The notes beneath the pieces were generated by a model, which was not told where the DNA came from, did not search any database, and saw only the letters and a list, made by a program, of their open reading frames with translations. The position numbers and the translations under genes were made by a program. A stretch of 64,000 nt of DNA from Amycolatopsis sp. EV170708-02-1 (lineage in GTDB: Bacteria; Actinomycetota; Actinomycetes; Mycobacteriales; Pseudonocardiaceae): the NCBI RefSeq assembly GCF_022479115.1, contig NZ_CP092497.1, forward strand, positions 1,426,001 through 1,490,000. The letters run 5' to 3'. Numbering within the stretch: the stretch's first letter is position 1; every line of letters starts with the position of its first letter. This document shows, piece by piece, positions 1 through 64,000 of this stretch.

Positions 1-18
1 TTATAGAGGGTGTTGGCT

Positions 19-75
19 CCCGTTCCCGCTCGCAGGTAACCCCCAGGCCTTCGCTGAGCGGGAACGGGTCTTTTT
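19..75 (+). terminator. Terminator-like hairpin, copy 1
   Basis: A perfect 13-bp stem (19-31 with 56-68) closes a 24-nt loop and is followed by a T-rich run at 69-75, the classic intrinsic terminator layout on the plus strand. The loop is almost identical to that of the hairpin at 269-317 while the stem has paired changes. It probably ends a transcript entering from the left of the window. Confidence 0.7.
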
Positions 76-268
76 CGTTCGAGTGTTGACGCGGGTCACA
101 GCGATTCGGCCTCGTCGCCGGGGAACATTTCGGCCGGTGGTGCGTTGTAGAGAGTGTCGGTACGGATGGTGCCCCCGGGCCTCACCCTTCGCCTTCACGG
201 AATACCGGTTCGGCCGGAGCCGTGTTGAGCCACTCGCCGAGAGGCGGCCCCCGTACCGGCCACAAACT

Positions 269-325
269 CCCGCTTCCTGCTCGCAGGAACCCCCAGCCTT
301 CGCTGAGCGGAAGCGGGACCTTTTC
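269..325 (+). terminator. Terminator-like hairpin, copy 2
   Basis: Arms 269-282 and 305-317 pair over 13 bp with one bulged T (278), followed by a CCTTTTC run. The 22-nt loop matches that of copy 1 except for two missing bases. Stem differences from copy 1 are compensatory (T-A to C-G and C-G to T-A), so the fold, not only the sequence, appears conserved. Confidence 0.6.
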
Positions 326-478
326 TTTGCTGTGTGGGGTCTTCGTGGATTTCGCGGTCAAATGAGTAGGGCTGCGTGATCGGGCTCGATTTCTTGCGTC
401 GGGGTAGCGGGGCCGTCGGATTGCAATGGTGATGGAGGGCTTCGCTTGGCCGAGTGGTGATCGGTCCGTTGGCGGCGG

Positions 479-525
479 GACCGTGTGGATTTTGGTGCGT
501 TGGATGACCTGAAATCCACACGGTC
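479..525. repeat. Perfect 14-bp inverted repeat
   Basis: Bases 479-492 are the exact reverse complement of 512-525, with 19 nt between. No T-run follows, so it is not a clear terminator. No gene lies close enough to assign a regulatory role. Confidence 0.6.
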
Positions 526-638
526 GTGCGTGATCGGTCCGGTCGTGGTGATCAGCTTTGTGGCGCGCTCCTGAATCGTCGGTTCAGCGACGGAAGAGGT
601 CGCCTTTGGGGCTGCGGAAGTGGTGTGCTGGCGTTGGT

Positions 639-693
639 CTTGATCGACGGCGGATTGGGGCCGTTGAGTGTCCCGGATCCTCCGTCGATCAAG
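639..693. repeat. Seven-nt-loop inverted repeat (loop GTTGAGT)
   Basis: Arms 639-662 and 670-693 pair over 24 positions with about four mismatches around loop GTTGAGT. That loop is the reverse complement of ACTCAAC, found in the repeats at 2356-2400 and 59891-59951. The arm core (GATCGACGG) is shared with the 59891 copy, which marks these as members of one dispersed family. Confidence 0.6.
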
Positions 694-825
694 GTATGGG
701 TTGGCGTCGTGGAGCGCGGTGGCGTGGTGGGCGGGTGCCGGGCCTTTGTCGGGATGGTCGCCTGATCGGGAGCTGCGGGTATGCCGAGGGGCCCGTCGCC
801 TGGGTGGCTGGCGGGCTCCTCGGGC

Positions 826-2079
826 CTAGACGTGGTGCAGGGTGTTGCGGCGGGGTTTTCGGAGCGGATCCCGGTACTGGGGTGGGATGAACTCGGGTAA
901 CCCGTCGGCCGCCATGCGTACTTCCCAGTCCCCGTGATGGATCAGCCGATGGTGGAACCCGCAGAGCAGGACCAGGTTCCGGAGATCTGTGGGGCCTCCG
1001 TCTGCCCAGTGCTCAATGTGGTGGGCGTGGCAGTTCTTGGGTTTCCGATGACAGCCGGGGAAGGCGCAGCCACCGTCACGGATGTTCAGCGCGCGTCTCT
1101 GGCCGGGTGTGACGAATCGTCGCAGGCGTCCCATGTCGAGTGGCTCGCCCGAGGCGCTCATCACGACTGGCAGCATGAGGCAGTCGCAGGCGGCGAGTCT
1201 GGCTTCGCGCGCGGTCATCGTGCCCACGAAGTCGAGGCAGGCGGTCCCGAGACCGGATTTGAGTTCTTCGAGTCCGATGGTGACGTGCACGAGGGTGCGG
1301 TAGCCGCTGGTGCCGGGCTGGTCCGGGCAGGCGATCGCCAGGTCGAGGAGGTCGGCCCAGGCGTCTCCCATGCGCTCGCATTTCATCCGCAGATCCGCCT
1401 GCCCGAACTCGTCCACCGGCCGCGGCTGGGCATGCGCCTCCAATGCGGCCGCCGTCCGAGCCCCGGTCTCATCGTCCAGGAGGCCGGTCAGCTTCCAGAA
1501 CCCGTCCTTCCGGCGTTCCAGGGTGATCTCGCGGCGTGGTTCCTTAGGTTCGGGGTCTTTGGGTTCCTTGCCGTCCGGGTCGAGCCAGCCCAGCAGGTTC
1601 GCCTCGGCCTTGGTGAGCTGTGCGGGTCCGGCATTCGGGGCCAGGTCGGCGAGGATCTTCTCCGCCTTCGCCCGATCCTCCGCAGAGGTATCGGCCGGGA
1701 GTCGTTTCAAAATCTCCAGAATCTGATCGATCCGCTCGTCCCCGATCAGTCCCGCGGCGGCGACCGCGGCGGTCGCGGGAGCAACGGCGGGAACTTCGGT
1801 GCCGTCCAGAGCCCGGGTGGGGTTCAACGCGACGGCCCGCTTCACCACCGCACTGGCCTCACCGCGCGACAATCCCGCCATATCCGCAAACCAGCTGGCC
1901 GCACTGCCATGGCCGTACAAGTCTTTGACGCCCCGAGACTCGATCTCCGCCAGAAACTGCCCCAGCGCGGCAGTCGCCATCCGAATCACCTGCAAGGACT
2001 GCTGCACGCCATGCGCAAGCTCCAGCTTGCCAGCACGCCACAACTCCTGCGGCAACTCGGGAAGGAAGGTCTCGGACAC
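826..2079 (-). CDS. DUF222/HNH endonuclease-domain protein (13E12 family), copy A
   Basis: Predicted 417-aa protein with an N-terminal helical DUF222 region and a C-terminal HNH nuclease fold at about residues 336-382 (CAFPGC, CHAHHIEHW, then FHHRLIHH). HNH domains cut DNA using a divalent metal; the target here is unknown. I chose the GTG at 2079 because the paralogue at 36976 has the same start and length, and because the -10 and SOS box sit at identical distances. An upstream extension to 2376 is open but would run through the promoter. I count 13 residue differences from the paralogue (about 97% identity). The family belongs to the mycobacterial 13E12 repeats, some of which are DNA-damage-inducible. 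Confidence 0.85.
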   Translation of the reverse strand: MSETFLPELPQELWRAGKLELAHGVQQSLQVIRMATAALGQFLAEIESRGVKDLYGHGSAASWFADMAGLSRGEASAVVKRAVALNPTRALDGTEVPAVAPATAAVAAAGLIGDERIDQILEILKRLPADTSAEDRAKAEKILADLAPNAGPAQLTKAEANLLGWLDPDGKEPKDPEPKEPRREITLERRKDGFWKLTGLLDDETGARTAAALEAHAQPRPVDEFGQADLRMKCERMGDAWADLLDLAIACPDQPGTSGYRTLVHVTIGLEELKSGLGTACLDFVGTMTAREARLAACDCLMLPVVMSASGEPLDMGRLRRFVTPGQRRALNIRDGGCAFPGCHRKPKNCHAHHIEHWADGGPTDLRNLVLLCGFHHRLIHHGDWEVRMAADGLPEFIPPQYRDPLRKPRRNTLHHV

Positions 2080-2085
2080 GACTCC

Positions 2086-2116
2086 ATAATACCCGAAGAA
2101 ATCGAACACGTGTTCG
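2086..2116 (-). promoter_or_regulatory. SOS (LexA) box and -10 of DUF222 copy A
   Basis: The perfect palindrome CGAACACGTGTTCG at 2103-2116 fits the Gram-positive/mycobacterial LexA consensus CGAAC-N4-GTTCG. On the minus strand TATTAT (2086-2091) is a good -10 and places the start site at the GTG itself (2079), implying a leaderless mRNA. The SOS box would then cover the -35 region, as expected for a repressor site. The palindrome is seen directly; LexA control is inferred from the motif. Confidence 0.75.
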
Positions 2117-2297
2117 TAATTTTGAGCAACAATCAAAAGACGCGAACAACACTGAAGAGTGATACCGCCCCGCATGGATATCACGCAAGGAAACGGGATC
2201 GCAGTTAGCCGACTAAATGCGGAGCAAACGCCTTGTGAGCGGTAAGGAAGGCTAGAGCGGACCGGTACCGCGCCTGAGCTGGGCGGAACTGAAATGT

Positions 2298-2339
2298 CGA
2301 GTGTGGAGGATGTGGGACGTCCCAGATCCTCCACACTCG
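2298..2339. repeat. Near-perfect 42-bp palindrome
   Basis: Arms 2298-2318 and 2319-2339 are reverse complements with one mismatch and no loop, centred on GGGACGTCCC. The arm motif GGAGGAT and the GGGAC centre relate it to the neighbouring 7-nt-loop repeats. It lies between two minus-strand genes, downstream of the ABC-F gene. Confidence 0.6.
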
Positions 2340-2355
2340 GCGCGCCGGGGTGCCG

Positions 2356-2400
2356 ACGATGGGGGAACCGGGACACTCAACGTCCCAATTCCCCCATCGT
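2356..2400 (-). terminator. Seven-nt-loop hairpin (loop ACTCAAC) after the ABC-F gene
   Basis: Arms 2356-2374 and 2382-2400 pair over 19 positions around loop 2375-2381. The two mismatches become G-U pairs if read from the minus strand, which suits an RNA hairpin ending the ABC-F transcript (stop at 2478). There is no U-run, so this would be a non-canonical terminator or mRNA 3' stabiliser. The role is inference. Confidence 0.5.
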
Positions 2401-2477
2401 GGAGGAGCCGCCCAAGGACGGAAGCGAGCGAAAAGGACGGTGCGCCGAAACCGTCCTGACCACTCCCGAGCACCGAA

Positions 2478-4097
2478 TCAGGACTCCCGAAGCGCCCCGT
2501 CGGCCAACCGCACCCGCCGATCCACCTTGATCTCCTTCAGGAACCGTTCATCGTGGCTCACCACCACGAAGGCCCCCTGATAAGCCCCCAGCGCGCTCTC
2601 CAGCTGCCCGACGCTGACCAGGTCCAGATTGTTGGTCGGCTCGTCCAGCAGGAGCAGCTGCGGCGCGGGTTCGGCGAACAGGACGCAGGCCAAGGTGGCT
2701 CGCAGGCGTTCGCCGCCGGAGAGGACGCCGACGGGAAGCTGGCTTCGCGCGCCTCGGAACAGGAAGCGGGCGAGGAGGGTCATTCGCTGCGATTCGGGCA
2801 GGCTCGGGGCGAACGTGGCGAAGTTCTCGGCGATGGTCTTGTCGAGGTCCAGGAGGTCGAGTCGCTGCGAGAGGTACGCGATCCGGCCCTCCGCCCGCTT
2901 CAGCACGCCGCCGTCCGGCGTGAGGTCGTCGTTGAGCACTCGCAGGAGCGTCGACTTCCCGGTGCCGTTCCCGCCGGTCAGCGCGATCCGTTCGGGGCCG
3001 CGGATCGTCAGGTCGACGCCGTCGCCCGCGAAGACGTTCCGGTCGCCGTAGCGGACCTGGATGTGCTCGCCGTGGAACATCGTGCGCCCGGCGGGGACGT
3101 TGGTGCCCGGCAGGATCAGGGCGATCTTGTGATCGTCGCGCAGGGAGCGTTCGGCTTCGTCGAGCCGGTTCTTCGCATCGTTGACGCGGGCCGCGTGCGT
3201 CTCGTTCGCCTTGCCCGCGGATTCCTGGGCGTTGCGTTTCATGGTGCCGGCGAAGATCTTCGGCAGACCGGCGTTGCCGAGGTTGCGGGCGGCGTTGCCC
3301 GCGCGCCGCGCCGCCCGTTCGCGCGCCTGCTGCATCTCCCGCTTCTCGCGTTTGACCTCCTGCTCGGCACTGCGGACGTTGCGCTCGGCGACCTCCTGCT
3401 CGGCTTTGACCGCCGCTTCGTATTGGGTGAAGTTCCCGCCGTGGTAGCGGAGATCGCCGCGGTCGAGTTCGGCGATCCGGTCCATCCGGTCGAGCAGTTC
3501 CCGGTCGTGACTCACCAGCAGCAGACAGCCGGACCAGTCCTCGAGCACGCCGTAGAGCTTGCGGCGCGCGTCGAGGTCGAGGTTGTTGGTCGGTTCGTCC
3601 AGCAGCAGGATGTCGGGCCGTTTCAGCAGCTGGGCGGCCAGCCCGAGGGAGATGATCTGCCCGCCGCTCAGTGTTCGCAGGCTCCGGTCCAGCGCGATGC
3701 CGTCGAGACCGAGCCGGTCGAGCTGTGCCCGGGTGCGCTCCTCGATGTCCCAGTCGTTCCCGATGGTGGTGAAATGCTCGTCGCTCGCGTCACCCGACTC
3801 GATGGCGCTCAGCGCCGCGAGCTGCGGTGCGATGCCCAGCACCTCGGCCACGTTCAGCTCGGCGGTGAGCGGCAGCGACTGCGGCAGATAGCCGAGGACC
3901 CCCTGAGTGGAAACGGTCCCGGACACCGGCCGCAGCTCGCCGGCGATCAGTTTGAGAAGCGTGCTCTTGCCGGCTCCGTTCGGCGCGACCAGGCCGGTGC
4001 GGCCTCCCGGCACGGTGAAGGACAGGTCGTCGAAGACCGGGGTGTCGTCCGGCCAGGCGAACGACAGGGCGGAAACGACGACGAAGGCGTCTGACAT
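2478..4097 (-). CDS. ABC-F family ATP-binding protein
   Basis: The 539-aa soluble protein has two ABC ATPase domains and no membrane segment. Domain 1 has Walker A APNGAGKST (38-46), signature LSGGQ (143-147), Walker B LLLDEPTNNLDL and switch VSHDR. A highly charged helical linker at about 235-325 follows. Domain 2 has GGNGTGKST (375-383), LSGGE (about 459-463) and LLLLDEPTNNLDL. This is the ABC-F layout, whose members act on the ribosomal E site; some actinomycete members protect ribosomes from macrolides, lincosamides or pleuromutilins. Whether this one is a resistance or a housekeeping factor cannot be told from sequence. I took ATG 4097 (GAGG upstream) over the GTG at 4130. A possible attenuator lies upstream, which favours an antibiotic-responsive role. 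Confidence 0.88.
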   Translation of the reverse strand: MSDAFVVVSALSFAWPDDTPVFDDLSFTVPGGRTGLVAPNGAGKSTLLKLIAGELRPVSGTVSTQGVLGYLPQSLPLTAELNVAEVLGIAPQLAALSAIESGDASDEHFTTIGNDWDIEERTRAQLDRLGLDGIALDRSLRTLSGGQIISLGLAAQLLKRPDILLLDEPTNNLDLDARRKLYGVLEDWSGCLLLVSHDRELLDRMDRIAELDRGDLRYHGGNFTQYEAAVKAEQEVAERNVRSAEQEVKREKREMQQARERAARRAGNAARNLGNAGLPKIFAGTMKRNAQESAGKANETHAARVNDAKNRLDEAERSLRDDHKIALILPGTNVPAGRTMFHGEHIQVRYGDRNVFAGDGVDLTIRGPERIALTGGNGTGKSTLLRVLNDDLTPDGGVLKRAEGRIAYLSQRLDLLDLDKTIAENFATFAPSLPESQRMTLLARFLFRGARSQLPVGVLSGGERLRATLACVLFAEPAPQLLLLDEPTNNLDLVSVGQLESALGAYQGAFVVVSHDERFLKEIKVDRRVRLADGALRES

Positions 4098-4174
4098 GGA
4101 AATGACCTCGTGAAAGACAGCGGGCGCCACAGGGAGGCACCGCGGTGGACGTGGTTTCGAGGGGACGACAAAGT

Positions 4175-4257
4175 GGCCACGTCGGCGTCAGCGCCGGTGG
4201 CCTGCCAACTCCGGCTCACCCGGAGATGTCGTCTTCACCTGCCACGTCTGGTCTCCC
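4175..4257 (-). promoter_or_regulatory. Possible leader peptide and attenuator of the ABC-F gene
   Basis: On the minus strand a GGGAGA motif (4252-4257) lies six nt ahead of a GTG (4243-4245) opening a nine-codon frame, MAGEDDISG. Its stop (4216-4218) lies in the loop of a hairpin (4209-4214 with 4220-4225). A second hairpin follows at 4175-4202. Short translated leaders ending in hairpins often precede ABC-F resistance genes and allow drug-stalled ribosomes to switch folds. The elements are visible; the regulatory role is inference. Confidence 0.35.
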
Positions 4258-4524
4258 TGTTCGTCGATCAGGTCCGCTCCACGATAACAAGACCTGCCGG
4301 GGCGCGGCCACCGCAATACCGCCGGGGTGACGGTGATCCGATACGGCTTCCGCTTCGTATCCGGCTTTTCGCGACGATTCCCGATAACCGGTAATCGTGT
4401 GATGCGGATCATATCCATTGATGAGTGCGGGTGGCACTTCTAATGTTCTCGGTGCGACGTTTTCGCGACTGGGGAATTCCGTGGAAATGTCGTCATTCCA
4501 TTCCTCGACCTGAGAGGTTCTCCG

Positions 4525-5829
4525 ATGATGCCGAGTGCCGGAACCCGAAGACGAATCGCGACCACGGCCACCGTGCTGGGGACGTTCGCCCTGGTCGCTC
4601 CATCGGCGCAAGCCGCCGAAACCACCGTTCCCTGTGCTCCCGCCGCGTTGGTCAAGGCCGTCGCCGACGCCAACGCGACTCCCGAGCCGGACGCGCTTTC
4701 GCTGGCGCCGAACTGCGTCTACACGCTCACGGAGGCCGCCGACGCCCGCTGGAATTCCGGGCTGCCCTCCGTCGAAGGAAAGCTCACCATCCACGGCAAC
4801 CACGCCACGATCGAACGCGCGAAGGACGCCCCCCGATTCCGGATCATCACCAATTGGGGTGATCTGACCCTGAACGAGATCACCATCACCGGTGGCCACG
4901 CTCCCGACGGAGCCGGGACCAACTCCTATGGCGACGCGAACCCGGGTGGATCCGGCGGCGGCATCCAGAACTGGGGCCCGCTGACCATCACCGACAGCAT
5001 CATCAGCGGTAACACCGCCGGCGCGGGTGCTCGTGGCGCGGACGCGACCGCCACCACCTATGCGGGCAGCGGCGGCAGCGGAGGATTCGGCGGCGGTATC
5101 TCCTCGTACTCTTCCTCACGGGCCACACTGACGATCACGCGTACCACGATCACCGGTAACGCCAGTGGCGCCGGCGGCCCCGGCGGAAACGGTGTGGCCG
5201 CCAAACCGGGCGGCCGAGGCGGGGCTGCCGGTTACGGTGGCGGTGTCGAGGTCATCAGCGGCACCGTCCTACGGATCATCGGTGGCAGCGTCACCGGAAA
5301 CAGCGCCGGGAGCGGTGGCAAGGGTGGTACGGGCGGTGCCGAGGGCGGCGGAGCCGGGGACGGCGGCAGCGGCGGCGTGGCAGGCGGCGTGTTCCTGTCG
5401 TCGAGCCAGGGGCTGCTGAATCCCGCGTTCACCGGCGTCACCGTCTCGGGCAATCAGGCCGGCCGAGGCGGTGACGCCGGAATCGCGGGCCCGGGCGGGT
5501 ACTCCGGGTACTCCGGCTACGGAGGCCGAGGCGGCGGAATCGGCGTGTTCGACGACAACCTCACGCTCGACGCCGTGAAGGTCGGCGACAACGCCGCGGG
5601 CGAGCCTGGGGCAGGTTCCTATCCGAGTCCGGCGTCCGGTGGTGGCATCCACACGCTGAACGCGCACGTCACGCTGGTGAACGGCGCCGTAGTGAGCGGC
5701 AACCTGCCTGACAACTGTGTTTATCCGGCGGACGTGCCCGGCTGCGTCAACGATTTCCGGACCGCCGAGGCCCAGGGCTCCGATCAGCGGGCCGTCGCCG
5801 AACGGGCCGCGGTCGTCAGCCGAGGCTAG
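4525..5829 (+). CDS. Secreted glycine-rich right-handed beta-helix protein
   Basis: The 434-aa protein opens with a Sec signal peptide (basic start, hydrophobic core, cleavage near APSAQA-AE at about residue 31). The body repeats a turn pattern of GGGI, LTIT and SGNTAG-type segments, typical of pectate-lyase-like parallel beta-helices. These turns are interrupted by long Gly-rich loops (GSGGSGGFGGG, GGKGGTGG) that recall PE_PGRS proteins. The end, with NCVYPADVPGC, resembles the C-terminal segment of surface beta-helix proteins of the choice-of-anchor type. No catalytic motif is recognisable, so it could be adhesive or a divergent polysaccharide-active protein. GAGAGG lies seven nt before the first of two tandem ATGs. 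It is monocistronic, with a hairpin at 5839-5875 after the stop. Confidence 0.75.
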   Translation: MMPSAGTRRRIATTATVLGTFALVAPSAQAAETTVPCAPAALVKAVADANATPEPDALSLAPNCVYTLTEAADARWNSGLPSVEGKLTIHGNHATIERAKDAPRFRIITNWGDLTLNEITITGGHAPDGAGTNSYGDANPGGSGGGIQNWGPLTITDSIISGNTAGAGARGADATATTYAGSGGSGGFGGGISSYSSSRATLTITRTTITGNASGAGGPGGNGVAAKPGGRGGAAGYGGGVEVISGTVLRIIGGSVTGNSAGSGGKGGTGGAEGGGAGDGGSGGVAGGVFLSSSQGLLNPAFTGVTVSGNQAGRGGDAGIAGPGGYSGYSGYGGRGGGIGVFDDNLTLDAVKVGDNAAGEPGAGSYPSPASGGGIHTLNAHVTLVNGAVVSGNLPDNCVYPADVPGCVNDFRTAEAQGSDQRAVAERAAVVSRG

Positions 5830-5838
5830 CCGTCGGGC

Positions 5839-5875
5839 GGGGTCGTTCGGGACGAAGGACGTCCTGAACGACCCC
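5839..5875. terminator. Convergent-gene hairpin with 7-nt loop
   Basis: Arms 5839-5853 and 5861-5875 pair over 15 positions with one mismatch around GAAGGAC, closed by GGAC/GTCC. It sits exactly between the 3' ends of the beta-helix gene (5829) and bglC (5882), so it could stop transcription from either side. Confidence 0.65.
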
Positions 5876-5881
5876 TTGCCG

Positions 5882-7285
5882 TCAGCTCAGCCCGTTCAGC
5901 CCGATCGTCCGGGAGTACCAGAGCGCGCTTCGCTTCGGCGTCCGCTGCTGGGTGGCGTAGTCGACGTGCACGAGGCCGAACCGCTTGGCGTACCCCTCGG
6001 CCCACTCGAAGTTGTCGAGCAGCGACCAGTAGAAGTAGCCGCGCAGGTCGACACCCGCCTCGATCGCGTCGTACGCGGCGCGCAGATGCGAGTCGAGGAA
6101 GGCGATCCGGTCGGTGTCCGCGATGTCCCCGCCGACCAGCGCGTCGGGATACGACGCGCCGTTTTCGGTGATGTACAACGGGATCGGCCGATAGTCCCGG
6201 TGCACCTGCAGCAGGCATTCGGTGAGCCGCGACGGCTGGACCTCCCAGCCGGAGTCGGTACGCGGCGCCGCCTCGTCGGGGACGAAATGGACGTCGGGGG
6301 AGCCGAGCCAGTCGGCGCCCGCCGGTTCGCTGCCGGGCAGGGGAGTGCCCGCGACCTGGTAACCGCGGTAGTAGTTGATGCCCAGCCAATCGATCGGCGC
6401 GGCGATGGTCGCGAGATCGCCGTCCCGCACCAGGTCACCGATGCCGAGCGGCGCCAGGTCGGCCAGCAGGTCGTCGGGGTACGAGCCACGAAGCACCGGA
6501 TCCAGGAACAAGCGGTTCTGCAGGCCGTCGATCCGGCGCGCGGCCTCGGCGTCCACAGTGGACGACGGGTCGACCGCCGACACCGGGTACAGGTTCAGCG
6601 TCACCCCCGACGCCGCGGCCGGCGCGTGCCGCCGCAGGACGTCCATCGCTAGCCCGTGCCCCAGCAGCAGGTGGTGCGCGGCCGCGACGGCGGCGCGGGG
6701 CTCCTGCCTCCCGGGCGCGTGGATCCCGCGCGCGTAGCCCAGCATCGCGGCGCACCAAGGCTCGTTCAGGGTGGACCAGCGCGGCACGCGGTCGCCCAGG
6801 CGCGCGACGACAGTTTCGGCGTACTCGGCGAACCGGAAGGCGGTCTCGCGTACCGCCCAGCCGCCCTGGTCTTCCAGCGACTGGGGGAGATCCCAGTGAT
6901 ACAGCGTCGCCCACGGCTCCACCCCGGCTTCGAGCAGCTTGTCGACGAGCCGGTCGTAGAACGCGAGCCCCCGGGGGTTCGGAGTGCCGCCGTCGGGCCG
7001 GATTCGCGGCCACGACAGGGAGAAACGGTACGCGCCGAGCCCGAGCCGCCGCATCAGGTCGACGTCTTCGGCGTAGCGCCGGTAATGATCGGCGCCCGGC
7101 TCCCCGGTGTCGCCGCCGACGACAGCGCCGGGCCGGCGGGCGAAGACGTCCCAGATCGAGTCGGTCCGGCCGTCGGCGGTCGTCGCCCCTTCGACCTGGA
7201 AGGCCGCGGTGGCGGCGCCCCACACGAATCCGGGCGGGAACAGTAGCGCGGTCTTCGCCCGGACACTGTCGGGATGAGCGGACAT
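5882..7285 (-). CDS. bglC: GH1 beta-glucosidase (BglC-like)
   Basis: The 467-aa cytoplasmic glycoside hydrolase family 1 enzyme has acid/base glutamate in TLNEPW (about E175) and nucleophile in ITENG (about E374), plus the N-terminal GFVWGAATAAFQVEG signature. It should hydrolyse cellobiose and short cello-oligosaccharides imported by the CebEFG system. ATG 7285 lies two nt after the stop of the permease gene, indicating translational coupling as the last gene of the ceb operon. The order cebE-cebF-cebG-bglC divergent from cebR is that known from Streptomyces. The open frame continues upstream to 7498, but that part overlaps the permease and is spurious. Confidence 0.92.
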   Translation of the reverse strand: MSAHPDSVRAKTALLFPPGFVWGAATAAFQVEGATTADGRTDSIWDVFARRPGAVVGGDTGEPGADHYRRYAEDVDLMRRLGLGAYRFSLSWPRIRPDGGTPNPRGLAFYDRLVDKLLEAGVEPWATLYHWDLPQSLEDQGGWAVRETAFRFAEYAETVVARLGDRVPRWSTLNEPWCAAMLGYARGIHAPGRQEPRAAVAAAHHLLLGHGLAMDVLRRHAPAAASGVTLNLYPVSAVDPSSTVDAEAARRIDGLQNRLFLDPVLRGSYPDDLLADLAPLGIGDLVRDGDLATIAAPIDWLGINYYRGYQVAGTPLPGSEPAGADWLGSPDVHFVPDEAAPRTDSGWEVQPSRLTECLLQVHRDYRPIPLYITENGASYPDALVGGDIADTDRIAFLDSHLRAAYDAIEAGVDLRGYFYWSLLDNFEWAEGYAKRFGLVHVDYATQQRTPKRSALWYSRTIGLNGLS

Positions 7286-7287
7286 GG

Positions 7288-8145
7288 TCACCCTTTCACG
7301 GCACCTTGCATGATCCCGGCCACGATCTGACGGCCGAGGAGGAGGAAGACGATGAGGATCGGGATGGTGGCCAGGGTGGTTCCGGCCAGCACCAGCGAAT
7401 AGTCGACGTAGTAGCCGCTCTGCAGCTTCTCCAGAGCCAGCTGGACGGTGGGGTTGCCGGCGTCCAGCACCACGAGCGGCCACAGGAAGTCGTTCCACGA
7501 CGTCATGAATGTGAACATCGCCAGGATCGCCGCCGCCGGGCGCACCGCGGGCAGGCAGACGTTCCAGAAGATCCGGATCATGCTGCAGCCGTCGACCCGC
7601 GCCGCCTCGATCAGTTCGTACGGCACCGCGTCCAGCGTGTACTGCCGCATCCAGAAGACACCGAACGCGGTCACCAGGTTCGGCACGATCACCGACTGCA
7701 GCCCGCCCGCCCAGCCGAATTCCGACATGGCCATGAAGAGCGGGATGATGCCGAGCTGGGTCGGCACGGCGAGCGTGACGACGATGAACACGAACAACCC
7801 GTTCCGGCCGCGGAACCGCAGTTTGGCGAACGCGAACCCGGCCAGCGCCGAGAACAGCACCGTGGTGAGCGTGACCGTGCCGGACACGATCAGGCTGTTC
7901 GCGAGCGCCTTCCAGAACGGCACGGTGTCGAACACCCGCGCCGCGTTGGCGAAGAAGTTCCCGCCGGGCAGGAAGGGCGGCACCCGTTCGGTGAGCATCC
8001 CGCTGTCCCGGCTGGCCACCAGGAACGACCAGTAGAACGGGAAGAGCGAGCCCAGCACGAAGATCGTGAGCACGACATAGGTCGCCCTGCGTGGCTTGCC
8101 CAGCGCCGAAACGCTTCGCTTGAGTCCACTATGGATAACCGTCAT
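7288..8145 (-). CDS. cebG: Sugar ABC transporter permease (CebG/MalG-type)
   Basis: The 285-aa inner-membrane permease has about six hydrophobic segments, the first near residues 22-42. The EAA loop (EAARVDGCSMIRIFWNVCLP) contacts the ATPase. ATG 8145 overlaps the stop of the upstream permease by four bases. Longer upstream reading to 9033 is an artefact of an open frame. No ATPase gene lies in the operon; ceb systems use a shared MsiK-type ATPase encoded elsewhere. Confidence 0.9.
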   Translation of the reverse strand: MTVIHSGLKRSVSALGKPRRATYVVLTIFVLGSLFPFYWSFLVASRDSGMLTERVPPFLPGGNFFANAARVFDTVPFWKALANSLIVSGTVTLTTVLFSALAGFAFAKLRFRGRNGLFVFIVVTLAVPTQLGIIPLFMAMSEFGWAGGLQSVIVPNLVTAFGVFWMRQYTLDAVPYELIEAARVDGCSMIRIFWNVCLPAVRPAAAILAMFTFMTSWNDFLWPLVVLDAGNPTVQLALEKLQSGYYVDYSLVLAGTTLATIPILIVFLLLGRQIVAGIMQGAVKG

Positions 8146-9122
8146 TTCTTCTTCACCGCCGTGAGCCTGCCGGTGAGGAAGAAGTTCACCAGCGCGATCA
8201 GCACGATGATCACGAACAACACCCACGCGATCGCCGAGGCATAGCCGAGTTCGTAGTTCTCGAAGGCCGTTTGGTACAGGTAGAGCGTCACGGTCTGGAA
8301 CTGGTTGGACGAGCCGCCGTTGTTCGAGCCCGGCAACGCGTCGAACAGCTTGGGCTCGGTGAAGATCTGCAGGCCGCCGATCGTCGAGGTGATCGTCACG
8401 AAGATCAGCGTCGGCTTCAGCAGGGGCAGCGTGATGCTGAAGAACCGGCGTACGGTGCCCGCGCCGTCGATGAGGGCGGCTTCGTGCAGTTCCTTCGGGA
8501 TGGCCTGCATCGCCGCCAGCACGATCAGCGCGTTGTACCCGGTCCAGCGCCAGTTCACCATGATCGCGATCGCGACATGGCTGCTGAACCGGTCGGCCTG
8601 CCAGTCGACCGGGTCCAGTCCGATCGTCTGCAGCAGGCCGTTGACCAGCCCGTACTTCGGCCCGAACAGATTCGCGAAGATGATGCCGAGCGCCACCAGG
8701 CTGGCAGCGTAGGGGAGCAGGACGCCGACGCGCCAGCCGGTCGCCCCGCGGATCCTGGCGCTGAGCAGCGCCGCCAGGAGCACCGCGATGATCAGCTGCG
8801 GGACGCTGGAGAGCAGGAAGATGCTGACGGTGTTCTCGAGCGCGTTCCAGAACTGCGTGTCGGCGAACAGTTCCTTGAAGTTGTCCAGCCCGATGAAGGC
8901 CGGATCGTCGTCGCCGGCCTCCCAGCTGAACAACGACACGTACGCCGTGTAGAGCAGGGGGAACAACCCGACGATCCCGAACACCACGAAGAACGGGGCG
9001 ATGTAGAGGTACGGCGAGACCTTGACGTCCCACCGGCTCAGCCGATGGCGGAGGGTGGGCCGGGGCGGCGTGCGCACCCCGGCCTTCTCCTTGTCCGGCG
9101 CGATCTTGTCGACGACGGTCAT
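8142..9122 (-). CDS. cebF: Sugar ABC transporter permease (CebF/MalF-type)
   Basis: The 326-aa permease has a cytoplasmic N-terminus of about 35 residues and six predicted transmembrane helices. The EAA motif is EAALIDGAGTVRRFFSITLP. It should pair with CebG to form the membrane channel for cellobiose/cellotriose. It follows cebE by three bases and overlaps cebG by four, consistent with a single mRNA. Confidence 0.9.
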   Translation of the reverse strand: MTVVDKIAPDKEKAGVRTPPRPTLRHRLSRWDVKVSPYLYIAPFFVVFGIVGLFPLLYTAYVSLFSWEAGDDDPAFIGLDNFKELFADTQFWNALENTVSIFLLSSVPQLIIAVLLAALLSARIRGATGWRVGVLLPYAASLVALGIIFANLFGPKYGLVNGLLQTIGLDPVDWQADRFSSHVAIAIMVNWRWTGYNALIVLAAMQAIPKELHEAALIDGAGTVRRFFSITLPLLKPTLIFVTITSTIGGLQIFTEPKLFDALPGSNNGGSSNQFQTVTLYLYQTAFENYELGYASAIAWVLFVIIVLIALVNFFLTGRLTAVKKK

Positions 9123-9125
9123 CGG

Positions 9126-10426
9126 TCAGCGCGTGATCTTCTTCGCGGCGTCGAGCAGTTGCGTCCAGCCGTCGGCCGCGGACTTGCCCTGTTCGACCGC
9201 CTGGAGCGCCGGGCTCGACGCGTTCTCCTGGATCTGGCCGTCACCGGGGCCCTTGTACTGCGGCTTCGCGACCTTCTTGGCCTGCTCGGCGAACAGCTGC
9301 CCGATCTTGGCGCCACCGAAGTAGGCGTCGGTCTCGCCCAGCAGCGCCTGGTCCTCCAGCGCCTTGACCTGGCTGGGGAACGTGCCCTTCGCCTTGAACG
9401 CCTTGATCTGCTGCTCCGGCGCGGTCAGCCAGGCGGCGAGTTCGGCCGCTTCCTTCGGGTGCTTCGACTGCGTGGGCACGGTGAGGTACGAGCCGCCCCA
9501 GTTCCCGCCGCCGCCGGGGAAGGCCGCGGTGACCGCCCATTTGCCGGCGTTCTCCGGGCCGGAATGCTCTTCGATCACGCCGAGCATCCACGCGGGCACA
9601 CCTTCGTGGCGAAGGCGCCCTGCTTGAAGCCGGAGTTCCACTCGTTGCTGAACGCGGTCAGCTTGGCCGACTGTCCTTTCGCGACGGCGCCGGTCACCTT
9701 GGTCCAGGCGTCCTTGATGCCCTGGTTGGTTTCCACCGCGAGCTTGTCGTCGCTGCCGATGTAGCCGGTGGGAAGCTGGTTGACCATGGCGTTGAAGTTC
9801 TGCGCGGCCGAGTCGAACCACGCCTTCCCGCCCGACTTGGCGACGTACTGCTCGCCCGCCGCGAAGTAGCTGTCCCAGGTCGCGAACAGCGGTTTGACCG
9901 CTTCGGGGTCCGACGGCAGGCCCGCCGCTTCGAGCATGTCCTTGCGGTAGCACATGGCCAGCGGGCCGATGTCCGTCCCGTAGCCGATGACCTTGCCGTC
10001 CTTGGTCTTCGCCGCGTCGTACTTCCAGGCCAGCCAGCGGTCGGGGGACGCCTCCGCCGGGCCTATCTTGGTCAGGTCGTTGAACTTCGAGCCCTTGTCG
10101 AGGACGTTCGACAGATGCCCTTCCTCGACGGCGGTGACATCGGCGAGACCGGAACCCGCGGCCAGTTTCGTGATCAGGTCCTGGTGGTAGGGCCCGCCCT
10201 GACCGGTCTTGCGGTGGGTGATCTTGATGTTCGGATGCAGCCGTTCGTACTCGGGAATCAGCTCCTCGTAGCCGAACTCGGTGAACGTCGCCAGTGACAG
10301 TTCGACCTTCGCGTTCGGGTCGGACGCCGCGGGCGCGCCGCCGTCGTCACCGCCGCACGCCGCCAGGCCGAACGCCGTCATCGTGATACCCAGTGCCAGC
10401 ACCAGGCCGTTCCGGATGCTTCTCAC
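9126..10426 (-). pseudogene. cebE: Frameshifted sugar-binding lipoprotein (CebE-like)
   Basis: The N-terminal part has a lipoprotein signal with lipobox LAAC (GITMTAFGLAACGG) and a family 1 solute-binding fold. The frame then fails at about 9591-9598: it reads ATKVCPRGCSA-stop, whereas the next frame continues with AWMLGVIEEHSGPE and a normal C-terminal half to 9126. Restoring one base in the C-rich run gives about 433 aa, a normal length. Start GTG 10426 precedes the signal peptide and has AGGGA upstream. Without this protein the ceb transporter would lack its receptor. A sequencing error is at least as likely as a real mutation, since every other gene of the operon is intact. Confidence 0.85.
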
Positions 10427-10462
10427 GTCATTGTGTCCCTTGCTGATGGGTTGAGGAGAAAA

Positions 10463-10476
10463 TGGGAGCGCTCCCA
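10463..10476. promoter_or_regulatory. CebR operator, perfect site
   Basis: TGGGAGCGCTCCCA is the exact 14-bp palindrome known as the CebR/CelR operator in actinomycetes. It lies 36 bp upstream of the cebE start, where bound repressor would block transcription of cebEFG-bglC. Cellobiose is the known inducer of this regulator family. Confidence 0.9.
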
Positions 10477-10542
10477 GGATGCGCAGAGTCTGTCGCCAAG
10501 GTATGGCGGTGTCAAGGGCTTGTAATGAGAGTGTTTCCATCA

Positions 10543-10556
10543 GGGGAGCGCTCTCA
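10543..10556. promoter_or_regulatory. CebR operator, second site
   Basis: GGGGAGCGCTCTCA matches the CebR palindrome at 12 of 14 positions. It lies about 50 bp ahead of the divergent cebR gene, so it probably mediates autoregulation or looping with the perfect site 66 bp away. Confidence 0.7.
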
Positions 10557-10608
10557 GTGTCACCGCCCGCCGAGCACTAAGCTGTCGGTGTACGGATGGA
10601 GCTGAAGA

Positions 10609-11655
10609 GTGAAGGTGGCGCGGGTGGGGCCTCGACCAGGGGAAGACGGCAGGCCGACGCTGGAGGACGTCGCCGCGTCCGCCGGGGTCAGCCGGTCGAC
10701 GGCGTCCCGGGCGCTGAACGACGACGGCTACGTCAGCGCGCGCTCCCGCGAGAAGGTCCAGGCCGCGGCCCGCGAACTCGGGTACTCCCCGAACCAAGCG
10801 GCCAGATCCCTGGTCACCAAGCGGACCGGCGCGGTCGCGGTCGTCCTGTCGGAGCCGGAGGCGCGGCTGCTCGACGACCCGTACCGCACCGCCGTAATGC
10901 GGGCGGGCTATCGCGAACTCGCCGACATCGGCTGTCAGATGGTCTTGATCTTCAGCGACACCCGCGAAGACCTTGACCGCACTGTCCGGTTCCTGGACGG
11001 CGGCCACGTCGACGGCGTGCTGGTGTTCGCGCCGCATCGCACCGACCCGTTGCCCAAGGCGTTGCGGCAGCTGAGGATCCCGGTCGTGTACGGCGGGCAG
11101 GCCGCCGGACTCAAACGCGGTGTCCACGTCGTCGACTTCGACAACGAGGGTGGCGCGAAACTCGCCGTCGCGCATCTGGTCGAGGCCGGCCACCGGCGGA
11201 TCGCCACGATCGCGGGCCCGCAGGACCAGAGCGCGGCGATCGACCGGCTCTCCGGCTGGCGCAAGACCCTCCTGGACGCCGGGCTCGACCCGGCGGACCT
11301 GATGGAGGAAGGCGACTTCACCCTGACCGGCGGGGCGAAGGCGATGTCGAACCTGCTCGCGCGGCGCCCCGACCTCGACGCCGTTTTCGTGGCCAGCGAC
11401 ATGATGGCCCTCGGCGCGCTCCGCACGCTGCATTCCGCCGGACGGCGGATCCCCTCGGACGTCGCCGTCGTCAGCTTCGACGACAACGCGACCCTCGCGC
11501 CGGAGATGGACCCGCCGCTGACGTCGGTCCACCAGGACCCGCGGGAACAGGTCCACGCGATGGTGGAGACCCTGCTCGCGGTGATGGACGACCGGGATCT
11601 CAAGCCCCGCCAGCGGATCTTGCCGGTCTCGCTCACCCATCGCGCCTCCAGCTGA
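10609..11655 (+). CDS. cebR: LacI-family repressor CebR
   Basis: The 348-aa LacI/GalR regulator has a helix-turn-helix at about residues 17-40 (TLEDVAASAGVSRSTASRAL), a YxPN hinge (YSPNQAARSL) and a periplasmic-binding-like sugar domain. It is transcribed divergently from cebEFG-bglC, and both strands of the gap carry CebR operators. I therefore assign it as the cellobiose-responsive repressor rather than a generic LacI protein. GTG 10609 is the likely start; an internal GTG two codons later is an alternative. Confidence 0.88.
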   Translation: MKVARVGPRPGEDGRPTLEDVAASAGVSRSTASRALNDDGYVSARSREKVQAAARELGYSPNQAARSLVTKRTGAVAVVLSEPEARLLDDPYRTAVMRAGYRELADIGCQMVLIFSDTREDLDRTVRFLDGGHVDGVLVFAPHRTDPLPKALRQLRIPVVYGGQAAGLKRGVHVVDFDNEGGAKLAVAHLVEAGHRRIATIAGPQDQSAAIDRLSGWRKTLLDAGLDPADLMEEGDFTLTGGAKAMSNLLARRPDLDAVFVASDMMALGALRTLHSAGRRIPSDVAVVSFDDNATLAPEMDPPLTSVHQDPREQVHAMVETLLAVMDDRDLKPRQRILPVSLTHRASS

Positions 11656-11689
11656 ACCCTGTGAAGGCCTCTTTGAGGCACCGATCGGC

Positions 11690-11742
11690 GTCGCGAAAGC
11701 CACTTTCGGGACATTCAACGTCGCGAAAGTGGCTTTCGCGAC
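11690..11742. repeat. Seven-nt-loop inverted repeat (loop ATTCAAC)
   Basis: Arms 11690-11712 and 11720-11742 pair over 23 positions with one mismatch around ATTCAAC. It is located just after cebR. The stretch before it (11661-11677, GTGAAGGCCTCTTTGAG) resembles half of the hairpin at 33328-33380, so two repeat families may be nested here. It could act as a cebR terminator, though no T-run follows. Confidence 0.6.
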
Positions 11743-11822
11743 ACGCTCCGGCGTCGCACCACTGCCGCCCACGGACCGGGGCTGTGACCCGACTGTGACT
11801 CGGAGAGCGCTTGACCCGGCTC

Positions 11823-11838
11823 GTGTTATCGCTAACAC
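11823..11838. promoter_or_regulatory. Operator of the arabinose LacI regulator, site 1
   Basis: GTGTTATCGCTAACAC has six-base arms GTGTTA/TAACAC around TCGC. It lies 42 bp before the regulator start, consistent with autoregulation. Closely similar sites precede the YtfQ-like gene and araB. Confidence 0.75.
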
Positions 11839-11880
11839 TTGCGGCACTCGTCACACGGTACCGGGATTGGGAGACAGGCG

Positions 11881-12894
11881 ATGGCACGCGAAACCACCGA
11901 GAGCAAGCAGGCCAGTCTCACCGACGTGGCCGCGCTCGCGGGTGTTTCGCATATGACGGTCTCGCGGGTCATCAACGGCACCGGCCCGGTCCGCGCCGAG
12001 ACGCGCGTCCGCGTCAACGCCGCCATCGAGCAGCTGGACTACCGGCCGAACTCGGTCGCCCGCGCGCTGGTCACCGGCCGCTCGGGCACGCTCGGCGTGG
12101 TCGCGCTGGAGGCCAACCTCTACGGCCCGGCCAGCACCTTGAGCGGCATCGAGCACGCCGCTCGCGAGGCGGGCTACGCGACGACCATAACGAGCATCAG
12201 CCGTCCGGGCCGGTCTTCCATCACCGACGCGGTGGAGCGCCTGCGGCGCCAGGCCGTCGAGGGCATCGTCGTGATCGCGCCGCATGTCACCGCCGCCCGT
12301 GCGCTGGAGGCGGCCCCCAGCGACGTGCCGCTCGTCGCGGTCGGTGGTGGCGAGAAGGCGCCGGTCCCGGTGATCTCGGTCGACCAGTACGACGGCGCGC
12401 GCCGCGCCACCGAGCATCTCCTCGGCCTCGGGCACGAGACCGTCTGGCACGTGGCCGGGCCCGAAGACTGGCTGGAGGCGCTCGACCGCGAACGTGGCTG
12501 GCGCGAGACCCTGGAACGCCACGGCGCGCGGATCCCGCCCGTCATCCGCGGTGACTGGAGTGCGCGGTCCGGGTACGCGGCGGGGCGATCCCTCGTCGGC
12601 GAAAAGGGCCTGGACGCGGTGTTCGTGGCCAACGACCAGATGGCCCTCGGTTTCCTTCGCGCCTGCACCGAGGCCGGCGTGAACGTGCCGGGGGAGATGC
12701 GGATCGTCGGCTTCGACGACGTTCCCGAGGCGGCGTACTACACGCCGCCGCTGACGACGGTGCGCCAGGACTTCGTCGAAGTCGGCAGGCGCACGTTCGA
12801 CCTGCTCCGCCGCCGCATGAACGGCGGTGAGGACCGAGACCGCGACCTGGTGGTCCCCGAACTGATCGTGCGGGAGAGCACCGGTCTTTCGTAG
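11881..12894 (+). CDS. araR: LacI-family regulator of the arabinose locus
   Basis: The 337-aa LacI/GalR protein has an HTH near residues 12-35 (SLTDVAALAGVSHMTVSRVI), a YRPN hinge and a C-terminal sugar-binding domain. It heads the arabinose uptake and catabolism genes. Three matching operators (11823, 12929, 17607) lie before this gene, the furanose transporter and araB, so it most likely represses all three in the absence of L-arabinose. The symbol araR denotes role, not proven orthology. ATG 11881 has GGGAG/GAGACAGG upstream; the open extension to 11839 would overlap the operator. Confidence 0.75.
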   Translation: MARETTESKQASLTDVAALAGVSHMTVSRVINGTGPVRAETRVRVNAAIEQLDYRPNSVARALVTGRSGTLGVVALEANLYGPASTLSGIEHAAREAGYATTITSISRPGRSSITDAVERLRRQAVEGIVVIAPHVTAARALEAAPSDVPLVAVGGGEKAPVPVISVDQYDGARRATEHLLGLGHETVWHVAGPEDWLEALDRERGWRETLERHGARIPPVIRGDWSARSGYAAGRSLVGEKGLDAVFVANDQMALGFLRACTEAGVNVPGEMRIVGFDDVPEAAYYTPPLTTVRQDFVEVGRRTFDLLRRRMNGGEDRDRDLVVPELIVRESTGLS

Positions 12895-12928
12895 CTCCGA
12901 GAGCCGTTCCCGAGGCTCGAAGACACGA

Positions 12929-12944
12929 GTGTTAACGCTAACTC
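12929..12944. promoter_or_regulatory. Operator of the arabinose LacI regulator, site 2
   Basis: GTGTTAACGCTAACTC matches site 1 in 13 of 16 positions and keeps the TTA-N4-TAA core. It lies 30 bp upstream of the YtfQ-like gene and probably covers its promoter. Confidence 0.75.
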
Positions 12945-12973
12945 AATTGATCAGTGCGGATCTAGGAGTCGAT

Positions 12974-13945
12974 GTGGCAAGAAAACCGTGGACGGCGATC
13001 GTGGCCGGAGTGGCCGGGCTGCTCCTGCTCTCCGCGTGCGGCGGAGGTGGCGGGACGGGTGGCGGCGGCGCCCTCACCCTCGGCTTCGCCCAGGTGGGCG
13101 CGGAAAGCGGCTGGCGTACGGCGAACACGAAGTCGATCCAGGAGTCCGCGAAGGCGGCCGGGATCGAGCTGAAGTTCTCCGACGCGCAGCAGAAGCAGGA
13201 GAACCAGATCGCCGCGATCCGGTCGTACATCCAGCAGAAGGTCAAGGTGATCGCCTTCTCGCCGGTCGTGGAATCCGGCTGGGACACCGTCCTGAAGGAG
13301 GCGAAGACGGCGAACATCCCGGTGATCCTCACCGACCGGGCCGTCGATTCGCCGGACAAGTCGCTGTACAAGACCTTCCTCGGCTCGGATTTCGTCACCG
13401 AGGGCAAGAAGGCGGGCGAATGGCTGGCCAAGGAGTTCGGCTCGGCGGCGGGCGACGTCAGCATCGTGGAACTGCAGGGCACCACCGGTTCCGCGCCGGC
13501 GAACGACCGCAAGAAGGGCTTCGCCGACGTCATCGCGTCGAACCCGAAGTTCAAGGTCGTCGCGTCGCAGACCGGTGAGTTCACCCGGGCGAAGGGCAAG
13601 GAGGTCATGGAGGCCTTCCTGAAGTCCCAGCCCAAGATCGACGTGCTGTACGCGCACAACGACGACATGGCCCTCGGCGCCATCGAAGCGATCGAGGCGG
13701 CGGGGAAGGTACCCGGCAAGGACATCAAGATCGTCTCGGTCGACGGTGTCCGCGACGCCCTGCAGGCGCTGGCCGACGGCAAGATCAACCACGTCGTCGA
13801 ATGCAACCCGCTGCTCGGCCCGCAGCTGATGGACCTGGTGAAGAAGGTCGCCGCCGGTGAGCAGGTGCCCCCGCGCATCGAGACCACCGAGACCGAGTTC
13901 GACCAGGCCGCCGCCAAGGCCGCGCTGCCGCAACGCCAGTACTGA
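12974..13945 (+). CDS. ytfQ: Pentose/furanose-binding lipoprotein (YtfQ-like)
   Basis: The 323-aa product begins with a lipoprotein signal (LLLLSACGGGG) and is a periplasmic-binding family 4 protein. Motifs such as LGFAQVGAESGWR, QQKQENQIAAIRSYI, ELQGTTGS and YAHNDDM closely follow E. coli YtfQ, which binds galactofuranose. Given the locus, L-arabinofuranose or a related furanose is the likely ligand. GTG 12974 has AGGAG five bases upstream. It starts a four-gene transporter operon under operator site 2. Confidence 0.85.
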   Translation: MARKPWTAIVAGVAGLLLLSACGGGGGTGGGGALTLGFAQVGAESGWRTANTKSIQESAKAAGIELKFSDAQQKQENQIAAIRSYIQQKVKVIAFSPVVESGWDTVLKEAKTANIPVILTDRAVDSPDKSLYKTFLGSDFVTEGKKAGEWLAKEFGSAAGDVSIVELQGTTGSAPANDRKKGFADVIASNPKFKVVASQTGEFTRAKGKEVMEAFLKSQPKIDVLYAHNDDMALGAIEAIEAAGKVPGKDIKIVSVDGVRDALQALADGKINHVVECNPLLGPQLMDLVKKVAAGEQVPPRIETTETEFDQAAAKAALPQRQY

Positions 13946-13949
13946 GCCG

Positions 13950-15470
13950 ATGACGGAAACCCCTGCGATGCTGCGGATGAGCCATATCCGGAAGGAATTC
14001 CCCGGCGTGGTCGCCCTCGACGACGTCTCCTTCCGGATGTTCCCCGGCGAAGTGCACGCCCTGATGGGCGAGAACGGCGCCGGAAAGTCCACTCTGATCA
14101 AGGTGCTCACCGGCGTCTACGGGGTGGACGCCGGCACCATCGAGCTCGACGGTGCCCGGGTCGCCTTCAGCGGTCCCGGCGAGGCGCAGCGCTCCGGCGT
14201 GAGCACCGTCTACCAGGAAGTGAACCTCTGCCCGAACCTGTCGGTGGCGGAGAACATCTGCCTCGGCAAGGAGCCGCGACGGCGCGGCCGCATCGACTGG
14301 CGCGAGACGCGCCGCCGGGCGGCCGCGCTGCTGGCCAGGCTGGACGTCGAAGTGGACGTTTCGGCCGAGCTGGGCGGCTGCTCGATCGCGGTGCAGCAAC
14401 TGGTCGCGATCGCGAGGGCGCTCGACGTCGAGGCACGGGTGCTCGTCCTCGACGAACCGACGTCCAGTTTGGACGCCGGCGAGGTCGAGCAACTGCTGAA
14501 CGTGGTGCGTTCGCTGCGGGACCAAGGGATGGCGATCCTGTTCGTCTCGCATTTCATCGAGCAGGTCTTCGCCGTCGCGGACCGGATGACGGTGCTGCGC
14601 AACGGGAAGCTGATCGGGGAGTACCGCACCGAGGAGATCACCCCGGTCGACCTGGTGACCAGGATGATCGGCAAGGAACTCGCGGCGCTCGAAGACATCG
14701 AGGACGCGGGACACAGCCGGTCGGACGTCGCCGGGGCGCCCGTCTTCCTGGAAGCGGGCGACGTCGGCCGCAAAGGCGGTGTGGCGCCGTTCTCGCTCGA
14801 CATCCGGTCCGGCGAGGTCGTCGGTCTCGCCGGGCTGCTCGGTTCGGGGCGCACCGAACTGGCGCGGCTGCTGTTCGGCGCCGATCACGCGGACAGCGGC
14901 TCGGTGCGGATCGACGGCGAGCCGGTGGCGTTGAAGACACCGCGGACCGGGCTCGACCACCGCATCGCGTTCTGCTCGGAGAACCGCAAGACCGAGGGGC
15001 TCGTCGAGGAACTCACCGTGCGCGAGAACATCGTGCTCGCGCTGCAGGCCTCGCGCGGCTGGGCGCGGCCGATCCCGCGGCGGCGGCAGGACGAGATCGC
15101 CGAGCGCTACATCAAGGCGCTCGACATCCGGCCCGCCAACGCCGAGGCGAAGGTCGGCGACCTGAGCGGCGGCAACCAGCAGAAGGTGCTGCTGGCGAGG
15201 TGGCTCATCACCGAACCGCGGCTGCTGATCCTCGACGAGCCGACGCGCGGCATCGACATCGGCGCCAAGACGGAGATCCAGCGGCTGGTCGCGCGGCTTT
15301 CGAGTGAGGGGATGGCCGTGGTGTTCATCTCCGCCGAACTCGAAGAAGTGCTCCGGCTGAGTCACCGGGTCGTCGTACTGCGCGACCGCGCGGTGGTCGC
15401 CGTGCTGGACAACGAAGCGCTGACCGCGGACCAGGTGATGGCGACGATGGCCGAAGGAGTCGCACGATGA
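13950..15470 (+). CDS. ytfR: Sugar ABC transporter ATPase (YtfR-like, two ABC domains)
   Basis: The 506-aa protein has two fused ABC domains, the hallmark of monosaccharide importers. Domain 1 shows [10 protein letters not shown]-loop YQEVN and VLDEPTSSLD; domain 2 shows the degenerate GLLGSGRTEL in place of Walker [10 protein letters not shown] and LDEPTRGID. It energises uptake through the two permeases that follow. ATG 13950 begins five bases after the binding-protein stop. The stop overlaps the next start by four bases. Confidence 0.9.
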   Translation: MTETPAMLRMSHIRKEFPGVVALDDVSFRMFPGEVHALMGENGAGKSTLIKVLTGVYGVDAGTIELDGARVAFSGPGEAQRSGVSTVYQEVNLCPNLSVAENICLGKEPRRRGRIDWRETRRRAAALLARLDVEVDVSAELGGCSIAVQQLVAIARALDVEARVLVLDEPTSSLDAGEVEQLLNVVRSLRDQGMAILFVSHFIEQVFAVADRMTVLRNGKLIGEYRTEEITPVDLVTRMIGKELAALEDIEDAGHSRSDVAGAPVFLEAGDVGRKGGVAPFSLDIRSGEVVGLAGLLGSGRTELARLLFGADHADSGSVRIDGEPVALKTPRTGLDHRIAFCSENRKTEGLVEELTVRENIVLALQASRGWARPIPRRRQDEIAERYIKALDIRPANAEAKVGDLSGGNQQKVLLARWLITEPRLLILDEPTRGIDIGAKTEIQRLVARLSSEGMAVVFISAELEEVLRLSHRVVVLRDRAVVAVLDNEALTADQVMATMAEGVAR

Positions 15471-16504
15471 CCAAGCATCGGTTGTTCTGGCCGGTCGTCG
15501 CGCTGCTGGCGCTGCTGCTCGGTGACCTCATCGCCCATCCGGCGTTCTTCGCGATCGAATTCCGCGACGGGCATCTCTACGGGAACCTCATCGACATCCT
15601 CAAGAACGGCGCCCCGCTGATCCTCATCGCGATCGGCATGACGCTGGTGGTGGCGACCCGGGGGATCGACCTCTCCGTCGGCGCCGTCGTCGCGATCAGC
15701 GGCGCGCTCGCCTGTCTGCACATCAGCGGACTCGGTGACCAGAACAGTGTCGGCGGGACCCTCGCGGCGGTCGGGATGGCGCTCGGACTCGCTCTCGCGC
15801 TGGGGGTGTGGAACGGCTGGCTCGTGGCGGTGCTCGGGATCCAGCCGATCATCGCGACGCTGATCCTGATGGTCGCCGGCCGCGGTATCGCCCAGCTGAT
15901 CACCGGCGGCCAGATCATCACCGTCAATTCGCATCCCTACGAGTGGATCGGCAGCGGGTTCACCTTCGGCCTGCCGAGCGCGATCCTGATCGCGCTGGCC
16001 GTGTTCGCCATCGCCGCCGTGCTGGTCCGCCGGTCGGCGCTGGGGCTGCTGGTCGAATCGGTGGGCGGCAACCCGGAGGCGGGCAGGCTCGCCGGGCTCC
16101 GCTCGGCCCGGCTGATCTGGCTCACCTACGTCTTCTGCGCGCTCTGCGCCGGTATCGCCGGTCTGATGATCAGCGCGAACGTGCACAGCGCCGACGGCAA
16201 CAACGCCGGGCAGTTCATCGAACTCGACGCGATCCTCGCCGTCGTCATCGGCGGGACGCAGCTGACCGGTGGCCGGTTCTCGCTCACCGGCTCGGTGATC
16301 GGCGCGCTGCTCATCCAGACGTTGACGACCACCGTCTACGCGCTCGGCATCGCGCCGCAGGCGATCATGCTGTTCAAGGCCGTGGTCGTGCTGGCGGTCT
16401 GCCTGCTGCAGTCGCCGGTGTTCCGGAGGAAGCTCGCCCGGCGGCGGAGAACGGCCCCGCCGTCACCCGCCGTCCGGCCGGAGAAGGTGGAGGCCGGGGT
16501 ATGA
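15467..16504 (+). CDS. ytfT: Sugar ABC transporter permease (YtfT-like)
   Basis: The 345-aa AraH/RbsC-family permease has multiple membrane spans and the conserved ATRGIDLSVGAVVAISGAL segment. It overlaps the ATPase gene and the second permease gene by ATGA, four bases on each side. The basic C-terminus (RRKLARRRR) is cytoplasmic. Confidence 0.9.
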   Translation: MTKHRLFWPVVALLALLLGDLIAHPAFFAIEFRDGHLYGNLIDILKNGAPLILIAIGMTLVVATRGIDLSVGAVVAISGALACLHISGLGDQNSVGGTLAAVGMALGLALALGVWNGWLVAVLGIQPIIATLILMVAGRGIAQLITGGQIITVNSHPYEWIGSGFTFGLPSAILIALAVFAIAAVLVRRSALGLLVESVGGNPEAGRLAGLRSARLIWLTYVFCALCAGIAGLMISANVHSADGNNAGQFIELDAILAVVIGGTQLTGGRFSLTGSVIGALLIQTLTTTVYALGIAPQAIMLFKAVVVLAVCLLQSPVFRRKLARRRRTAPPSPAVRPEKVEAGV

Positions 16505-17484
16505 CGACACTCGACCGCGTCAAGGGCTATCGGCCCCGGCAACGGCATCTGCCGATCCTGGCGACGATGGCGATGCTCATCGGCGCGTACGTCTACGGCG
16601 CTTCGAGCTACACGGCGTTCGGCTCCGGGCAGGTCGTGCTCGACCTGTTCATCAACAACGCCTTCCTGCTGGTGGTCGCCGTCGGGATGACGTTCGTGAT
16701 CCTCACCGGCGGGATCGACCTGTCGGTGGGCTCGGTGGTGGCACTGTCCACTGTGGTCTCCGCCGACCTGCTGCAGAACCAGGGCTGGCCGGTGCTCGCG
16801 GTGATCCCCGCGGTGCTCGCGATCGGCGCGGCGCTCGGCTTCGGGATGGGCGTGCTGGTCCAGGTGTTCGAGATCCAGCCGTTCATCGCCACCTTGATCG
16901 GGATGTTCTTCGCCAGGGGGCTCTGTTACACGATCAGCACCCAGGCGTACTCGATCGACGATCCGACGGTCGCGAGCCTCGCGCAGACACAGATCCCGCT
17001 CGGCGGGGAGTTGCACATCTCTATCGGCGTGGTCGTCGCGCTCGTGGTGGTCGCCGCCGCCGCGTATGTCCTTTACGGCACGCGGTTCGGCCGGACGGTG
17101 TACGCGATCGGCGGGAACCCGAAGTCGGCGCTGCTGATGGGCCTCAACGTCGGCCGCACGCGGATCACCGTCTACACGCTCAGCGGGTTCTGCTCGGCGC
17201 TCGGCGGTCTGCTGCTGGTGCTGTACAAGTCCTCCGGCGATCCGCTCAACGGCGTCGGGCTGGAGCTCACCGCGATCGCGGCCGTCGTCATCGGTGGCAC
17301 GCTGCTCACCGGAGGCTCCGGCTACGTCCTCGGGACGGTGCTCGGGATCATGGTGCTGGGCATCATCCAGACCCTGATCACCTTCGACGGCACGCTGAAC
17401 TCCTGGTGGACCTCGATCATCACCGGTGCGCTGCTGTTCGCCTTCATCGTGCTGCAACGCCTCGTCAGCAGACGGACTACGTGA
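16501..17484 (+). CDS. yjfF: Sugar ABC transporter permease (YjfF-like)
   Basis: The 327-aa permease is paralogous to the preceding one, with LTGGIDLSVGSVVALSTVV in the same position. A two-permease arrangement is characteristic of the YtfQRT-YjfF galactofuranose importer. ATG 16501 overlaps the previous stop; the longer open frame from 15808 is antisense to nothing real and runs through ytfT. It ends the operon, and a 21-bp-period repeat follows directly. Confidence 0.88.
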   Translation: MTTLDRVKGYRPRQRHLPILATMAMLIGAYVYGASSYTAFGSGQVVLDLFINNAFLLVVAVGMTFVILTGGIDLSVGSVVALSTVVSADLLQNQGWPVLAVIPAVLAIGAALGFGMGVLVQVFEIQPFIATLIGMFFARGLCYTISTQAYSIDDPTVASLAQTQIPLGGELHISIGVVVALVVVAAAAYVLYGTRFGRTVYAIGGNPKSALLMGLNVGRTRITVYTLSGFCSALGGLLLVLYKSSGDPLNGVGLELTAIAAVVIGGTLLTGGSGYVLGTVLGIMVLGIIQTLITFDGTLNSWWTSIITGALLFAFIVLQRLVSRRTT

Positions 17485-17584
17485 CTCGCGTGATCGAAGG
17501 CGTAAGTCGCGTGCTTGGAGCCGTAACACGCGTGACGCGACATGATCCGGCTTCAAGCACGTGAGTTACGGCTCCAAGCACGCA
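17481..17584. repeat. 21-bp-period repeat with inverted partner, copy 1
   Basis: Three successive 21-bp units start near 17481, 17502 and 17523, each containing a CGCGTG core. Bases 17509-17534 then reappear inverted at 17558-17583 with about three differences over 26 bp. The core GCGTGCTTGGAGCCGTAAC is shared with the array at 50411-50555. It lies between the end of the transporter operon and the araB operator. Confidence 0.65.
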
Positions 17585-17606
17585 TGATCGTGGTTTTCGA
17601 GCAGAA

Positions 17607-17622
17607 ATGTGAACGCTAACAG
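17607..17622. promoter_or_regulatory. Operator of the arabinose LacI regulator, site 3
   Basis: ATGTGAACGCTAACAG retains the N4-centred TAAC half-site and the spacing of sites 1 and 2, with one weaker arm (TGA for TTA). It lies only 13 bp before the araB start, so binding would block initiation of araBDA. Confidence 0.65.
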
Positions 17623-17635
17623 TTCGGGAGAAGAA

Positions 17636-19307
17636 GTGAGTACAAGGGAGCCGCTGGTCGTCGGCGTCGACTTCGGGACGCTGTCGGGCCGGGCCGTCGT
17701 GGTCCGCGTCCGCGACGGCGCGGAACTGGGCAGCGCGGTTTCGGAGTACCGGCACGGCGTGATCGACCGGATCCTGCCACAGACCGGCCACGGCCTGCCG
17801 CCGGACTGGGCGCTCCAGGTGCCGTCGGACTACGTCGACGTCCTCCGCACCGCCGTGCCGGAGGCCGTCCGTGCCGCCGGAGCGGACCCCGCCGACGTCG
17901 TCGGCATCGGCACCGACTTCACCGCGTGCACCATGGTGCCGACGACGGCCGACGGCACGCCGCTGTGCGAGCTGCCCGAGTTCGCGGGGGATCCGCACGC
18001 CTACGTGAAGCTGTGGCGGCACCATTCCGCCCAGCCGCAGGCGGACCGGATCAACGCGCTGGCGCGGAAGCGTGGCGAGTCGTGGCTCCCGCGTTACGGC
18101 GGGCTGATCTCGTCGGAGTGGGAGTTCGCCAAAGCGCTGGAGGTCTTCGAAGAGGCGCCCGAGGTCTACGACCGGATGCGGCACTGGGTCGAACTCGCCG
18201 ACTGGATCGTCTGGCAGCTCACCGGGACCTACGTCCGCAACGCGTGCACCGCCGGGTACAAGGGCATTCTCCAGGACGGCCGCTACCCGAGCTCGGAGTT
18301 CCTGGAGGAGCTGGCGCCCGGCTTCGGGTCCTTTGTGGATGACAAGCTCGTGCACCCGCTGGGCGCCCTCGGCGCCAAGGCGGGGAGCCTGAGCGCTCAG
18401 GCCGCGGAATGGACCGGGCTGCCCGAGGGGATCGCGGTCGCCGTCGGCAACGTCGACGCGCATGTCACCGCGCCCGCGGTCCAGGCGGTGGAGCCGGGGC
18501 AGATGGTCGCGATCATGGGCACCTCCACCTGTCACGTGATGAACGGCGCCGAACTGCGTGAGGTGCCGGGGATGTGCGGCGTCGTCGACGGCGGGATCGT
18601 GTCCGGGAAGTGGGGTTACGAGGCCGGGCAGAGCGGCGTCGGCGACATCTTCGCGTGGTTCGTCGAACACGGCGTTCCCGCGTCCTATGTGGACGACGCC
18701 AGGGAGGCCGGGATCTCCGTCCACGAACTGCTCACGCGGCTCGCGTCGGTACAGGAGATCGGCGAGCACGGACTGGTCGCGCTCGACTGGCACAGCGGGA
18801 ACCGGTCGGTGCTGGTCGACCACGAGCTGTCCGGCGTCGTCGTCGGGCAGACCCTCGCGACCCGCCGAGGACATCTATCGCGCGCTCCTGGAGGCGACCG
18901 CGTTCGGCACCCGCATGATCATCGAGACCTTCGACCGCGCCGGGGTGCCGGTCACCGAACTGATCGTCGCCGGTGGCCTGGTCAAGAACCCGCTCCTGAT
19001 GCAGATCTACGCCGACGTCACGAACCTGCCGCTTTCCGTGGCGGGCTCGGCGCAGAGCCCTGCGCTGGGGTCGGCGATCCACGCCGCCGTCGCCGCCGGA
19101 GCGCACGCCGATGTCCCGTCCGCCGCGCTGGCGATGGGCTCGGTACGCCGGGCGGTCCACCAGCCGATCCCCGAGAACGTCAAGGCCTACAACGACCTTT
19201 ACGCCGAATACGCCGCGCTGCACGACTACTTCGGCCGTGGGGCCAACGACGTCATGCACCGGCTCGCCGCCCGCCGCCGTTCCGTCCGGAAAGGACAGCA
19301 CCGATGA
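17636..19307 (+). pseudogene. araB: Frameshifted L-ribulokinase (AraB)
   Basis: This is an FGGY-type kinase that phosphorylates L-ribulose. The N-terminal half (GVDFGTLSGRAVVV, TDFTACTMVP, then IMGTSTCHVM and [13 protein letters not shown]) runs in one frame up to GQTLAT. The C-terminal half ([50 protein letters not shown]) continues in the +1 frame. The break is at about 18860-18868 in CCCGCC, consistent with a two-base deletion or one-base insertion; alignment with E. coli AraB favours the deletion. Repaired length would be about 557 aa, normal for AraB. GTG 17636 has GGGAG upstream. araD overlaps the repaired stop by ATGA, which argues the gene was recently intact or is mis-sequenced. Confidence 0.88.
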
Positions 19308-19990
19308 GCCTCGCCGTGGAGATCACGGACACGTTCGAAGAACTGCGCGACACCGTCGCCCGGTTGCACAGTGAGCTGACCCGCTACGAACTGGTCATCT
19401 GGACCGCGGGCAACGTGTCGGCACGCGTCCCCGGGCACGACCTGATGGTGATCAAGCCGTCCGGGGTGTCCTACGGCGACCTGACCGCGGACACGATGGT
19501 CGTCACCGACTTGTACGGCGAGGTCGTCCACGGTGACCTGGCACCGTCTTCGGACACGGCCGCGCACGCCTACGTCTACCGGCACATGCCGGAGGTCGGC
19601 GGCGTCGTCCACACGCATTCGACCTACGCCACCGCGTGGGCGGCGCGCGGGGAACCGATCCCGTGCGTGCTCACCATGATCGCGGACGAGTTCGGCGGCG
19701 AGATCCCGGTCGGGCCGTTCGCGCTGATCGGTGACGACTCGATCGGCCGGGGCATCGTCGAGACGCTGCGGTCCAGCCGGTCGCCCGCGGTGCTGATGCG
19801 CAACCACGGGCCGTTCACCGTCGGCCGCACCGCACGGGACGCGGTCAAGGCCGCCGTGATGGTCGAGGACGTCGCCAAGACCGTCCACATCGCTTCCGCG
19901 CTGGGCACGCCGGAACCACTGTCCGAACAGGACGTGGACCGGCTCTACGCGCGCTACCAGAACGTCTACGGCCAGCAGGGAGAGAAGTGA
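19304..19990 (+). CDS. araD: L-ribulose-5-phosphate 4-epimerase
   Basis: The 228-aa class II aldolase-fold enzyme converts L-ribulose 5-phosphate to D-xylulose 5-phosphate for the pentose phosphate pathway. Metal-binding histidines are visible in HTHST (about 103-107), with the early TAGNVSAR and IKPSGV substrate-binding motifs and MRNHGPF near 165. The start overlaps araB and the stop overlaps araA (GTGA), giving a tightly coupled araB-araD-araA unit. Confidence 0.9.
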
Positions 19991-21492
19991 GCACACAACG
20001 CAAGACCGAGGTCTGGTTCCTCACCGGGAGCCAGGCGCTGTACGGCGAGGAGACCCTCGAACAGGTCGCGGGCCAGTCGTTGCAGATCCAGCGGATGCTG
20101 GCCGACACCGGCCGGATCTCGGCGGAGATCGTCGCGAAGCCGGTGCTGACGGAGCCGTCGGCGATCCGGCGCGTGATGCTCGAAGCGAACGCGGACGACG
20201 CCTGTGTCGGGGTGATCGCGTGGATGCACACCTTCTCGCCGGCGAAAATGTGGATCACCGGCCTCGACGCGCTGCGGAAACCCCTGCTGCATCTGCACAC
20301 CCAGCTCAACGAGGCGTTGCCGTGGCAGACCATCGACATGGACTTCATGAACCTGAACCAGGCCGCGCACGGCGACCGCGAGTTCGGCTACATCCAGACC
20401 CGGCTCGGGGTGCCGCGCAAGACCATCGCCGGGCACGCGGCGGATCCGTCGGTCGCCGACCGGATCGACGCTTGGGTCCGCGCGGCGGTCGGGCGTCAGA
20501 CGATCGGCTCGCTCAAGCTCGCGCGGTTCGGTGACAACATGCGCGACGTCGCGGTCACCGACGGGGACAAGGTCGAGGCGGAGCTGAAGTTCGGCGTCTC
20601 GGTGAACACCTACGGCGTCAACGAACTCGTCGCCCTGGTCGACGCGGTGCCCGACGCCGAGGTCGACACGCTCGTCGAGGAGTACACCGAGACGTATGCG
20701 CTCGCGCCGGAGCTCGCCAAGGCGGGGGAGCGGCACGAATCGCTGCGCTACGCGGCCCGGATCGAGCAGGGCCTCCGCACGTTCCTGACGAGCGGCGGTT
20801 TCGGCGCGTTCACCACGAACTTCGAGGATCTCGGCGGCCTGCGACAGCTCCCGGGTCTCGCCGTGCAGCGCCTCATGGCCGACGGTTACGGCTTCGGCGG
20901 GGAGGGCGACTGGAAGACGTCCGCGCTGCTGACGGCGGTGAAGGCGATGGGCCGCGACTCCGAGCGCGGAACGTCCTTCATGGAGGACTACACCTATCAC
21001 TTCGGCCCCGGCGAACCGAAGATCCTCGGCGCGCATATGCTCGAAGTCTGCCCGAGCATCGCCGCCGCCCGGCCGTCCTGCGAGATCCATCCGCTCGGTA
21101 TCGGCGGCCGCGAGGATCCCGTCCGGCTGGTCTTCGACGCCGCCGCCGGTGACGCCGTGGTGATCGGCCTCGCCGACCTCGGCGACCGGTTCCGCCTGGT
21201 GGCCAACGAGGTCGAGGTCGTCGCGCCGGACGAGCCGCTGCCGAATCTGCCGGTGGCGCGCGCGGTGTGGAAGCCGGCGCCGTCGCTGGCGACCTCGGCC
21301 GAAGCGTGGATCACCGCGGGCGGCCCGCACCACACGGTGCTCACCCAGGCCGTCGGCGCCGAAACGATCCGGGATTTCGCCACCATGCTCGACGTCGAAC
21401 TGCTGGTGATCGACCAGACCACGACCCCTGCCTCGATCGCCGACCGGATGCGCTGGAACCAGGCCTATTACCGGCTCGCACAAGGATTCTGA
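19987..21492 (+). CDS. araA: L-arabinose isomerase
   Basis: The 501-aa isomerase converts L-arabinose to L-ribulose with Mn2+. It starts with the family signature [16 protein letters not shown] and contains [17 protein letters not shown] (here [13 protein letters not shown]), [20 protein letters not shown] with the metal-ligand glutamate, and GAHMLEVCP. The length is typical of the family. The GTG start overlaps the araD stop by four bases. Confidence 0.95.
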
Positions 21493-21518
21493 TCGGTCCC
21501 CACCGGAGAGAAGGAACA

Positions 21519-22646
21519 ATGAAGTTCACGAAACTGGCCACACTGGCCGTGGCGGTCGGCCTCGGTGCCGCGCTCACGGCCTGCGGTTCGAGTGAGAAGA
21601 CCGTCGATCAGCAGGCGGCCGCGGGAGGCGCCGCGGGCGGCCTCGTCGGCGTCACCATGCCGACCAAGTCGTCGGAGCGCTGGATCCACGACGGCAACAA
21701 CATCAAGGCGGCGCTGGAGAAGCTGGGCTACCAGGTCGACCTGCAGTACGCCGAGGACGACATCCCCACGCAGGTGAACCAGATCGAGAACCAGATCACC
21801 AAGGGCGCGAAGCTGCTCGTGATCGCCTCGATCGACGGCACCGCGATCACCACCCAGCTGCAGGAGGCCGCGGACAAGAAGATCCCGGTCATCGCCTACG
21901 ACCGGCTGATCCGCAACACACCGAACGTCGACTACTACGCGACCTTCGACAACTTCAAGGTCGGTGTCCAGCAGGCGACGTCGCTGCTCACCGGGCTCAA
22001 GGTGCTCAAGGAGGACGGTTCTCCCGGCGAGGGCAAGGGACCGTTCAACGTCGAGCTCTTCGCGGGTTCGCCGGACGACAACAACGCGACGTTCTTCTTC
22101 AACGGCGCCATGTCGGTGCTGAAGCCGTACCTCGACAACGGGACGCTGGTCGTCAAGAGCGGCCAGACCGCGTTCAACGTCGCGGCGATCCTGCGCTGGC
22201 AGGCGGCGACCGCGCAGCGGCGGATGGAAGACCTGCTGACCAAGACCTACAGCTCCGGCGACAAGGTGCAGGGCGTGCTCTCGCCGTACGACGGGCTCTC
22301 CATCGGCATCCTGTCGGCGCTCAAGAGCAACGGCTACGGCACCCCGGGCCAGCCGTACCCCGTGGTCACCGGCCAGGACGCCGAGGTCGCGTCGGTGAAG
22401 TCGATCATCGCGAACGAGCAGTACTCGACGATCTTCAAGGACACCCGCAAACTCGCCGACACCACGGTCAAGATGGCCGACGCGGTGCTCAAGGGCGGGA
22501 AGGCCGAGACCAACAACACGACGGACTACAACAACGGCCAGAAGGTCGTCCCGGCGTTCCTGCTGGATTCGGTGATCCTCAACAAGGGGAACTACCAGAA
22601 GGAACTCATCGACTCGGGCTACTACAAAGCGGAACAGCTGAGGTAG
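21519..22646 (+). CDS. chvE: Multiple-sugar-binding lipoprotein (ChvE-like)
   Basis: The 375-aa exported protein has a lipobox LTACGS near residue 23 and a family 4 periplasmic-binding fold ([44 protein letters not shown]). It resembles Agrobacterium ChvE, which binds L-arabinose, galactose and related sugars and works with GguA-GguB. ATG 21519 has GGAGAGAAGGA upstream and follows araA by 26 bp, so it is probably cotranscribed with araBDA. Confidence 0.85.
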
Positions 22647-22650
22647 CGAC

Positions 22651-24174
22651 GTGACCGACGAAATCCTTCGGATGCGGGGGATCACCAAGACCTTCCCCGG
22701 CGTCAAGGCGCTGCAGGACGTCAACCTGTCGGTGCGCCGGGGAGAGATCCACGCGATCTGCGGCGAGAACGGCGCGGGCAAGTCCACGCTGATGAAGGTG
22801 CTCTCGGGCGTCTACGCGCACGGCTCGTACGACGGCGAGATCGTCTTCGACGGCGAGCCGTGCGCGTTCTCCGCGATCCGCGACAGTGAACGCCGCGGGA
22901 TCGTGATCATCCACCAGGAACTCGCGCTGTGCCAGCAGCTGTCCATCGCGGAGAACATCTTCCTCGGCAACGAGAAGGCACGCGGCGGGCTGATCGACTG
23001 GAACCGGACCAACTCCGAGGCCGGCGAGCTGCTGCGGCGCGTCGGCCTGCGGGAGAACCCGGTGACGCCGGTGCTCGACATCGGTGTCGGCAAGCAACAG
23101 CTGGTGGAGATCGCCAAGGCACTGTCCAAAGAGGTCAAACTGCTGATCCTGGACGAGCCGACGGCGGCGTTGAACGACGACGATTCGGCGCATCTGCTCG
23201 ACCTGCTGCGCGGCCTGCGCGACGACGGCGTCACCTGCGTCCTGATCTCGCACAAGCTCAACGAGATCGCCGCGATCGCCGACTCGATCACCATCCTGCG
23301 CGACGGCAGGACGATCGAGACGCTGGACGCGAGCACGGTGACCGAAGACCGGATCATCGCCGGGATGGTCGGCCGGAAACTGGAGAACCGGTTCCCGCCG
23401 AGGGAACCGCGGATCGGCGACGAGGTCCTCCGCATCGAGGACTGGACCGTGCACAGCCCCACGCAACACGGCCGGGTCGTCGTCGACGGCGCGAGCCTGA
23501 CGTTGCGGCGTGGCGAGATCGTCGGGCTGGCGGGCCTGATGGGCGCCGGGCGGACCGAACTCGCGATGAGCGTGTTCGGCCGCTCGTACGGCAAGGACAT
23601 CTCCGGCCGCCTGATCAAGGACGGCAAGGAGATCGAAGTGCGCACGGTCGGCGACGCCGTCGCGAACGGGATCGCCTACGCCACCGAAGACCGCAAACGC
23701 TACGGGCTGAACCTCATCGAGGACATCCAGCGCAACGTCTCCGGTGCCGCGCTGCGCAAACTCGCGCGCCGCGGCTGGGTTGACGAGAACGAAGAACACC
23801 GTGTCGCCGAAGAATTCCGCAAGAGCATGAACATCAAGGCACCGGACGTGCGCAGCGTGACCGGCACGCTTTCCGGCGGCAACCAGCAGAAGGTCGTGCT
23901 GTCCAAATGGATCCTCACCGATCCGGACGTGCTGATCCTCGACGAGCCGACGCGCGGTATCGACGTCGGCGCGAAGTACGAGATCTACACGATCGTCAAC
24001 CGGCTCGCCGACGAGGGGAAGGCCGTGCTGGTCATCTCGTCCGAGCTGCCGGAACTGCTCGGTCTGTGCGATCGGATCTACACGTTGTCGGCGGGCCGGA
24101 TCACCGGTGAGGTCGGCCGGGCCGAGGCCACCCAAGAGGTCCTCATGCGGGCGATGACCAGGGAACAGGAGTAA
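22651..24174 (+). CDS. gguA: Sugar ABC transporter ATPase (GguA-like)
   Basis: The 507-aa tandem-ABC ATPase contains [30 protein letters not shown] in domain 1 and [35 protein letters not shown] in domain 2. The domain-2 P-loop is degenerate, as usual for this subfamily. It starts four bases after the chvE stop and drives the GguB permease. Confidence 0.9.
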
Positions 24175-24177
24175 GAC

Positions 24178-25425
24178 ATGAGCACCGCCTCCGCCGACAC
24201 CGTCACCGGTGTCGGTGACCAGCAGGGAGCCGCGCCGGCCAGGGCGCCGCGCCGGATCTCGTTCAACCCGCGCGAGAGCGGCATCTACGTCGCGTTCGCG
24301 CTGATCGTCGTGTTGTTCTCGATCCTCACCGGCGGCGCGCTGCTGGAACCGCAGAACATCTCGAACCTGATCGTGCAGAACTCGTATGTGCTGATCCTCG
24401 CGATCGGCATGATCCTGATCATCATCGCCGGGCACATCGACCTGTCGGTCGGCTCCGTGGTGGCCCTGACCGGCGCGATCTCGGCCGTGCTGATGGTGAA
24501 CATGGGCATGGCGTGGCCGCTCGCGCTGCTGATCACGCTGGCCGTCGGCGCGGTGATCGGGGCGTGGCAAGGGTATTGGGTCGCCTACTTCGGGATCCCC
24601 GCGTTCATCGTGACGCTGGCCGGGATGCTGATCTTCCGCGCGCTGACGCTCACCGTGCTGGGGAACCAGGGGATCGGCCCGTTCCCGGACGAGGTGCGCA
24701 CGCTGGCGAACGGGTTCACCGGCGGCTACCTCGGCAACATCGGGCTCGGCCCGCTCGGCGGCGCCGACGTGGTCAGCCTGCTCGTGGGCGCCCTGGCTAT
24801 CGCGGGCGCGATCGTTTCGCGGTGGCGCAAGCGGACGGCCCGGCTGAACTACCTGCAGGAGGTGGACCCGCTGCCGATGTTCCTGCTGAAGATCGCCGCG
24901 GCGGCCGCCGTCGTGCTGTTCGTGGTGGTCCAGCTGGCGCGGTACAAGAACCTGCCGTGGGTGCTGATCCTGCTTTCGGTGCTGGTGATCGGCTACTCGG
25001 TGGTGACGACGCGCGCGGTCTTCGGCCGCCACATCTACGCCATCGGCGGGAACCTCCAGGCCGCGACGCTGTCCGGCGTGAAGGTCAAGTCCGTGACGTT
25101 CTGGATCTTCGTCAACATGGGCGTGCTTTCCGCGCTCGCGGGGATCATCGTGGCCGGACGGCTCAACCAGGCCGGGCCGACCGCGGGCAACATGTTCGAA
25201 CTCGACGCGATCGCCGCGGCGTTCATCGGCGGCGCCGCGGTGCAGGGCGGCGTCGGCAAGGTGGTCGGCGCGATCACCGGCGGTCTCATCATGGGCGTGA
25301 TCAACAACGGCATGTCCCTGATCGGCGCGCCGACGGAGAGCGTGAACCTGGTCAAGGGATTCGTGCTGCTCGCCGCGGTCGCCTACGACATCTGGACCAA
25401 GCGGCGGGCCCGGACCGCCGCCTGA
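24178..25425 (+). CDS. gguB: Sugar ABC transporter permease (GguB-like)
   Basis: The 415-aa permease is longer than RbsC-type proteins because of a central loop with extra hydrophobic spans, as in GguB/XylH. The conserved IAGHIDLSVGSVVALTGAI motif is present. It starts three bases after the gguA stop and completes a second full arabinose-type importer in the locus. A hairpin cluster follows. Confidence 0.9.
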   Translation: MSTASADTVTGVGDQQGAAPARAPRRISFNPRESGIYVAFALIVVLFSILTGGALLEPQNISNLIVQNSYVLILAIGMILIIIAGHIDLSVGSVVALTGAISAVLMVNMGMAWPLALLITLAVGAVIGAWQGYWVAYFGIPAFIVTLAGMLIFRALTLTVLGNQGIGPFPDEVRTLANGFTGGYLGNIGLGPLGGADVVSLLVGALAIAGAIVSRWRKRTARLNYLQEVDPLPMFLLKIAAAAAVVLFVVVQLARYKNLPWVLILLSVLVIGYSVVTTRAVFGRHIYAIGGNLQAATLSGVKVKSVTFWIFVNMGVLSALAGIIVAGRLNQAGPTAGNMFELDAIAAAFIGGAAVQGGVGKVVGAITGGLIMGVINNGMSLIGAPTESVNLVKGFVLLAAVAYDIWTKRRARTAA

Positions 25426-25435
25426 CGGCCGCGGT

Positions 25436-25519
25436 GGGCTGAAGGGGCCTTTCCCCTCATCTCACGCGGTGAAGGGCGCTTTCCCCGCGTCGCATGCGGG
25501 GAAAGCGTCCTTCAGCCCC
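25436..25519. terminator. Nested hairpins after gguB
   Basis: An inner hairpin pairs 25469-25488 with 25496-25515 (18 of 20) around a 7-nt loop, GTCGCAT. The same right arm can alternatively pair with an upstream half-copy at 25437-25459 (GGGCTGAAGGGGCC and following). Competing folds could separate the transporter operon from the secreted hydrolases. The AAGG-type arm is shared with hairpins at 33328 and 47439. Confidence 0.55.
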
Positions 25520-25552
25520 CGCTTTCCTCGCAAAGAAGCGAAAGGAAGTGCT

Positions 25553-28087
25553 GTGCGCAGCAGGTCAACCCGGATCAGTGTGCTGTCCCTGACCATCGCC
25601 GCCGGTGTCCTCGTGCCCGTTCAGACCGCTTCGGGCCAGACACCGACGACCGACTACAGCCTCGCCGTGGACGCGGCGGGACGCGGTGCCACGATCGACC
25701 GTTCGATGTACGGCGTCTTCTTCGAGGACATCAACCGCGCCGCGGACGGCGGCCTGTACGCCGAACTCGTGCAGAACCGGTCGTTCGAGTACGACAAGGC
25801 CGACAATGCCTCGTACACCCCGCTGACGTCGTGGGCACCCACTTCGCTCAACGGGGGAACCGGCACGGCGACGGTGGCCGACGACGACCGGCGGCTCAAC
25901 GAACGGAACCGGCGCTATCTCAAGCTCGACCTCACCCGTGGCGAATACGGCGTCGCGAACTCCGGCTACAACTCGGGGATCCGGGTCGAGAAGGGCAAGC
26001 AGTACGACTTCTCGGTGTTCGCGCGGACGGATCGCGCGGCGGGCACCCCGCTCACCGCCGCCGTCACCGATCCGGCGGGCAAGGCGCTCGCCGATCCGGT
26101 GCGGGTCCAGGTCCGCGGCGACGGCTGGGTGCGCTACACCGGCACCGTCCGGGCGCGGGAGTCGAGCGCGCTGGGCAGGCTCGCGCTGACCGCGTCCGGC
26201 GGTGGCACGCTGCGGCTGGACATGGTGTCGCTGTTCCCGCGCGACACCTACAAGAACCGGCCGAACGGCATGCGGGCCGATCTCGCCGAGAAGATCGCCG
26301 CGCTCAAGCCCGGCTTCGTGCGCTTCCCCGGCGGCTGCCTGGTCAACACCGGCAGCCACCAGGGCTACGAGGCGCCGAACTGGGAGCGGAAACGCTCGTA
26401 CCAGTGGAAGGACACGATCGGGCCGGTCGAGCAGCGGGCCACGAACGCGAACTTCTGGGGTTACAACCAGTCCTACGGCATCGGCTACTACGAGTATTTC
26501 CAGTTCTCCGAGGACATCGGCGCGATGCCGCTGCCGGTGGTGCCGGCGCTGGTCACCGGCTGCGGGCAGAACAAGGCGACCGACGATCCGGCGCTGCTGC
26601 GGCGGCACATCCAGGACACGCTCGACCTGATCGAGTTCGCCAACGGCCCGGTCACCTCGACCTGGGGCAGGAAGCGGGCCGAGATGGGGCATCCGGCGCC
26701 GTTCAACCTGACGCACGTCGGCGTCGGCAACGAGGAGAACCTGCCCGACGAGTTCTTCGCCCGCTTCACCGAGTTCCGCAAGGCGATCGCGGCGAAGTAC
26801 CCGGGCATCACGGTGATCAGCAACTCGGGACCGGACGACACCGGCGGGACGTTCGACCGGCTGTGGGAGCTGAACCGGAACGCGAAGGTCTCGATGGTCG
26901 ACGAGCATTACTACAACAGTCCGCAGTGGTTCCTCCAGAACAACCAGCGGTACGACTCCTACGACCGCAACGGGCCGAAGGTGTTCCTCGGCGAGTACGC
27001 GTCGCTCGACAACAAGTTCGGCAACGCGCTGGCCGAAGCCGCGTACATGACCGGGCTGGAGCGGAACGCCGACGTCGTCAAGCTCGCGTCGTACGCGCCC
27101 CTGCTGGCGAACACCGACTACGTGCAGTGGAAGCCGGACATGATCTGGTTCGACAACCAGCGGTCCTGGGCTTCGGCCAGCTACGAGACACAGAAGCTGT
27201 TCATGACCAACGTCGGTGATCACGTCGTCCCGAGCAAGGCCTCCGGTACACCGTCCACGGTCGCGCCCATCTCGGGTGCGGTGGGACTGTCCACTTGGGC
27301 GACGAGCGCGGCGTACGACGACGTCAAGGTCACCTCGGCCGACGGCGCCCAACTGTTCTCGGACGACTTCTCCGGCGACGATTCGCGCTGGACGAAGGTC
27401 GCCGGGCGGGGGTCGTGGGCGGTGTCGAACGGGGCGTACGTCCAGTCCGACCAGGCCGCCGAGAACACCCTGGTGACCGCTGGTGATCCGTCGTGGAGCA
27501 ACTACGACTTCTCGGTGAAGGCGACCAAGACCGGCGGCAAGGAAGGCTTCCTGGTCGCGTTCGGCGTCAAGGACACCGGCAACAACTACTGGTGGAACCT
27601 CGGTGGCTGGAACAACACCGTCTCGGCCGTCGAGAAGACCGAAGGCGGGGGCAAATCGACCCTGCTCCAGAACGACACCAAGATCGAGACCGGCAGGCAG
27701 TACGACCTGCGCGTCGAGGTCCGTGGCCGCCAGGTGACGCTGTTCCTCGACGGACAGAAATGGGGTTCGTTCACCGACGACAAGATCGCCGAACCGTTCC
27801 GCCAGGTCGTCACGCGCGACGTCAAGACCGGTGAACTGCTGGTCAAGGTGGTCAACGCGCAGGCCGCCGCGGCCCGGACCCGGGTCGACCTCGGCACCCG
27901 CGTCCAGCCTGGCGCGACCGCCCGCGTGACGACGTTGCAGGGCTCGCCGGACGACGTCAACACCGCCTTCACCACGCCGATCGCACCTCGCGAATCGCGG
28001 TTCTCCGGCGTGTCGAACACCTTCACCTACACCTTCCCACCGAACTCCGTGACCTTCCTGCGGTTCCCGGCCCGAGTGAGGGGATGA
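25553..28087 (+). CDS. Secreted GH51 alpha-L-arabinofuranosidase with carbohydrate-binding inserts
   Basis: The 844-aa protein begins with a Sec signal (cleavage near ASGQ at about residue 30). A GH51 catalytic part shows acid/base E394 in GVGNEE and nucleophile E481 in FLGEYAS. Two non-catalytic modules are inserted: a CBM4/9-like beta-sandwich at about 120-220 (YLKLDLTRGEYGVANSGY) and a jelly-roll at about 585-765 (LFSDDFSG, NNYWWNLGGWNN). It should release L-arabinose from arabinan, arabinoxylan or arabinogalactan outside the cell. GTG 25553 with AAAGGAAG upstream directly precedes the signal peptide; the longer frame from 25469 runs through the hairpin. It overlaps the next gene by four bases. 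Confidence 0.88.
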   Translation: MRSRSTRISVLSLTIAAGVLVPVQTASGQTPTTDYSLAVDAAGRGATIDRSMYGVFFEDINRAADGGLYAELVQNRSFEYDKADNASYTPLTSWAPTSLNGGTGTATVADDDRRLNERNRRYLKLDLTRGEYGVANSGYNSGIRVEKGKQYDFSVFARTDRAAGTPLTAAVTDPAGKALADPVRVQVRGDGWVRYTGTVRARESSALGRLALTASGGGTLRLDMVSLFPRDTYKNRPNGMRADLAEKIAALKPGFVRFPGGCLVNTGSHQGYEAPNWERKRSYQWKDTIGPVEQRATNANFWGYNQSYGIGYYEYFQFSEDIGAMPLPVVPALVTGCGQNKATDDPALLRRHIQDTLDLIEFANGPVTSTWGRKRAEMGHPAPFNLTHVGVGNEENLPDEFFARFTEFRKAIAAKYPGITVISNSGPDDTGGTFDRLWELNRNAKVSMVDEHYYNSPQWFLQNNQRYDSYDRNGPKVFLGEYASLDNKFGNALAEAAYMTGLERNADVVKLASYAPLLANTDYVQWKPDMIWFDNQRSWASASYETQKLFMTNVGDHVVPSKASGTPSTVAPISGAVGLSTWATSAAYDDVKVTSADGAQLFSDDFSGDDSRWTKVAGRGSWAVSNGAYVQSDQAAENTLVTAGDPSWSNYDFSVKATKTGGKEGFLVAFGVKDTGNNYWWNLGGWNNTVSAVEKTEGGGKSTLLQNDTKIETGRQYDLRVEVRGRQVTLFLDGQKWGSFTDDKIAEPFRQVVTRDVKTGELLVKVVNAQAAAARTRVDLGTRVQPGATARVTTLQGSPDDVNTAFTTPIAPRESRFSGVSNTFTYTFPPNSVTFLRFPARVRG

Positions 28088-29547
28088 CCATGACCATCGA
28101 CCGACGTGACCTGTTCAGAGCGGGAGGCGGACTGCTTGCCGCCACCGCAGTCGGAAGCTTGACGCCGGGCACGGCGCAGGCCGCCGAAACCGCCCCCGTG
28201 CCGCTGACCACGCGGAACCCGCTGGTCGAGCAGCGGGCCGATCCGTTCATCACCCGGCTGGTGAACGGGATGTACTACCTGACCGGTTCGGTGCCCGAAT
28301 ACGACCGCATCGTCGTCCGCGGCGCCGCCACACTCGACGGCCTGGCCACCGCCAGGGAGACGACGATCTGGCGTCGTCCGCCGTCCGGGAAGATGGGCGG
28401 CCACATCTGGGCGCCGGAACTGCACCGGATCGACGGGCGCTGGTACGTCTACTTCGCCGCGGGCGACTCGGACGACGTGTTCCGCATCCGGACCTACGTG
28501 CTGGAGTCCACTTCGGACGATCCACGCGCGGGAACGTGGGTGCTGCGCGGGCAGATGGTGACGAAGTGGGACACCTTCACGCTGGACTCGACGACGTTCG
28601 AGCATCGAGGCAAGCGGTACTTCGCCTGGGCGCAGAGCGAACCCGGGATCGCGACCAACAGCAATCTGTACCTCGCCGAGATGGCCTCGCCGCTGGCGCT
28701 CAAGGGTGATCCCGTCCGGCTCGCGGTGCCGACGCTGCCTTGGGAGATCCAGGGGTTCAAGGTCAACGAAGGGCCGGCGGTGCTCGTCCGCAACGGCCGG
28801 GTGTTCATGACCTACTCGGCCAGTGCCACCGACGCCCGGTACTGCATGGGCTTGCTGACCGCGGACGAACGGTCGGATCTGCTCGACCCGCGTTCGTGGA
28901 CGAAGTCGCCGCAGCCGGTGTTCACCACGAACGAGGCGACCCGGCAGTACGGTCCTGGGCACAACTCGTTCACCGTCGCCGAGGACGGCTCCGACGTCCT
29001 CGTGTACCACGCCCGCGACTACCGCGACATCACCGGAGACCCGCTGTACGACCCGAATCGGCACACCCGGGTGCAGCGGCTGTACTGGAACGCCGACGGG
29101 ACGCCGAGTTTCGGTGTCCCGGTCGGCAAAGGCGGCCCTTGCGTGCGGCTGTCCCCGTTGGACGATCCCGCCTTGTACGTGCGGCATTACGAGTACCGGC
29201 TGACCGCGGACGGCAATGTCCGCGAACTGGCCGATTCCCAGTTCCGCGTCGTCGCCGGTTTCCGCGGCGCGGGCACTGTCGCACTGCAGTCGGTGAACTT
29301 CCCGGACCGGTACGTCCGGGTGGTGGACGCGACGACCGTGCGGATCGATCCGTACGACGAAAGCGACGCCTACGGCCGGGCGGCGAGTTTCACCCAGGTG
29401 CCGGGCCTTTCCGACCGGCTGGCGGTGTCGTTCCGCCTCCTGGGTGAACCTGCCACCTATTTGGCCCACGACAAGGGAAGGATCTTGGTCTTCCGTCCCG
29501 GTACCGCCGTGCGGGATCGTCAACGGGTCAGCTTCCGGCTCAGCTGA
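28084..29547 (+). CDS. Tat-exported GH43-type arabinan-active enzyme with C-terminal AbfB module
   Basis: The 487-aa protein has a twin-arginine signal (DRRDLFRAGGG, cleavage near TAQA-AE). The five-bladed propeller has candidate catalytic residues of GH43: base D53 in RADPFI, pKa modulator D168 in FTLDSTTF and acid E229 in KVNEGPAV. The last ~130 residues form an AbfB/CBM42-like trefoil (LQSVNFPDRYVRVVDA, RIDPYDESDAYGRAASF), which binds arabinofuranose side chains. It likely cooperates with the GH51 enzyme, whose stop it overlaps (ATGA). Export by Tat suggests it folds before secretion. A second in-frame ATG lies two codons on. Confidence 0.85.
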   Translation: MTMTIDRRDLFRAGGGLLAATAVGSLTPGTAQAAETAPVPLTTRNPLVEQRADPFITRLVNGMYYLTGSVPEYDRIVVRGAATLDGLATARETTIWRRPPSGKMGGHIWAPELHRIDGRWYVYFAAGDSDDVFRIRTYVLESTSDDPRAGTWVLRGQMVTKWDTFTLDSTTFEHRGKRYFAWAQSEPGIATNSNLYLAEMASPLALKGDPVRLAVPTLPWEIQGFKVNEGPAVLVRNGRVFMTYSASATDARYCMGLLTADERSDLLDPRSWTKSPQPVFTTNEATRQYGPGHNSFTVAEDGSDVLVYHARDYRDITGDPLYDPNRHTRVQRLYWNADGTPSFGVPVGKGGPCVRLSPLDDPALYVRHYEYRLTADGNVRELADSQFRVVAGFRGAGTVALQSVNFPDRYVRVVDATTVRIDPYDESDAYGRAASFTQVPGLSDRLAVSFRLLGEPATYLAHDKGRILVFRPGTAVRDRQRVSFRLS

Positions 29548-29569
29548 ACTCTCTGGGAGGTTGAACGCA

Positions 29570-32500
29570 GTGCTGCGAACACGCCCCATGGTCCTGGTCC
29601 TGGCGATGCTCGCCGGGACCCTCGTCGCGGCCGCCACTCCGGCAGCCGCCGACGTCCAGTCCTATCTCGACGATCCACGAAAAGTCTCCGAAGGACAGGA
29701 ACCACCGCACGCTTTCCTTAAGCCGTATGCGGACGTTTCCGCGGCGGCCCGTCGCGACGAACGGAGCCCGTACACGGTTTCGCTCGATGGCAAATGGCGG
29801 ATCGCCATGGCGGACAACCCGTCCCAGGTCCCGGCGGGATTCCACGACGACGGTTACGACGCGTCCCGCTGGCGCGAGGTGTCCGTGCCGCACACGTGGC
29901 AGACGGACGGTCTGGACCACCCGATCTTCCGCAACATCGCCACCGAGATCCAGCCCGACGACCCGCCGCGCGTCCCCCGTGACGTCAATCCGACCGGCGC
30001 CTACGTCCGCGACTTCACCCTGCCCGCGAACTGGACGGAACGCGAGACCTTCCTGCGGTTCGAGGGCGTCACGTCGGCATACTTCGTCTGGGTGAACGGG
30101 AAGTACATCGGCTACGACCAGGGCGGCTACACGCCGGCGGAGTTCGCCATCTCGTCCGCGCTGCGGCCGGGACCGAACCGGATCGCCGTGCAGGTGCACC
30201 GCTGGAGCGCCGGCGCCTACCTGGAAGACGTCGACCAGTGGCGGTACTCGGGCATCTTCCGCTCGGTGACGCTGCATTCGACGCCGGGGACGTTCATCCA
30301 GGACGTCGGGCTGACGACCGACCTCGACGCGACCTACACCGACGCCACCCTCAAGGCCGCGGTCGAGGTCGCCGCCAAACCGGGCGGAACCACGGGCAGG
30401 CACCGCGTCGGGCTGAGCCTGCGCGACGCGGCGGGCAGGGAGGCCGGGACCACGAGCGGGGAGGTCGACGCGGGCGGCAAGACCACGCTGAGCCTGCCCG
30501 TCCGGAATCCGGCGAAGTGGACCGACGAGACACCGAACCTGTACACGGCCGTCCTCACGCTGACCGCGCCCGACGGCCGCGTCACGCACATCACCAGTGA
30601 GACGGTCGGGTTCCGCGAGATCGAGATCCGCGACAAGCAGCTGCTGGTCAACGGGAAACGGGTGCTGTTCAAGGGCGTCAACCGCGCCGAGACCGACCCC
30701 GACCACGGCAGGCACGTGCCCCGGCGCGCGCAGGAACGCGACGTCGCGCTGATGAAACAGCTCAACGTCAACGCGGTCCGCACCTCGCACTACCCGTCGG
30801 ATCCCTATTTCTACGAGCTGGCCGACCGGCACGGGCTCTGGATCGACGACGAGATCGACATCGAGACCCACAACCACGAGAACTGCGCTCAGTACTGCCA
30901 GGCGAACGACCCGGCCTGGCGGGACGCGTTCTTCGACCGCATGATCGGCATGGTCGAACGGGACAAGAACCATCCGAGTGTCTTCCTGTGGGACACCGGT
31001 AACGAGGCCGGTCTCGGCGCGCATCACTTCGCGCTGGCGGAGTGGCTGGACGCGAACGAGCCGACCCGGCCGATCTACCACCAGTCGAACAGTCCGGACG
31101 GTGACGCGCCGTTCGCCGACGTGTGGGGACCGCGGTATCCGTCGCCGGAGAAGTTCGCCGAACAGGCGAAGAACACCACGAAACCGCTGATCTTCGGCGA
31201 GTACGCCCACGCGATGGGCAACAGTCTTGGCAACTTCCGGGAGTTCTGGGACACGATCCGGGCGAATCCGCAGACCCAGGGCGGGTTCATCTGGGACTGG
31301 GCGGAACAGAACATCCGGCAGCCGATCCGGATCACGCTCGATTCGTCGGGCAACGACATCTCGGCGCATGTCACCGGAAAGCCGGATCTGGTGGAAGGGC
31401 ATCGAGGAAAGGCTCTGGGACTGTCCGGCCTCGACGATTTCGTCGAGGTCTACCGCGACCGGAAACTCGACATCACCGGGAAGGCGCTCACCTTGGACGC
31501 CTGGGTGAAACCGGGGAAGTGGACCGGCGACTTCCGCATCCTCGGCAAGGGCGACCATCAGTACGCGCTGAAGATGAAGACGCAGGACACACTGGAGTTC
31601 TTCATCCACAGTGGAACGTGGCAGGCGGTCCAGGCGAAGGTGCCCGCCGACTTCTACGGGAACTGGCACCGGGTGAGCGGAACCTACGACGGCACGGCCC
31701 TGCGGCTCTACCTCGACGGCAAGGAGATCGGGAGCAAACCGTTCACCGGCACGATCGACTCGTCTTCGGCGGAGGTGAACATCGGCCGGGACTTCGAGAC
31801 GTCGTGGAACGACCCGTCGAGCATCGGCTGGATGGGCCGCGGTGCCGTCGACGACGTCCGTATCTACGACAAGCCGTTGTCCGCCACGGAGTTGTCCGGC
31901 ACCACTCCGGTGGGCGGGGCCGTTCTGGCGCTGGACTTCGACAGTGTCACGGAGCTGGGGAGCCACCTGTCGTACGGGTCTAGTCTGTCCGGTGTGGACG
32001 GTCTGATCGGTTCGGACCGTTCGGTGCAGCCGGAAACCGCGCAGATGGCCTGGGCGCATCAGCCGCTCCGATTCGCCTACTCGGGCGGCACGGTTTCGGT
32101 GACCAACGAGCGGCAGTTCAAGGGCACCGACGAGCTGAACCTGCGGTGGCGGATCCAGGAAGGCTCCCGGGTGGTCGCCCGGGGCGAGCAGCCGTTGCGG
32201 GTCGGGGCCGGGTCGATCGGAAAGGTCACCGTCCCGGTGCCGCCGAATCCCGCGGACCGCGAGCGGTTCCTCACCGTCGAAGCGGTGACGACCCAGGGCG
32301 AGCCGATGCTGGCGCGAGGACATGTCCTGGCGCACGATCAGTTCTCTCTGGGCGGGAAGCGGGTTCCAGGCTTGGACAGGACTCCGCTCGACGGGAAGTC
32401 CGTCGGAGTCGTCGAGGACGCTGCTTCGGTGACGGCGTCGGCGGCAGGCGTCACGTACCGGGTGGACAAGGCCACCGGCACGCTGACGTCCATCCGGCAC

Positions 32501-33304
32501 CAGGGCAAGGAACTGTTGAGCGGTGGGCCGAAGCTCGACGCGTGGCGGGCACCGATCAGCAACGAGACGTTCGCCTGGGGCAGGGCCGAGGGCGAGGACT
32601 GGCGGAAGGCCGGGCTCGACCGGTTGAAGACCACGGTCACCGGGGTGCGGGTCGAGAAGGACGGTTCGCGTGGCGTTCGGGTGATCGTCGACAGCCGGGT
32701 CGCGGCGCCGGACGTCGCCGGGGCTTGGTTCGACCAGACGATGACCTACGCCGTGGACCGGAGCGGGACTTTGAGTCTCGGCAACCGGGTGATTCCGCAG
32801 GGGAGTGTGCGCACCCTCCCGTATCTGCCGCGGATCGGTGTCTCACTGGCGGTGCCGGACCGATATGACCGGTTCGCCTGGTATGGACGGAAAGCCGAGA
32901 GCTACGTCGACCGCAAGGACGGGACGCCGATCGGTGTGCAGTCGAGCACGGTGGACGAACAGTACGTCGAGTACCACCGGCCGCAGGACCACGGCAACCA
33001 CACCGACAGCCGGTGGGCGCTGCTCACCGACGGCCGGACCGGTGGCCTGCTGGTCTCGGGCGCGAACGACGTCAGCGTGACACCGTTCGACGATCTCGAC
33101 CGGGCGGCGTACCCGTTCCAGCTGCAGCGCAACAAGGGCTGGTTCACGCTGCACGCGAGCCACGCGGTGACCGGGGTCGGGGACACGCCGAACCCGGTGC
33201 GGGAGCGCAGCCAGGTCCAGCCGGACAGCACGTACGAGTACACGCTGTCGGTGCGTCCGTTGACCGCGCAGGAAGCACGGGCAGGGTTGCCGGCCGGCGG
33301 CTGA
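29570..33304 (+). CDS. Secreted GH2 beta-galactosidase with LamG insert
   Basis: The 1244-aa protein starts with a signal peptide (MLAGTLVAAATPAAA). GH2 sugar-binding and immunoglobulin-like domains follow, then a TIM barrel with acid/base E479 (DTGNEAGL) and nucleophile E544 (FGEYAHAMGNS). A LamG/concanavalin module sits at about 605-780 (GLDDFVEVY, LDAWVKPG, WHRVSGTYDG), and the C-terminus is of the Bgal_small type. It would remove beta-galactosyl units, plausibly from arabinogalactan side chains exposed by the two arabinosidases. GTG 29570 with GGGAGG upstream precedes the signal peptide; it follows the GH43 stop by 22 bp. Confidence 0.88.
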   Translation: MLRTRPMVLVLAMLAGTLVAAATPAAADVQSYLDDPRKVSEGQEPPHAFLKPYADVSAAARRDERSPYTVSLDGKWRIAMADNPSQVPAGFHDDGYDASRWREVSVPHTWQTDGLDHPIFRNIATEIQPDDPPRVPRDVNPTGAYVRDFTLPANWTERETFLRFEGVTSAYFVWVNGKYIGYDQGGYTPAEFAISSALRPGPNRIAVQVHRWSAGAYLEDVDQWRYSGIFRSVTLHSTPGTFIQDVGLTTDLDATYTDATLKAAVEVAAKPGGTTGRHRVGLSLRDAAGREAGTTSGEVDAGGKTTLSLPVRNPAKWTDETPNLYTAVLTLTAPDGRVTHITSETVGFREIEIRDKQLLVNGKRVLFKGVNRAETDPDHGRHVPRRAQERDVALMKQLNVNAVRTSHYPSDPYFYELADRHGLWIDDEIDIETHNHENCAQYCQANDPAWRDAFFDRMIGMVERDKNHPSVFLWDTGNEAGLGAHHFALAEWLDANEPTRPIYHQSNSPDGDAPFADVWGPRYPSPEKFAEQAKNTTKPLIFGEYAHAMGNSLGNFREFWDTIRANPQTQGGFIWDWAEQNIRQPIRITLDSSGNDISAHVTGKPDLVEGHRGKALGLSGLDDFVEVYRDRKLDITGKALTLDAWVKPGKWTGDFRILGKGDHQYALKMKTQDTLEFFIHSGTWQAVQAKVPADFYGNWHRVSGTYDGTALRLYLDGKEIGSKPFTGTIDSSSAEVNIGRDFETSWNDPSSIGWMGRGAVDDVRIYDKPLSATELSGTTPVGGAVLALDFDSVTELGSHLSYGSSLSGVDGLIGSDRSVQPETAQMAWAHQPLRFAYSGGTVSVTNERQFKGTDELNLRWRIQEGSRVVARGEQPLRVGAGSIGKVTVPVPPNPADRERFLTVEAVTTQGEPMLARGHVLAHDQFSLGGKRVPGLDRTPLDGKSVGVVEDAASVTASAAGVTYRVDKATGTLTSIRHQGKELLSGGPKLDAWRAPISNETFAWGRAEGEDWRKAGLDRLKTTVTGVRVEKDGSRGVRVIVDSRVAAPDVAGAWFDQTMTYAVDRSGTLSLGNRVIPQGSVRTLPYLPRIGVSLAVPDRYDRFAWYGRKAESYVDRKDGTPIGVQSSTVDEQYVEYHRPQDHGNHTDSRWALLTDGRTGGLLVSGANDVSVTPFDDLDRAAYPFQLQRNKGWFTLHASHAVTGVGDTPNPVRERSQVQPDSTYEYTLSVRPLTAQEARAGLPAGG

Positions 33305-33327
33305 TCCTCGGGCGGTCTGTACGGGAG

Positions 33328-33380
33328 GTGGTGAAGGCCTCCTTGCCTACCCTGAAGGTAGGGAAGGGGGCCTTCACCAC
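33328..33380. terminator. Bidirectional terminator-like hairpin
   Basis: A stem of about 24 bp (33328-33351 with 33357-33380) has one G-G mismatch and one G-T wobble around loop CTGAA. It is centred between the convergent 3' ends of the GH2 gene (33304) and the membrane protein gene (33426). The outer arm GTGAAGGCC is shared with other intergenic repeats in the window. Confidence 0.7.
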
Positions 33381-33425
33381 ACCAACGGAATCCCGCTGCG
33401 TCCACATGGGCGTTTGCCTGCCCGG

Positions 33426-34061
33426 CTAGCGGAACAATTTGTAATTGAGGACGATATAGCCGGAATTCGCGGCGATCTTGACATCGTTCACGCTGAGCCA
33501 TCCGACCGTTCCCCGGGATGTCCTCAGGCAATGTTGGCCACCGGTGAATATCACCTCGGGGCCGGGGACCGTTCCCTTTCCCTCGGAAACGATCTTCGGA
33601 CACTGTGCCGTGGCTTCCTGCTCGGTTCCGTGGTAATAGAACAGACCCGATCGATTGGAGGCCAAAGTGCTTCCGTCGAAGTGGAGGTCCATGTCGCCAT
33701 TGGGGCCTGGCGCGGATAGCGGGCTGGCGCCGGGCTCGTCAAGGTCGACCGCCGTGTCCGCGTCGAGCTTCACCTGTTCGGGGACGGCTTCGGCGGGCTT
33801 GCTCTCCTGGTGCTGTGTGCCGGCGGCACTTTGCGTCGACGACCGGGGTGGCGTGCCTCGGTCGTCGGCGCCTTTCGCCGGCTGTGCACTGGTGTTGATG
33901 AGTGCCACGAGCACCGCGCCCATCAGGCCCAGCACCGCGGTTATGACGGCCGCCAGAATTACTCCACGTCGGCTGACCAGTGCCGCGGTAACCGTCGGAT
34001 CCGGAGTTTTCGCGTTTCTCGCCCGGTTGGTTTTCTCCCGGTCGTGATCGTTGTTCGTCAA
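33426..34061 (-). CDS. Hypothetical single-pass membrane protein
   Basis: The 211-aa protein has a charged cytoplasmic N-terminus (MTNNDHDREKTNRAR), one transmembrane segment at about 34-56 (GVILAAVITAVLGLMGAVLVALI), then a Ser/Pro/Glu-rich linker and an extracytoplasmic domain. That domain contains two cysteines (CPKI and HCLRTS) and the pattern TVGWLSVNDVK. I do not recognise the family. The start is a TTG at 34061 with GGGGAG five bases upstream; no ATG fits as well. It is a single gene flanked by convergent and divergent neighbours. Confidence 0.7.
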   Translation of the reverse strand: MTNNDHDREKTNRARNAKTPDPTVTAALVSRRGVILAAVITAVLGLMGAVLVALINTSAQPAKGADDRGTPPRSSTQSAAGTQHQESKPAEAVPEQVKLDADTAVDLDEPGASPLSAPGPNGDMDLHFDGSTLASNRSGLFYYHGTEQEATAQCPKIVSEGKGTVPGPEVIFTGGQHCLRTSRGTVGWLSVNDVKIAANSGYIVLNYKLFR

Positions 34062-34333
34062 ATGGTCTCCCCTGCCAAAGATGCTGAAAGAGGCTACAAC
34101 AAGATCAAGACGGGATAAGCGTTCTCGATCGCGAATTCGTCAAGGTTGGAACTTGTGAGACCCCGGGTGATCCGGTCGTAGGACCACATGGCGCGCGTTT
34201 CGTCTCGCAGCGCCGAAGTTCGGCGTCGGAACACGTATGGGCGGCCGCTGTCCGGGTGATGTCGGGACGGGGCCGGGCTCTTCGTCCCGGCGATCGCTAG
34301 TCTTGATCTTCGACTGCGAGGGAGATTGAATTC

Positions 34334-34738
34334 ATGGCGGAATGGGCCGATCTGGTCGCGTTCGTACGGCACGAATATCGGGTGGTGAAGGACGAACCGG
34401 ACGAAATTCGCATCCGATTGTCCTATGGTGACGACGACTACGAAGAGCGGGCCCAGACCGTGGTCATCGCGCGGGAGGTCTTCGACCGCCGCGAGGACTG
34501 GGTGCAGATCGCGACGCCCTTCGCTCGGGTCAACGAGGTCGACCTGGCGACCGTGCTGACCGAGATCGGCAACACCATCGTCGTCGGGGGACTGGTCGTG
34601 ATGGGGGAGCACCTGGTGCTGCGCCATTCACTGCCGTTGGTGAACCTCGACATCAACGAGTTCACCGATCCGCTCGAACTCGTCGCGGGTTCGGCGGAGC
34701 TGCTGGAACAGCAGTTCACCGGTCGCGACGACTACTGA
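34334..34738 (+). CDS. Small YbjN-like or chaperone-fold hypothetical protein
   Basis: The 134-aa acidic soluble protein has no signal or membrane segment. The pattern RIRLSYGDDDYEERAQTVVIARE and a C-terminal LVLRHSLPLVNLDINEF block resemble YbjN/type-III-chaperone-like alpha-beta proteins, but the match is weak. GAGGGAGA lies eight bases before the ATG. It overlaps the convergent gene at 34716 by 23 bp at the 3' ends. Confidence 0.65.
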   Translation: MAEWADLVAFVRHEYRVVKDEPDEIRIRLSYGDDDYEERAQTVVIAREVFDRREDWVQIATPFARVNEVDLATVLTEIGNTIVVGGLVVMGEHLVLRHSLPLVNLDINEFTDPLELVAGSAELLEQQFTGRDDY

Positions 34739-35270
34739 TCCCCGGGATCTCCTCGAAGGAGGTCACGCGTTCGCATTCCTCTTCGGTGAGCTTGTCGATC
34801 GCTGCCCGGTACGCCTGCGCTTGAGCCGTGCCGGGCAGCTCGCCGTCGAGGAGAAGCGGAAGCCCGAGTTCGAAACCGCAGCGGGCCCGCGCCCCGTGGC
34901 GGTGCCGTGCGCGGGCGACCGCGGTGGCGACGCGGAGCCCGTGCTCGGTGCCCGGCGGTGTCGCGGGACGGTCGGTTTCGATGGCCGCGAACCGGAATCC
35001 ATCGGCCTGGTCGCAGCTCGCGCAACCGGTGGGACCCGAGCCGAGGCGGCCACCGCAGTCGGCGCAGGTCAGCCTGTCGTAGGCGGCGTCGACCACCCGC
35101 CACTCGAACACGGAAGTGTCGGTGACGACCGCTTCGGCGAGGCCGGTCTCCTCGGGCGTCCCGGCGGTGACACCGTATTCCGCGAGGAACAGCCGCCAGC
35201 GGTCCTCGATGCTCGCCTCGACGGCCGTCAAGGCTTCGGCGGGGCGCCCGCCGCGGGGAAGAGCGGTCAT
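34716..35270 (-). CDS. Hypothetical protein with zinc-ribbon-like cysteines
   Basis: The 184-aa protein has a four-cysteine cluster CADCGGRLGSGPTGCASC at about 70-87, likely a structural zinc ribbon. Helical segments flank it. No catalytic motif is evident and I do not recognise the family. ATG 35270 is the first start; the 5' region is divergent from the MFS gene. Confidence 0.6.
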   Translation of the reverse strand: MTALPRGGRPAEALTAVEASIEDRWRLFLAEYGVTAGTPEETGLAEAVVTDTSVFEWRVVDAAYDRLTCADCGGRLGSGPTGCASCDQADGFRFAAIETDRPATPPGTEHGLRVATAVARARHRHGARARCGFELGLPLLLDGELPGTAQAQAYRAAIDKLTEEECERVTSFEEIPGISSRRDR

Positions 35271-35427
35271 GGGCGGGATTCTATTTCGGGCCGCAGCCGT
35301 CGCGGCGGGTGCGCGCCCGCGAGATATCGCTGATCAGCCGGGTCGCGAAAGTGATGCCGCTGCGAGGCCTTGTCGCGAGGGTGCCCTCCGTGGCCCTATC
35401 GTGATCGGTCTACGGGGTGGGGGGCGA

Positions 35428-36783
35428 ATGGCATCTTCTCGATGGGGCGGCCTCGCGGCCCTGCTGGCGGGATTCTTCGTTCTCCTGCTCGACGCGACGA
35501 TCGTCGCCGTGGCGAGCCCGAGCATCCAAGCCGACCTCGGCGGGGACGTCTCGGCGCTGTTCTGGGTGACGGCGGGCTACCTGCTCGCGTTCTCGGTCCC
35601 GTTGCTGGTCGCCGGAAGGCTCGGCGACCTCTTCGACCCGAAGCGGGTATATCTCGTCGGCATGGGAGGCTTCGCGGTCGCCTCCGCGCTGTGTGCGGTC
35701 GCGCCGTCGATCGGCTGGCTGATCGCCTTCCGGATCCTGCAAGGGCTGGCAGCCGCCGCGATGTCCCCTCAACCACTCACGTTGATCCGGCGGCTTTTCG
35801 CCGACGACGAGAGAGGTCGCGCTTTCGGTATCTGGGGTTCGGTGGCCGCCGCCGCCACCTTGCTCGGCCCCGTTCTGGGCGGACTGCTGACCGCGAGCCT
35901 GGATTGGCGCTGGATCTTCTGGGTCAACGTGCCGCTCTGTGCCGTGGCCGTCGTACTGGGCGTTCGCCTGATTCCGGGAAGCCGAGGAGGCGCCGCCCGC
36001 TTCGACCTGCTCGGTGCCGCGCTGAGCACGGCCGGCCTGAGCCTGCTGGTCTGGGCTCTGCTGTCCTGGAGCCTGCTCTCAGTGCCGGCCACCGCCCTCG
36101 CCGCGGTGCTCCTGGTTGGTTTTCGGCTTCAAGAACGCAGACAAGGCGCGGACGCGCTCGCGCCCTTGCACCTCTATCGCTCCACCGGGTACCTGTCCGC
36201 GAGCCTCGCGATGGCGTCGCTCGGCGCGACGGTCCTCGCGATGGCGCTTCCCGTCATGCTCTACATCCAAGACATGCGAGGCTTCGGGCCGATCGAGGCC
36301 GCGATGGTCCTCGCGCCGGACGCCGTCGTCGCGATCCTGTTGTCGCCACCGGCCGGCCGATGGGTGGACCGGGTGGGCGGACGCCGCCCGGCGATCCTCG
36401 GCATGAGCTTGCTCGCGACGAGCCTGCTGCTCATCGGGCTGGTGGTGGTGCTGAGCCTGAATCCTTGGTGGATCTCGGTGGGGGCCGCGCTTTTGGGTGC
36501 TGCGAACGCGATGGCGTGGTCGCCGTTGTCCGCCATCGCGATGGCGTCCGTGGCTCCGGAGGCCGCAGGTGGCGCCTCAGGTCTGTTCAACACGGTCAGG
36601 CAGGTGGGCGCGGTCGGCGGGGTCGCGGTGACCGGGGCGATTCTGGCGGGGCTGGAATCTCGGCCGGGGTTGGGTTTTGGTGTTGTCTTCGGATTTGTGG
36701 GGCTTGTTGCCGTGGGTGGGGTTGTGGCGGCGTTTCGGCTTCCTCGGGTCGTGAAGGTAAGTGAAACGGTTGAGGTCGGCTGA
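35428..36783 (+). CDS. MFS drug-efflux-type transporter (DHA2-like)
   Basis: The 451-aa integral membrane protein has 12 to 14 hydrophobic segments. It carries an early LDATIVAVASPSIQADL motif typical of the DHA2/EmrB group, GRLGDLFDPKRV (motif A) and the antiporter motif GSVAAAATLLGPVLGGLL. It probably exports a toxic compound with proton antiport. The substrate is unknown and no regulator is adjacent. ATG 35428 starts just before the first helix; the open extension to 35116 is antisense to another gene. Confidence 0.82.
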   Translation: MASSRWGGLAALLAGFFVLLLDATIVAVASPSIQADLGGDVSALFWVTAGYLLAFSVPLLVAGRLGDLFDPKRVYLVGMGGFAVASALCAVAPSIGWLIAFRILQGLAAAAMSPQPLTLIRRLFADDERGRAFGIWGSVAAAATLLGPVLGGLLTASLDWRWIFWVNVPLCAVAVVLGVRLIPGSRGGAARFDLLGAALSTAGLSLLVWALLSWSLLSVPATALAAVLLVGFRLQERRQGADALAPLHLYRSTGYLSASLAMASLGATVLAMALPVMLYIQDMRGFGPIEAAMVLAPDAVVAILLSPPAGRWVDRVGGRRPAILGMSLLATSLLLIGLVVVLSLNPWWISVGAALLGAANAMAWSPLSAIAMASVAPEAAGGASGLFNTVRQVGAVGGVAVTGAILAGLESRPGLGFGVVFGFVGLVAVGGVVAAFRLPRVVKVSETVEVG

Positions 36784-36938
36784 TTTCGGGGCGCCGTTGT
36801 TTCGCTTCTGTTTATGGGGTACTGATGTCGCGTTCGAGCATCGGTGCCGGGGAAGGCGAGGGTGACAGAGCTGGGCGGGCGGACTGAATAACATCACCCT
36901 TCAGTGTTGTTAGCGTCTTTTGATTGTTGCTCAAATTA

Positions 36939-36969
36939 CGAACACGTGTTCGATTTCTTCGGGTATGAT
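36939..36969 (+). promoter_or_regulatory. SOS (LexA) box and -10 of DUF222 copy B
   Basis: CGAACACGTGTTCG at 36939-36952 is identical to the site before copy A and at the same distance (23 bp) from the GTG. TATGAT at 36964-36969 is a good -10 and would start transcription at the GTG (36976). The -35 region falls inside the palindrome. Confidence 0.75.
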
Positions 36970-36975
36970 GGAGGC

Positions 36976-38229
36976 GTGTCCGAGACCTTCCTCCCCGAAC
37001 TGCCGCAGGAGTTGTGGCGCGCTGGCGCGCTGGAGCTTGCGCATGGCGTGCAGCAGTCCTTGCGGGTGATTCGGGTGGCGACTGCCGCGCTGGGGCAGTT
37101 CTTGGCGGAGATCGAGTCTCGGGGCGTCAAAGACTTGTACGGCCATGGCAGCACGGCCAGCTGGTTCGCGGAGATGGCGGGATTGTCCCGCGCCGAGGCC
37201 GGTGCGGTCGTGAAGCGGGCCATCGCCCTGAACCCCACCCGCGCTCTGGACGGCACCGAAGTCCCCGCCGTTGCTCCCGCCACCGCCGCGGTCGCCGCCG
37301 CGGGACTGATCGGGGACGAACGGATCGACCAGATCCTGGAGATCCTGAAACGGCTTCCCGCCGATACCTCTGCGGAGGATCGGGCGAAGGCGGAGAAGAT
37401 CCTCGCCGACCTCGCTCCGAATGCCGGACCCGCACAGCTCACCAAGGCCGAAGCGAACCTGCTGGGCTGGCTGGACCCCGACGGCAAGGAACCCAAAGAC
37501 CCCGAACCCAAGGAGCCACGCCGGGAAATCACCCTGGAACGCCGCAAAGACGGCTTCTGGAAACTCACCGGCCTCCTCGACGATGAAACCGGGGCTCGCA
37601 CCGCCGCCGCGTTGGAAGCGCATGCGCAGCCACGGCCAGTCGACGAATTCGGCCAAGCCGACCTGCGGATGAAGTGCGAGCGCCTGGGAGACGCCTGGGC
37701 CGACCTGCTCGATCTGGCGATCGCCTGCCCGGACCAGCCCGGGACCAGCGGCTACCGCACCTTGGTGAACGTCACCATCGGACTTGAGGAACTGAAGTCC
37801 GGTCTCGGGACCGCCTGCCTCGACTTCGTCGGCACGATGACCGCCCGCGAAGCACGGCTCGCGGCCTGCGACTGCCTGATGTTGCCGGTGGTGATGAGCG
37901 CCTCGGGTGAGCCGCTGGATATGGGACGGCTACGACGATTCGTCACCCCAGGCCAACGCAGGGCGTTGAACATTCGCGACGGTGGCTGCGCCTTCCCCGG
38001 CTGTCATCGGAAACCGAAGAACTGCCACGCCCACCACATACATCACTGGGCAGACGGAGGCCCCACAGAGCTCCGGAACTTGGTGCTGCTGTGCGGTTTC
38101 CATCACCGGCTGATTCACCACGGTGACTGGGAAGTACGTATGGCCGCCGACGGCCTACCGGAGTTCATCCCACCCCAATACCGGGATCCGCTCCGAATAC
38201 CCCGTCGTAACACCCTGCACCACGTATAG
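36976..38229 (+). CDS. DUF222/HNH endonuclease-domain protein (13E12 family), copy B
   Basis: This 417-aa paralogue of the gene at 826-2079 has an intact DUF222 region and HNH nuclease domain (GCAFPGC, NCHAHHIHHW, CGFHHRLIHH). One change falls within the HNH region itself (HIEHW in copy A, HIHHW here). Both copies being open and equal in length suggests selection or recent copying. GTG 36976 is preceded by GATGGAGG, which doubles as the end of the -10 region, so a leaderless or very short-leader mRNA is likely. Confidence 0.85.
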   Translation: MSETFLPELPQELWRAGALELAHGVQQSLRVIRVATAALGQFLAEIESRGVKDLYGHGSTASWFAEMAGLSRAEAGAVVKRAIALNPTRALDGTEVPAVAPATAAVAAAGLIGDERIDQILEILKRLPADTSAEDRAKAEKILADLAPNAGPAQLTKAEANLLGWLDPDGKEPKDPEPKEPRREITLERRKDGFWKLTGLLDDETGARTAAALEAHAQPRPVDEFGQADLRMKCERLGDAWADLLDLAIACPDQPGTSGYRTLVNVTIGLEELKSGLGTACLDFVGTMTAREARLAACDCLMLPVVMSASGEPLDMGRLRRFVTPGQRRALNIRDGGCAFPGCHRKPKNCHAHHIHHWADGGPTELRNLVLLCGFHHRLIHHGDWEVRMAADGLPEFIPPQYRDPLRIPRRNTLHHV

Positions 38230-38340
38230 GCCCGAGGAGCCCGCCGGCCACCCAGCGACGGGCCCCTCGCCATGCCCGCCAGACAAAACCTGGGCAGCCA
38301 AACCCCGGCAGCTGCCTAATAAGACCCCGCGGCCGGCCAC

Positions 38341-39279
38341 CTAAGCCGCCGAATCCCACCAGTTCAGCACCCGGGTGCCATACAGCGTCAGCCACTTCGA
38401 AGGCTCACCTGCCGCGACGTCGACCTCGAACCACACCCGCCCGGTGTGCCGGTGCGCCTGCAGCCAGGTGCCGTCCGGTTGCCGTGCGGCACGGATGCGT
38501 TCGACGGCTTCGGCCATTCGCGGATCCGGTGCCGTGCCGTCGTGCAGAGTGGCCTCGCGGAAGTAGTCGGCCGCGTTCAGTACGTCGTAGAACCAGCGGA
38601 ACGGGTATGCGAACACCGTGGTCCACGGAGCGATGACCGAACCGGTCGACAGCCGCCGGAACAGGCCGCGCTCCAGCAGATACTCCTCGCCCGAGTGTCG
38701 CGCGGCCCGCGAATCGGGAGTCCCGCCGGTGGCGGTCTCGAAGGCGAGCAGGCCCTTGAGCGAATTCAACGTCGAGTGCACGGACGAACGTCGTGAACCC
38801 GAGACCCATTCGCAGTTCCAGCCGCCGTCGGGCTGCTGACGCTCCGAGAACCACGAGGCGAGCGGGGCGACGTCGGCGCCGAGCCACAGGCCGTTCGCGA
38901 GGGTCCACGCGTTGATGCAGCAATCGACCTCGCCGCCCCAGTACGGGAGATCGTCGTACTCCCACCGGCTGTTCCGCGCGAGGAGCTCGGCGGTCCCGGC
39001 AAGGACGGCGGCGTCCATGCCCCACTCCCGCAGGGTGTTCAGTGACCACGTCGTCGCCGTCCACGGCTGCCCGTCCTCCTGCCCGGTGAATCCGGCGGGG
39101 AAGAACGCGCCGCCCGCCCACTGACCATCCGGGTCCTGGTGGGCGAGCAGACGCGCGCCGAAGCCTTCGGTCGAGATCCGTGCCCGCGTCGCCTCCCAGA
39201 CCTCGGGCGGTTCGTGCGCGAGGTCGCGTTCCACCTGCCAGCGCAGGGCGGGATCGGAGTCGAGCAGCCACGGGATCAT
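38341..39279 (-). CDS. Terpene-cyclase-like alpha/alpha-barrel protein
   Basis: The 312-aa soluble protein has repeating helical units with QW-like motifs (HQDPDGQW, RQPDGTW, RQQPDGGW), as in squalene cyclase/prenyltransferase barrels. I see no DXDD catalytic motif, so triterpene cyclisation is unlikely. The start (ATG 39279) is only 10 bp after the hpaI stop, making it the apparent last gene of the hydroxyphenylacetate operon. A role there is unknown. Reading upstream to 39420 overlaps hpaI and is rejected. Confidence 0.7.
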   Translation of the reverse strand: MIPWLLDSDPALRWQVERDLAHEPPEVWEATRARISTEGFGARLLAHQDPDGQWAGGAFFPAGFTGQEDGQPWTATTWSLNTLREWGMDAAVLAGTAELLARNSRWEYDDLPYWGGEVDCCINAWTLANGLWLGADVAPLASWFSERQQPDGGWNCEWVSGSRRSSVHSTLNSLKGLLAFETATGGTPDSRAARHSGEEYLLERGLFRRLSTGSVIAPWTTVFAYPFRWFYDVLNAADYFREATLHDGTAPDPRMAEAVERIRAARQPDGTWLQAHRHTGRVWFEVDVAAGEPSKWLTLYGTRVLNWWDSAA

Positions 39280-39289
39280 GCCCAAGACC

Positions 39290-40057
39290 TTAGGCGTGAT
39301 GCCGCCGCGCGAGCGCCTCCGAACCCTGGGCGAGCAGCGTGACATCGGCGCCGACCAGGACGAACGAGGCACCGGCGTCGAGGTAGCGCTGCGCCTGCGC
39401 CGGGTCGAACGCGTTGACACCGACCGGTTTCCCCTGCGCGCGGACGGCCTCGAACGTGCTCAGCACGGCCGAGGTGACATCGGGGTGCGTCTGCTTTCCG
39501 AGCAGGCCCATCGAGGCGGCCAGGTCGGACGGTCCGACGAACACCCCGTCGACGCCGTCGACAGCGGCGATCTCGGCGGCGGCCGTGACCCCCGCCGTCG
39601 ACTCGATCTGGACGAACAGCGACGTGAACTCCTCGGCCTTCGCGAGGTAGTCCTCGACCCGGTTCCAGCGCGCGGACCTCGACAGAGCGCTGCCGACACC
39701 TCGCACGCCTCGCGGCGGATAGCGAACGGCCCGGACGACGGCTTCCGCCTGCTCCGCGCTGTCGACCATGGGCACCAACAGGTTCTGCGCGCCGAGGTCG
39801 AGCAGCTGTTTCAGCGCGACCGCGTCACCGGACGGAGCGCGCACTACGGGCGTGATCGGATAGGCGGCGATCGTCTGCAGCAGCGACTGCACGGTTTCGA
39901 GCCCAGCGGGGGAATGCTCGGTGTCGACGAGCAGCCAGTCGAGCCCGGAGCCCGCGCAGATCTCGGCGACTACCGGGCTGCCCGACGTGACCCACATGCC
40001 GATCCGCGGAGTCTCGGCCAGCTGATCCCGGAACGGCGGGTCTAGACGAAGCGGCAC
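39290..40057 (-). CDS. hpaI: 4-hydroxy-2-oxoheptane-1,7-dioate aldolase
   Basis: The 255-aa HpcH/HpaI-family class II aldolase has IGMWVTSG, catalytic histidine in VDTEHSP (about 45), metal-ligand glutamate in QIESTAG and aspartate in GPSDLAAS. It splits 4-hydroxy-2-oxoheptanedioate to pyruvate and succinate semialdehyde, the last step of homoprotocatechuate meta-cleavage. GTG 40057 overlaps the hydratase gene by 16 bp. Confidence 0.9.
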   Translation of the reverse strand: MPLRLDPPFRDQLAETPRIGMWVTSGSPVVAEICAGSGLDWLLVDTEHSPAGLETVQSLLQTIAAYPITPVVRAPSGDAVALKQLLDLGAQNLLVPMVDSAEQAEAVVRAVRYPPRGVRGVGSALSRSARWNRVEDYLAKAEEFTSLFVQIESTAGVTAAAEIAAVDGVDGVFVGPSDLAASMGLLGKQTHPDVTSAVLSTFEAVRAQGKPVGVNAFDPAQAQRYLDAGASFVLVGADVTLLAQGSEALARRHHA

Positions 40058-40827
40058 GTGATCGCCCCCAGATCCCGGTAGTCGGCGGTCACGGTGTCGC
40101 CGGGGTGCACCCACATCGGCCGCGTGAACGAACCGGCCAGCACGATGTCGCCCGGGTCGAGCTTGTCACCGTGCTGGGCGAGTTTGTTCGCCAGCCAGGC
40201 GACACCGTTCGCGGGATGGTTCAGCACCGCGGCCGCGACCCCGGACTCCTCGATGGTCTCGTTGCGGTACAACAGCGCCGAAACCCAGCGCAGGTCGACG
40301 GCGTCCACGGCGACCGGGGTGCCGCCGTAGACCATCCCGCCCATGGCCGCGTTGTCGCTGATCGTGTCCACGATGGTCCGCCCCGCCATCTCGATACGCG
40401 ACGACAGGATCTCCAGCGCGGGCACGACGTACTCGGTCGCCCGCAGCACGTCGAACACCGTGGTGCCCGGTCCGGCGAGGGAGTCACGGAGCACGAAGGC
40501 CAGCTCGACCTCGATGCGCACGTTCGAGAACCGGCCGTGCTCGATCACGGAACCGTTCTCGAACACCATGTCCGCGAAGATGGCGCCGTAATCGGGTTCG
40601 GTGATCCCCGTCGCGGCCTGCATGACCTTCGAGGTGAGCCCGATCTTGCGGCCGACCGGCCGGCGCCCCGCCGCGATCCCTCGCCGCCGCCATTCGTTCT
40701 GCACGGCGTACGAGTCCTCGACGGTCATGTCCGGATAGCGCGCCGTCAGCAGTGGGATCGTCTCCCGTGCCTCCTCCGCGGCCGCCAGTTCGTCGGCGAT
40801 CGCGGTGATCGTTTCCTGTTCGAGCAT
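40042..40827 (-). CDS. hpaH: 2-oxohept-4-ene-1,7-dioate hydratase
   Basis: The 261-aa fumarylacetoacetate-hydrolase-superfamily hydratase has metal ligands in RIEVELAF (about E106, E108) and the GRKIGLTSKVMQ segment typical of HpaH/MhpD. It adds water to the oxoheptenedioate, giving the substrate of HpaI. It starts nine bases after the hpaD stop. Confidence 0.9.
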   Translation of the reverse strand: MLEQETITAIADELAAAEEARETIPLLTARYPDMTVEDSYAVQNEWRRRGIAAGRRPVGRKIGLTSKVMQAATGITEPDYGAIFADMVFENGSVIEHGRFSNVRIEVELAFVLRDSLAGPGTTVFDVLRATEYVVPALEILSSRIEMAGRTIVDTISDNAAMGGMVYGGTPVAVDAVDLRWVSALLYRNETIEESGVAAAVLNHPANGVAWLANKLAQHGDKLDPGDIVLAGSFTRPMWVHPGDTVTADYRDLGAITCRFV

Positions 40828-40836
40828 CTCTCCGCC

Positions 40837-41930
40837 TCAGAGCTGGTTGCCGAGTTTGTACTCGCCCTGTTTCCAGGCCGGCAGCTCGCCTTCGTCGTCG
40901 CCCTTGCGGGTGTAGGAGAAGCCGTCGGCGCCGATGGTGACCTCCAGCTCGCTGTCGTCGGTCCGCGCGACGACGGGTTGCGGCTTGCCGTCGAGGTCGA
41001 GCACCAGCGAGGCGTCGGTGTACCAGGACGGGACCACCGGCGTGCCCCACCAGTCGCGGCGCTGGTTGTCGTGCACGTCCCAGGTGACGACCGGGTTGTC
41101 CGGGTCGCCGGTGTAGTAGTCCTGCGTGTAGATCTCGACGCGGTGCCCGTCGGGGTCGCGCAGGTACAGGTAGAACGCGTTCGAGACGCCGTGCCTGCCC
41201 GGCCCGCGCTCGATGTGGTCCGACATCCGCAGCGAGCCGAGTTTGTCGCAAATGGACAGGATGTTGTGCTTCTCGTGCGTGGCGAAGGCGACGTGGTGCA
41301 TCCGCGGCCCGTCACCGCCGGTCATCGCGGTGTCGTGTACGGTCGGCTTGCGGCGCATCCAGGCCGCGTAGGTGGTGCCTTGTTCGTCCTGGATGTCTTC
41401 GGTGACCCGGAAGTTGAGGTCTTCCATATGCTTCACCGCGAGCGGGACGTCCGGGGTGACCTGGTTGAAATGGTCGAGCCGCACCAGCGCGCCCGGAACA
41501 TGCAGGTCGTAGCGCCAGCTGAGCCTGTCGACGTGCTGGACGTCGTGGAAGAACTCGAGCGGGAAGCCGAGCGGGTCCTGCACCCGCACCGAGTCCCCGA
41601 TGCCCTTCGTGTAGCCGTCCGGACGGCGTTCGACCCGGCAGCCCAGCTCCGTGTAGAACGCGACGGCCTTGTCCAGATCCTCGGGGACCGGACGCGGTAG
41701 GAGAACGCCGCGACGGCGGCGACGGGGCCTTGGCGCAGGACGAGGTTGTGGTGGATGAACTCGTCGATCGTGCGGAGGCTGACCGTGGTCTCGTCCTCTT
41801 CGGTCACCGTCAAGCCCAGCACGTCGGCGTAGAACGCGCGCGAACGCGCCAGATCGGTGACGACGAGTTCCATGTACGCGCAGCGCAGGACGTCCGGCGG
41901 CGGCGATTTCGGGGTGGGGATCGGCTTCAT
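40837..41930 (-). pseudogene. hpaD: Frameshifted homoprotocatechuate 2,3-dioxygenase
   Basis: This type I extradiol dioxygenase cleaves 3,4-dihydroxyphenylacetate. Iron ligands fit H in VRLDHFN, H in MHHVAFATHE and E in RVEIYTQDYY, all in the downstream frame. The N-terminal domain (CAYMELVVTDLARSRAFYADV) runs until AAFSYRV and then shifts at about 41681-41690. The next frame resumes with PEDLDKAVAFY and GFPLEFFHDVQHV. Adding one base to the CCCC run restores about 364 aa, the length of the Brevibacterium enzyme. As the only ring-cleavage gene here, a true loss would block the pathway, so check for sequencing error first. Confidence 0.88.
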
Positions 41931-41954
41931 TGCGTCATCCTTCGTGGAACGGGC

Positions 41955-43460
41955 TCAGCCCTTGCCGAAGGCGGGGTTGTGCACCTCGCCGAGATTGATG
42001 TGCACCGCCTGCTGGTCGGTGTAGAAGTCGATCGAGCGGTAGCCGCCCTCGTGCCCCAGCCCGGACGCCTTCACCCCGCCGAAGGGCGTGCGCAGATCGC
42101 GGACGTTGTTCGAGTTCAGCCACACCATGCCCGCCTCGACGGACTGCGCGAAGTTGTGCGCCCGCTTGAGATCGTTGGTCCAGACGTAGGCCGCGAGCCC
42201 GTACTTCGTGTTGTTCGCGAGCTCCAGCGCCTCTTCTTCGCTGTCGAACGGCGTGATCGCGACGACCGGGCCGAAGATCTCCTCCTGGAAGATCCGGGCG
42301 TCCGGTTTGACGTCGGCGAACACCGTCGGTGCCACGTAGTTCCCGGTCGGGAAACCGTCCGGACGGCCGCCGCCCGCGACGAGCCTGCCCTCGGTCTTGC
42401 CGATCTCGATGTACTTCATGACCTTGTCGTAGTGCTCGGGGTGCACCAGCGCGCCGACCTCGGTCGTTGGGTCGCTCGGGTCGCCCACCTTGACCCGCTT
42501 GGCCTGCGCGGCGTAGCGCTCGACGAACTCGTCGTAGATCGCGCGCTCGACCAGGATCCGGCTGCCCGCGGTGCAGCGTTCGCCGTTGAGGGAGAACACG
42601 CCGAAGATCGTCGCGTCGATCGCGGTCTCCAGATCGGCGTCGGCGAAGACGATGGCGGGGGACTTGCCGCCCAGCTCCATCGACAGTCCTTTGAGGAACG
42701 GCGCCGCGTTGCCGAAGATCAGGCTGCCGGTGCCGCTCTCGCCGGTGAACGAGATCAGCGGGACGTCCGGGTGCTTCACCAGCGCGTCGCCGGCGTCCTC
42801 ACCGAAACCGTTGACGAGGTTGAACACGCCCGGCGGCAGCCCTGCCTCCTCGAAGATCTCGGCCCACAGCGACGCGGAGAGCGGGGTGAACTCCGCGGGC
42901 TTGAGCACGACGGTGTTGCCGGTCGCCAGCGCGGGCGCGAGCTTCCACGACTCCAGCATGAACGGCGTGTTCCACGGCGTGATCAGCCCGGCGACACCGA
43001 TCGGCTTGCGGTTGACGTAGTTCACCTGGCGGCCGGGCACCTTGTAGGTGTCGTCGGCCTGCGCGACGATCAGGTCGGCGAAGAACCGGAAGTTCTCCGC
43101 CGCCCGGCGCGCCTGGCCCAGCGCCTGCGAGATCGGCAGCCCCGAGTCGAAGCTCTCCAGCGCGGCCAGCCGCTTGTCCCGCGACTCGACGAGATCGGCG
43201 ATGCGGTTGAGCACACGGGAGCGCTCGCGCGGCAGCAGCTTCGGCCAAGGCCCCTCGGTGAACGCCTTCCGCGCGGCGGCGACGGCGCGGTCGATATCGG
43301 CCTTCTTTCCCGCGGCGGCCTGGACGTAGACGTCGTTGGTCACCGGGTCGAGCACGTCGAAGACGGCACCGTCGACCGAATCGGCGAGTTCGCCGCCGAT
43401 GTAGTGCCGGATCCGCTCCGGGACACCGTCCGGGATCGGCCGGGGAGTGGTGGTGGTCAA
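41955..43460 (-). CDS. hpaE: 5-carboxymethyl-2-hydroxymuconate semialdehyde dehydrogenase
   Basis: The 501-aa aldehyde dehydrogenase has catalytic glutamate in ELGGKSPA and catalytic cysteine in NGERCTAGS, plus the C-terminal PFGGVKASGLGHEGG motif shared by HpaE-type enzymes. It oxidises the ring-cleavage semialdehyde with NAD+. The start appears to be TTG 43460, seven bases after GAGGAGGG; no ATG or GTG fits the N-terminus as well. It lies 16 bp after the gntR gene. Confidence 0.9.
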   Translation of the reverse strand: MTTTTPRPIPDGVPERIRHYIGGELADSVDGAVFDVLDPVTNDVYVQAAAGKKADIDRAVAAARKAFTEGPWPKLLPRERSRVLNRIADLVESRDKRLAALESFDSGLPISQALGQARRAAENFRFFADLIVAQADDTYKVPGRQVNYVNRKPIGVAGLITPWNTPFMLESWKLAPALATGNTVVLKPAEFTPLSASLWAEIFEEAGLPPGVFNLVNGFGEDAGDALVKHPDVPLISFTGESGTGSLIFGNAAPFLKGLSMELGGKSPAIVFADADLETAIDATIFGVFSLNGERCTAGSRILVERAIYDEFVERYAAQAKRVKVGDPSDPTTEVGALVHPEHYDKVMKYIEIGKTEGRLVAGGGRPDGFPTGNYVAPTVFADVKPDARIFQEEIFGPVVAITPFDSEEEALELANNTKYGLAAYVWTNDLKRAHNFAQSVEAGMVWLNSNNVRDLRTPFGGVKASGLGHEGGYRSIDFYTDQQAVHINLGEVHNPAFGKG

Positions 43461-43476
43461 GACTAGCCCTCCTCAG

Positions 43477-44148
43477 TCAGCGGTTCGCGCGCTCTCGAGC
43501 GTCCAAAAAGGCCTGCATGGTGGCCCAGCGGTGATTGCGCGCGGCGAATTCGATGTCGAGCGGGTCGGCCTTCTCGGTGATCAGCCGGAGGATCTCTTCG
43601 TGTTCCTCGACCGACCGGTGCGCGCGGTCGGGCACGAACGCGAACGTGGAGTCGCGCAGCCCGGACAGCCGGGTCCAGCCCTGGTGCACGAGGTCGAGGA
43701 TCTGCGGGTTGGGGCAGCATGCGAAGAGCAGCGAGTGGAACTGCTGGTTCAGCGCGGTGAACTCGTGCGCGTCGAAGTGGTCCAGCAGCGCGATCATGCG
43801 CTCGTTCACCCGGCGCGCCCGCGCGATGTTCTCTTCGGGCAGCTGCGGTGCGGACAGCGCGGTGGCGACGCCTTCGACGACGCCGAGGGTCTGCATCGCG
43901 TGGACGTACTCGTTCTGGTCCACCATCGCCACCCGCGCGCCGACGTTGCGCTCGAAGGTCACCAGCCGTTCGGCCTCCAGCCGCCGGATCGCCTCGCGCA
44001 CCGGGACGACGCTCATGTCGAGCGCGCCCGCGATCTCGGCGAGCACCAGCCGGTAGCCGGGTCCGTACTCGTGCCGGGCGATCCGCTCCCGCAGCCACTC
44101 GTAGGCGATTTCGGACTTGCTGGTCGTCTTCACTGCTTCTTCTGCCAT
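43477..44148 (-). CDS. GntR-family (FCD) regulator of the hpa operon
   Basis: The 223-aa regulator has an N-terminal winged helix (LAEIAGALDMSVVPVREAIRRLEAERLV) and a C-terminal all-helical FCD ligand domain with histidines (NQQFHSLLF, ARNHRWATM) that usually bind a metal. It overlaps the HpaG-RraA gene by 19 bp, so it is made from the operon it probably controls. A palindrome of the FadR-type form T-N-GT-N2-AC-N-A lies before the hpaC divergon, and a near match before this operon. Confidence 0.82.
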   Translation of the reverse strand: MAEEAVKTTSKSEIAYEWLRERIARHEYGPGYRLVLAEIAGALDMSVVPVREAIRRLEAERLVTFERNVGARVAMVDQNEYVHAMQTLGVVEGVATALSAPQLPEENIARARRVNERMIALLDHFDAHEFTALNQQFHSLLFACCPNPQILDLVHQGWTRLSGLRDSTFAFVPDRAHRSVEEHEEILRLITEKADPLDIEFAARNHRWATMQAFLDARERANR

Positions 44149-45614
44149 GCCTCATACCTTTCCCGCCACAACGGGTTCAGCGGGAAGAGCCCCTCGATCG
44201 GGCGGCCCTGTCCGACCTGCTCGGCGATCCAGGAGTCTTCGTCCTCCTGGACGAGCGCCGCGTCGGCGATCTCATCGGCCAGTGACGGCGGGATGACGAC
44301 CACGCCGTCGTCGTCGCCGACGATGATGTCGCCGGGCAGCACGGTGGCCCCGCCGCAGGCGACCGCGACGTCGGTGTCCCACGGCACGTGCTTGCGGCCG
44401 AGGACCGCCGGATGCGGGCCCTGCGAGAACACGGGAAGCCCGGTCGCGGCGACGGCGTCGAAGTCGCGGACCCCGCCGTCGGTGATCACGCCGGCGGCGC
44501 CGAGGTACCGCGCCCGCAAGGCCAGGATGTCGCCGAGCGTGCCGGATCCCTTGTCGCCGCGTGCTTCGATGACGATCACCTCGCCGGCGCCGACCGAGTC
44601 GAAGAGGCGTTTCTGGGCGTTGTAGCCGCCGCCGTGGGATTTGAAGAGGTCCTCGCGGTTCGGGACGAAACGCAGCGTCCGAGCCGTGCCGACGACCTTC
44701 GAGCCGGGCAGATTGGGACGCACGCCGTCGATCGCGACGTTGTTCAGCCCGCGCTTGCGCAGCTGGGCGGACAAACCCGCGACGGGCGCGCGAAGGAGCT
44801 TGGCCCGCAGTTCCTCGCTGAGCGCGGGAGCGCCCTCCTCGGCAGGTTCCTCGGCGGGCGTTCCCCAAGCTTCGGCGCGCTGCTTGTCGTCGACCTCGGG
44901 CAGGCCGCCGATGTCCGAAAAGGACCGGATTCCCTGGGTGACGGTGGTGTGGAGCCGTCCGCTGCTGACGGACGTGCCGGGAACGTCCACTTCGACCACG
45001 ACGACGTCGCCGGGGGAGACCACGGTCGAGCCCGCCGGGGTCCCGGTGAGGATGACGTCGCCCGGTTCGAGCGTGAAGTGCTGGGAGAGATCGGAAACGA
45101 ACTGCCGCAAGGGGAACAGCAGCCCGACCGTGGTGTCCTCCTGCGCCAGATCGCCGTTCACCCACGTGCGGACGCGCAGCGACGAGGGGTCGACGTCGCG
45201 CGCGTCGATGAGGCCGGGGCCGAGCGGGGTGTAGCCGTCGCCGCCCTTGGACCGGACGTTGGAGCCCTTGTCCGCGGTGCGCAGGTCGTAGAGGCCGAAG
45301 TCGTTCGCGGCGGTGACCGCCGCGACGTGGTCCCACGCCTGGTCCGGTTTGACCCACCGGGCCGCGGTGCCGATGACCAGCGCGATCTCGCCTTCGAAGG
45401 CCAGCAGTTCGGTCCCCGCCGGCCGTTCGACCGTGCCGCCGGACGTGCCGAGCGAGCTCGACGGCTTGAAGAAGTATGACGGGTTCGCCGGTCGCCGACC
45501 GCGCTGCTCCGCGCGCGACGCGTAGCTCAGATGGACGGCGATGATCTTGCCCGGCCGGGTGCCCAACGGACCGGACCCGCGGCCGGAAGGCGATGCTGCC
45601 TCGTAAGTGCCCAT
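44130..45614 (-). CDS. hpaG: HpaG-type isomerase/decarboxylase fused to an RraA-like domain
   Basis: This is a 494-aa two-domain protein. Residues ~20-235 form a fumarylacetoacetate-hydrolase fold (FEGEIALVIG, DLRTADKGSN, LTGTPAGS), expected to decarboxylate and isomerise the C8 intermediate after HpaE. A Pro/Glu-rich linker (~250-270) leads to an RraA/HMG-aldolase-like domain at about 275-490 with ILALRARYLGAAGVITDGGVRD and VPWDTDVAVACGG. The GVRD acidic residue binds metal in aldolases of this family. The second domain may act on an oxo-acid intermediate. ATG 45614 is the operon's first start, 38 bp from the operator-like site at 45652. Confidence 0.85.
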   Translation of the reverse strand: MGTYEAASPSGRGSGPLGTRPGKIIAVHLSYASRAEQRGRRPANPSYFFKPSSSLGTSGGTVERPAGTELLAFEGEIALVIGTAARWVKPDQAWDHVAAVTAANDFGLYDLRTADKGSNVRSKGGDGYTPLGPGLIDARDVDPSSLRVRTWVNGDLAQEDTTVGLLFPLRQFVSDLSQHFTLEPGDVILTGTPAGSTVVSPGDVVVVEVDVPGTSVSSGRLHTTVTQGIRSFSDIGGLPEVDDKQRAEAWGTPAEEPAEEGAPALSEELRAKLLRAPVAGLSAQLRKRGLNNVAIDGVRPNLPGSKVVGTARTLRFVPNREDLFKSHGGGYNAQKRLFDSVGAGEVIVIEARGDKGSGTLGDILALRARYLGAAGVITDGGVRDFDAVAATGLPVFSQGPHPAVLGRKHVPWDTDVAVACGGATVLPGDIIVGDDDGVVVIPPSLADEIADAALVQEDEDSWIAEQVGQGRPIEGLFPLNPLWRERYEAWQKKQ

Positions 45615-45651
45615 GTTCCCCTGAATCCTCGACCCTTGCTTCGTATCTAAT

Positions 45652-45663
45652 AACGTATATGAT
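45652..45663. promoter_or_regulatory. GntR-type operator before the hpaG operon
   Basis: AACGTATATGAT matches the perfect palindrome ATCGTATACGAT (48225-48236) at 10 of 12 positions. It sits in the AT-rich gap between the divergent hpaG and transporter genes. It may let one regulator control both halves of the pathway. Confidence 0.5.
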
Positions 45664-45763
45664 TCCGTGCCACAGTGGCAAGACGGTCACCGAGTGGCTT
45701 TCGCCTCGCCCGGCTTCCCCTGCGGGCCGCCACTCGCGTCAGGCCTATGTCAAAGGAGTCAAG

Positions 45764-47137
45764 GTGTCGAATCCAACGCAGGATGAGCGCACGCCCGGCC
45801 GGACCGCCCCGCCGTCTTCCGACCGCCGCAGGGTCGCCTTCGCGACCGTCGTCGGTACCACCGTCGAGTGGTACGACTTCTTCGTTTACGCGTCCGCGGC
45901 AGGCCTCGTCTTCGGCAAGCTGTTCTTCTCCGGCCTCGGGGCGAACAGCACGCTCGTTTCCTTCGCCACGGTGGGCGTGAGCTTCCTGTTCCGCCCGCTC
46001 GGCGCGTTCCTCGCCGGGCACTTCGGCGACAAGTACGGCCGCCGGGTGGTCCTGGTGCTCACCCTGATCCTGATGGGCGCCGCGACCACCTTGATCGGTG
46101 TGCTCCCCACGTTCGACCAGATCGGTGTCCTCGCTCCGGTGCTGCTGATCCTGCTGCGGATCCTGCAAGGGGTTTCGGCGGGCGGGGAATGGGGTGGCGC
46201 GGTCCTGATGGCCGTCGAGCACGCGCCGTCGAAACGACGGGGGCTCTTCGGCGCCTCGCCGCAGATCGGTGTCCCGCTCGGGCTGCTGCTGGCCTCCGGT
46301 GTGCTGGCGCTGACCAGCCTGCTCGTCCCCGGGCAGGCGTTCCTCGACTGGGGCTGGCGGATCCCGTTCCTGCTCAGCGTCGGGCTGATCCTGGTCGGCC
46401 ACTACGTGCGGCGCCGGGTCGAGGAGAGCCCGGTGTTCCGGGAGATCGCCGAACGCCGTGAGCGGACGCGGACCCCGATCATCCAGCTGTTCCGCAAGCA
46501 CGCCGTGCTCGTCGTGGTGGCCGCGCTGGTGTTCGCGGGCAACAACGCCGTCGGCTACATGACCACCGGCGGCTACATCCAGAACTACGCGACCAACCCG
46601 AAGGGCCCGCTCGGCCTCGACCGCGGCCCGGTGCTGTGGGCGGTGACCGCGTCCGCGGCGACGTGGCTGCTCTCGACGTGGGCGGCGGGCACGGTCTCCG
46701 ACCGCATCGGCAGGAGGCGCACCTACGTCGTCGGCTGGATCGCCCAGCTCGCCGGCATCGCGGTGCTCTTCCCCTTGGTGGACACCGGGAACATCTTGTT
46801 GCTGGCGCTGGGTTTGATCATTCTCAGCGTCGGGCTCGGGTTCACCTACGGCCAGCAGGCGGCGTTCTACGCGGAGCTGTTCCCCGCGTCCATCCGGTTC
46901 TCCGGCGTCTCGATCTCGTACGCGCTGGGCGCGATCCTCGGTGGCGCGTTCGCGCCGACGATCGCGACGGCGCTGGTCGACGCGACCGGCACTTCGGTGT
47001 CCGTCGCCGTCTACCTGGCCGGGATGACCGTCGTCGGTCTCATCGCCACCTTGCTGTTGCGTGACCGGTCGGGAATCCCGCTCGGGCCCGACCACGAGGC
47101 CGAGCAGGCGGTCAGCCCGCTGCGCTTCTCGAAGTGA
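45764..47137 (+). CDS. MHS-family (MFS) proton symporter, probable aromatic-acid uptake
   Basis: The 457-aa membrane protein has 12 predicted helices. The start RRRVAFATVVGTTVEWYDFFVYA and the GHFGDKYGRR loop are typical of the metabolite:H+ symporter group (ShiA, PcaT, KgtP). It is divergent from the hpaG operon and beside hpaBC, so 4-hydroxyphenylacetate or a relative is the likely substrate. GTG 45764 has AAAGGAG five to six bases upstream; an earlier ATG at 45747 is in another frame. Its last 24 bases recur 381 bp downstream. Confidence 0.82.
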   Translation: MSNPTQDERTPGRTAPPSSDRRRVAFATVVGTTVEWYDFFVYASAAGLVFGKLFFSGLGANSTLVSFATVGVSFLFRPLGAFLAGHFGDKYGRRVVLVLTLILMGAATTLIGVLPTFDQIGVLAPVLLILLRILQGVSAGGEWGGAVLMAVEHAPSKRRGLFGASPQIGVPLGLLLASGVLALTSLLVPGQAFLDWGWRIPFLLSVGLILVGHYVRRRVEESPVFREIAERRERTRTPIIQLFRKHAVLVVVAALVFAGNNAVGYMTTGGYIQNYATNPKGPLGLDRGPVLWAVTASAATWLLSTWAAGTVSDRIGRRRTYVVGWIAQLAGIAVLFPLVDTGNILLLALGLIILSVGLGFTYGQQAAFYAELFPASIRFSGVSISYALGAILGGAFAPTIATALVDATGTSVSVAVYLAGMTVVGLIATLLLRDRSGIPLGPDHEAEQAVSPLRFSK

Positions 47138-47200
47138 GGTCAAGCCGAACATGGCCTGGTCGGTGCGGGTGGTCACGAGGGTTCAGCATCGGCGGTGTCC

Positions 47201-47330
47201 GTGATTGACCGGACGACACGGGTGATCCGGCGGACGACACGCGTGACTGGGTGGACGACACGAGCGCGGGCGGGGTTTCGCCGAGAGGCGTCCGTCCGAA
47301 CACGCGTGTCGTCCGTCCAGTCACGCGAAA
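47201..47330. repeat. 21-bp-period repeat with inverted partner, copy 2
   Basis: GGACGACACG recurs at 47211, 47232 and 47253, an exact 21-bp period, with units opening GTGA at 47201, 47222 and 47243. An inverted relative (ACACGCGTGTCGTCCGTCC) follows at about 47300-47318. The ACACGCGTGAC core is shared with the copy after 17484. Confidence 0.65.
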
Positions 47331-47438
47331 CCGCCGTAAGGAACCGGTCCGCGGCCAATATTTTCGGGAACCAGTAGGTACCTAAAACACCCTTGGCCCT
47401 AACCCGAAACGGCACTCACGACCCACCCTTGACCAGGA

Positions 47439-47485
47439 ATGAAGGCTCCTTTCACCGCATCAGACGCGGCGAAGGGAGCCTTCAT
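47439..47485. terminator. Seven-nt-loop hairpin between convergent genes
   Basis: Arms 47439-47458 and 47466-47485 pair at 18 of 20 positions around ATCAGAC. It lies between the convergent MHS transporter and iclR genes, a position suited to bidirectional termination. Confidence 0.6.
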
Positions 47486-47536
47486 CCCACCGTGAGCCCG
47501 CTGCGCTTCTCGAAGTGACCACGCCGTCCGTGACGC

Positions 47537-48226
47537 TCACCCGCCGAGAGCGTCACGGACGGCCTTCGCCGCCGCCTTGAGCCGCTCCGCGAGCTCGGCG
47601 GGGGTTCGCGTGCTGGACAGGTAGACGACCGCGAGCGCGGCGGGAGCCTGGCCGCGCAAGGGAAGCGGCACGGCCACCGAGCTGAGGTTCTCGATCACCT
47701 CGCCGTGGCTGTCCGCGTAGCCGCGGTCGGCGACTTCGGTGATTCCCGCGGGCCAGTCCTCTTCCGGGAGCTGGGAAAGAATCGCGCGGCCGGGAGCGCC
47801 CGCGGTGAACGGATGCCTGGACCCCGGGCGCTGTGCGACGGACGCGACGGCGTGCCGGGGTTCCACGCTGACCAGGGTCACGCATTCCTCGCGGTCCATC
47901 ACCGCCACGAAACACGTCATGCCGAGTTCGTTCGCGACCGCGGTCAGTTCGGGCAGCGCCGCGGCCTGCAGATCGTGTTTGATCCCCGCCGCCAGCGCGG
48001 CCAGCCTCGCGCCGAGTTCGTATTTCCCGGCGGGTTCCCGGGTGAGGAGCCCGTGCTCTTCGAGGGTGCGGATGAGCCGGTACGCGATCGACCGGTGCAC
48101 GCCGAGCCGGTCGGCGATCCCGTCGACGCTGAGCGGTTCTTGGGCGTCGGCAAGGACTTCGAGGACGCGGATGCCGCGGCTGAGCGTCTGGGACGTGCTC
48201 GCGGTCTTGCGGGAGTCCGAAACCAT
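47537..48226 (-). CDS. IclR-family regulator
   Basis: The 229-aa regulator has an N-terminal winged helix (GIRVLEVLADAQEPLSVDGIADRLGVHRSIAYRLI) and a GAF-like effector domain (MTCFVAVMDREECVTLVSVE, HPFTAGAPGRAIL). It is divergent from hpaC-hpaB, and many IclR proteins control aromatic catabolism. Its ATG (48224-48226) overlaps the palindrome ATCGTATACGAT. The stop lies 18 bp from the 24-bp repeat. Confidence 0.85.
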   Translation of the reverse strand: MVSDSRKTASTSQTLSRGIRVLEVLADAQEPLSVDGIADRLGVHRSIAYRLIRTLEEHGLLTREPAGKYELGARLAALAAGIKHDLQAAALPELTAVANELGMTCFVAVMDREECVTLVSVEPRHAVASVAQRPGSRHPFTAGAPGRAILSQLPEEDWPAGITEVADRGYADSHGEVIENLSSVAVPLPLRGQAPAALAVVYLSSTRTPAELAERLKAAAKAVRDALGG

Positions 48227-48236
48227 CGTATACGAT
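48225..48236. promoter_or_regulatory. Perfect 12-bp GntR-type palindrome
   Basis: ATCGTATACGAT fits the FadR-subfamily consensus T-N-GT-N2-AC-N-A. It overlaps the iclR start codon and lies 50 bp before hpaC, so binding would affect both. The regulator at 43477 is the obvious candidate. Confidence 0.55.
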
Positions 48237-48258
48237 CCATTTCGATAGTTGAACTGGC

Positions 48259-48275
48259 TGTTCGATTATAGAACA
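48259..48275. promoter_or_regulatory. TGTTC-N7-GAACA inverted repeat before hpaC
   Basis: This symmetric site lies 10 bp before the hpaC start. Its size and form are plausible for the adjacent IclR regulator. Another GAAC/GTTC pair (48251-48263) overlaps it. Confidence 0.5.
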
Positions 48276-48285
48276 GGAACCGACG

Positions 48286-48819
48286 ATGATGTCACGCGAA
48301 ACCAGTTTCCCGCCGGGATCGAGCCTGTATCGGCCACCCGCGCAGTTCTTCCGAGGCTGTCTGGGCCGGTTCGCGACGGGTGTCGCGGTGGTGACCTTCG
48401 ACGCCGCGACGAAACGGCACGGCCTGACGGTGAACTCCTTCACCGCGGTCTCGATGGATCCGCCGCTCGTACTCGTCTCGATCCAGCGCACGGTCAAAAG
48501 CCACGACCTGCTGACAGGCCGTCCGTTCGCGGTCAACGTCCTCGGCGCCGAGCAGGAGGCGCTCGCGATGAACTTCGCCGGCCGCCCCACTCCCGAAGGC
48601 GCGCCGACGTGGGTCGAGGGCGGGCACGCGCCAAGGCTCGCCGGTGTGCTGAGCTGGTTCGACTGCACGCCATGGGCCACCTACGACGGCGGCGATCACA
48701 CCCTGTTCCTCGGTGAGGTGCGGGAGTTCGACTACCGCTCCGGTGACGCGCTCGGCTTCGTCGACGGGCGGTTCTCGACGATCCACGAATCCGCGCAAGG
48801 CCACGAATCCCTGTTCTGA
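48286..48819 (+). CDS. hpaC: Flavin reductase partner of hydroxyphenylacetate monooxygenase
   Basis: The 177-aa flavin-reductase-domain protein (FMN-binding split barrel) has GRFATGVAVVTF, the NSFTAVSMDPPLVLVSI strand-turn and FAVNVLGAEQ. It supplies reduced flavin to HpaB. Two tandem ATGs open the gene; either may be used. The stop lies 30 bp before hpaB with GAGAAGGAG between. Confidence 0.88.
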   Translation: MMSRETSFPPGSSLYRPPAQFFRGCLGRFATGVAVVTFDAATKRHGLTVNSFTAVSMDPPLVLVSIQRTVKSHDLLTGRPFAVNVLGAEQEALAMNFAGRPTPEGAPTWVEGGHAPRLAGVLSWFDCTPWATYDGGDHTLFLGEVREFDYRSGDALGFVDGRFSTIHESAQGHESLF

Positions 48820-48849
48820 CAACGACGTCCACCCGAGAAGGAGCACGAC

Positions 48850-50310
48850 ATGGGAGCCCGTACCGGACAGCAGTACCTCGACAAGCTCAACGCGATGACA
48901 CCGGAGTTGTACGTCGACGGCGAGAAGGTGACCTCGAAGGTCGCCGAGCATGCGGCGTTCCGCAACAACGCGCTGACCTACGCGAAGCTGTTCGACCTCC
49001 AGCACGACCCGGCGCACCGTGACGTCCTGACCTACGAATCGCCGACGACGGGGGAGCGGGTCGGCATGTCGTTCCTGGTGCCGCGCAGCGAAGAAGACCT
49101 CAAACGCCGTCGCGCCGCCTTCTCCGTCTGGGCGGAGTATTCGAACGGTTTCCTGGGGCGCACCGGCGACTACATGAACTCGTCGCTCACCGCGCTCTCG
49201 ACCGCGAAGAAGTTCTTCTCCCAGGCCGATCCCGTCTACGGCGAGCGCATCGAGAAGTACTACGAGATGGCGCGCGAGAACGATCTGCTCGCGACGCACA
49301 CCCTGATCCCGCCGCAGGTGAACCGCTCGGTTTCGGGCAGCCAGCAGGGTGGCGGCAACCTGTCGGCGAAGGTGGTCGAGGAACGGGAGGACGGCATCGT
49401 CGTCCGCGGCGCCCGCATGCTCGCCACCATCGCGCCGATCGCCGACGAACTCCTGGTCTTCCCGTCGACCGTCCTGCGCGGCACCCCCGAGGACGCCCCG
49501 TATTCCTACGCTTTCGCCGTCCCGAACGACGCGCCCGGGCTGAAGTACTTCTGCCGCGCCGGGCTCGACCACGGTCGCTCGCACTTCGACGAACCGCTCG
49601 CCTCCCGGTTCGAGGAGATGGACGCGGTCGTGGTGTTCGACGACGTCTTCGTCCCGAACGAGAGGGTCTTCCTGCTGGGACATCCGGAACTGTGCAACGC
49701 GTGGTACTCCCAGACCGGCGCCGGCGCGCTCATGACCCATCAGGTCGTCACCCGCACGCTGGCCAAGACGGAGTTCTACCTCGGGCTCGCCAGTGAGATC
49801 GCCGCCGCGATCGGCATCGGCGGCTTCCAGCACATCCAGCAGGACCTGTCGGAGCTGATCTCCTACGTCGAGATCGAGAAGGCCGTGCTGCGTGCGGCGG
49901 AGGCCGACGGCAAGCTCAGCGAGGACGGCGTTTTCCTGCCCAAGTGGGAGGTCCTGAACGCCGCACGGAACTGGTACCCCACGAAGGTCTCGCCGCGGCT
50001 GACCGAGATCATCCGCAAGTTCTCCGCTTCCGGCCTCATGGCGCTGCCGGGCGAGGCGGACTTCGACGCGGAGGGCCGTCCCGACATCGACACGTACCTC
50101 CAGTCGGCCACCCTGCCGGCCAAGGACCGTGCGCGGCTGTTCAAGCTGGCGTTCGACGCGTCGGTCTCGAGTTTCGCCGGACGGGAGTCGCTGTACGAGT
50201 ACTTCTTCTTCGGCGACCCGGTGCGGATGGCCGGAGCCCAGGTGAACGCGTACCCGAGGGAGGCGTTGCAGGAACGGGTCCGGGAACTTTTGGCGCGCGA
50301 AGGCCGGTGA
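48850..50310 (+). CDS. hpaB: 4-hydroxyphenylacetate 3-monooxygenase, oxygenase subunit
   Basis: The 486-aa acyl-CoA-dehydrogenase-fold, FADH2-dependent monooxygenase has the family start RTGQQYLDKLN, THTLIPPQVNRS, a substrate-loop region near 195-215 and FDDVFVPNERVFL. It hydroxylates 4-hydroxyphenylacetate to homoprotocatechuate, the substrate of HpaD. Together with hpaC it forms a two-gene unit separate from, and divergent to, the lower-pathway operon. Confidence 0.92.
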   Translation: MGARTGQQYLDKLNAMTPELYVDGEKVTSKVAEHAAFRNNALTYAKLFDLQHDPAHRDVLTYESPTTGERVGMSFLVPRSEEDLKRRRAAFSVWAEYSNGFLGRTGDYMNSSLTALSTAKKFFSQADPVYGERIEKYYEMARENDLLATHTLIPPQVNRSVSGSQQGGGNLSAKVVEEREDGIVVRGARMLATIAPIADELLVFPSTVLRGTPEDAPYSYAFAVPNDAPGLKYFCRAGLDHGRSHFDEPLASRFEEMDAVVVFDDVFVPNERVFLLGHPELCNAWYSQTGAGALMTHQVVTRTLAKTEFYLGLASEIAAAIGIGGFQHIQQDLSELISYVEIEKAVLRAAEADGKLSEDGVFLPKWEVLNAARNWYPTKVSPRLTEIIRKFSASGLMALPGEADFDAEGRPDIDTYLQSATLPAKDRARLFKLAFDASVSSFAGRESLYEYFFFGDPVRMAGAQVNAYPREALQERVRELLAREGR

Positions 50311-50410
50311 GTGCGGATTTCGCCGAACGGATAGCGACAGCCGGTTGTTGCGAACCGCTTGGCATGGTGTTTCACCCCGGCTTTTCGCGTCAAGGGTGAC
50401 CGCCCGTCCC

Positions 50411-50555
50411 GAACTCGCGTGCTTGAAGGCGGAACTCGCGTGCTTGGGGCCGTAACTCACGGGCCGCGTGAGTTACGCCTCCAAGCACGCGAGTTACGGC
50501 CCCAAGCACGCGAGTTACGGCCCCAAGCACGCGAGTGTCGTGCGCAAGCACGCGG
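50411..50555. repeat. 21-bp-period repeat with inverted partner, copy 3
   Basis: The left half has two units with CTCGCGTGCTTG; the right half has at least three inverted units with CCAAGCACGCGAGTTACGG-type sequence, period 21. The two halves can fold into one long stem around 50459-50467. Units share GCGTGCTTGG and CCGTAACTC with the repeat after 17484. There are no unique spacers, so it is not CRISPR. It fills most of the 357-bp gap between hpaB and furA. Confidence 0.7.
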
Positions 50556-50632
50556 GGAAGGGTCCCGAGGTGGGCTCCGTGCAGGGCGGATCGCTGCGGG
50601 AGGGGGCGGGACACGCCCGGGATCCTGCGAAC

Positions 50633-53366
<2,734 letters not shown>

Positions 53367-53381
53367 TCCAGGTCTGAAAGG

Positions 53382-53419
53382 TCCGGGCCCGTCGCTTCCG
53401 CGGCGGGCCCGGATTTTTT
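53382..53419 (+). terminator. Intrinsic terminator of furA-katG
   Basis: A GC-rich stem of 14 bp with one mismatch (53382-53395 with 53400-53413, loop TTCC) is followed by six T residues (53414-53419). It ends exactly at the stop codon of the convergent SnoaL-like gene. Confidence 0.88.
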
Positions 53420-53874
53420 CAGACGTCGCCGGACGCCAGCAGGGTCAGCAGTTCGGCGTGCCCGGCCTGGGTGATCAGGCTGGCGGCGTCGAAGTAGATG
53501 CGCTCGTTGGTGATCCGGTCCTCGTCGAAGAAGAACACCGCGATGATCGGCACCCGGAACGCCTTGCCGGTCGGCGGACGGCCGTAGAACTCGCCGAGGT
53601 TGGTGCCGAGCAGGTCGAACTCGACGATGACCGACTCGTCGGCGAAGTGGTAGCGGACGTTGTCGTGCCGCTGGTCCGGGAACGCCGTGCGGGTCATGCG
53701 GTAGTACGCCATGACCTCTTCGTCGCCGTCGAAGATCTGCCCGGTCGCCATGATCTCGTAGTGCGGGTGCCCGTTGAAGGTGCCCAGTGTGCGGTCGAAC
53801 TCGTGGGCCACCTCGGTGTCCATGTGCTCTTCGATGATCTTGTGGCGGCGCTCGCGCAGGTCTTCGCTGATCAC
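53419..53874 (-). CDS. SnoaL-like (NTF2-fold) protein
   Basis: The 151-aa NTF2-like cone-fold protein has YEIMATGQIFDGDEEVMAYYRMTRTAFPDQRHD, the pattern of SnoaL-type cyclases and ester cyclases. Substrate is unknown. The GTG start (53874) overlaps the stop of the upstream secreted-protein gene (GTGA), suggesting coupled translation with an exported partner. Confidence 0.75.
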   Translation of the reverse strand: MISEDLRERRHKIIEEHMDTEVAHEFDRTLGTFNGHPHYEIMATGQIFDGDEEVMAYYRMTRTAFPDQRHDNVRYHFADESVIVEFDLLGTNLGEFYGRPPTGKAFRVPIIAVFFFDEDRITNERIYFDAASLITQAGHAELLTLLASGDV

Positions 53875-54767
53875 TGATCCTCCGGCTCGTTCCTGGTCGC
53901 GATCCGGAGCCTACCGCCCGCGGCCTCGTCGTCGGTGCCGTAGAGCAGGCTGCCGCACGAGCGCGAAAGGCAGGTCATGGCCTCGATCTTGTGGCCGGGG
54001 AAGTCGCCGATCCGCACCGGGGCGGGGGAGAGCGCGATCGAACCGTCGGAGCGGAGCACACCCGCCGCGTACACGGCCGAATCGAACGGGCCTTCGTCGC
54101 CGGGATCGGAGGCGGCCGAGACCAGGACGCGGTCGTCCGCGGTGATCTCGACGTCCGAGGTGTGCCGGACGTCCGTGGCCGGATACGGGACCCGGAACGG
54201 GGTCGACTTCGGCTTCTTGAAGGACAGCTTCGATACGGAGAACTCGGCGGAGTAGAGCGTGGCCGGCCGGGCGTCCTGGCCGCGGTCCGCCCAGACCGCG
54301 AACAATCGGTCATTCACCTTTTTCAGTGCGAAACCCTCGTAATTGTCTTCCGGGTCGCCCTTGGGCACCTGGAAAGTGCCGAGCACTTTCAGATGCCGGT
54401 CCTTCAGGGTGAAGTGAAAGCCCTTGCCGCCGCTGGCCAGCGCGACGAATTCGCCGGACTTTCCCGGCACCGCTTCGGCCGCTTCCAGGTCGACCGGGAG
54501 CTCGCCAGGCCAGTCGATCGAGTCCACCTTGGACACTTTGCCGTGATCGAGCCGGACCCGGACCGCCCGGTTTTCGCCGGGCTTCTTGTTGTCTCGTAGG
54601 ACAAGTGCGTCGATCCTGCCGTCGTCCCGGTCGAGGACGGCGATCCCGCTGGCGCCGGAGGTCATGCCCGTGCCGATGGATTCCCAGCCGTCGCCCGCGA
54701 GCGCGGCGGACGGAAGGAGCAGGGGCAAAAGCAGGGCCGGAAGAATTGCGATGGGGGCGAATTTCAT
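53871..54767 (-). CDS. Secreted propeller-like hypothetical protein
   Basis: The 298-aa protein has a Sec signal peptide (ALLLPLLLPSAALA, cleavage near residue 24). The remainder shows repeated beta-blade patterns (GIAVLDRDDGRIDALVLRDN, YEGFALKKVNDRLFAVWADRG, EAMTCLSRSCGSLLYGTDDE). No catalytic motif is recognised. It shares the NYEGFA/NNEGFAI turn with the next gene, suggesting paralogy or a common fold. It follows that gene by 12 bp. Confidence 0.7.
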   Translation of the reverse strand: MKFAPIAILPALLLPLLLPSAALAGDGWESIGTGMTSGASGIAVLDRDDGRIDALVLRDNKKPGENRAVRVRLDHGKVSKVDSIDWPGELPVDLEAAEAVPGKSGEFVALASGGKGFHFTLKDRHLKVLGTFQVPKGDPEDNYEGFALKKVNDRLFAVWADRGQDARPATLYSAEFSVSKLSFKKPKSTPFRVPYPATDVRHTSDVEITADDRVLVSAASDPGDEGPFDSAVYAAGVLRSDGSIALSPAPVRIGDFPGHKIEAMTCLSRSCGSLLYGTDDEAAGGRLRIATRNEPEDQ

Positions 54768-54779
54768 GTCGAGCCCCCT

Positions 54780-55790
54780 TCAGCCGCAGGAGAGGGTGCC
54801 GGCGCGGAGCGCGTGGCCGCCGTCGTTCCCGTCGTCGGCCCAGACCACCTGCTTGGTCCCGGAGGTACACGTGGCCGAGATCGCGAAACCTTCGTTGTTG
54901 TAGTCCGGCATTCCGCCGGGACGGTCGTACGTGGCCGTGACGGCGAACTTGCCCTGCGCGTCGACGGCCAGCGTCGTCGAGTCGCCGCCGCAGTTGTCGT
55001 CGCAGACCGCCCACAGCTTGCCGGTCGAAGCCTCGTACTCGAGTTCCATGATCGAGGCGAGCCCGCTCGCGAAACTCGCGACCCGGGTGTACTTCCCGCC
55101 CGCCTGGTCGAGCGCGTAGGCGTAGATCATGCCGTTGCTTTCGAGGCCCACGAGGTAGAGGCCGGTGCCGTGGCCGGGGTAGCTGCTCGGGTTGTACGGC
55201 GCCTTCGTGCGCTGGTCCACGAACCCCTTGGCGGTGAGGGCGCTGTCCGGGATCCACGACACGGCTTCGAGGCCGTCGTTCGCCGATACCTTCGGCAGGT
55301 CCGCCGTCAGATCCCATTCGGCCTTCGCGGTGAGGGTCTTGGCCGTGCCGGCGACGTCGTACCGGAGCACCTTGAGCGCGCTCGTCTTGCTGTTGTCGCC
55401 GTCGCGCTCGGTGGCCGCGACCACGCCGTCCGGGGTGGCCACGACTGCTTCGGCGTCGGGGTCGCCCTTGCCGCTGCGGTAGCGCAGTTGCTTGCCCGAC
55501 GACCAGCCGTTGGCGGTGTCCGGCTGCCATTTCGACCCGTTGCGCACGAGGCGGTACAGCGTGCCGGGGCCGTTCTTGACCGCCCAGAGGACGTCCGGGC
55601 CGCCGAACGACAGGCCGCTCATGTTGCCGCCGAGGACGTTCGAACCGTCGGCGTTCGCGACGTCCGAACCGCCCGGCCACGGGCTGTTCGCCGTCGTGGT
55701 CGCGGTGGCGGCGGTGGCGGGCAGGACCAGCAGGGCCGCGGCGACGGCGGCCACGGCGGCGGGTCGGATCCGGCGAGGTGATCGGGGCAT
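54780..55790 (-). CDS. Secreted beta-propeller-like protein
   Basis: The 336-aa exported protein has a signal peptide ending near TAATA (about 32). Blade-like repeats such as NMSGLSFGGPDVLWAVKNGPGTLYRL, PDAEAVVATPDGVVAATER and LEYEASTGKLWAVCDDNCGG suggest a six-bladed propeller with a phytase-like or lactonase-like fold. A CDDNC pair may form a disulfide. Start ATG 55790 has AGGAG seven bases upstream. It is first of a three-gene operon with the following secreted protein and SnoaL-like protein. Confidence 0.75.
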   Translation of the reverse strand: MPRSPRRIRPAAVAAVAAALLVLPATAATATTTANSPWPGGSDVANADGSNVLGGNMSGLSFGGPDVLWAVKNGPGTLYRLVRNGSKWQPDTANGWSSGKQLRYRSGKGDPDAEAVVATPDGVVAATERDGDNSKTSALKVLRYDVAGTAKTLTAKAEWDLTADLPKVSANDGLEAVSWIPDSALTAKGFVDQRTKAPYNPSSYPGHGTGLYLVGLESNGMIYAYALDQAGGKYTRVASFASGLASIMELEYEASTGKLWAVCDDNCGGDSTTLAVDAQGKFAVTATYDRPGGMPDYNNEGFAISATCTSGTKQVVWADDGNDGGHALRAGTLSCG

Positions 55791-55902
55791 TCGCGCTCCT
55801 TCGGGCGGACGAAGTGGGTCGCGGCGTGTCGTCATAAGTTAAGTAAGTTTCCTTACAAATACAAGATATCGCCAGATTCTCACGAAATGAAGCAACGTTG
55901 GA

Positions 55903-55958
55903 TTTACAAAAGATGTCCTCTTGTCAAACTGGGTGTACAGGACCTATGGTTTTGTAAA
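55903..55958 (+). promoter_or_regulatory. alkB promoter flanked by a 9-bp inverted repeat
   Basis: TTGTCA (55921-55926) and TATGGT (55945-55950) with 18-bp spacing form a likely promoter. TTTACAAAA (55903-55911) and its exact complement TTTTGTAAA (55950-55958) bracket it, 38 bp apart. A TetR-type protein from 58930 could bind both arms. A second pair, CTGGGT/ACCCAG (929-934 and 958-963 of 55xxx), may form a leader hairpin. Confidence 0.55.
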
Positions 55959-55981
55959 CCCAGCCAATGGAGGAGGGTGCG

Positions 55982-57382
55982 ATGAGCGAGATGACGGGCA
56001 CGATCCCGGCGGGCTCGACCGAACGCTGGACCGACGGCAAGCGGTATCTGTGGCTGATCGGCCTGGTGGTGCCTTCGCTCGCGTTCCTGGCCATCGGCCT
56101 GCACGCGGCCACCGGCTGGGGCGTGTGGTTCTGGATCGGGCCGATCGTGATCCTGGTGATCGTGCCGCTGATCGACCTGGTGGCCGGGCTGGACCGCAGC
56201 AATCCGCCCGACGACGTGATCGAACGGCTGGAGCAGGATCGCTACTACCGGTGGATCACCTTCGCGTTCCTGCCCATCCAGTACGCGGGTTTCGTGGTGG
56301 CGTTCTGGCTGATCGCCCGCGGCGACCTGTCGGTCATGGACAAGGTCGGCCTGGCGATCTCGATCGGCTGCATCGGCGGGATCGGCATCAACACCGCGCA
56401 CGAACTCGGGCACAAGAAGGAGAGCCACGAGCGCTGGCTGTCGAAGATCGCGCTGGCACAGAGCTTCTACGGCCACTTCTACATCGAGCACAACCGCGGC
56501 CATCACGTCCGGGTGGCCACTCCCGAGGATCCGGCCAGCAGCCGGGTGGGGGAGAGCTTCTACCGGTTCTGGCCGCGCACCGTGTTCGGCTCGCTGAAAT
56601 CCGCGTGGGGCCTGGAGCGCAAGCGCTACGCCCGGCGCGACCGGCATCCGTTCCGGATCGGCAACGACGTGCTCAACGCCTGGCTGATGTCGGCGGTGCT
56701 GTGGGCGGCGATGACCGTGTGGCTGGGGCCGGGGATCCTGCCGTACCTGGTGATCCAGGCGGTGGTCGGGTTCTCGTTGCTGGAGGTCGTGAACTACATG
56801 GAGCACTACGGGATGCGGCGGCAGATGGTCGGCCAGCCGAACCGCCGCCGGTACGAACGCGTGGACCCCAGCCACAGCTGGAACTCCAACAACATCGCCA
56901 CCAACGTGCTGCTCTACCACCTGCAGCGGCATAGCGATCACCACGCCAACCCGACCCGCCGCTACCAGACGCTGCGCGATTTCGCGGAATCGCCGGTGCT
57001 CCCGACGGGCTACGCCGGGATGATCGTGCTGGCGCTGGTCCCACCGGTGTGGCGGCGCGTGATGGATCCGCGGGTGCTCGCGCATTTCGACGGCGACATC
57101 TCGCGCGCCAACATCCAGCCGTCGAAGCGGGCCAAGGTGCTGGCGCGGTACGGAACGCGGGTCACCGCGCCGTCCCGGCACGTCGCCGACACGCACGGCG
57201 ACGCCACCGAGGGCGGGATGTGCCCCGGCTGCGGCTACGTGTACGACGAGAAACTCGGCGACCCGCGGGAGGGCTTCCCCGCCGGGACCCCGTGGTCGGC
57301 GATCCCGGATTCGTGGTGCTGCCCGGACTGCGGGGTGCGGGAGAAGGTCGATTTCGTGGCACCGGGAAGGGTCGGCGCATGA
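55982..57382 (+). CDS. alkB: Alkane 1-monooxygenase (AlkB) fused to rubredoxin
   Basis: The 466-aa membrane diiron hydroxylase has several transmembrane helices and the four histidine signatures: HELGHK (140-145), EHNRGHH (169-175), NYMEHYG (271-277) and LQRHSDHH (314-321). A C-terminal rubredoxin (about 413-455, CPGCGYVYD and CCPDCG) supplies electrons in cis. It oxidises n-alkanes to 1-alkanols. AlkB-rubredoxin fusions are known in actinobacteria. ATG 55982 has GGAGGAGGG upstream. It overlaps the ferredoxin gene by four bases. Confidence 0.95.
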   Translation: MSEMTGTIPAGSTERWTDGKRYLWLIGLVVPSLAFLAIGLHAATGWGVWFWIGPIVILVIVPLIDLVAGLDRSNPPDDVIERLEQDRYYRWITFAFLPIQYAGFVVAFWLIARGDLSVMDKVGLAISIGCIGGIGINTAHELGHKKESHERWLSKIALAQSFYGHFYIEHNRGHHVRVATPEDPASSRVGESFYRFWPRTVFGSLKSAWGLERKRYARRDRHPFRIGNDVLNAWLMSAVLWAAMTVWLGPGILPYLVIQAVVGFSLLEVVNYMEHYGMRRQMVGQPNRRRYERVDPSHSWNSNNIATNVLLYHLQRHSDHHANPTRRYQTLRDFAESPVLPTGYAGMIVLALVPPVWRRVMDPRVLAHFDGDISRANIQPSKRAKVLARYGTRVTAPSRHVADTHGDATEGGMCPGCGYVYDEKLGDPREGFPAGTPWSAIPDSWCCPDCGVREKVDFVAPGRVGA

Positions 57383-57573
57383 TGAAGATCGAGGCGGACC
57401 GCGCGAAATGCGACGGCCTGGGCATGTGCGAAGCGATGGCGCCCGACTTCTTCGAGGTGGGGGACGACGGCACGGTCGTGGTGCTCGACGAGCGGCCCGG
57501 TGAGGAACATCGCCAGGACCTGTCGGCCGCCGTCGACGCCTGCCCTGTCCTCGCCCTGAAGCTGCGGGACTGA
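57379..57573 (+). CDS. Small 3Fe-4S ferredoxin
   Basis: The 64-aa ferredoxin has C-x5-C (CDGLGMC) and a distal CP (DACPVLAL), with the fourth ligand position replaced by alanine (EAMAPDFF), the pattern of 3Fe-4S ferredoxins that serve P450s. Its location between a rubredoxin-fused AlkB and a reductase suggests an extra or alternative electron route. Starts are ATG-ATG; the first overlaps the alkB stop. Confidence 0.85.
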   Translation: MMKIEADRAKCDGLGMCEAMAPDFFEVGDDGTVVVLDERPGEEHRQDLSAAVDACPVLALKLRD

Positions 57574-57575
57574 AC

Positions 57576-58784
57576 ATGACACTGGTCGTCGTGGGAGCGT
57601 CGCTGGCCGGGTTGCGCGCGGTCGAGGCGGCACGCCGAACCGGATACCGAGGGCGGATCGTGCTGATCGGCGCGGAGGAGCACCCGCCCTACGACCGGCT
57701 CCCGCTGTCGAAGTCGTTCCTCGACGCGGAAGGCGCAGGCAAGGTCGAGCCGTTCCACGGCGAGGACGCGTTGCGCGACGAGTTCGGCGTCGAGCTGATG
57801 CTCGGCGCCCCGGCGGACGGGCTCGACACCACCGCCCGCGAGGTGTCGGTGGCGGGGACGACGGTGCCTTACGAGGCGCTGGTGATCGCGACCGGCGCCA
57901 CCGCGCGGCGGCTGCCCGGAAGCGAAGGGATCGCCGGGGTCCACACGTTGAGGACCGCCGAGGACGCGCTGGCGGTCCGCGCGGCGCTCGACGGCGGGGC
58001 GCGCACGGTCGTGGTCGGGGCGGGTTTCATCGGTTCCGAGGTCGCCGCCGCGGCACGGAAGCGCGGGCTGCCCGCGACGATCGTCGAGGCGCTCGACGTC
58101 CCGCTCGTCCGGTCCGTCGGCGCGGAGGCCGGTGCGGTGTGCGCCGCGCTGCACCGGGAGGCGGGTACGGAACTGAGGTTGTCCACCACGGTCACCGGCC
58201 TGGAGTCCGAAGGCGGTGTGGTGACCGGCGTCCGGCTTTCGACCGGCGAGGTGCTGCCCGCGGATCTGGTGGTCGCCGGCATCGGCGTCGTCCCGGCCAC
58301 CGGGTGGCTGGCCGGGAGCGGGGTGCCTTTGCACGAGCTCGACGGCGGCGTGATGTGCGACGCCACGCTCGCGACCGGGGTCCCCGGCGTGTACGCCGCC
58401 GGGGACGTCGCCCATGCCGCGAACCCGTTGTTCGACGGCGAGCCGATGCGGCTGGAGCACTGGACGAACGCCGCGGAGCAGGGTGCCGCGGCCGCTCGTC
58501 ACGCGCTCGCGCCGGAAGCGGCGAAGGCGCTGTCCCCGGTGCCGTATTTCTGGTCGGACTGGTACGACCACCGGATCCAGTTCGTCGGCACCCCGCGCGC
58601 CGACGAGGTGGTGGCCGCCGTCCCGGAGTCCGGTGGTTTCACCGCGCTGTACCGGCGCGGGGACCGGATCGTCGGGGCGCTGACCGTCGACCGGCCGCGC
58701 GAGATCATGAAGTACCGTCGGCATATCGCCGGGCGGGCGCCGTGGCCGGAGGCGCTGGCGTTCGCGGCGGGAACGGCGGCTTAG
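57576..58784 (+). CDS. FAD-dependent ferredoxin/rubredoxin reductase
   Basis: The 402-aa pyridine-nucleotide-disulfide-fold reductase has an FAD motif (VVVGASLAGLRAVEAARR), an NADH motif (VVVGAGFIGSEVAAAARKRG) and the GVYAAGDVA segment. It passes electrons from NAD(P)H to the ferredoxin or to the rubredoxin domain of AlkB. It starts two bases after the ferredoxin stop. Confidence 0.92.
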   Translation: MTLVVVGASLAGLRAVEAARRTGYRGRIVLIGAEEHPPYDRLPLSKSFLDAEGAGKVEPFHGEDALRDEFGVELMLGAPADGLDTTAREVSVAGTTVPYEALVIATGATARRLPGSEGIAGVHTLRTAEDALAVRAALDGGARTVVVGAGFIGSEVAAAARKRGLPATIVEALDVPLVRSVGAEAGAVCAALHREAGTELRLSTTVTGLESEGGVVTGVRLSTGEVLPADLVVAGIGVVPATGWLAGSGVPLHELDGGVMCDATLATGVPGVYAAGDVAHAANPLFDGEPMRLEHWTNAAEQGAAAARHALAPEAAKALSPVPYFWSDWYDHRIQFVGTPRADEVVAAVPESGGFTALYRRGDRIVGALTVDRPREIMKYRRHIAGRAPWPEALAFAAGTAA

Positions 58785-58929
58785 AAGGTGTCTTCCGAGC
58801 GAAGGCCGACGACGGCGGTGACGGCACGCGCGCGCGTCTTTTTCGGCCGGAGGCCTCGGATCGGCGGACGTTTGCCGCTGACATGGCTGGCTTAAAGCCG
58901 AAAGCGCGCTGGGAAAGGCACAGCTTAGA

Positions 58930-59556
58930 ATGACGATCATGAGTGAGGCACCGGTCACGGGCGGTCCGTACCGTCAACCGATCGTCGCGTCGGCGATCGA
59001 GCTGACCGTGCGTTCCGGCTGGGCCTCGGTGACGATGAGCAAACTCGCGGAGATCGTCGGCGTCAGCCGCCAGACCGTCTACAACGAACTCGGCTCGAAG
59101 ACCCAGCTGGCCGAAGCGATGATCTCGCACGAACTCGCCCGGTTCCTGTCGGTGGTCCGGGAAGCGTTCGAGCGGCACCCCGAAGATCTCGTCGAGGCGA
59201 TCCACGACGCCGTCCGCGGTGTCCTCGAACTCGCCGACGACAACCTTCTGCTGCGCGCCATCGTCTCGGCCACGCACGGCGCCGACACCGAGCTGCTGCC
59301 GCTGCTGACGGTGCGGGCCGGGAGCCTGCTGAGCGAAGCGACCGTCATGCTGCGCGGCCGTGTCCGCGCCTACGGTCCGTCGCTGGACGCCGCGCAGCTG
59401 GATGTGGCGATCGACGTCGTGGTCCGGACCGTGCTGAGCCACATCATGCAGCCGTCGGACACCCCGGCGCGCACGGCCGACGCCCTGGCGTGGATGGCTT
59501 CACGCGTGCTCGGCGCGACGACGACCCGGTCACTGCGGCATCCTGCGGAGAATTAG
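58930..59556 (+). CDS. TetR-family regulator of the alkane operon
   Basis: The 208-aa TetR protein has an HTH at about 36-60 (MSKLAEIVGVSRQTVYNELGSKTQLAEAM). It sits downstream of the AlkB system in the same orientation, as in other actinobacterial alk clusters with a 3' TetR gene. It likely binds the inverted repeat around the alkB promoter and senses an alkane-derived ligand. Two ATGs (58930, 58939) are possible. The 145-bp gap before it has a weak ACGCGC/GCGCGT-CTTTTT hairpin, so it may have its own promoter. Confidence 0.82.
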   Translation: MTIMSEAPVTGGPYRQPIVASAIELTVRSGWASVTMSKLAEIVGVSRQTVYNELGSKTQLAEAMISHELARFLSVVREAFERHPEDLVEAIHDAVRGVLELADDNLLLRAIVSATHGADTELLPLLTVRAGSLLSEATVMLRGRVRAYGPSLDAAQLDVAIDVVVRTVLSHIMQPSDTPARTADALAWMASRVLGATTTRSLRHPAEN

Positions 59557-59919
59557 GGCCGCGGTCTCCGCCGGGGTCGAGCGGGTGTTGTCGATACGCA
59601 CGTGATCGTGGCGCTCGATCAGGTCCTCGGCGTGGGCGCGCCGCGCGCCGTCGGTGTTCATGACGTAGTCGCGGTTGAGTTCGAGCAGATTGGCACGGGA
59701 GAAGCCGAGGTCGCGCTTGCTGGGTTTGCGGTCGAGGCGGAGCTCGGTGGTGTTCCGTTCGAGGCGCTCGTCGAGATCGGCGTACAGCTCGACGAACCGC
59801 GTCCGAAGATCACGACGACGTCCACTCGGCCACGGTAGCGGGGCCGTGGTTTTGCCTACGGCACGTACCGAACCGAGGTGACCCAGTGCGGACCATGATC
59901 GACGGAGGATCGGGGACAC
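59530..59919 (-). pseudogene. 5'-truncated kinase-like gene
   Basis: The open frame of 129 aa contains, from about residue 40, FVELYADLDERLERNTTELR, KPSKRDLGFSRANLLELN and HDHVRIDNTRSTPAETAALIL. This looks like the C-terminal two-thirds of a small P-loop (shikimate-kinase-like) phosphotransferase. No Walker A is present upstream. The first ~38 residues look like random reading of flanking DNA that includes an arm of the 27-bp inverted repeat (59891-59951). In the +1 frame just upstream a VDVVVIFG stretch suggests an additional frameshift. I regard it as a remnant, but a translated short protein cannot be excluded. Confidence 0.45.
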
Positions 59920-59951
59920 TCAACGTCCCCGATCCTCCGTCGATCATGGTC
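59891..59951. repeat. Perfect 27-bp inverted repeat with 7-nt loop
   Basis: Arms 59891-59917 and 59925-59951 are exact reverse complements around ACTCAAC, the best-preserved member of the 7-nt-loop family. It lies at the 5' end of the truncated kinase gene. Confidence 0.8.
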
Positions 59952-59983
59952 AGGTCGCCCAAGCCTGGCGGCCGACACGTCGA

Positions 59984-60028
59984 GTGGGGAAGATTTCGGA
60001 CAGTGAACGTCCGGAATCCTCCCCGCAC
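59984..60028. repeat. Seven-nt-loop inverted repeat (loop AGTGAAC)
   Basis: Arms 59984-60001 and 60009-60028 pair with about three mismatches around AGTGAAC and share the GGAC/GTCC closing pairs. It lies 32 bp after the previous repeat and 79 bp before the DUF1905 gene. Confidence 0.6.
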
Positions 60029-60107
60029 AGCCGATGTCGGCGCCTCCGAGGCATCGAGGCGAGCCGGGCAGCCCGGAATTGTCGGTCCCGTATGCGACGC
60101 TTCACCG

Positions 60108-60410
60108 ATGATCGTCGTGTTCGATGCCGAGCTCTGGGTCTGGGACGCCCGCCGAGGGGAGACCTGGACCTTCGTCAGCCTGCCGCAGGACATCTCCGAG
60201 GAGATCCGCGAGATCACCGACGGGCCGCGTCGCGGGTTCGGCGCGGTCCGGGTCCAGGTCGGTATCGGCGGCAGCAAGTGGAAGACGTCGATCTTCCCGG
60301 ACGCCAAACAGGGTGCCTACGTGTTGCCGGTCAAGAAAGCGGTCCGCAAGGCCGAGGGAATCGAGGAAGGTGATGTGGCGAAAGTGACCGTCGAGCTGAT
60401 CGACCTCTGA
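60108..60410 (+). CDS. DUF1905-domain protein
   Basis: The 100-aa protein has the family pattern FDAELWVWDARRGETWTFVSLP, GFGAVRVQVGIGGSKWKTSIFP and YVLPVKKAVRKAEGIEEGD. DUF1905 is a small beta-barrel domain of unknown role, often beside YdeI-like modules. ATG 60108 begins the recognisable domain; there is no strong ribosome site, so it may be leaderless. It is convergent with the ArsR-type gene, three bases away. Confidence 0.8.
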   Translation: MIVVFDAELWVWDARRGETWTFVSLPQDISEEIREITDGPRRGFGAVRVQVGIGGSKWKTSIFPDAKQGAYVLPVKKAVRKAEGIEEGDVAKVTVELIDL

Positions 60411-60413
60411 CTG

Positions 60414-61394
60414 TCAGAGCAGGCGTTCACCGAGCGGCGTCGTCAGATAGAGGACGGTGCGGCCGGAGCGTTCGCGCGTGACGAGTCCGCTGTCCCGCAG
60501 GACCTTGAGGTGCTGGGAAACGGCGCTCGGTGTCACGCCCAAGACGCGCGCCAGGTCGGTCGTGGTCGCGGGGGAGGACAGCGCCGTCAGGAGAGTGGCT
60601 CGCATCCGGCCCAGCAGCCGTATTGTGGCGGACCCGGGTGCCCGGGTTCCGGCGGCCCACAGGGTGCCGGTTCCCCTTGCCGGATAGCGGATCGTGGTCT
60701 GGGTCGACGTGTTCTCCTTGACGAGGACATACGGCGACCCGAGGACGACCGGCATCAGCACGAGCCCACCCGGCCCCCGGGTGACGACGCGATGCTGATC
60801 GCGCCACCGCTCGCCGGCCAGGATCACCCGGTCGTCGTGCCAGCGCAGATCCGGATGCAGGTCCGCGAACAGCCGCTCGGCACCGCCCGCGGTCAGCGCC
60901 CGGGCGTGATACCCGACGTCCGCGTCCAGCACCGCCCGGATCCTCGGCCAATGCGGTGCGACAAGGCGGTCGTGGGCGGCACGCAGTTCGTCGGCGACCT
61001 CCCGCAGTCCGGACGCGGGGTCGGCGGCGAGGGCCACGACAGCGGGCGGAGGCGTCGCGCCGAAGATCCGGCCGAGGCTCGCCCTGACTCGGTCTTCAGG
61101 GGTCCGTTGCAGGGCATCGAGGTCGTTTTCGAGGGAGTCACCAGAGTTTCGCGGGGCCGGGACGAGGAACTCCGGCCAGCCGAGCCTGCCGGTCACGACC
61201 AACGGCCAGGTACGCGAAAGGTCGAGTGGCTCGCGATCGAGTTCTTCGCGCGCCCACCGCAGCCAGGGCAGGTTGACCGCGTTCCGGTCGATCCCGGCGA
61301 GTTGCTGCAGACCGGCCACGGTCTCGGACAGTGGCGAGATCGCGAACCGGGTCGCGGCCAGTTCGGCGACACCGACTTCGATGGTCATCGGCAT
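60414..61394 (-). CDS. ArsR-type transcriptional regulator with large N-terminal domain
   Basis: The 326-aa protein carries a C-terminal winged helix (LLTALSSPATTTDLARVLGVTPSAVSQHLKVLRDSGLVTRERSGRTVLY) of the ArsR/SmtB class. The ~230-residue N-terminal domain is typical of DUF5937-containing actinomycete regulators. There are no metal-binding cysteines of the ArsR kind, so it probably senses an organic ligand. It is divergent from the MFS exporter at 61461 and likely represses it. ATG 61394 is chosen; the frame extending to 62534 is antisense to the exporter. Confidence 0.8.
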   Translation of the reverse strand: MPMTIEVGVAELAATRFAISPLSETVAGLQQLAGIDRNAVNLPWLRWAREELDREPLDLSRTWPLVVTGRLGWPEFLVPAPRNSGDSLENDLDALQRTPEDRVRASLGRIFGATPPPAVVALAADPASGLREVADELRAAHDRLVAPHWPRIRAVLDADVGYHARALTAGGAERLFADLHPDLRWHDDRVILAGERWRDQHRVVTRGPGGLVLMPVVLGSPYVLVKENTSTQTTIRYPARGTGTLWAAGTRAPGSATIRLLGRMRATLLTALSSPATTTDLARVLGVTPSAVSQHLKVLRDSGLVTRERSGRTVLYLTTPLGERLL

Positions 61395-61460
61395 CGCCCG
61401 AGTATGTAGGCACGAGCTAAATGGTGTCCCCGGAACGCCGGACCTCGCCACGATCCGATC

Positions 61461-62645
61461 ATGCGCACTCTGCCTCGCGCCTATCGGCGGCTGTGGTGGG
61501 CCACCGGGATCGACAGCCTCGGCAACGGCGTCTTCACGGCGGCGCTGCCCTTGCTGGCGGTGACGGTGAGCCACGACCCCAGAGACGTCGCCCTGGTCTC
61601 CGCCGCGACCTATCTGCCGTGGCTTCTGCTGTCGCTCCCCGCCGGCTCCGTCGTCGACAGGGTCGACCGGACGACCCTCATGTGGCGAACGCAGGCGCTC
61701 CAGGCCCTGATCGTCGGCGTCCTCGCGGCGCTCGTGGCGGCGGGGATGATCAGTGCGCCCGTGCTCGTCCTGCTCGCGTTCGCGCTGGGCGCGTGCGACG
61801 TCTTCTACGACAACGCGGCGCAAACGGCGGTCCCTGATCTCGTCCCGAAGGGCTTGCTGCACCGCGCGAACGGCGGACAGCAGGTGGCGATGATCGTGGG
61901 CAGGCAGTTCCTGGGCCCGCCTCTCGGCAGCCTCTTCTTCGCACTCGCCTGGACGTTGCCGTTCGCCGTCGACGCCGCGTCGTTCGTCCTCGCCGCGGTA
62001 CTTCTGGCGAAGCTGCCCGGACGACGCGGCCGGGCGGAAAGCGTGAAGGTCCTCGACGGGGTCCGGTGGCTGATGAGGCACCGCCTGCTTCGTGCTCTCG
62101 CGTTGCTGCTGGGCATCAACACCTTCTGCGGTCAGCTCGGGAACGCGACGCTCGTCCTGTTCGTGACCGACGTGCTGCATCTCGGCGCGGGGGTGTTCGG
62201 TCTGCTGCTCGCCGGTGCGGCGATCGGAGGCGTCGTGGGCGGGTTGGTGATCACGCGGCTGGTCGCCTGGCTCGGCGACCTCCGCGCGCTCCTCGTCTCG
62301 CTCGCCGTGAACGCCACCGTTTTCGTCGGAATGGGGTTCAGCCCGAACGTCGTCGTCCTCGGCGGGCTCTTCGCGGTGAGCAGTTTCGTGACGACCATCT
62401 GGAACGTCGTCACCGTCGGCGTCCGGCAACAGGAGGTGCCGTCGACTCTGCTCGGCCGGGTCAACAGCGTCTACCGGCTGCTCGGCTGGGGACTGATGCC
62501 GCTCGGCGCGCTGGCGGGCGGGCTGCTCGCGCACAGGTTCGGGCTTCGCGTTCCCTATCCCGTCGCGGGCCTCGTGCGCGGCGTCGCGCTCCTGGCCGCG
62601 CTTCCGGTGCTGATCCCGGCGATGCGGGACGCTACTCCTCGGTGA
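61461..62645 (+). CDS. MFS exporter
   Basis: The 394-aa protein has about 12 membrane helices of the DHA3-like group (RLWWATGIDSLGNGVFTAALPLLAV, LPAGSVVDRVDRTTLM, YDNAAQTAVPDLV). It probably exports a drug or metabolite. The 66-bp gap to the divergent ArsR-type regulator should contain both promoters. No clear ribosome site precedes the ATG. The 3' end overlaps the convergent small gene by 14 bp. Confidence 0.85.
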   Translation: MRTLPRAYRRLWWATGIDSLGNGVFTAALPLLAVTVSHDPRDVALVSAATYLPWLLLSLPAGSVVDRVDRTTLMWRTQALQALIVGVLAALVAAGMISAPVLVLLAFALGACDVFYDNAAQTAVPDLVPKGLLHRANGGQQVAMIVGRQFLGPPLGSLFFALAWTLPFAVDAASFVLAAVLLAKLPGRRGRAESVKVLDGVRWLMRHRLLRALALLLGINTFCGQLGNATLVLFVTDVLHLGAGVFGLLLAGAAIGGVVGGLVITRLVAWLGDLRALLVSLAVNATVFVGMGFSPNVVVLGGLFAVSSFVTTIWNVVTVGVRQQEVPSTLLGRVNSVYRLLGWGLMPLGALAGGLLAHRFGLRVPYPVAGLVRGVALLAALPVLIPAMRDATPR

Positions 62646-62853
62646 GTTCGGCCAGCTGATCCGCGGCGTCCTGGTTCCCAGCCGCGGCCAGCCGCCGCAG
62701 TTCGTCCAGCGCGCCCAGTTCGGTCGCCGTTTCGATCAGCTGGTCTGCTGCGTCGCTGCTGCCGCCGTCGGCCAGCCGCCGGAGTTCGGCCAGGTCACCG
62801 CTTTCGGCGGCCTCCTGGATCCGTTCGTCGATGGCGTCCTGCTCAGCGCTCAT
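62632..62853 (-). CDS. Small two-repeat acidic protein
   Basis: The 73-aa helical protein is made of two similar ~26-residue units (SGDLAELRRLADGGSSDAADQLIE and LGALDELRRLAAAGNQDAADQLAE), resembling TPR/Sel1-like alpha repeats. ATG 62853 lies two bases after the stop of the P450 gene, so translation is probably coupled. The function is unknown. Confidence 0.65.
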   Translation of the reverse strand: MSAEQDAIDERIQEAAESGDLAELRRLADGGSSDAADQLIETATELGALDELRRLAAAGNQDAADQLAELTEE

Positions 62854-62855
62854 GG

Positions 62856-64000
62856 TCACCAGGTTACGGGCAGTGCGTACACCCCGTAGACGGAACCGTC
62901 GTGCTTGAAGTCGATCTCCGACAGGTCGGCCGCGAGCCGGAGCGTGGGGACGCGCCGGTACAGCGTGCCGTAGACGACCTGCAGTTCCATCCGGGCGAGC
63001 GGCTGGCCGAGGCATTGGTGCACGCCGAAACCGAAGGCCACGTGACGGCGGGAGTCGCGGCGGAGGTCGAGCCGGTCGGGGTCGGGGAAGACGTCGGGAT
63101 CGCGGTTGCCGATGTCGTTGGCGAGGATGATGCCCTCGCCCGCCCGGATGACCTGGCCCGCGATCTCGATGTCCTCGAGCGCGACCCGGCGGCGTCCGTT
63201 GTGCGTGATGTGCAGGTAGCGCAGCAGTTCTTCGACGGCGGAGGCGACCAGCTTCGGGTCTTCGGTCTCGCGAAGGAGAGCGAGCTGATCCGGGTGTTCG
63301 AGCAACGCCAGCGTGCCGAGCGCGATCATGTTGGCCGTCGTCTCGTGCCCGGCGATCAGCATCAGAACGCCCATCTGGGCCGCTTCCTCCCGGGTCAGTT
63401 CACCGGCGCGGATGCGCTCGGTGAGGCCGGACAGGAGATCGTCGCCGGGCTTCCGGAGCTTTTCGCCGATCAGCTCGCCGAGGTACTCGCCCAGCGCGGC
63501 ACCCGCGGCGGCTTTCGCCTCGGGGCCGGTCTCACGGTTGATCAGGACGTTGCTGTTGTCCTGGAAGAACTCGTGATCCGCGTAAGGGACACCCAGCAAC
63601 TGACAGATCACCAGGGAGGGCACGGGAAGCGCGAACGCCGTGACGAGGTCGGCGGGGTTCGGCCCGGCCAGCATCTCGTCGATCAGGTCGTCCACGATCT
63701 TCTGCACGCCGGGCCGCATGGCCTCCACGCGTTTGATGGTGAACGGCGCGGTCACCATCCGGCGCAGCCGGGCGTGTTCGGGGTCGTCCATCAGGATGAA
63801 ACTGATGGAGCCACCTCGCAGTGGTGTCGGGCTCGGATAGCCGGGCCGGGTGATGTCGGCGCTGATGCGGGGATCCGAGAGCAGTTTCCGCTGGTCGGCG
63901 TACCGGGTCGCGAGCCACGGCGTGCTGTCGTCCCACAGCCGGACCCGCGCGAGCGGGGTTTCCTCCTGCAGCGACCGGATGGCGGGCGGCGGGTCGAACG
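62856..64000 (-). CDS. Cytochrome P450 (5' end outside the window)
   Basis: The 381 residues present run in one frame to the window edge (starting FDPPPAIRSLQEETPLARV). P450 signatures are AGHETTAN (I-helix oxygen-binding), the ExxR motif in VEELLR and the haem loop FGFGVHQCLGQ with the cysteine ligand. It resembles soluble actinobacterial CYP105/107-type enzymes. The internal ATG at 63791 (MDDPEHARLRR) is not the start. No ferredoxin gene is adjacent in the window; the 3Fe-4S ferredoxin at 57379 belongs to the alk operon but could serve it. Confidence 0.93.
   Translation of the reverse strand, partial: FDPPPAIRSLQEETPLARVRLWDDSTPWLATRYADQRKLLSDPRISADITRPGYPSPTPLRGGSISFILMDDPEHARLRRMVTAPFTIKRVEAMRPGVQKIVDDLIDEMLAGPNPADLVTAFALPVPSLVICQLLGVPYADHEFFQDNSNVLINRETGPEAKAAAGAALGEYLGELIGEKLRKPGDDLLSGLTERIRAGELTREEAAQMGVLMLIAGHETTANMIALGTLALLEHPDQLALLRETEDPKLVASAVEELLRYLHITHNGRRRVALEDIEIAGQVIRAGEGIILANDIGNRDPDVFPDPDRLDLRRDSRRHVAFGFGVHQCLGQPLARMELQVVYGTLYRRVPTLRLAADLSEIDFKHDGSVYGVYALPVTW

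Follow-up and report, generated by a model that had tools for sequence, protein, structure and literature searches.

Signs of concerted evolution among dispersed DUF222-HNH units with SOS-type boxes in Amycolatopsis

Two inverted units and their protein

The window, meaning the whole 64-kb stretch of DNA that was analysed (bases 1426001-1490000 of the host contig), carries a unit of about 1.39 kb twice, in inverted orientation (Table 1), as the preliminary description of this DNA had stated. In the BLASTN alignment of 36893-38279 (+) with 775-2163 (-), which is 1,389 columns long and includes 2 gap columns, DNA identity is 90%; the pair is also recovered by a repeat search as 90% complementary. 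The encoded proteins are 97% identical and the 10% DNA difference is mostly synonymous; the copies, earlier called near-identical, deserve the term as proteins but not as DNA. Homology between them reaches about 85 bp upstream of the start codon and continues for about 50 bp after the stop, and alignment of all copies, the check proposed earlier for the unit ends, gives these limits in most pairs. Conserved flanks had likewise been ascribed to the unit: the two window copies have nothing in common outside it, whereas flanks are conserved with equivalent positions in other species. The box CGAACACGTGTTCG has exactly two matches in the 64-kb window, and in each copy the GTG start lies 23 bp beyond the end of the box, in agreement with the preliminary description. 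When up to two mismatches are allowed there are three matches, a number reached in none of 100 shuffles. For the hairpin at the right end of copy 1, equally good folding occurs in 6 of 200 shuffles.

Table 1. Features of the two A-family units, in window coordinates
Feature	Position	Strand	Basis
Unit copy 1 of the A family, position 1 (upstream region, promoter, CDS, terminator)	36893..38279	+	BLASTN with inverted copy; genome copies; pairwise ends at 11 loci
LexA/SOS-type box CGAACACGTGTTCG, copy 1	36939..36952	+	exact motif match
-10-like hexamer TATGAT, 6 nt before GTG	36964..36969	+	predicted; hexamers at equivalent place in relatives
CDS copy 1, 417 aa, DUF222 + HNH, GTG start 36976	36976..38229	+	Pfam, residue conservation
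Terminator-like hairpin, right end of copy 1	38232..38270	+	-23.9 kcal/mol, z -2.1
Unit copy 2 of the A family, position 4	775..2163	-	repeat search, BLASTN, genome copies
LexA/SOS-type box CGAACACGTGTTCG, copy 2	2103..2116	-	exact motif match
CDS copy 2, 417 aa, DUF222 + HNH, GTG start 2079	826..2079	-	97% identical to copy 1 protein
Terminator-like hairpin, copy 2, sequence nearly as in copy 1	784..823	-	sequence, alignment

The intergenic DNA adjoining the units contains palindrome-like repeats (of the GCATTTAGTCGGCTAA type, and GTCGTGAGTGG hairpins), at 2200-2220 in the window and around unit ends and empty sites. A palindromic repeat, CCGTGTGGATTTC...AAATCCACACGG, lies at 481-523, beyond the right end of the 775-2163 unit, and a similar repeat lies beyond the position-12 unit of Amycolatopsis keratiniphila. 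Parts of the flank of a further locus, L105 in WAC 01376, match many places per genome. The window also holds a direct repeat of 205 nt, 75% identical (15167-15371 and 23874-24078), and an inverted repeat with 66-nt arms, 76% complementary and 41 nt apart (50399-50464 and 50506-50571).

The window protein scores 122.3 bits against PF02720 (cut-off 24.4) and 24.2 bits against PF01844 (cut-off 21.4), both above the curated cut-offs. Residues H353, H354, N368 and H377, together with cysteines 338, 343, 350 and 373, are conserved across the family copies, and 81 of the 85 readable copies among the matches listed are open at near full length, the 4 of 89 units that lie at contig ends being left out of the count. 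Strong purifying selection on the A-family protein is shown by a dN/dS of about 0.04 among the A copies within the host genome. The predicted fold of the N-terminal domain (residues ~31-168) is nearest to ParB/Noc/KorB, and the Foldseek structural search gave no match with E below 0.001. The protein is predicted to combine what is possibly a ParB/KorB-like DNA-binding core with an intact HNH nuclease. The PADLOC anti-phage defence models matched no family at E 0.01, and filing the unit as a defence system was rejected for lack of such a match.

Copies and boxes in the host and its relatives

The preliminary description knew of only two copies. The genome of the host, a soil bacterium, is a single-contig assembly of 9.66 Mb and contains 11 A-family copies with 96-97% protein identity to the window copy, and besides these one outlier at 72%, six B-family copies at 44-45% and more distant DUF222 genes. 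Pairwise DNA identity among the 11 copies lies between 85% and 93%, apart from one pair at 84% with an alignment that extends into downstream DNA, and some pairs share extra sequence on one or both sides of the unit. Ten of the 11 are open and one has an early stop. L146 (G000:C1:4637600-4654900) is an A copy with an in-frame stop at about codon 14; over the rest it resembles the other copies as closely as they resemble one another, which fits either ongoing overwriting or a recent break. Some DUF222 relative occurs in at least 26 of 30 genomes (the host, 17 others of the genus and 12 of other families). Several members of the genus have only two to five distant DUF222 relatives among the matches listed, so the A family is not genus-wide. 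The units and flanks of the host are closest to A. keratiniphila and A. roodepoortensis among the matches listed.

The box is a regular component of the unit. A perfect CGAACN4GTTCG is found upstream of 80 of the 86 copies with upstream sequence, in 78 of these 80 at 36-38 bp before the aligned start, while five copies have one mismatch and the outlier L139 has no box (all among the matches listed). Outside units the motif occurs 4 times in 892,905 bases. The host genome has 59 such sites vs 3 for the reversed pattern, and one of the 59 precedes recA by about 160 bp. Both window boxes have the sequence ACGAACACGTGTTCGA, in which A replaces the first T of the 16-mer TCGAAC(N4)GTTCGA, the SOS box consensus as given in a passage of PMC4181829. 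Host B copies carry a degenerate box, GCACAGGTGTTC, a few relatives have GAACAGGTGTTC or GAACATGCGTTC in its place, and GAACN4GTTC is present in 4 of 20 copies of more distant families. For Mycobacterium tuberculosis, 13E12 family members are placed in the LexA regulon in passages of PMC5005354 and PMC4181829, the latter of which also records a proposed role of 13E12 members in mismatch correction. The conserved box predicts that the A units are probably switched on by DNA damage. Most related copies among the matches listed have a -10-like TATTAT, TATGAT or TATTCT at the equivalent place, and the transcript may be leaderless, because the hexamer stands six bases before the GTG.

Two host genes score above the cut-off of the lexA family model (G000:C1:1141062-1141694 and G000:C1:3821074-3821685); the upstream region of the first has no perfect box but contains GAACAGATGTTT at a distance of about 250 bp. 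Two distant DUF222 relatives outside the A family, L030 (G000:C1:6139801-6140790) and the gene at G000:C1:7292017-7292814, both at 24-25% identity, have CGAACN4GTTCG upstream, at 6139658 and 7291706 respectively.

Old positions and grouping by species

Comparison by flanks, with the unit masked, of 80 of the 127 stretches that encode relatives yields at least 13 flank groups, which have two to nine members and never more than one from any species, and leaves 25 loci without a partner (both among the matches listed). All 11 host copies fall in flank groups common to other species, so the host positions are old and not the product of a recent burst; a recent burst of transposition was rejected for this reason.

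Occupancy nevertheless varies. Position 12 is occupied in keratiniphila, thailandensis, azurea, oliviviridis and genome G031, and empty in the host and in 6 of the 8 other genomes read (7 of 9 in all); G030 retains a piece of the unit's terminator there. At position 4, the site of the window unit 775-2163, 6 of the 11 genomes read have no unit (in one of the six, G047, only the left flank was matched); the unit is truncated in G055 and frameshifted in G032. The remnants at these two positions show loss of units. Two sites, L105 and L115, are occupied in WAC 01376 only. The gene flanking L105 was found in ten other genomes (13 searched) with no unit in the ~3.4 kb beyond it, and the right flank was not found there either. 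At the L115 site, absent in the host and keratiniphila, both flanks meet within 2 bp; the 2.04-kb stretch has its left edge at the unit's left end and its right edge about 640 bp beyond the unit. These two sites may be gains, losses elsewhere would also do, and for L115 a deletion in the ancestor of host and keratiniphila would do as well. Inspection by eye of the position-12 and L115 sites showed neither terminal inverted repeats nor a target-site duplication. The case for the mobile or homing option of the preliminary description is weak, given the remnants, the missing target duplication at the sites read and the two possible readings of the WAC 01376 sites.

At these positions the units do not follow the history of their neighbourhood. 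When labels are mapped on a DNA tree built from 89 units, those of the 12 species require 11 changes, the fewest possible (shuffled mean 63.5), and those of position require 57, both among the matches listed; L139 and L140 (2 of 91 units) were left out of unit trees and means. Between host and keratiniphila, ten orthologous pairs have a mean dS of 0.767 and 111 non-orthologous pairs 0.770, with host paralogs at 0.455, while the genes flanking those ten positions have a mean dS of 0.183 (median 0.153, 53 genes), about four-fold below the units. Across five species, 69 orthologous pairs exceed 808 non-orthologous pairs in identity by 0.14%, a difference reached in 47 of 500 label permutations. 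Host and G014 show the same pattern, with 0.833 DNA identity for orthologs and 0.833 for non-orthologs, against 0.901 within the host and 0.910 within G014. For host, G014 and G008 together, species labels need 2 changes and position labels 21, in a comparison where one flank group merged positions 10 and 11 and a few "orthologous" pairs are therefore not truly so. The equal result from assemblies of 1, 4 and 1 contigs makes draft-assembly error an unlikely cause. These comparisons show that orthologous copies are no more alike than non-orthologous ones and that units group by species and not by position. The pattern is that of concerted evolution by gene conversion among dispersed copies. The preliminary description had held that copies lying at conserved orthologous positions with normal divergence would speak against a mobile SOS element: the positions are conserved, and the divergence is not normal.

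The 72% outlier of the host, L152, was kept out of the trees. It is split over two frames and has L139 as its keratiniphila counterpart; at this equivalent position the unit DNA is 91.9% identical, which fits a copy that takes no part in the exchange.

Local hypermutation of the units was considered, since their dS of 0.77 lies far above the 0.18 of the flanks, and rejected, as the corrected difference is near the flank value. At four-fold sites the raw difference between species (0.385) less that within the host (0.261) is 0.124, and flank divergence is 0.138. Host and keratiniphila share 59 sites with identical two states, vs 33 +- 3.7 in shuffles. The closeness of 0.124 to 0.138 and the excess of shared polymorphisms indicate that old polymorphism of the family explains most of the unit divergence without a raised mutation rate; unit diversity is largely inherited and reshuffled. 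The same excess could stem from exchange between species, and a 116-bp run is common to one host copy and one roodepoortensis copy. Such introgression, or strong codon selection, in place of conversion within the genome, seems to us a hardly credible reason for the likeness of the copies: species grouping holds although host paralogs differ at 26% of four-fold sites, and exchange would blur, not sharpen, the species groups.

The units are mosaic. Linkage disequilibrium at third positions within the host has an r2 of 0.37 for sites 3 bp apart, drops to 0.147 over 50-100 bp, and over 100-200 bp, at 0.12, is near the far background of 0.11; it decays similarly in keratiniphila, roodepoortensis and WAC 01376. 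Within species the longest identical runs have mean lengths of 49-105 bp, depending on the species, compared with 32-44 in shuffles and 35 between four species (among the matches listed). The process is seen most directly in two pairs of units. L069 and L085, at positions 11 and 10 of roodepoortensis, share 576 identical bases and differ mainly on the far side; L105 and L115 share 1,050 identical bases; the flanks are unrelated in both cases. Both pairs come from draft assemblies, L115 lying about 1.4 kb from a contig end, and the tract scan left out 9 of 91 units (L139, L140 and others that were short or without flank). A simulation of conversion among 11 copies (16 settings, two runs each, fit judged by eye) comes closest when tracts average 100 bp and each site is overwritten twice per lineage after the host-keratiniphila split. 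At this setting it gives a within-family diversity of 0.25 vs the observed 0.26, with LD also near, and underestimates the difference between species (0.31 vs 0.385). Gene conversion, one of the two options that the preliminary description had offered, is strongly supported by the clustering by species at orthologous positions, the mosaic structure and the direct tracts.

A classical mobile element, transposed and lost repeatedly at preferred sites so that lineage-specific bursts make the species clusters, is by this evidence very improbable. It could claim the WAC 01376 sites and the mobile-element characteristics ascribed to the 13E12 family (in PMC5005354, with reference to Davis 2002). The tracts inside units and the decay of LD demand segmental exchange, positions are common to up to nine species among the matches listed, and target duplication was not seen at the sites read. 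Transposition as the main process is mostly refuted by the coincidence of shared positions with mosaic units.

Concerted evolution recurs in two further families. The B-family sample has 26 copies in six genomes (20 among the matches listed and the host six) at six shared positions; species labels need 5 changes, the minimum, and position labels 18 (among the matches listed), the host group being weakly supported (24). Two B copies of G014, L194 and L195, are nearly identical at different positions. A third family, in G003 and G005, has two shared positions with flanks 92-95% identical, where orthologous units are 83.7% and 83.9% identical within a non-orthologous range of 78.5-84.8%; each genome has four copies, three of which are 93-95.5% identical to one another. 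Ten copies in G013 average 89% identity. In L157 (G000:C1:5370200-5387500) the 3' end of the B-copy gene is repeated in tandem downstream, about 105 bp and then 63 bp, and these pieces look as if they were partial copies left behind.

A proposed mechanism and its relation to known systems

The explanation that we hold, as a whole, with good confidence joins self-contained units at old positions, short-tract ectopic conversion, SOS induction and breaks favoured by the nuclease. Each unit would be self-contained, with its LexA-box promoter, GTG start, CDS and terminator. The copies, on the comparisons above, stay at old positions yet overwrite one another by short-tract ectopic gene conversion, and the family evolves in concert like a recombining population. 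LexA would hold the units off, and DNA damage would turn them on together with recA. RecA would repair breaks in one unit from the sequence of another copy, and strands 10% apart may be able to recombine because MutS is lacking; the MutS1 model has no match in the host genome and matches 11 of 14 control genomes. In a last and weaker step, the encoded protein might make or favour breaks in family members, by which the family would police its own sequence in a kind of intragenomic homing.

That the conversions are started by the nuclease itself is plausible, and passive RecA repair would do. On the passive account the units are ordinary redundant genes, RecA converts any dispersed sequences of 90% identity in a genome lacking MutS, and the nuclease is not involved. 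We give it an even chance. It gains from the missing MutS1 match and from the effect of mutS on tuf conversion in Salmonella, for which PMC5485169 reports, at one selection point, a rate per cell and generation of 2e-8 in cells with mismatch repair, against 2e-5 in a mutS strain. Concerted evolution is also described for other prokaryote genes in a passage of PMC6053082, and nothing in the data links conversion to nuclease activity. By itself, however, passive repair leaves unexplained why several DUF222-HNH families each have many alike copies, and why their HNH residues have been preserved; selection for some other function could account for this.

At the other end stands selfish homing within the genome, in which the nuclease, induced by the SOS response, would cut family members that have diverged or are empty and would then be copied into them, making the family a selfish element that persists by homogenising itself. 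The possible DNA-binding core with its intact HNH, the predominance of open copies among the matches listed, near-whole-unit copying in L105/L115 and L194/L195, and the two sites occupied in WAC 01376 only are in keeping with it. We judge it unlikely, as empty sites are common (positions 12 and 4), remnants show plain deletion, the WAC 01376 sites are not necessarily gains (no other genome yielded the right flank of L105, and L115 is explicable by one deletion), and there is no defined target. No clear gradient of diversity, as polarity from a fixed cut site would give, runs along the unit, except for lower diversity in the first 180 nt. Equally doubtful is the furthest form of the idea, an SOS-timed intragenomic gene drive, whose damage-induced nuclease family would persist by cutting and recopying its own scattered members and would behave like a sexually recombining population.

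Short-tract conversion among resident copies, whatever starts the breaks, has consequences of its own. For DUF222/13E12 genes, stationary families that exchange sequence would turn a vague "mobile repeat" into a testable recombination system. With 11 + 6 scattered copies that can serve as naturally marked alleles, the host is suited to measuring ectopic conversion in bacteria without MutS. Trees of these genes follow species and not loci, so orthologs cannot be called from such sequences.

REP13E12 is a prophage attachment site. Free-standing HNH homing endonucleases resemble the present protein in joining an HNH nuclease to a further, possibly DNA-binding part, with repair of breaks as the proposed means of spread, and differ in that here there is no known target, intron or intein, the proposed spread is among copies within one genome, and cleavage is hypothetical. 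The 13E12/REP13E12 elements of mycobacteria are alike in encoding DUF222-HNH proteins in several copies per genome, with members in the LexA regulon; the two are linked through the DUF222 domain, which a passage of PMC10589994 connects with REP13E12, and the Amycolatopsis units differ in being mostly full-length open copies at old shared positions that evolve in concert. The tufA/tufB pair is similar in that distant paralogs are kept alike within species by gene conversion (passages of PMC6053082 and PMC5485169). There, however, two copies of a translation factor are concerned; here many dispersed nuclease copies reassort a DNA diversity of 10% in short pieces. The PE/PPE genes of M. tuberculosis, another actinobacterium, also convert among dispersed paralogs, in three events between few close paralogs as reported in the main text of PMC12046097, which makes no mention of 13E12, HNH or DUF222. 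The open-access literature, outside which most subscription papers lie, gave no report of concerted evolution for the 13E12/DUF222 family and no paper that treats both DUF222 and gene conversion. Concerted evolution has been described before, and so have 13E12 genes linked to LexA; the open-access literature gave no case of the two combined with unchanging old positions and a pool of copies that recombine freely.
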